In this document: positions 1 to 12,139 of the stretch, piece by piece | How positions within the stretch are numbered: position 1 is the stretch's first letter | How the letters are laid out: each line of letters opens with the position of its first letter | NCBI GenBank assembly: GCA_002780065.1 | Contig: PEWQ01000163.1 | Span: 931 to 13,069, forward strand | Direction: 5' to 3' | From: Candidatus Hydrogenedentes bacterium CG07_land_8_20_14_0_80_42_17 | GTDB lineage: Bacteria > UBA8481 | Length of the DNA: 12,139 nucleotides | The notes under the pieces: model-generated | Told to the model about the DNA's origin: nothing | What the model saw: the letters and a program-made list of their open reading frames with translations, nothing else | Databases searched by the model: none | Made by a program: the position numbers and the translations under genes

Positions 1-40
1 GACGCCTCGCGTCAATCAACGCCTCGCCTGTGCTTGCACT
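1..40. repeat. Edge of a GC-rich 17/18-bp tandem array (inverted copy)
   Basis: Read on the minus strand, this edge contains one full array unit, GCGTTGATTGACGCGAG, between a CACAGGCGAG end and a further GCGTC start. Bases 23-37 are the exact reverse complement of 6546-6560 (GCAAGCACAGGCGAG), which is the end of the larger array at 6546-6630. It is therefore the same repeat family in the opposite orientation, cut by the window edge. It is non-coding as far as I can see. Confidence 0.75.
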
Positions 41-51
41 CGATATTTCGA

Positions 52-57
52 TATAAT
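52..57 (+). promoter_or_regulatory. Possible -10 box (TATAAT) upstream of the lpt-rpoN operon
   Basis: An exact TATAAT sits about 90 bases before the preferred lptC start and 30 bases before the alternative ATG at 87. No good -35 hexamer lies at the right distance: TTGCAC at 34-39 leaves a spacer of only 12. Its place between the repeat array and the first operon gene is suitable, but the operon could begin further upstream, outside the window. Confidence 0.3.
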
Positions 58-149
58 TTGTTCGTATCAGGCAAGATTATCAACAGATGCCATTCAACCC
101 CCACAACTTCCACTTTCTTATTGGAACAAATCTTGCTAAAATTTTAAAT

Positions 150-701
150 GTGAAATGGTATTGTATCTTAATAGTTGCAATTCTAATCTCAATTTCATGC
201 GGCAAACCCGAGATTCCGAATTCAAATTCTATGATAAAGTCTGAACAGGCTGTATCATCCGCCACGAACGCTCAGCTTGAAGAGAGAGATACCGACGGTC
301 ATTTGCTCTGGATCATTTCATCTCAGAGGATTGAAGAAAAAGCTGACATCATCAATTGCGATTCCGTCCAGATGAATGTCACTTCATTAGGCGCGGCATC
401 ATTCAGCCATGGGTCTGGAAGCGGAGCAATGAATGCATACGCCAAACGAGGTGAAATAATTCAAGGCACAGATACTAAAATCGTAAAACTTTTCGGCAAC
501 GTTCATATAACCATGGAGAACGGGTGGCAGGCAGAAGGAGCGGCAATGGAGTGGGACGGAAGGATTGTCCGAATCGACAGCAATGTGATAATTTACCGAA
601 CCGGAATGGTCATTCATGGAAATCGTGCTATAATTGAACCCAATCGAAATCATTTTACTTTAATGAATGCCAAAGGCCAATTTGAAGGAGTAAAGATGTG
701 A
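150..701 (+). CDS. lptC: LptC-like LPS export protein (membrane-anchored, periplasmic)
   Basis: LptC links the inner-membrane LptBFG transporter to periplasmic LptA in the bridge that carries lipopolysaccharide to the outer membrane. From a GTG at 150 the protein has 183 residues, with a short basic start (MK), a hydrophobic segment of about 14 residues and Cys17 in the context ISISC. This suggests a lipoprotein or a single membrane anchor. The rest is beta-rich with the feel of an OstA fold (for example LFGNVHITMENGWQAEG), followed directly by genes for LptA and LptB. The frame is open back to an ATG at 87, but that start would place 21 uncharged, non-signal residues before the hydrophobic segment, and neither start has a clear Shine-Dalgarno site. 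Sequence similarity in this family is low, so the name rests largely on gene order. The stop overlaps the lptA start (GTGA). Confidence 0.8.
   Translation: MKWYCILIVAILISISCGKPEIPNSNSMIKSEQAVSSATNAQLEERDTDGHLLWIISSQRIEEKADIINCDSVQMNVTSLGAASFSHGSGSGAMNAYAKRGEIIQGTDTKIVKLFGNVHITMENGWQAEGAAMEWDGRIVRIDSNVIIYRTGMVIHGNRAIIEPNRNHFTLMNAKGQFEGVKM
685..690 (+). promoter_or_regulatory. Shine-Dalgarno site for lptA
   Basis: AAGGAG lies inside the end of lptC, seven bases before the GTG at 698. It supports this GTG as the lptA start and suggests coupled translation of lptC and lptA. Confidence 0.7.
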
Positions 702-1189
702 GACAAAAAAATAATTATTTGAATATTGCAGTCGTCCTTATTTCAATGACGCTGATATTCTTCTTGAATATATCAAAAGCGTCATGCGCGGAAACAGAGC
801 CTGTCAAAATCGAAGTAAGGCATGCAGATAAAATCGACTACGACGCGAACAGCCATGTAGTAATTCTAATCGGCTCCGTTCACATCGTCCGCGGTACCAT
901 GTCCGTAAAATGCGACCGAGTGAATATGACTTTAACGCGCGACGAAAAAGGAATTGAAAACGCTGTAGCAGAAGGCAGAGTTGAGATACTGGACGGAACA
1001 AGAAGAGGCAGAGCGGACAAAGCAGTATTCACCGAAGGTTCATCTGAAATAACTATGACAGGCAATCCAAAACTTTGGAATGAAGGCAATGAGATTTCCG
1101 CGGATCAAATTATTTACAATTTGAAAACCCGCTCGATGCAGGCTGAAGGCAAAGTAAGAGGATTTATATTGCCGGGAAGTGAGTTTTGA
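698..1189 (+). CDS. lptA: LptA/OstA-family periplasmic LPS transport protein
   Basis: The 163-residue product starts with a signal peptide: basic MRQKN, a hydrophobic core to about residue 24, and a likely signal peptidase I site after ASCA (residue 31). An OstA/LptA beta-jellyroll domain fills roughly residues 35-157. It shows the family's repeating pattern of short strands ending in a loop and an EG or GN turn (IDYDANSHVVILIGSVHI, AVAEGRVEI, SEITMTGNPKLW, SMQAEGKVRG). LptA monomers form the periplasmic part of the bridge that moves LPS from LptC to the outer-membrane LptDE complex. The start is GTG with a strong Shine-Dalgarno site and overlaps the lptC stop. The stop TGA overlaps the TTG start of lptB. 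Its length is close to the usual 160-185 residues. Confidence 0.88.
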   Translation: MRQKNNYLNIAVVLISMTLIFFLNISKASCAETEPVKIEVRHADKIDYDANSHVVILIGSVHIVRGTMSVKCDRVNMTLTRDEKGIENAVAEGRVEILDGTRRGRADKAVFTEGSSEITMTGNPKLWNEGNEISADQIIYNLKTRSMQAEGKVRGFILPGSEF

Positions 1190-1962
1190 CTCTGGAATTA
1201 TCAAAGCTTGAAGGGAAACAACTTACTCTGTATTACGGAAAGCGGCGAGTTGTAAACAATCTTTCCATTTCAGTCGAGACCGGTTCAGTAGTTGGACTGC
1301 TCGGGCCTAACGGAGCTGGAAAGACCTCGACTTTCTACATGATTGTGGGTCTGCTAACTCCGAATTCCGGAAATGTTTTTCTCGATAAAGAAGACATTTC
1401 TGCTCTTCCTCTGCACATTCGAGCTCGACGAGGCATCGCGTATCTGCCTCAGGAAGCATCAGCATTCAGAGATTTAACTGTTGAAGAAAACATTTTAGCG
1501 GTGCTCGAGTTTCAACCGATCAGCAGAAAAAAAAGAATAGAAAAAACTGAAGAATTGTTAGAGCTCATGGGATTGACTCAAGTAAGAAAAAGTATTGGCC
1601 GAGTGCTTTCCGGCGGTGAAAGGAGAAGGGTCGAAATAGCGCGCGCATTGGCTATAGAACCGAAATTTCTGCTTCTCGACGAACCGTTTGCCGGTATTGA
1701 TCCCAAGCAGGTCGAAGAGCTTCAAGCAACAGTCAGTCGATTAAAAAAAGACGGAATAGGGATTCTAATAACCGATCACAACGTTCATGAGATGCTCGAC
1801 ATAGTCGATACAGCAACAATAATTTTCCAAGGGAAGGAACTTAAATCAGGCCGAGCTGTCGATCTAGTGAACGACCCCGAAGTAAGAGAGCATTATCTCG
1901 GAGAACGGTTTCGCTGGTCGGCAGATAAAGAGAATCAAGCGCCCTTCGCTCCGCTGGACTGA
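1186..1962 (+). CDS. lptB: LPS export ABC transporter ATPase LptB
   Basis: This is the cytoplasmic ATPase that powers LPS extraction from the inner membrane together with LptF and LptG, which are not in this window. All ABC motifs are intact in the 258-residue protein: Walker A GPNGAGKT (40-47), Q-loop glutamine in YLPQE (89), signature LSGGERRR (141-148), Walker B LLLDEP with catalytic Glu166, D-loop GID, and switch His198 in ITDHN. The stretch from RRGIAYLPQEASAF through LTVEENI is typical of LptB rather than of other ABC ATPases. A tail of about 17 residues after HYLGERF (NQAPFAPLD end) is slightly longer than usual. The start is TTG, forming TTGA with the lptA stop, which indicates translational coupling. 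No other start fits the conserved N-terminus. Confidence 0.96.
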   Translation: MTLELSKLEGKQLTLYYGKRRVVNNLSISVETGSVVGLLGPNGAGKTSTFYMIVGLLTPNSGNVFLDKEDISALPLHIRARRGIAYLPQEASAFRDLTVEENILAVLEFQPISRKKRIEKTEELLELMGLTQVRKSIGRVLSGGERRRVEIARALAIEPKFLLLDEPFAGIDPKQVEELQATVSRLKKDGIGILITDHNVHEMLDIVDTATIIFQGKELKSGRAVDLVNDPEVREHYLGERFRWSADKENQAPFAPLD

Positions 1963-1970
1963 GAGCGGCG

Positions 1971-3461
1971 ATGCAGCAGGGAGCGCGGCTGGAACTTTCT
2001 CAGCGTCATGAACTTACTATTACGCCTCAGATGCAGCAGGCTATCGCAATTCTCCTTATGTCGGCTCTGGAACTGGAACTGCATCTTCAGCAAGAGCTTC
2101 AAGACAATCCTGTTTTAGAGTTAGACGAGCCGGAGGTCAGTCCAGAGGAAGAGCAGGAAGAAAGTTTAAACTCTGAAAAAAAAGAGAACGATTCCGATGA
2201 AAAAGTTCAGCCTGAGTCGGAAAATGTCGAGTCGGAAAATGTCGAGTCGGAAAATGCTGCTGATAAAGACGAAAAATTCGATGTTGACGATATCGATTAT
2301 GAAAATCTGTTTTCATCAGTCGTGCCTGTAAGAACCTCGAGTTCGAACGATGAAGAATATAGACCTCCTGAGCCGAATGATTCAGACACAAAAACTCTTG
2401 CAGATTATCTCTTAGAGCAAATAACATCTTTGTCTCTAGCAAGCGAGCTGGAAAAAACTGCGAAGTTCATAGTCTCTCAGCTCAATTCTGACGGTTATTT
2501 AAATATGGATAATCACGAACTTGCCGAACTTGCAGGAATAGATGACGCAACCGTCAATGAAGCCGTAAATATCATAAGGAATTTAGAGCCGCCTGGCGTC
2601 GGCGCTCGCAATACTAGAGACTGTCTGCTTATTCAACTAGAGCTAATAAATAAGAAAGATTCTCTTGAATGGAAAATTGTGGACGAACAATTCGACATGC
2701 TCACTTCAAACCGCATTCCTTTTATAGCGCAGGCGCTACAAGCCGATATTTCTGCAGTAAACGAAGCTGTAGACTTCATACGCACTTTAGAGCCAAGACC
2801 CGGCAGAGCCTTTGGGACTGATGAAACTAATTACATTGTTCCTGATGTAATAGTAGAAAAGGTTGAAGGTGAATATGTAGTTTCTCTTCGGAATAACCGC
2901 ATACCTTCACTTAGAATAAACAAAGACTATCTCAAAATGTATGAACGCGAAAAGAAGAAAAAGGGAGAGATAAGCGAATATCTGAAGTCAAAATTTGATT
3001 CTGCATTGTGGCTGGTTCGCTCAATTGAGCAGAGGCAGAAGACTTTATATCGAGTTTCAAAATCAATTGTCAGCCAACAGATAGATTTCTTCGAATATGG
3101 TCCCAAATATTTAAAGCCTATGACTTTAAAGATGGTAGCGGAAGAGATAGGAGTTCATGAATCTACTGTATCGAGAATAACAACAAGCAAATACATGCAG
3201 ACTCCAAGAGGAACATTTGAATTGAAATATTTCTTCACATCACCCATCAGCACTTCTTCAGGCGAAGACGCTTCGTCTCGATCGGTAAAAACCATTCTTT
3301 CCGAGATAATAGCTAACGAAGATCCAGCAAGCCCTTACTCAGATCAAAAACTTTCGGAACTTATGAAAGCGAGAGGATTTACTGTTGCGAGAAGAACAAT
3401 AACCAAATACCGTGAGCAATTAAATATTATGCCTGCAAAGATGCGAAAAAAATATTCGTGA
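1971..3461 (+). CDS. rpoN: RNA polymerase sigma-54 factor
   Basis: Sigma-54 directs RNA polymerase to -24/-12 promoters and needs AAA+ activators to open them. The 496-residue protein has the full layout. Region I (residues 8-50) is rich in Gln and Leu (LTITPQMQQAIAILLMSALEL). Region II (about 51-140) is a long acidic linker. The core-binding part follows (about 141-340, with NLEPPGVGARNTRDCLL at 204-220). The helix-turn-helix region is at 384-410 (TLKMVAEEIGVHESTVSRI), and the RpoN box ARRTITKYRE is at 473-482, one substitution from the usual ARRTVAKYRE. The acidic linker contains three tandem ESENV/ESENA copies. The ATG lies eight bases after the lptB stop, matching the widespread lptB-rpoN order. 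The often adjacent hpf and ptsN genes are absent. Confidence 0.97.
   Translation: MQQGARLELSQRHELTITPQMQQAIAILLMSALELELHLQQELQDNPVLELDEPEVSPEEEQEESLNSEKKENDSDEKVQPESENVESENVESENAADKDEKFDVDDIDYENLFSSVVPVRTSSSNDEEYRPPEPNDSDTKTLADYLLEQITSLSLASELEKTAKFIVSQLNSDGYLNMDNHELAELAGIDDATVNEAVNIIRNLEPPGVGARNTRDCLLIQLELINKKDSLEWKIVDEQFDMLTSNRIPFIAQALQADISAVNEAVDFIRTLEPRPGRAFGTDETNYIVPDVIVEKVEGEYVVSLRNNRIPSLRINKDYLKMYEREKKKKGEISEYLKSKFDSALWLVRSIEQRQKTLYRVSKSIVSQQIDFFEYGPKYLKPMTLKMVAEEIGVHESTVSRITTSKYMQTPRGTFELKYFFTSPISTSSGEDASSRSVKTILSEIIANEDPASPYSDQKLSELMKARGFTVARRTITKYREQLNIMPAKMRKKYS
2214..2258 (+). repeat. Three in-frame 15-bp tandem repeats in rpoN
   Basis: The unit GAGTCGGAAAATGTC occurs three times in a row; the third ends in GCT. 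It encodes ESENV-ESENV-ESENA (residues 82-96) in the acidic Region II linker. Copies one and two are identical at the DNA level, which suggests recent slippage in a stretch tolerant of length change. Confidence 0.9.
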
Positions 3462-3471
3462 TTTTATCTGT

Positions 3472-3532
3472 CATTGCGAGGCTTAAGAAGTTGCTTCGTC
3501 GCGATGACTCTGCGAGTCCGCTCCTCGCAATG
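3472..3532. repeat. Palindromic intergenic repeat between convergent rpoN and rnhB
   Basis: CATTGCGAGG (3472-3481) is matched exactly by its reverse complement CCTCGCAATG (3523-3532), giving a 10-bp stem around a 41-base internal region that contains GCTTCGTCGCGATGACTC. Arms of the CATTGCGAGG type are familiar from REP-like dispersed repeats in many bacterial genomes; that link is from memory, not a search. It could act as a two-way transcription end or RNA 3'-end stabiliser for rpoN and rnhB, but there is no clear T-run. Confidence 0.75.
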
Positions 3533-3591
3533 GCGAAGGAAAAGAAGTGCCTTTGTGGTTTCATTCAACATCAACTTGCATGACTCCGGTT

Positions 3592-4254
3592 TTAATTCAT
3601 GCTGTTCACAACACGTTTATAGCTAGACCATGTCTTTCTGAATATTCCGTCCTCCATGTATGCAGACTTCAGAAAAGAGACGGTCACAGCATCGGAAGGA
3701 TAACCTGAACCCAGAGGTCCATATCTATCCATAAATCTTTCGCATATTTTTTCTATTTCAGAATCACGTCTCGTCTTCGCAATTATCGATGCCGCGGCTG
3801 TAACAAGATATGTCGAATCAGCTTTGTGTTTGCATACCATTCTCGGCAATTTTGAAACCAACCGAGAAATGGATTTAATAAATTTTTCCTCAGAAGCTCC
3901 GATGAGATCAATGTATGCCGCATCAGCTTGAATTTTATCTATGATGGCGGCCATCTTGCTGATTTCGAGCCCGTTCAAAGTCACGCTCCGATTCGTAACA
4001 GCAAGATCAATCTCCATAGGAAAAACAATTTCCTCATCGATCATAACTCCATTCATAGCCCTAAGAGCAGAACCTATTTCATTTCTTTTTTTTGGAGAAA
4101 GTTTTTTCGAATCTTTTACACCAAGTTCTTCTAGCTCAGTTAGCCTAGACTCAGGTATTGCAAATCCGGCAATCACCATCGGGCCGATAACAGGGCCGCG
4201 CCCTGCTTCGTCTATTCCAAGAAGCAGTTCGTCTCGATCACTCTTCGCAATCAA
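3592..4254 (-). CDS. rnhB: Ribonuclease HII, archaeal/eukaryotic-like type
   Basis: RNase HII cuts the RNA strand of RNA-DNA hybrids and removes single ribonucleotides from DNA. The 220-residue protein has the acidic catalytic set: D15-E16 in GIDEAGRGPVIGPM, D116 in AYIDLIGA and D146 in HKADSTY, plus KDSKKLSPKKR (48-57) and AASIIAK (154-160). Several blocks look archaeal rather than bacterial: DEAGRGPVIGP where bacteria usually have DEVGRGPLAGP, HKADSTY, and GSGYPSD near the end with a late W-SYKR where bacteria have GYGT and H motifs. The start is TTG, overlapping the stop of the upstream lipoprotein gene as TTGA, so the two are probably co-translated. No better start is present. The function is secure; the archaeal affinity comes from motif comparison by eye. 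Confidence 0.94.
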   Translation of the reverse strand: MIAKSDRDELLLGIDEAGRGPVIGPMVIAGFAIPESRLTELEELGVKDSKKLSPKKRNEIGSALRAMNGVMIDEEIVFPMEIDLAVTNRSVTLNGLEISKMAAIIDKIQADAAYIDLIGASEEKFIKSISRLVSKLPRMVCKHKADSTYLVTAAASIIAKTRRDSEIEKICERFMDRYGPLGSGYPSDAVTVSFLKSAYMEDGIFRKTWSSYKRVVNSMN

Positions 4255-5030
4255 AGCTCACTCTTATTGATAACAATTATTTCTACCCTACGGTTCGAGG
4301 ATAAATCAGACGCCGAAGCTTCAGCAGATTGACCAACCACAGTTATCTTTGAAGAGGGAATGCGGAGCGATGTTATCAGATATTTCGCCACTACTGATGC
4401 CCTTTGAGAAGAAAGCAACCAAAGATTTCCGCGTTCTCTTCTTTCCGCATGTCCAACGATGCTGACGTGATCCGCCGAATTGAATAGATCCTTCAGTGAT
4501 GATAAACGTTTTTTTTGCAAAGAAGTAAGGACTGCCGAATTAATCGAGAAAGAAATATTTCTGATTAATACAACAGTCGTCTCGCGAACACTTTTCAAGT
4601 CATTGATTTCCGCCGCGCGAGCGGACAGCTCAGAGCGAGTTGTTTCCAATTCTTTCTGCAATCTTTCGACCGCAAGTAAACTCTGTTCCAGCTCAGTGCG
4701 AGCGCCTTTAGACTCTTCCTCAGATTTTTGCAAAATCGAATCCAACCTCATTCTAGTTTCAGAAAGATCTTTTCTCAATACTACCAATTCATCTTCTGTT
4801 TGAATTTTTCTGCCCTCTTCCCTCGCCAATTCGGATTGAACATTAATTATTCGTTCTCTCAACGCGGTCTTCTCAGCTTCCGAAGTTTTCCTCTGCTCCT
4901 CGAGCGCTCGATAATAATCGGCTCTCAACATATAATGCTCCTCTTGAGGAGGAATGACGGAACAGCTTGTCAAAAAAAGAAAAAAGAGTATATTTACCCA
5001 ACAAAGAATTAAAGAGAGAAAAATTTTCAT
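4251..5030 (-). CDS. OmpA-domain lipoprotein with long coiled coil
   Basis: The 259-residue product has a clear lipoprotein signal: MK, a hydrophobic core, then LTSC with lipidated Cys23. Residues 35-150 are a charged heptad-rich coiled coil. An OmpA-like peptidoglycan-binding domain follows (about 158-255), with FSINSAVL at 161-168, VGHAE at 192-196, LSSQRASVVAKYL at 207-219 and NRRVEI at 246-251. It probably links the outer membrane to the cell wall across the periplasm. The Asp normally found in GHTD, which contacts diaminopimelate, is Glu here, while the partner Arg (R210) is kept. The frame is open upstream to a TTG at 5069, but the signal peptide favours the ATG at 5030. An AAAGGAGG stretch lies about 19 bases before that ATG, which is unusually far. 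The ATG overlaps the divergent nadC start, and the stop overlaps rnhB. Confidence 0.85.
   Translation of the reverse strand: MKIFLSLILCWVNILFFLFLTSCSVIPPQEEHYMLRADYYRALEEQRKTSEAEKTALRERIINVQSELAREEGRKIQTEDELVVLRKDLSETRMRLDSILQKSEEESKGARTELEQSLLAVERLQKELETTRSELSARAAEINDLKSVRETTVVLIRNISFSINSAVLTSLQKKRLSSLKDLFNSADHVSIVGHAERRERGNLWLLSSQRASVVAKYLITSLRIPSSKITVVGQSAEASASDLSSNRRVEIIVINKSEL
4967..4994 (+). promoter_or_regulatory. Sigma-70-like promoter for nadC
   Basis: TTGTCA (4967-4972) and TATATT (4989-4994) each match five of six consensus bases and are separated by 16 bp. Transcription would start near 5001, leaving a leader of about 28 bases before the nadC ATG at 5029. The promoter lies inside the coding region of the divergent lipoprotein gene, over its signal-peptide codons. 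It also argues against the longer nadC reading from 4954, which would begin upstream of the promoter. Confidence 0.55.
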
Positions 5031-5862
5031 GACTAAACAAAGTTTATCGCCTCCTTTGGAAGCGATCAAGATAATTGTAGAGATCGGGCTTCAAGAAGAT
5101 GCCGCGGCTTTCGACCGCACAACTTCGCTGTTGTCTGAAGATCTTATTATCAATGCTGTCATAATAGCTAAGGATCGAACCGTAGTGAGCGGCACAGACG
5201 CGATAAAATTTGCATTCGGTAATTCAGTGAAGTGCGATATTTTTGTTTCTGATGGAGAAGTCGTCCAGGGTGAAACTGAGATCGCATTGCTAAACGGTTC
5301 TGCGCGATCAATACTCTCCTCTGAAAGAACGCTTCTCAATATACTCTCTCAGCTTTCAGGGATTGCCACTACTACACGCAAATATGCAGACAAGCTGGAT
5401 TCCAATTCCAAAACAATAATTCTCGACACTCGAAAAACAACTCCAGGTTTGAGAACTCTCGAAAAATACGCAGTGCGATGCGGAGGCGGGCATAATCACA
5501 GGATCACTTTAGCAGACAAAATATTCATTAAAGATAATCACATTGCGGCCGCAGGCAGTCTTAAAAAACTATTGCACGGTCGAAAACTTAATGACTATTT
5601 AATTATTGAACTGGAGAAATTGGAGCAAATAGAAGATGCTCTTAAATACAAACCTAATCGAATACTATTGGATAATCTTTCAAATGAAAATATCGAGAAA
5701 GCAGTTGCATTGATTAATGGAAGAGCGGAAATAGAAGTCTCCGGTAATATTACTCTTGAAAGAATTCCTGCAATCTCAAAATTAAATGTCGATTACATTT
5801 CAGTTGGAGCATTAACTCATTCTGCTCCTGCGGCGGATTTTTCATTAGAAATACAACGATGA
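5029..5862 (+). CDS. nadC: Nicotinate-nucleotide pyrophosphorylase (carboxylating), NadC
   Basis: NadC (quinolinate phosphoribosyltransferase) joins quinolinate to PRPP, with loss of CO2, to make nicotinate mononucleotide in de novo NAD synthesis. The 277-residue protein carries the family's active-site motifs: SERTLLN (98-104), LDTRKTTPGLRTLEKYAV (132-149), GGGHNHR (152-158), FIKDNHI (166-172), IELEK (193-197), LLDN (213-216), VSGNI (237-241) and the phosphate-binding end SVGALTHSAPAADFSLEI. The length is typical. I chose the ATG at 5029 because it gives the usual N-terminus, is preceded by AAAGAGAG, and sits just downstream of a good promoter. No nadA or nadB lies nearby. Its start codon shares bases with that of the divergent lipoprotein gene. 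Confidence 0.95.
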   Translation: MTKQSLSPPLEAIKIIVEIGLQEDAAAFDRTTSLLSEDLIINAVIIAKDRTVVSGTDAIKFAFGNSVKCDIFVSDGEVVQGETEIALLNGSARSILSSERTLLNILSQLSGIATTTRKYADKLDSNSKTIILDTRKTTPGLRTLEKYAVRCGGGHNHRITLADKIFIKDNHIAAAGSLKKLLHGRKLNDYLIIELEKLEQIEDALKYKPNRILLDNLSNENIEKAVALINGRAEIEVSGNITLERIPAISKLNVDYISVGALTHSAPAADFSLEIQR

Positions 5863-5886
5863 TTCGAATTGTTATTTAATTTCAAC

Positions 5887-5904
5887 GGCAGCCGCAGGCT
5901 TTAG
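5887..5904. repeat. Dispersed motif with CCGCAGGCTTTAG (copy 1)
   Basis: GGCA followed closely by CCGCAGGCTTTAG appears here and again at 12030-12048, where it lies in a small palindrome. The 13-base core is identical in both places. It lies in the 62-bp gap between convergent nadC and the 189-aa gene. Confidence 0.5.
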
Positions 5905-5917
5905 CTCTTTTCGTTTT
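5890..5917 (+). terminator. Weak candidate terminator after nadC
   Basis: AGCC (5890-5893), a GCA loop and GGCT (5897-5900) form a short stem, followed by T-rich TCTTTTCGTTTTT. The stem is only four pairs, so the call is tentative. The same bases belong to a repeat motif seen again near 12036. Confidence 0.3.
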
Positions 5918-5924
5918 TATACAG

Positions 5925-6494
5925 TTATAACTTCAAAAGGTTTTTACGCTTATTCAAAAATTCGCCTGTAGTGCGCGAATACATCTCTTCAGCATCAGCT
6001 CCGATACCCGAGCCGTGAGCCAAAGCCATTACTACTGATTCAATTCCATGAATTCTTGTCGCATCCATTACCGCGCGTTCCACTAATCCTCTTGTCACTT
6101 CTTCTAAAGCGAATAGATGATTGTGCAAAGCCACAACCTTTTTTTCCAGTTCATCTATTTTTAATTGAAGTTCAGACGGAATTTGAGTCTTATTAGTTGC
6201 AACAGAATTCAAACTCTTTTGTGAATTCAATCCGGACTTAAAATTTTTCAGAGAATAACTTCTTTCGAGTTCCATTATTACATCATCCATGCTTTGATTT
6301 TTATCTCTTGCGCGAGCGAGCATTGCACGCGCCTCGGTCAAATCTACAGCTCCGGACTCGACTAAATCCTCAATTTTATAAATCTTATTCCGTTCCGACC
6401 TGTTGTTCATCGCTCGAATATAAGCTCTGCCGCCGATAAACTCACGAATCCAATCATGAATATTATTAGGTGTATCTTTTTTCAATGCGTTCAT
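5925..6494 (-). CDS. Hypothetical protein, 189 aa, with central coiled-coil segment
   Basis: I do not recognise this protein. It is soluble, with no signal peptide or membrane segment. An N-terminal helical part (residues 1-80) contains DWIREFIGGRAYIRAMNN and VDLTEARAMLARAR. A Ser/Asn/Lys-rich linker follows (about 81-107). Next comes a heptad stretch (LQLKIDELEKKVVALHNHLFALEEV, 109-133), then a C-terminal helical part with ATRIHGIESVVMALAHGSGIGADAEEMYSRT (145-175). The layout suggests an oligomeric structural or adaptor protein; no catalytic motif is visible. The frame stays open to an ATG at 6761, but that extension reads through the 17/18-bp and 40-bp repeats and an AT-rich block, so the ATG at 6494 is preferred despite lacking a clear Shine-Dalgarno site. 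It is convergent with nadC and downstream of zapA on the same strand. Confidence 0.7.
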   Translation of the reverse strand: MNALKKDTPNNIHDWIREFIGGRAYIRAMNNRSERNKIYKIEDLVESGAVDLTEARAMLARARDKNQSMDDVIMELERSYSLKNFKSGLNSQKSLNSVATNKTQIPSELQLKIDELEKKVVALHNHLFALEEVTRGLVERAVMDATRIHGIESVVMALAHGSGIGADAEEMYSRTTGEFLNKRKNLLKL

Positions 6495-6545
6495 GAAATT
6501 TTTATCGGCAGATGCAATGATTGTCTGAAGAAAATATTTCAAGTA

Positions 6546-6630
6546 GCAAGCACAGGCGAGGGCGTCCACTGACGCGAGGCGCCCATTGACGCGAGGGCGT
6601 CCATTGACGCGAGGCGTCCATTGCCGCGAG
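6546..6630. repeat. Tandem array of four 17/18-bp units
   Basis: The array starts with GCAAGCACAGGCGAG and continues with four units of alternating length: 6561-6578, 6579-6595, 6596-6613 and 6614-6630. The consensus is (G)GCGTCCATTGACGCGAG, and each unit ends in GCGAG. Each unit contains GCGTC and GACGC arms that can pair with each other. GCACAGGC at 6550-6557 is the exact inverse of GCCTGTGC at 6658-6665, so array plus adjoining repeat form a block of about 116 bp with 8-bp inverted ends. There are no constant repeats with unique spacers, so this is not CRISPR. Confidence 0.85.
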
Positions 6631-6670
6631 GCACCTGTGCCTCCAGAGCGAGGGGGAGCCTGTGCCTCCA
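6631..6670. repeat. 40-bp GC-rich repeat, copy 1
   Basis: This copy matches 6810-6849 at 38 of 40 bases. Inside the unit, CCTGTGCCTCC occurs twice, flanking AGAGCGAGGGGGAG. It abuts the tandem array directly. Confidence 0.85.
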
Positions 6671-6809
6671 AAAAGTCTACGATTGCAATGTTATTATATT
6701 TGAAATTGCAAATTGGAAAGTGCAAATTGAAAATTTTATTTTTCCAATTTTCATTTTTCAATCATTTCACATGTTCTTTGAGAGAGGAAAAATTGCATCT
6801 CATCTGAAG

Positions 6810-6849
6810 GCGCCTGTGCCTCCAGAGCGAGGGGGAGTCTGTGCCTCCA
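6810..6849. repeat. 40-bp GC-rich repeat, copy 2
   Basis: Direct copy of 6631-6670, 179 bp away, with two substitutions (third base A to G, and C to T in the second CCTGTGCC). It lies between the AT-rich block and the zapA stop. Here it stands without the 17/18-bp array. Confidence 0.85.
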
Positions 6850-6881
6850 CAAACTTAAGGATTACTCCAAAAAGATTACAA

Positions 6882-7169
6882 TCACTTTTCCGCTAAAGCT
6901 TTTTCGATCTTTACGATTAAGTCTTCAACGCGCCGAGGGCCGCGCCGCGCCGCTGGTAACGAAGACGCTTCATTCTGAAAAAGCTCGTCCGCAATCGTCA
7001 AAGCAGTCATCGCTGAAAGTTTTGCCAAAGGTAAGTTCGTTGCGCTACGGCTAGAAATTTTCCCAGCTATCTCTTCAACATATTTCGCTACATCCTCCAG
7101 ATATTGAGGATCAGTCGAAGTTGTATTGACTGATATCGGTATTCCGAAAATTGTTACTGTCTGTTTCAT
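6882..7169 (-). CDS. zapA: Cell division protein ZapA
   Basis: ZapA binds FtsZ and bundles its filaments in the Z-ring. The 95-residue protein has the family layout: a beta-hairpin head (QTVTIFGIPISVN, residues 3-15), the DPQYLEDVAKYVEEIAGKI motif (20-38), then the helix with LPLAKLSAMTALTIADELFQ (46-65). The C-terminus is unusual: a short basic, flexible SLPAARRGPRR stretch (70-80) interrupts what is normally a continuous coiled coil before a last helix. Its ATG overlaps the stop of the small coiled-coil gene upstream (ATGA), so the two are probably made together. It is the last gene of the translation operon. Confidence 0.88.
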   Translation of the reverse strand: MKQTVTIFGIPISVNTTSTDPQYLEDVAKYVEEIAGKISSRSATNLPLAKLSAMTALTIADELFQNEASSLPAARRGPRRVEDLIVKIEKALAEK

Positions 7170-7396
7170 ATCTTTTTAAAGAGCTCTTCTATCTTCTGAG
7201 CAGCCACTTCCATATTTCTTCGCAGTCTTCTGTTTTCTTCTCTCAACTTTTCGATATTACTCGGTTCCTTTTCGAGCTTCGCCTCGAGCTCGGCAATCCG
7301 TATTTTATATTCCTTGCTGAGTTTCCGTTCTGTATAAAGCGCTTGAATTAATTCATCAACTTTTTTTTCGAGCCGATCTACAATCGAGTCTTTCAC
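7166..7396 (-). CDS. Small coiled-coil protein, ZapB-like
   Basis: This 76-residue protein is almost entirely a predicted coiled coil, with leucines and isoleucines in heptads (VDRLEKKVDELIQALYTER, RIAELEAKLEKE, IEKLREENRRLRRN) and only one proline (residue 45). Size, composition and coupling to zapA suggest a ZapB-like division factor that would join ZapA at the Z-ring. Coiled coils of this kind are hard to assign by sequence, so I give no symbol. It starts with GTG, overlapping the pheT stop as GTGA, with GGAG and GAGAAG nearby upstream, and ends in an ATGA overlap with zapA. Confidence 0.8.
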   Translation of the reverse strand: MKDSIVDRLEKKVDELIQALYTERKLSKEYKIRIAELEAKLEKEPSNIEKLREENRRLRRNMEVAAQKIEELFKKI

Positions 7397-9486
7397 CTGC
7401 TTCTCAATTCTCCGTTAACTCTTTTTTCAATTGAAGCTATGACAGCATCGACTGCGGAATTAATTTCAGAATCAGTCAGAGTCCGTTCACTCGAACGGAA
7501 TATCAGACGTATTCCTACTGATTTGCGATCTTCTTTTTTTGGTTGGAAGATATCAAAAAGTTTCATCTTTTCGAGATTTGCAGGTTCAGCCGAACTTACC
7601 GCCGAAAAGATTTCCGATATAGGCACAGCCGCTGAAACCCAAAACGCCAGGTCTCTCTCTGCAGACGGAAAACGCGGAAGAGTCGAATACTTTGGAATCG
7701 GCAATTTCCGACCGACAGCATTCCAAAGCGCTTCAAGATCTATCTCGAATCCATAAGCAAAAGTTTCAGATGCGCCGGAATCTTTTATCTTCTTCGATAC
7801 TGCTGAGCGATCGAGCATTCCAACTCGTCCAACAGTATGAGCTTCAAAACAAATATCTGCGGAATGAACAAAAAGCGCGTTATGGAATTTTGAAAAAGAA
7901 ATTTTCGAATCGGCCTCACCGGCTTTTATCTCTAAAGAAATTTTCAACAGCGACCCCAAAACTTTTATAGCGCCGATAGCATGATCAACTGCGGCTATTT
8001 CTTCCGGCCGACCGTCATATCTTTTTTCCTCAACGATTCCGGCAATGATTGCAGAAGCAGAATAATTCTCTGTAGGTTCGCCATCTTCCAGTCTGAATGT
8101 CTTATCCAATTCAAAGACTCGGCCCGAGTCCGGTATGCCGCGGAATTCTCTCAGCTCAACAACTCGAAGCAGAGAAGGCAAAAGAGTTCCTCTCATATAA
8201 TTCAATTCAGAGTTAATCGGATTAACAATTCTAACCTCTCCGAACCTTTCATTTTCAAAAGAAAAGGTCACGCATCTGTCAAAGCCAAGCGACTCAAGCA
8301 CTTCAGCAATCCGCCGTCTGAAATCAATAAATCTTTCGGCATTTTCTCCCCACTCAGAAGACTCAGTCGTTTTTCTTTTAGCAATGAAGTCGAGACTTCT
8401 GCCTGAAAAATGCGGCAGAGTTTCCGGCAAAGAATCGTATCCGGAAATCCTAGCAACCTCTTCAATTAAATCTATCTCTCGAGTTAAATCAGTCCGCCAC
8501 GAAGGAGCTTCTGCTCTGTCTCCGTCAAAATTCACTCCGAGCGAGCATAATATTTCGCGCGCGCGGGGAACAGCGCATCCGAGAAACCTCTTCACGCTTT
8601 CATCTCTAAAATTGATCTCTGTCGCTTTGTACGCCTCTTTTTCAGAGAGCTTTATTCCTTCGCTAATTTCTCCGCCGGAAATTTTCTTTATCAAATCTGC
8701 AAGTCTGCGGATTGCATAGAGCGGCGCCAGAGGATCCGCTCCGCGCTCAAATCGATAAGCAGAATCGGAAGAGATGCCGTGCCGCCGAGCTGTTCTGCGA
8801 ATCGAAGCCGGCTGAAACCATGCCGCCTCCAACAAAATATTCGTAGTATTCGAATTTACTCCGGTCTCTTCGCCGCCCATCACTCCTGCAAGCGCAACCG
8901 GTTTTTCAGAATTTGCAATCACCAGATCATCTTCGACCAGAGAATATTCGCGGCCGTCCAAAAGTTTTATTTTTTCTTTCGCCGCAGCCTGCCGAACAAT
9001 AATATGATTTCCTAAAAGATCGAGATCAAACGCATGCATAGGATGATTCAGTTCCATCAAAACATAATTTGTTGCATCGACAACATTCGAAATTGGACGC
9101 AATCCAACTCTCAACAGCCGTTTCTTCATCCATTCAGGCGATTCAGAAACTTTTACGCCGTGCATCACAAGCCCTGCATATCTCGAGCATCTTTCAGAAA
9201 TAATTTTTATATCGAATGACCCGCCTTCACCGATTTGATTCTCAAATTCTATTTTCTTAAGCTTCTTACCAGTAAGAACGGAAATTTCCCGAGCCAATCC
9301 AAAATGCGATAGAAGATCAGGACGATTGGCGGTTATTTCAAGATCGAGCATAAAATCATTATCTTCAAAAATTTCGGCTTCAGCGGTTTCAATTCCCAGC
9401 GAAGCAAAAAGTTTGGAAAGTTTTTCCGGAGATGAATATTCGGAGAGCTGAATAAAATCTGAAAGCCAAGAAAAAAGCATTATCAT
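7393..9486 (-). CDS. pheT: Phenylalanine-tRNA ligase beta subunit, short form without tRNA-binding OB domain
   Basis: PheT forms the alpha2-beta2 enzyme that charges tRNA-Phe and edits mischarged Tyr-tRNA. From the ATG at 9486 it has 697 residues, about 100 fewer than the usual 790-800. The N-terminus (MLFSWLSDFIQL, then LGIETAEAE) runs straight into LDLEITANRPDLLSHFGLAREI, so the EMAPII-like OB tRNA-binding domain normally lying between these blocks is absent. The rest is complete: the B3/B4 editing domain (about 95-275, with RPISNVVDATNYV, HPMHAFD, AGVMGG and SDSAYRFERG), B5 (about 288-355), the synthetase-like core, and the FDX-ACB domain (about 600-697, YSTLPRFPSAERDLAFWV). The frame is open upstream to 9561, but that part overlaps pheS and is not PheT-like. 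It starts 13 bases after pheS with only a weak Shine-Dalgarno site. Confidence 0.95.
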   Translation of the reverse strand: MIMLFSWLSDFIQLSEYSSPEKLSKLFASLGIETAEAEIFEDNDFMLDLEITANRPDLLSHFGLAREISVLTGKKLKKIEFENQIGEGGSFDIKIISERCSRYAGLVMHGVKVSESPEWMKKRLLRVGLRPISNVVDATNYVLMELNHPMHAFDLDLLGNHIIVRQAAAKEKIKLLDGREYSLVEDDLVIANSEKPVALAGVMGGEETGVNSNTTNILLEAAWFQPASIRRTARRHGISSDSAYRFERGADPLAPLYAIRRLADLIKKISGGEISEGIKLSEKEAYKATEINFRDESVKRFLGCAVPRAREILCSLGVNFDGDRAEAPSWRTDLTREIDLIEEVARISGYDSLPETLPHFSGRSLDFIAKRKTTESSEWGENAERFIDFRRRIAEVLESLGFDRCVTFSFENERFGEVRIVNPINSELNYMRGTLLPSLLRVVELREFRGIPDSGRVFELDKTFRLEDGEPTENYSASAIIAGIVEEKRYDGRPEEIAAVDHAIGAIKVLGSLLKISLEIKAGEADSKISFSKFHNALFVHSADICFEAHTVGRVGMLDRSAVSKKIKDSGASETFAYGFEIDLEALWNAVGRKLPIPKYSTLPRFPSAERDLAFWVSAAVPISEIFSAVSSAEPANLEKMKLFDIFQPKKEDRKSVGIRLIFRSSERTLTDSEINSAVDAVIASIEKRVNGELRSR

Positions 9487-9499
9487 GCTACAAGCATCT

Positions 9500-10576
9500 T
9501 CATGACGCAAGCATCTCAAGAAATCTGGAATCATTTTCAAAAAAGTTTCGCATATCGTCAATGTTATGCGTCAACATTGCGATCCGCTCAACGCCCATTC
9601 CAAACGCGAAGCCGGAAACTTTTTCGGGATCATAAACCCTGTCTCCCCTGCGGCGACAGGCTGATTCAAAGACATTGGGATCGACCATGCCAGCTCCAAG
9701 AATTTCCAGCCAACCTGTCCCCTTGCAGACTCTGCAGTCCGAACTTATCTTTCCCTTACCTGAGCATGAAACGCACGAGACATCAACTTCTGCAGAAGGC
9801 TCGGTAAACGGGAAGAACGACGGTCTAAACCTAATTTTAAAGTCCGGCCCGAAAAGTTCTTTTGCGAAGAAAGATAGAGTTCCTTTCAAATCCGACATTG
9901 TAATATTTTCATCAACAACAAGTCCTTCGACCTGATGAAAAATCGGCGAGTGAGTAGCATCGGGCGCATCTGAGCGATAAGTTCGACCAGGAACGATAAC
10001 CGCAAAAGGAGGATTCAAACAGCTCATAACACGAATCTGCAGAGGAGACGTGTGAGTTCTCAAGAGCAGTGGGTTATCCGCATGAATAGGTTCGATAAAA
10101 AAAGTGTCTTGAGCATCCCTCGCAGGATGGTCAGTAGGAAAATTCAAATCTGAAAAGTTATGCTGATCATCTTCAATATCCGGTCCCTCTGCAATTCCAT
10201 ATCCAAGTCTTAAAAAAATCTTCTGAATCTTTTCAATAGTTGAAATCAAAGGATGAGGCAGTCCGGGTTTTTGAATAAATCCCGGCCTAGTGTAGTCTAC
10301 TCCGCCGATAATTTTTTTAACTGACGCAGCTGACGACAAAAGTTCTTGGCGGCGCATAAGAAGCCTGGACTCAATTTTTTTTACTGCATCGTTGACTGCC
10401 GCGCCGAAACGAGGTTTTTCTTCAGCCGGCAAGACACCGAGCTTTTTCAATAATGCTTTCAGCTCACTCTTTTTTCCAAGATAAGAAATTCTTAAACTCT
10501 CGAGCTCTTCCGATGTTTTAGCAGAAGATATCTTCGCTAAAGCGGACTCTGAAAGCGATGAAAGCCTATCGAACAT
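9500..10576 (-). CDS. pheS: Phenylalanine-tRNA ligase alpha subunit
   Basis: PheS is the catalytic subunit that activates phenylalanine and transfers it to tRNA-Phe. The 358-residue protein has the N-terminal coiled coil that contacts tRNA (about 1-85). The class II core follows, with GPDIEDDQHNF and DHPARDAQDTF (131-159), LRTHTS (172-177), motif 2 around GRTYRSDAPDATHSPIFHQVEG (197-218) and motif 3 GFAFGMGVERIAML (322-335). Four cysteines (CVSC 268-271 and CRVC 281-284), followed by KGTGWLEILGAGMVDP, form a zinc-ribbon-like insert found in many bacterial PheS proteins. It lies 35 bases after rplT with no strong Shine-Dalgarno site, and pheT follows. With PheT lacking its OB domain, this coiled coil may carry more of the tRNA contact. 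Confidence 0.97.
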   Translation of the reverse strand: MFDRLSSLSESALAKISSAKTSEELESLRISYLGKKSELKALLKKLGVLPAEEKPRFGAAVNDAVKKIESRLLMRRQELLSSAASVKKIIGGVDYTRPGFIQKPGLPHPLISTIEKIQKIFLRLGYGIAEGPDIEDDQHNFSDLNFPTDHPARDAQDTFFIEPIHADNPLLLRTHTSPLQIRVMSCLNPPFAVIVPGRTYRSDAPDATHSPIFHQVEGLVVDENITMSDLKGTLSFFAKELFGPDFKIRFRPSFFPFTEPSAEVDVSCVSCSGKGKISSDCRVCKGTGWLEILGAGMVDPNVFESACRRRGDRVYDPEKVSGFAFGMGVERIAMLTHNIDDMRNFFENDSRFLEMLAS

Positions 10577-10611
10577 CTGCCGGATTCAAATACTTTGTCA
10601 TTTCGTATCGG

Positions 10612-10986
10612 CTAAGAAAGAGTCGATGCGCCTTCTGACAATGCTTTTTTCGAAATCTCAATCAAATTGTTCATACCGTCTTTCGAATGTATCGCAAGTT
10701 CAGAAAGCATCTTTCTGTTCACTTCAACTCCGGCTTTTTTTAGTCCCGCAATAAATCTAGAGTATGAAAGACCGCTTTCGCGGGTTGCGGCATTAATTCG
10801 CGCAATCCACAAAGTTCTAAAAACCCGCTTATTCTGTTTGCGGTCTCTAAAACTAAATGAAAGCGCTCGAATAACAGATTCCTTCGCTGTTTTGTATAAT
10901 TTTGATCTGCCGCCGCGCATTCCTTCCGCAAGTTTAAATATTTTTTTTCTCTTCTGACGCGATGATGCGCCTTTTGCTCTTGGCAT
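10612..10986 (-). CDS. rplT: 50S ribosomal protein L20
   Basis: L20 binds 23S rRNA early in assembly of the large subunit; in several bacteria it also represses the infC-rpmI-rplT operon by binding leader mRNA. The 124-residue protein has the basic N-terminal tail and long helix (RQKRKKIFKLAEGMRGGRSKLYKTAKESVIRAL, residues 10-42), the family block RDRKQNKRVFRTLWIARINAATRESGLSYSRFI (47-79), and a C-terminal tail slightly longer than usual. AAGGAG (complement of 10995-11000) lies eight bases before the ATG, an ideal Shine-Dalgarno position. It lies between rpmI and pheS in the standard order. Confidence 0.97.
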   Translation of the reverse strand: MPRAKGASSRQKRKKIFKLAEGMRGGRSKLYKTAKESVIRALSFSFRDRKQNKRVFRTLWIARINAATRESGLSYSRFIAGLKKAGVEVNRKMLSELAIHSKDGMNNLIEISKKALSEGASTLS

Positions 10987-11026
10987 TTTTACTTCTCCTT
11001 CTTTTTATTCAGACTCCAAAGCTTAA

Positions 11027-11221
11027 TCAGTTCTGAAGCATCGAATCAACTAATTTTGTTCGCATGCTATCCAGCGCCACACCATTTTTGAGTCGTCTCA
11101 TTCGGCTTCTGGATTTATGACTCAGCAAATGCTTTCGTCCCGATTTTTTGGCTTTCAACTTACCTGTGGCCGTTCTAGTGAACCTCTTCTTGGTTCCGCT
11201 ATGCGACTTCATCTTAGGCAT
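11027..11221 (-). CDS. rpmI: 50S ribosomal protein L35
   Basis: L35 is a small, very basic protein of the large ribosomal subunit. The 64-residue product starts [14 protein letters not shown] and continues with [27 protein letters not shown], matching the family throughout; the usual length is 64-66. AAGGAG (complement of 11230-11235) lies eight bases before the ATG. It follows infC by about 20 bases and precedes rplT by 40, in the conserved infC-rpmI-rplT order. Confidence 0.97.
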
Positions 11222-11244
11222 ACTTTTATCTCCTTCACTTAAAA

Positions 11245-11754
11245 CTATAATGGTGCAAGAGTCATCGAAATTTGATTTCCTTCAGATTTCGGCATCTTGT
11301 CGACCAGCGCATATTCTTTGCTTGTTTCCAATATCTTTGTAATTATCTTCTGGCCAAGTTCCGGATGAGCTCCCTCTCGACCTCTAAAAAAAACAACAAC
11401 TCTGACTTTGTCTCCTTCTCCGACAAATCTCTTAATCTTATCCAATTTAATATCGAGATCATGTTCGGTGATCTTCGGAGTCATCTTCACTTCTTTGACA
11501 TGAATCACTTTCTGCTTTTTTTTCGCTTCTTTCACTTTCTGCTGCTGTTCGTATCTATATTTGCCAAAGTCCATAATCTTGCAGACAGGCGGATGTGAAC
11601 CTCCGGAAATTTCACAGAGATCCAATCCTGCTTCTCTGGCAAGATTCAAAGCGGTTTCCCGCGTCACAATTCCAATCTGTTCGGATTTAGCTCCTATCAG
11701 CCTAATTTCGTTAGCAAAGATATGCTCATTAATTCTAATCTTATTTTCTTTGAT
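11245..11754 (-). CDS. infC: Translation initiation factor IF-3, probable ATC start
   Basis: IF3 binds the 30S subunit, keeps 50S off and discriminates against wrong start codons and initiator tRNAs. The 169-residue protein has the N-domain ([47 protein letters not shown]), the lysine-rich linker (VKEAKKKQK) and the C-domain ([39 protein letters not shown]). The family N-terminus begins at KENKIRINE, and the codon just before it is ATC at 11754-11752, with AGAAGGAG ending eight bases upstream. The frame is open back to a TTG at 11802, but that would add 16 residues not typical of IF3, with no Shine-Dalgarno site. A rare start codon fits IF3's own proofreading and the AUU start of E. coli infC. 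thrS, often just upstream, is not seen. Confidence 0.95.
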
Positions 11755-11762
11755 TCCTACGT

Positions 11763-11770
11763 CTCCTTCT
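11763..11770 (-). promoter_or_regulatory. Shine-Dalgarno site that decides the infC start
   Basis: On the minus strand AGAAGGAG is followed by ACGTAGGA and then ATC. The eight-base spacing is ideal, and no ATG, GTG or TTG lies at a workable distance downstream. It points to ATC at 11754 as the start codon. Confidence 0.75.
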
Positions 11771-11889
11771 AATGCGTCTAAGCGCAATCCAACCGAGCAC
11801 AAATTAAATGGAGTTTCCGCGCAAAAGACGCGCCGCCCGGAATGACGGCATCTTATTGAGTTAACCCACCGCGCTCATGCTTGGGGGTG

Positions 11890-11904
11890 AGGAGCGGAAC
11901 TCCT
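11890..11904 (-). promoter_or_regulatory. Stem-loop in the infC leader
   Basis: AGGAG and CTCCT pair perfectly around a five-base loop, about 140 bases before the infC start. There is no following U-run on the minus strand, so it is not a standard terminator. It may be a leader RNA element or an intergenic palindrome. Confidence 0.35.
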
Positions 11905-12029
11905 GCTTTTAATGTCAGCCTGCTTTCCAGTCATCTCCAAAGAAGACGTTCCGAATGCAAACTGAATTACACATATACTATTCAATCGAAATATAAATAA
12001 AGGTCAAGAAAAAAATGTAAATGTGGAGT

Positions 12030-12054
12030 GGCAACCCGCAGGCTTTAGACTGCG
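12030..12054. repeat. Dispersed motif with CCGCAGGCTTTAG (copy 2, palindromic)
   Basis: CCGCAGGCTTTAG (12036-12048) is identical to 5892-5904, and GGCA precedes it in both copies. Here CGCAG (12037-12041) pairs with CTGCG (12050-12054) to make a small hairpin. This is one of at least four repeat families confined to the gaps between genes in this window. Confidence 0.55.
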
Positions 12055-12139
12055 TGACAAGCGCGCTCGTTCAGCGTGCCGCGGCAAGCATTCCAAAATA
12101 CATCTCAGGCCCCTTTGGAAAAAGAGTCAATGAATTGGT

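Follow-up and report, generated by a model that had tools for sequence, protein, structure and literature searches.

The pheT gene in the stretch of DNA analysed here (the window, 12,139 nucleotides) raised the question of whether a bacterial phenylalanyl-tRNA synthetase (PheRS) beta chain genuinely lacks the B2 tRNA-binding OB domain, and of how such a short form came about. The protein is probably an ordinary bacterial (alpha-beta)2 PheRS beta chain that has been stripped of the B2 domain at a natural boundary; an old loss among the ancestors of the lineage is the most likely cause. Although B2 is treated as standard in bacterial PheRS, many phyla lack it or have lost it, which shows it to be an optional accessory. 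The observation is useful for annotation, for interpreting models in which tRNA handling and editing depend on B2, and for the choice of natural enzymes in which the role of B2 can be tested. The picture of how PheRS works is unchanged by the short form.

Domain layout and the join in B1

The features of pheT and of the neighbouring pheS are given below, all on the minus strand.

7393-9486, minus: pheT, PheRS beta chain, B2-less form, 697 aa (TIGR00472, Pfam)
9370..9486, minus: B1 first half, residues 1-39; aligns to residues 1-38 of solved bacterial PheTs; AlphaFold strand 33-39
9355..9369, minus: tight turn FEDND, region of residues 40-44, site of the B2 OB domain in other bacteria; five residues between predicted strands 33-39 and 45-50
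9271..9354, minus: B1 second half, residues 45-72, with ITANRPD; aligns to residues ~153-183 of solved bacterial PheTs
8674..9189, minus: B3/B4 editing domain, residues 100-271 (PF03483, 228 bits)
8437..8616, minus: B5 domain, residues 291-350 (PF03484, 53 bits)
7798..8331, minus: catalytic-like module B6/B7, residues 386-563 (PF17759, 59 bits)
7402..7677, minus: B8, FDX-ACB anticodon-binding domain, residues 604-695 (PF03147, 88 bits)
9500..10576, minus: pheS, alpha chain, 358 aa, with N-terminal coiled-coil domain (PF01409, PF02912; TIGR00468, 296 bits)

The ATG at 9486 is the first that fits the N-terminus of the family and was taken as the start of pheT; it lies 13 nt downstream of the pheS stop codon (9500-9502). 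The protein scored 493.5 bits against the bacterial family model TIGR00472 (pheT_bact, NCBIfam), above the cut-off of 402.65, and 65.3 bits against the archaeal-type TIGR00471, below the cut-off of 282.65. The Pfam domains B3_4, B5, tRNA_synthFbeta and FDX-ACB were all found in order, in accordance with the preliminary description, which had called them complete. The Pfam model PhetRS_B1 was borderline (25.2 bits against a cut-off of 26.8). The B2 domain inside B1 is a usual feature of pheT_bact, although not a required one, and it is absent here: PF01588 (tRNA_bind, the EMAPII-like OB fold of B2) was not found in the protein at E<=0.001, nor at the relaxed E<=1, and the domain scans placed no OB domain elsewhere in the chain.

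The join lies at 9340-9400, where the preliminary description had put it, and is read in one frame. The segment SLGIETAEAEIFEDNDFMLDLEITANRPD, from about 9402 to 9316, spans it with no stop and no frameshift, as had been claimed, and leaves the two halves of B1 about 22 residues apart compared with the usual ~135. Alignment of a short-form profile with solved bacterial PheTs gave two pieces, profile positions 1-38 on residues 1-38 and positions 40-70 on residues ~153-183; the short forms therefore miss about 115 residues, which are the B2 domain. AlphaFold (25 sequences) gave B1 block-mean pLDDT values of 84-95, with the strands 33-39 and 45-50 closed by a five-residue tight hairpin. The relative placement of domains in this single-chain model is uncertain (pTM 0.56), which explains the low whole-model TM scores of 0.4-0.5 against the PDB, and use of the model was restricted to its secondary structure and the B1 hairpin. 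The absence of B2 lies at a natural domain boundary.

The same domain order of B1, B3/4, B5, B6/7 and B8 is found in canonical bacterial PheT of the same family (TIGR00472; T. thermophilus 1b70/1pys, E. coli 3pco), which differs by ~115 extra residues forming the B2 OB domain within B1. The archaeal and eukaryotic beta chains (2cxi, 3l4g, 7by6) share the contiguous B1 without B2; however, they are only distantly similar to the window protein and also lack B8 (PMC3275996), which the window protein has. The closest known type is the bacterial PheRS beta chain without B2 that is stated to be present in many CPR bacteria (PMC5370408; e.g. OGE14653.1). Like these, the window protein is bacterial, with a contiguous B1, no B2 and the rest of the chain present; unlike them, it comes from another phylum with a genome of normal size. 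A limited literature search found no report of B2 absence in Acidobacteriota, Nitrospirota or the phylum of the window, and database entries may well show it. The short form is neither rare nor new.

A CxxC ... CxxC cluster (CVSCSGKGKISSDCRVCKGTGWLEI) was seen at residues ~263-290 of PheS, with a weak score as a DnaJ- or anti-TRAP-like zinc motif, and is possibly a metal site.

Editing residues and compensation

The preliminary description had expected the missing domain to affect the binding of tRNA. This consequence is probably overstated, as the protein retains both its editing site and the anticodon-binding B8 intact and B2 has been reported as dispensable. For the latter point, PMC5370408 and PMC12494982 cite Roy and Ibba (2006), whose title describes B2 of bacterial PheRS as dispensable and as contributing to editing. 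That work concerned, as here, a bacterial PheRS functioning without B2, presumably an engineered deletion and not a natural form. The editing-site residues listed for T. thermophilus PheRS in PMC3275996 are kept in the window protein at T139, N140, H151, G201 and E220 (T249, N250, H261, G315 and E334 in T. thermophilus). One position, E323, is replaced by glycine, and this position is also variable among the other short forms shown.

In canonical enzymes B2 sits in the tip of the B1 beta hairpin, and in the short form a short turn joins both strands, so that B1 can be expected to fold on its own. Catalysis would be carried out by PheS, whose coiled coil, together with B8 of the beta chain, would hold tRNA-Phe, while the B3/B4 site would remove mischarged Tyr. 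The expected cost of losing B2 would be a modestly weaker hold on the tRNA during editing. The enzyme should charge tRNA-Phe normally.

No compensation was visible, since PheS and the rest of PheT were equal in size in the short-form and long-form sets. Relocation of the OB domain was also considered and rejected. The only tRNA_bind match of the source genome, which is 87% complete, is the C-terminus of methionyl-tRNA synthetase (MetRS) with its KMSKS motif, and no Trbp111-like protein was found. In the other short-form genomes, tRNA_bind was located either in a frame of MetRS size or in a separate one of ~112 residues, and nothing pointed in general to a B2 set free from PheT. Three genomes with short PheT (G028, G027 and G047; loci L116, L117 and L118) have their sole tRNA_bind domain in a frame of its own, 112-113 residues long and separate from MetRS, which may encode a protein of the Trbp111/CsaA kind or one chain of a split MetRS.

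Distribution of short and long forms

Sixty genomes from different families were searched and 58 gave a PheT match; 13 of these, the window genome included, were short. Among named genomes the short form was present in Acidobacteriota (one Bryobacterales and one Acidobacteriaceae), in three Nitrospirota and in the unclassified bacterium AUK220; the best match of the window protein among named genomes was ~43-46%, with no close relative. A PheT match was obtained in 69 of the 77 genomes of the G006 phylum; all frames open to judgement had the size of the short form, and nearly all matched from the first residues. Both forms occur in a small-genome phylum, probably Patescibacteria (22 short and 28 long among 50 PheTs, which were picked so as to include both), where the short forms have a join of ~21 residues as in the window protein.

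The spacing of the two B1 blocks over 133 PheTs, a set partly selected for shortness and so no estimate of prevalence, was bimodal. It measured 19-40 residues in 40 proteins and 111-149 in 93, with none between, a distribution far from chance. A join of exactly 21 residues was found in 25 of the 40 short forms; that of G035 is somewhat longer, at 40 residues. As side observations, 10 of 192 sampled genomes gave no match to bacterial PheT, and the sole PheT match of one genome (L041 in G017) was weak and fell on a frame of 701 aa whose N-terminus looks archaeal.

Origin of the short form

The tree built on B1b to B8 placed short and long forms in an interleaved manner, with 22 changes compared with 34 for shuffled labels. 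At least four short/long changes were forced by well-supported branches, and in the tree of the small-genome phylum such branches likewise require the short-form group to change at least four times. Constraining the short forms to a single group made the tree 129 log units worse with 133 rows (p-AU 0.0165) and 108 log units worse with 120 rows (p-AU 0.042), the latter after removal of the pair with the 40-residue join and of long branches. The first AU test, with 73 rows, did not reject a single origin (p 0.218). The trees came from quick searches and have many poorly supported deep branches, the two larger tests gave moderate p-values, and the change counts carry no direction. The best reading of the scatter is repeated loss, to which gene transfer can add; it is the simplest, because several separate gains of one domain at an identical site would be less likely. 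The clean natural absence proposed in the preliminary description is supported, as it is seen in G001, a genome of the same order, and in many lineages. Of the two histories that it had offered, loss is preferred to an ancestral short form because the wider sampling rejects a single origin.

The second history, in which several bacterial phyla retained B2-free beta chains and the ancestor of the long forms gained B2 by a single insertion, perhaps with spread by gene transfer, is unlikely, although it draws on several observations. The oldest beta chains probably had no B2, since those of archaea and eukaryotes, with their contiguous B1, also lack the domain. The short-form profile aligned without gaps to Pyrococcus 2cxi_A (profile 3-65 on residues 6-69) and to Plasmodium 7by6_B, and PhetRS_B1 matched six members of a 25-protein set containing seven short forms. 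That unrelated lineages have a join of almost constant length, 21 residues, could be a sign of a shared ancient form, and the 73-row result fits with it. Against this stand the rejection of a single short/long split by the two larger samples and the well-supported branches that mix the two forms. It is likewise improbable that B2-free PheRS is an ancient retained form and that the OB domain entered an intact B1 hairpin after the phyla had split and was then spread by transfer. If that were true, the presence of B2 would mark transfer history and its absence would not be loss.

Loss of B2 within the ancestry of the window lineage was further compared with acquisition of a whole short pheT from another B2-less lineage. 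Synthetase genes are often transferred, an example being the archaeal PheRS of spirochaetes (PMC3191353), and the short forms are scattered across phyla. However, pheT adjoins pheS here, with putative rplT and infC (named from their translations) further upstream in the same direction, and the nearest PheT relative is that of G001 at 43% identity, all others being much more distant; transfer is an unlikely source. Deletion by assembly or sequencing, to which a fragmented draft genome (207 contigs, 87% completeness) is open, can be set aside as having next to no chance, because the PheT of G001, which belongs to another family of the order and is the sole other genome of the phylum examined, also lacks B2, and dozens of further independent genomes end B1 in frame at the same place.

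Elsewhere in the window, tandem and direct G+C-rich repeats (6556-6684 and 6808-6863) lie beside a zapA-like gene. The 24-nt core of these repeats had no further copy in the available genome sequence. The repeats are a 35-nt unit, GCGAGGGCGTCCACTGACGCGAGG..., present two to three times, and a 56-nt unit, AGGCACCTGTGCCTCCAGAGCGAGGGGGAG..., whose two copies are 88% identical.
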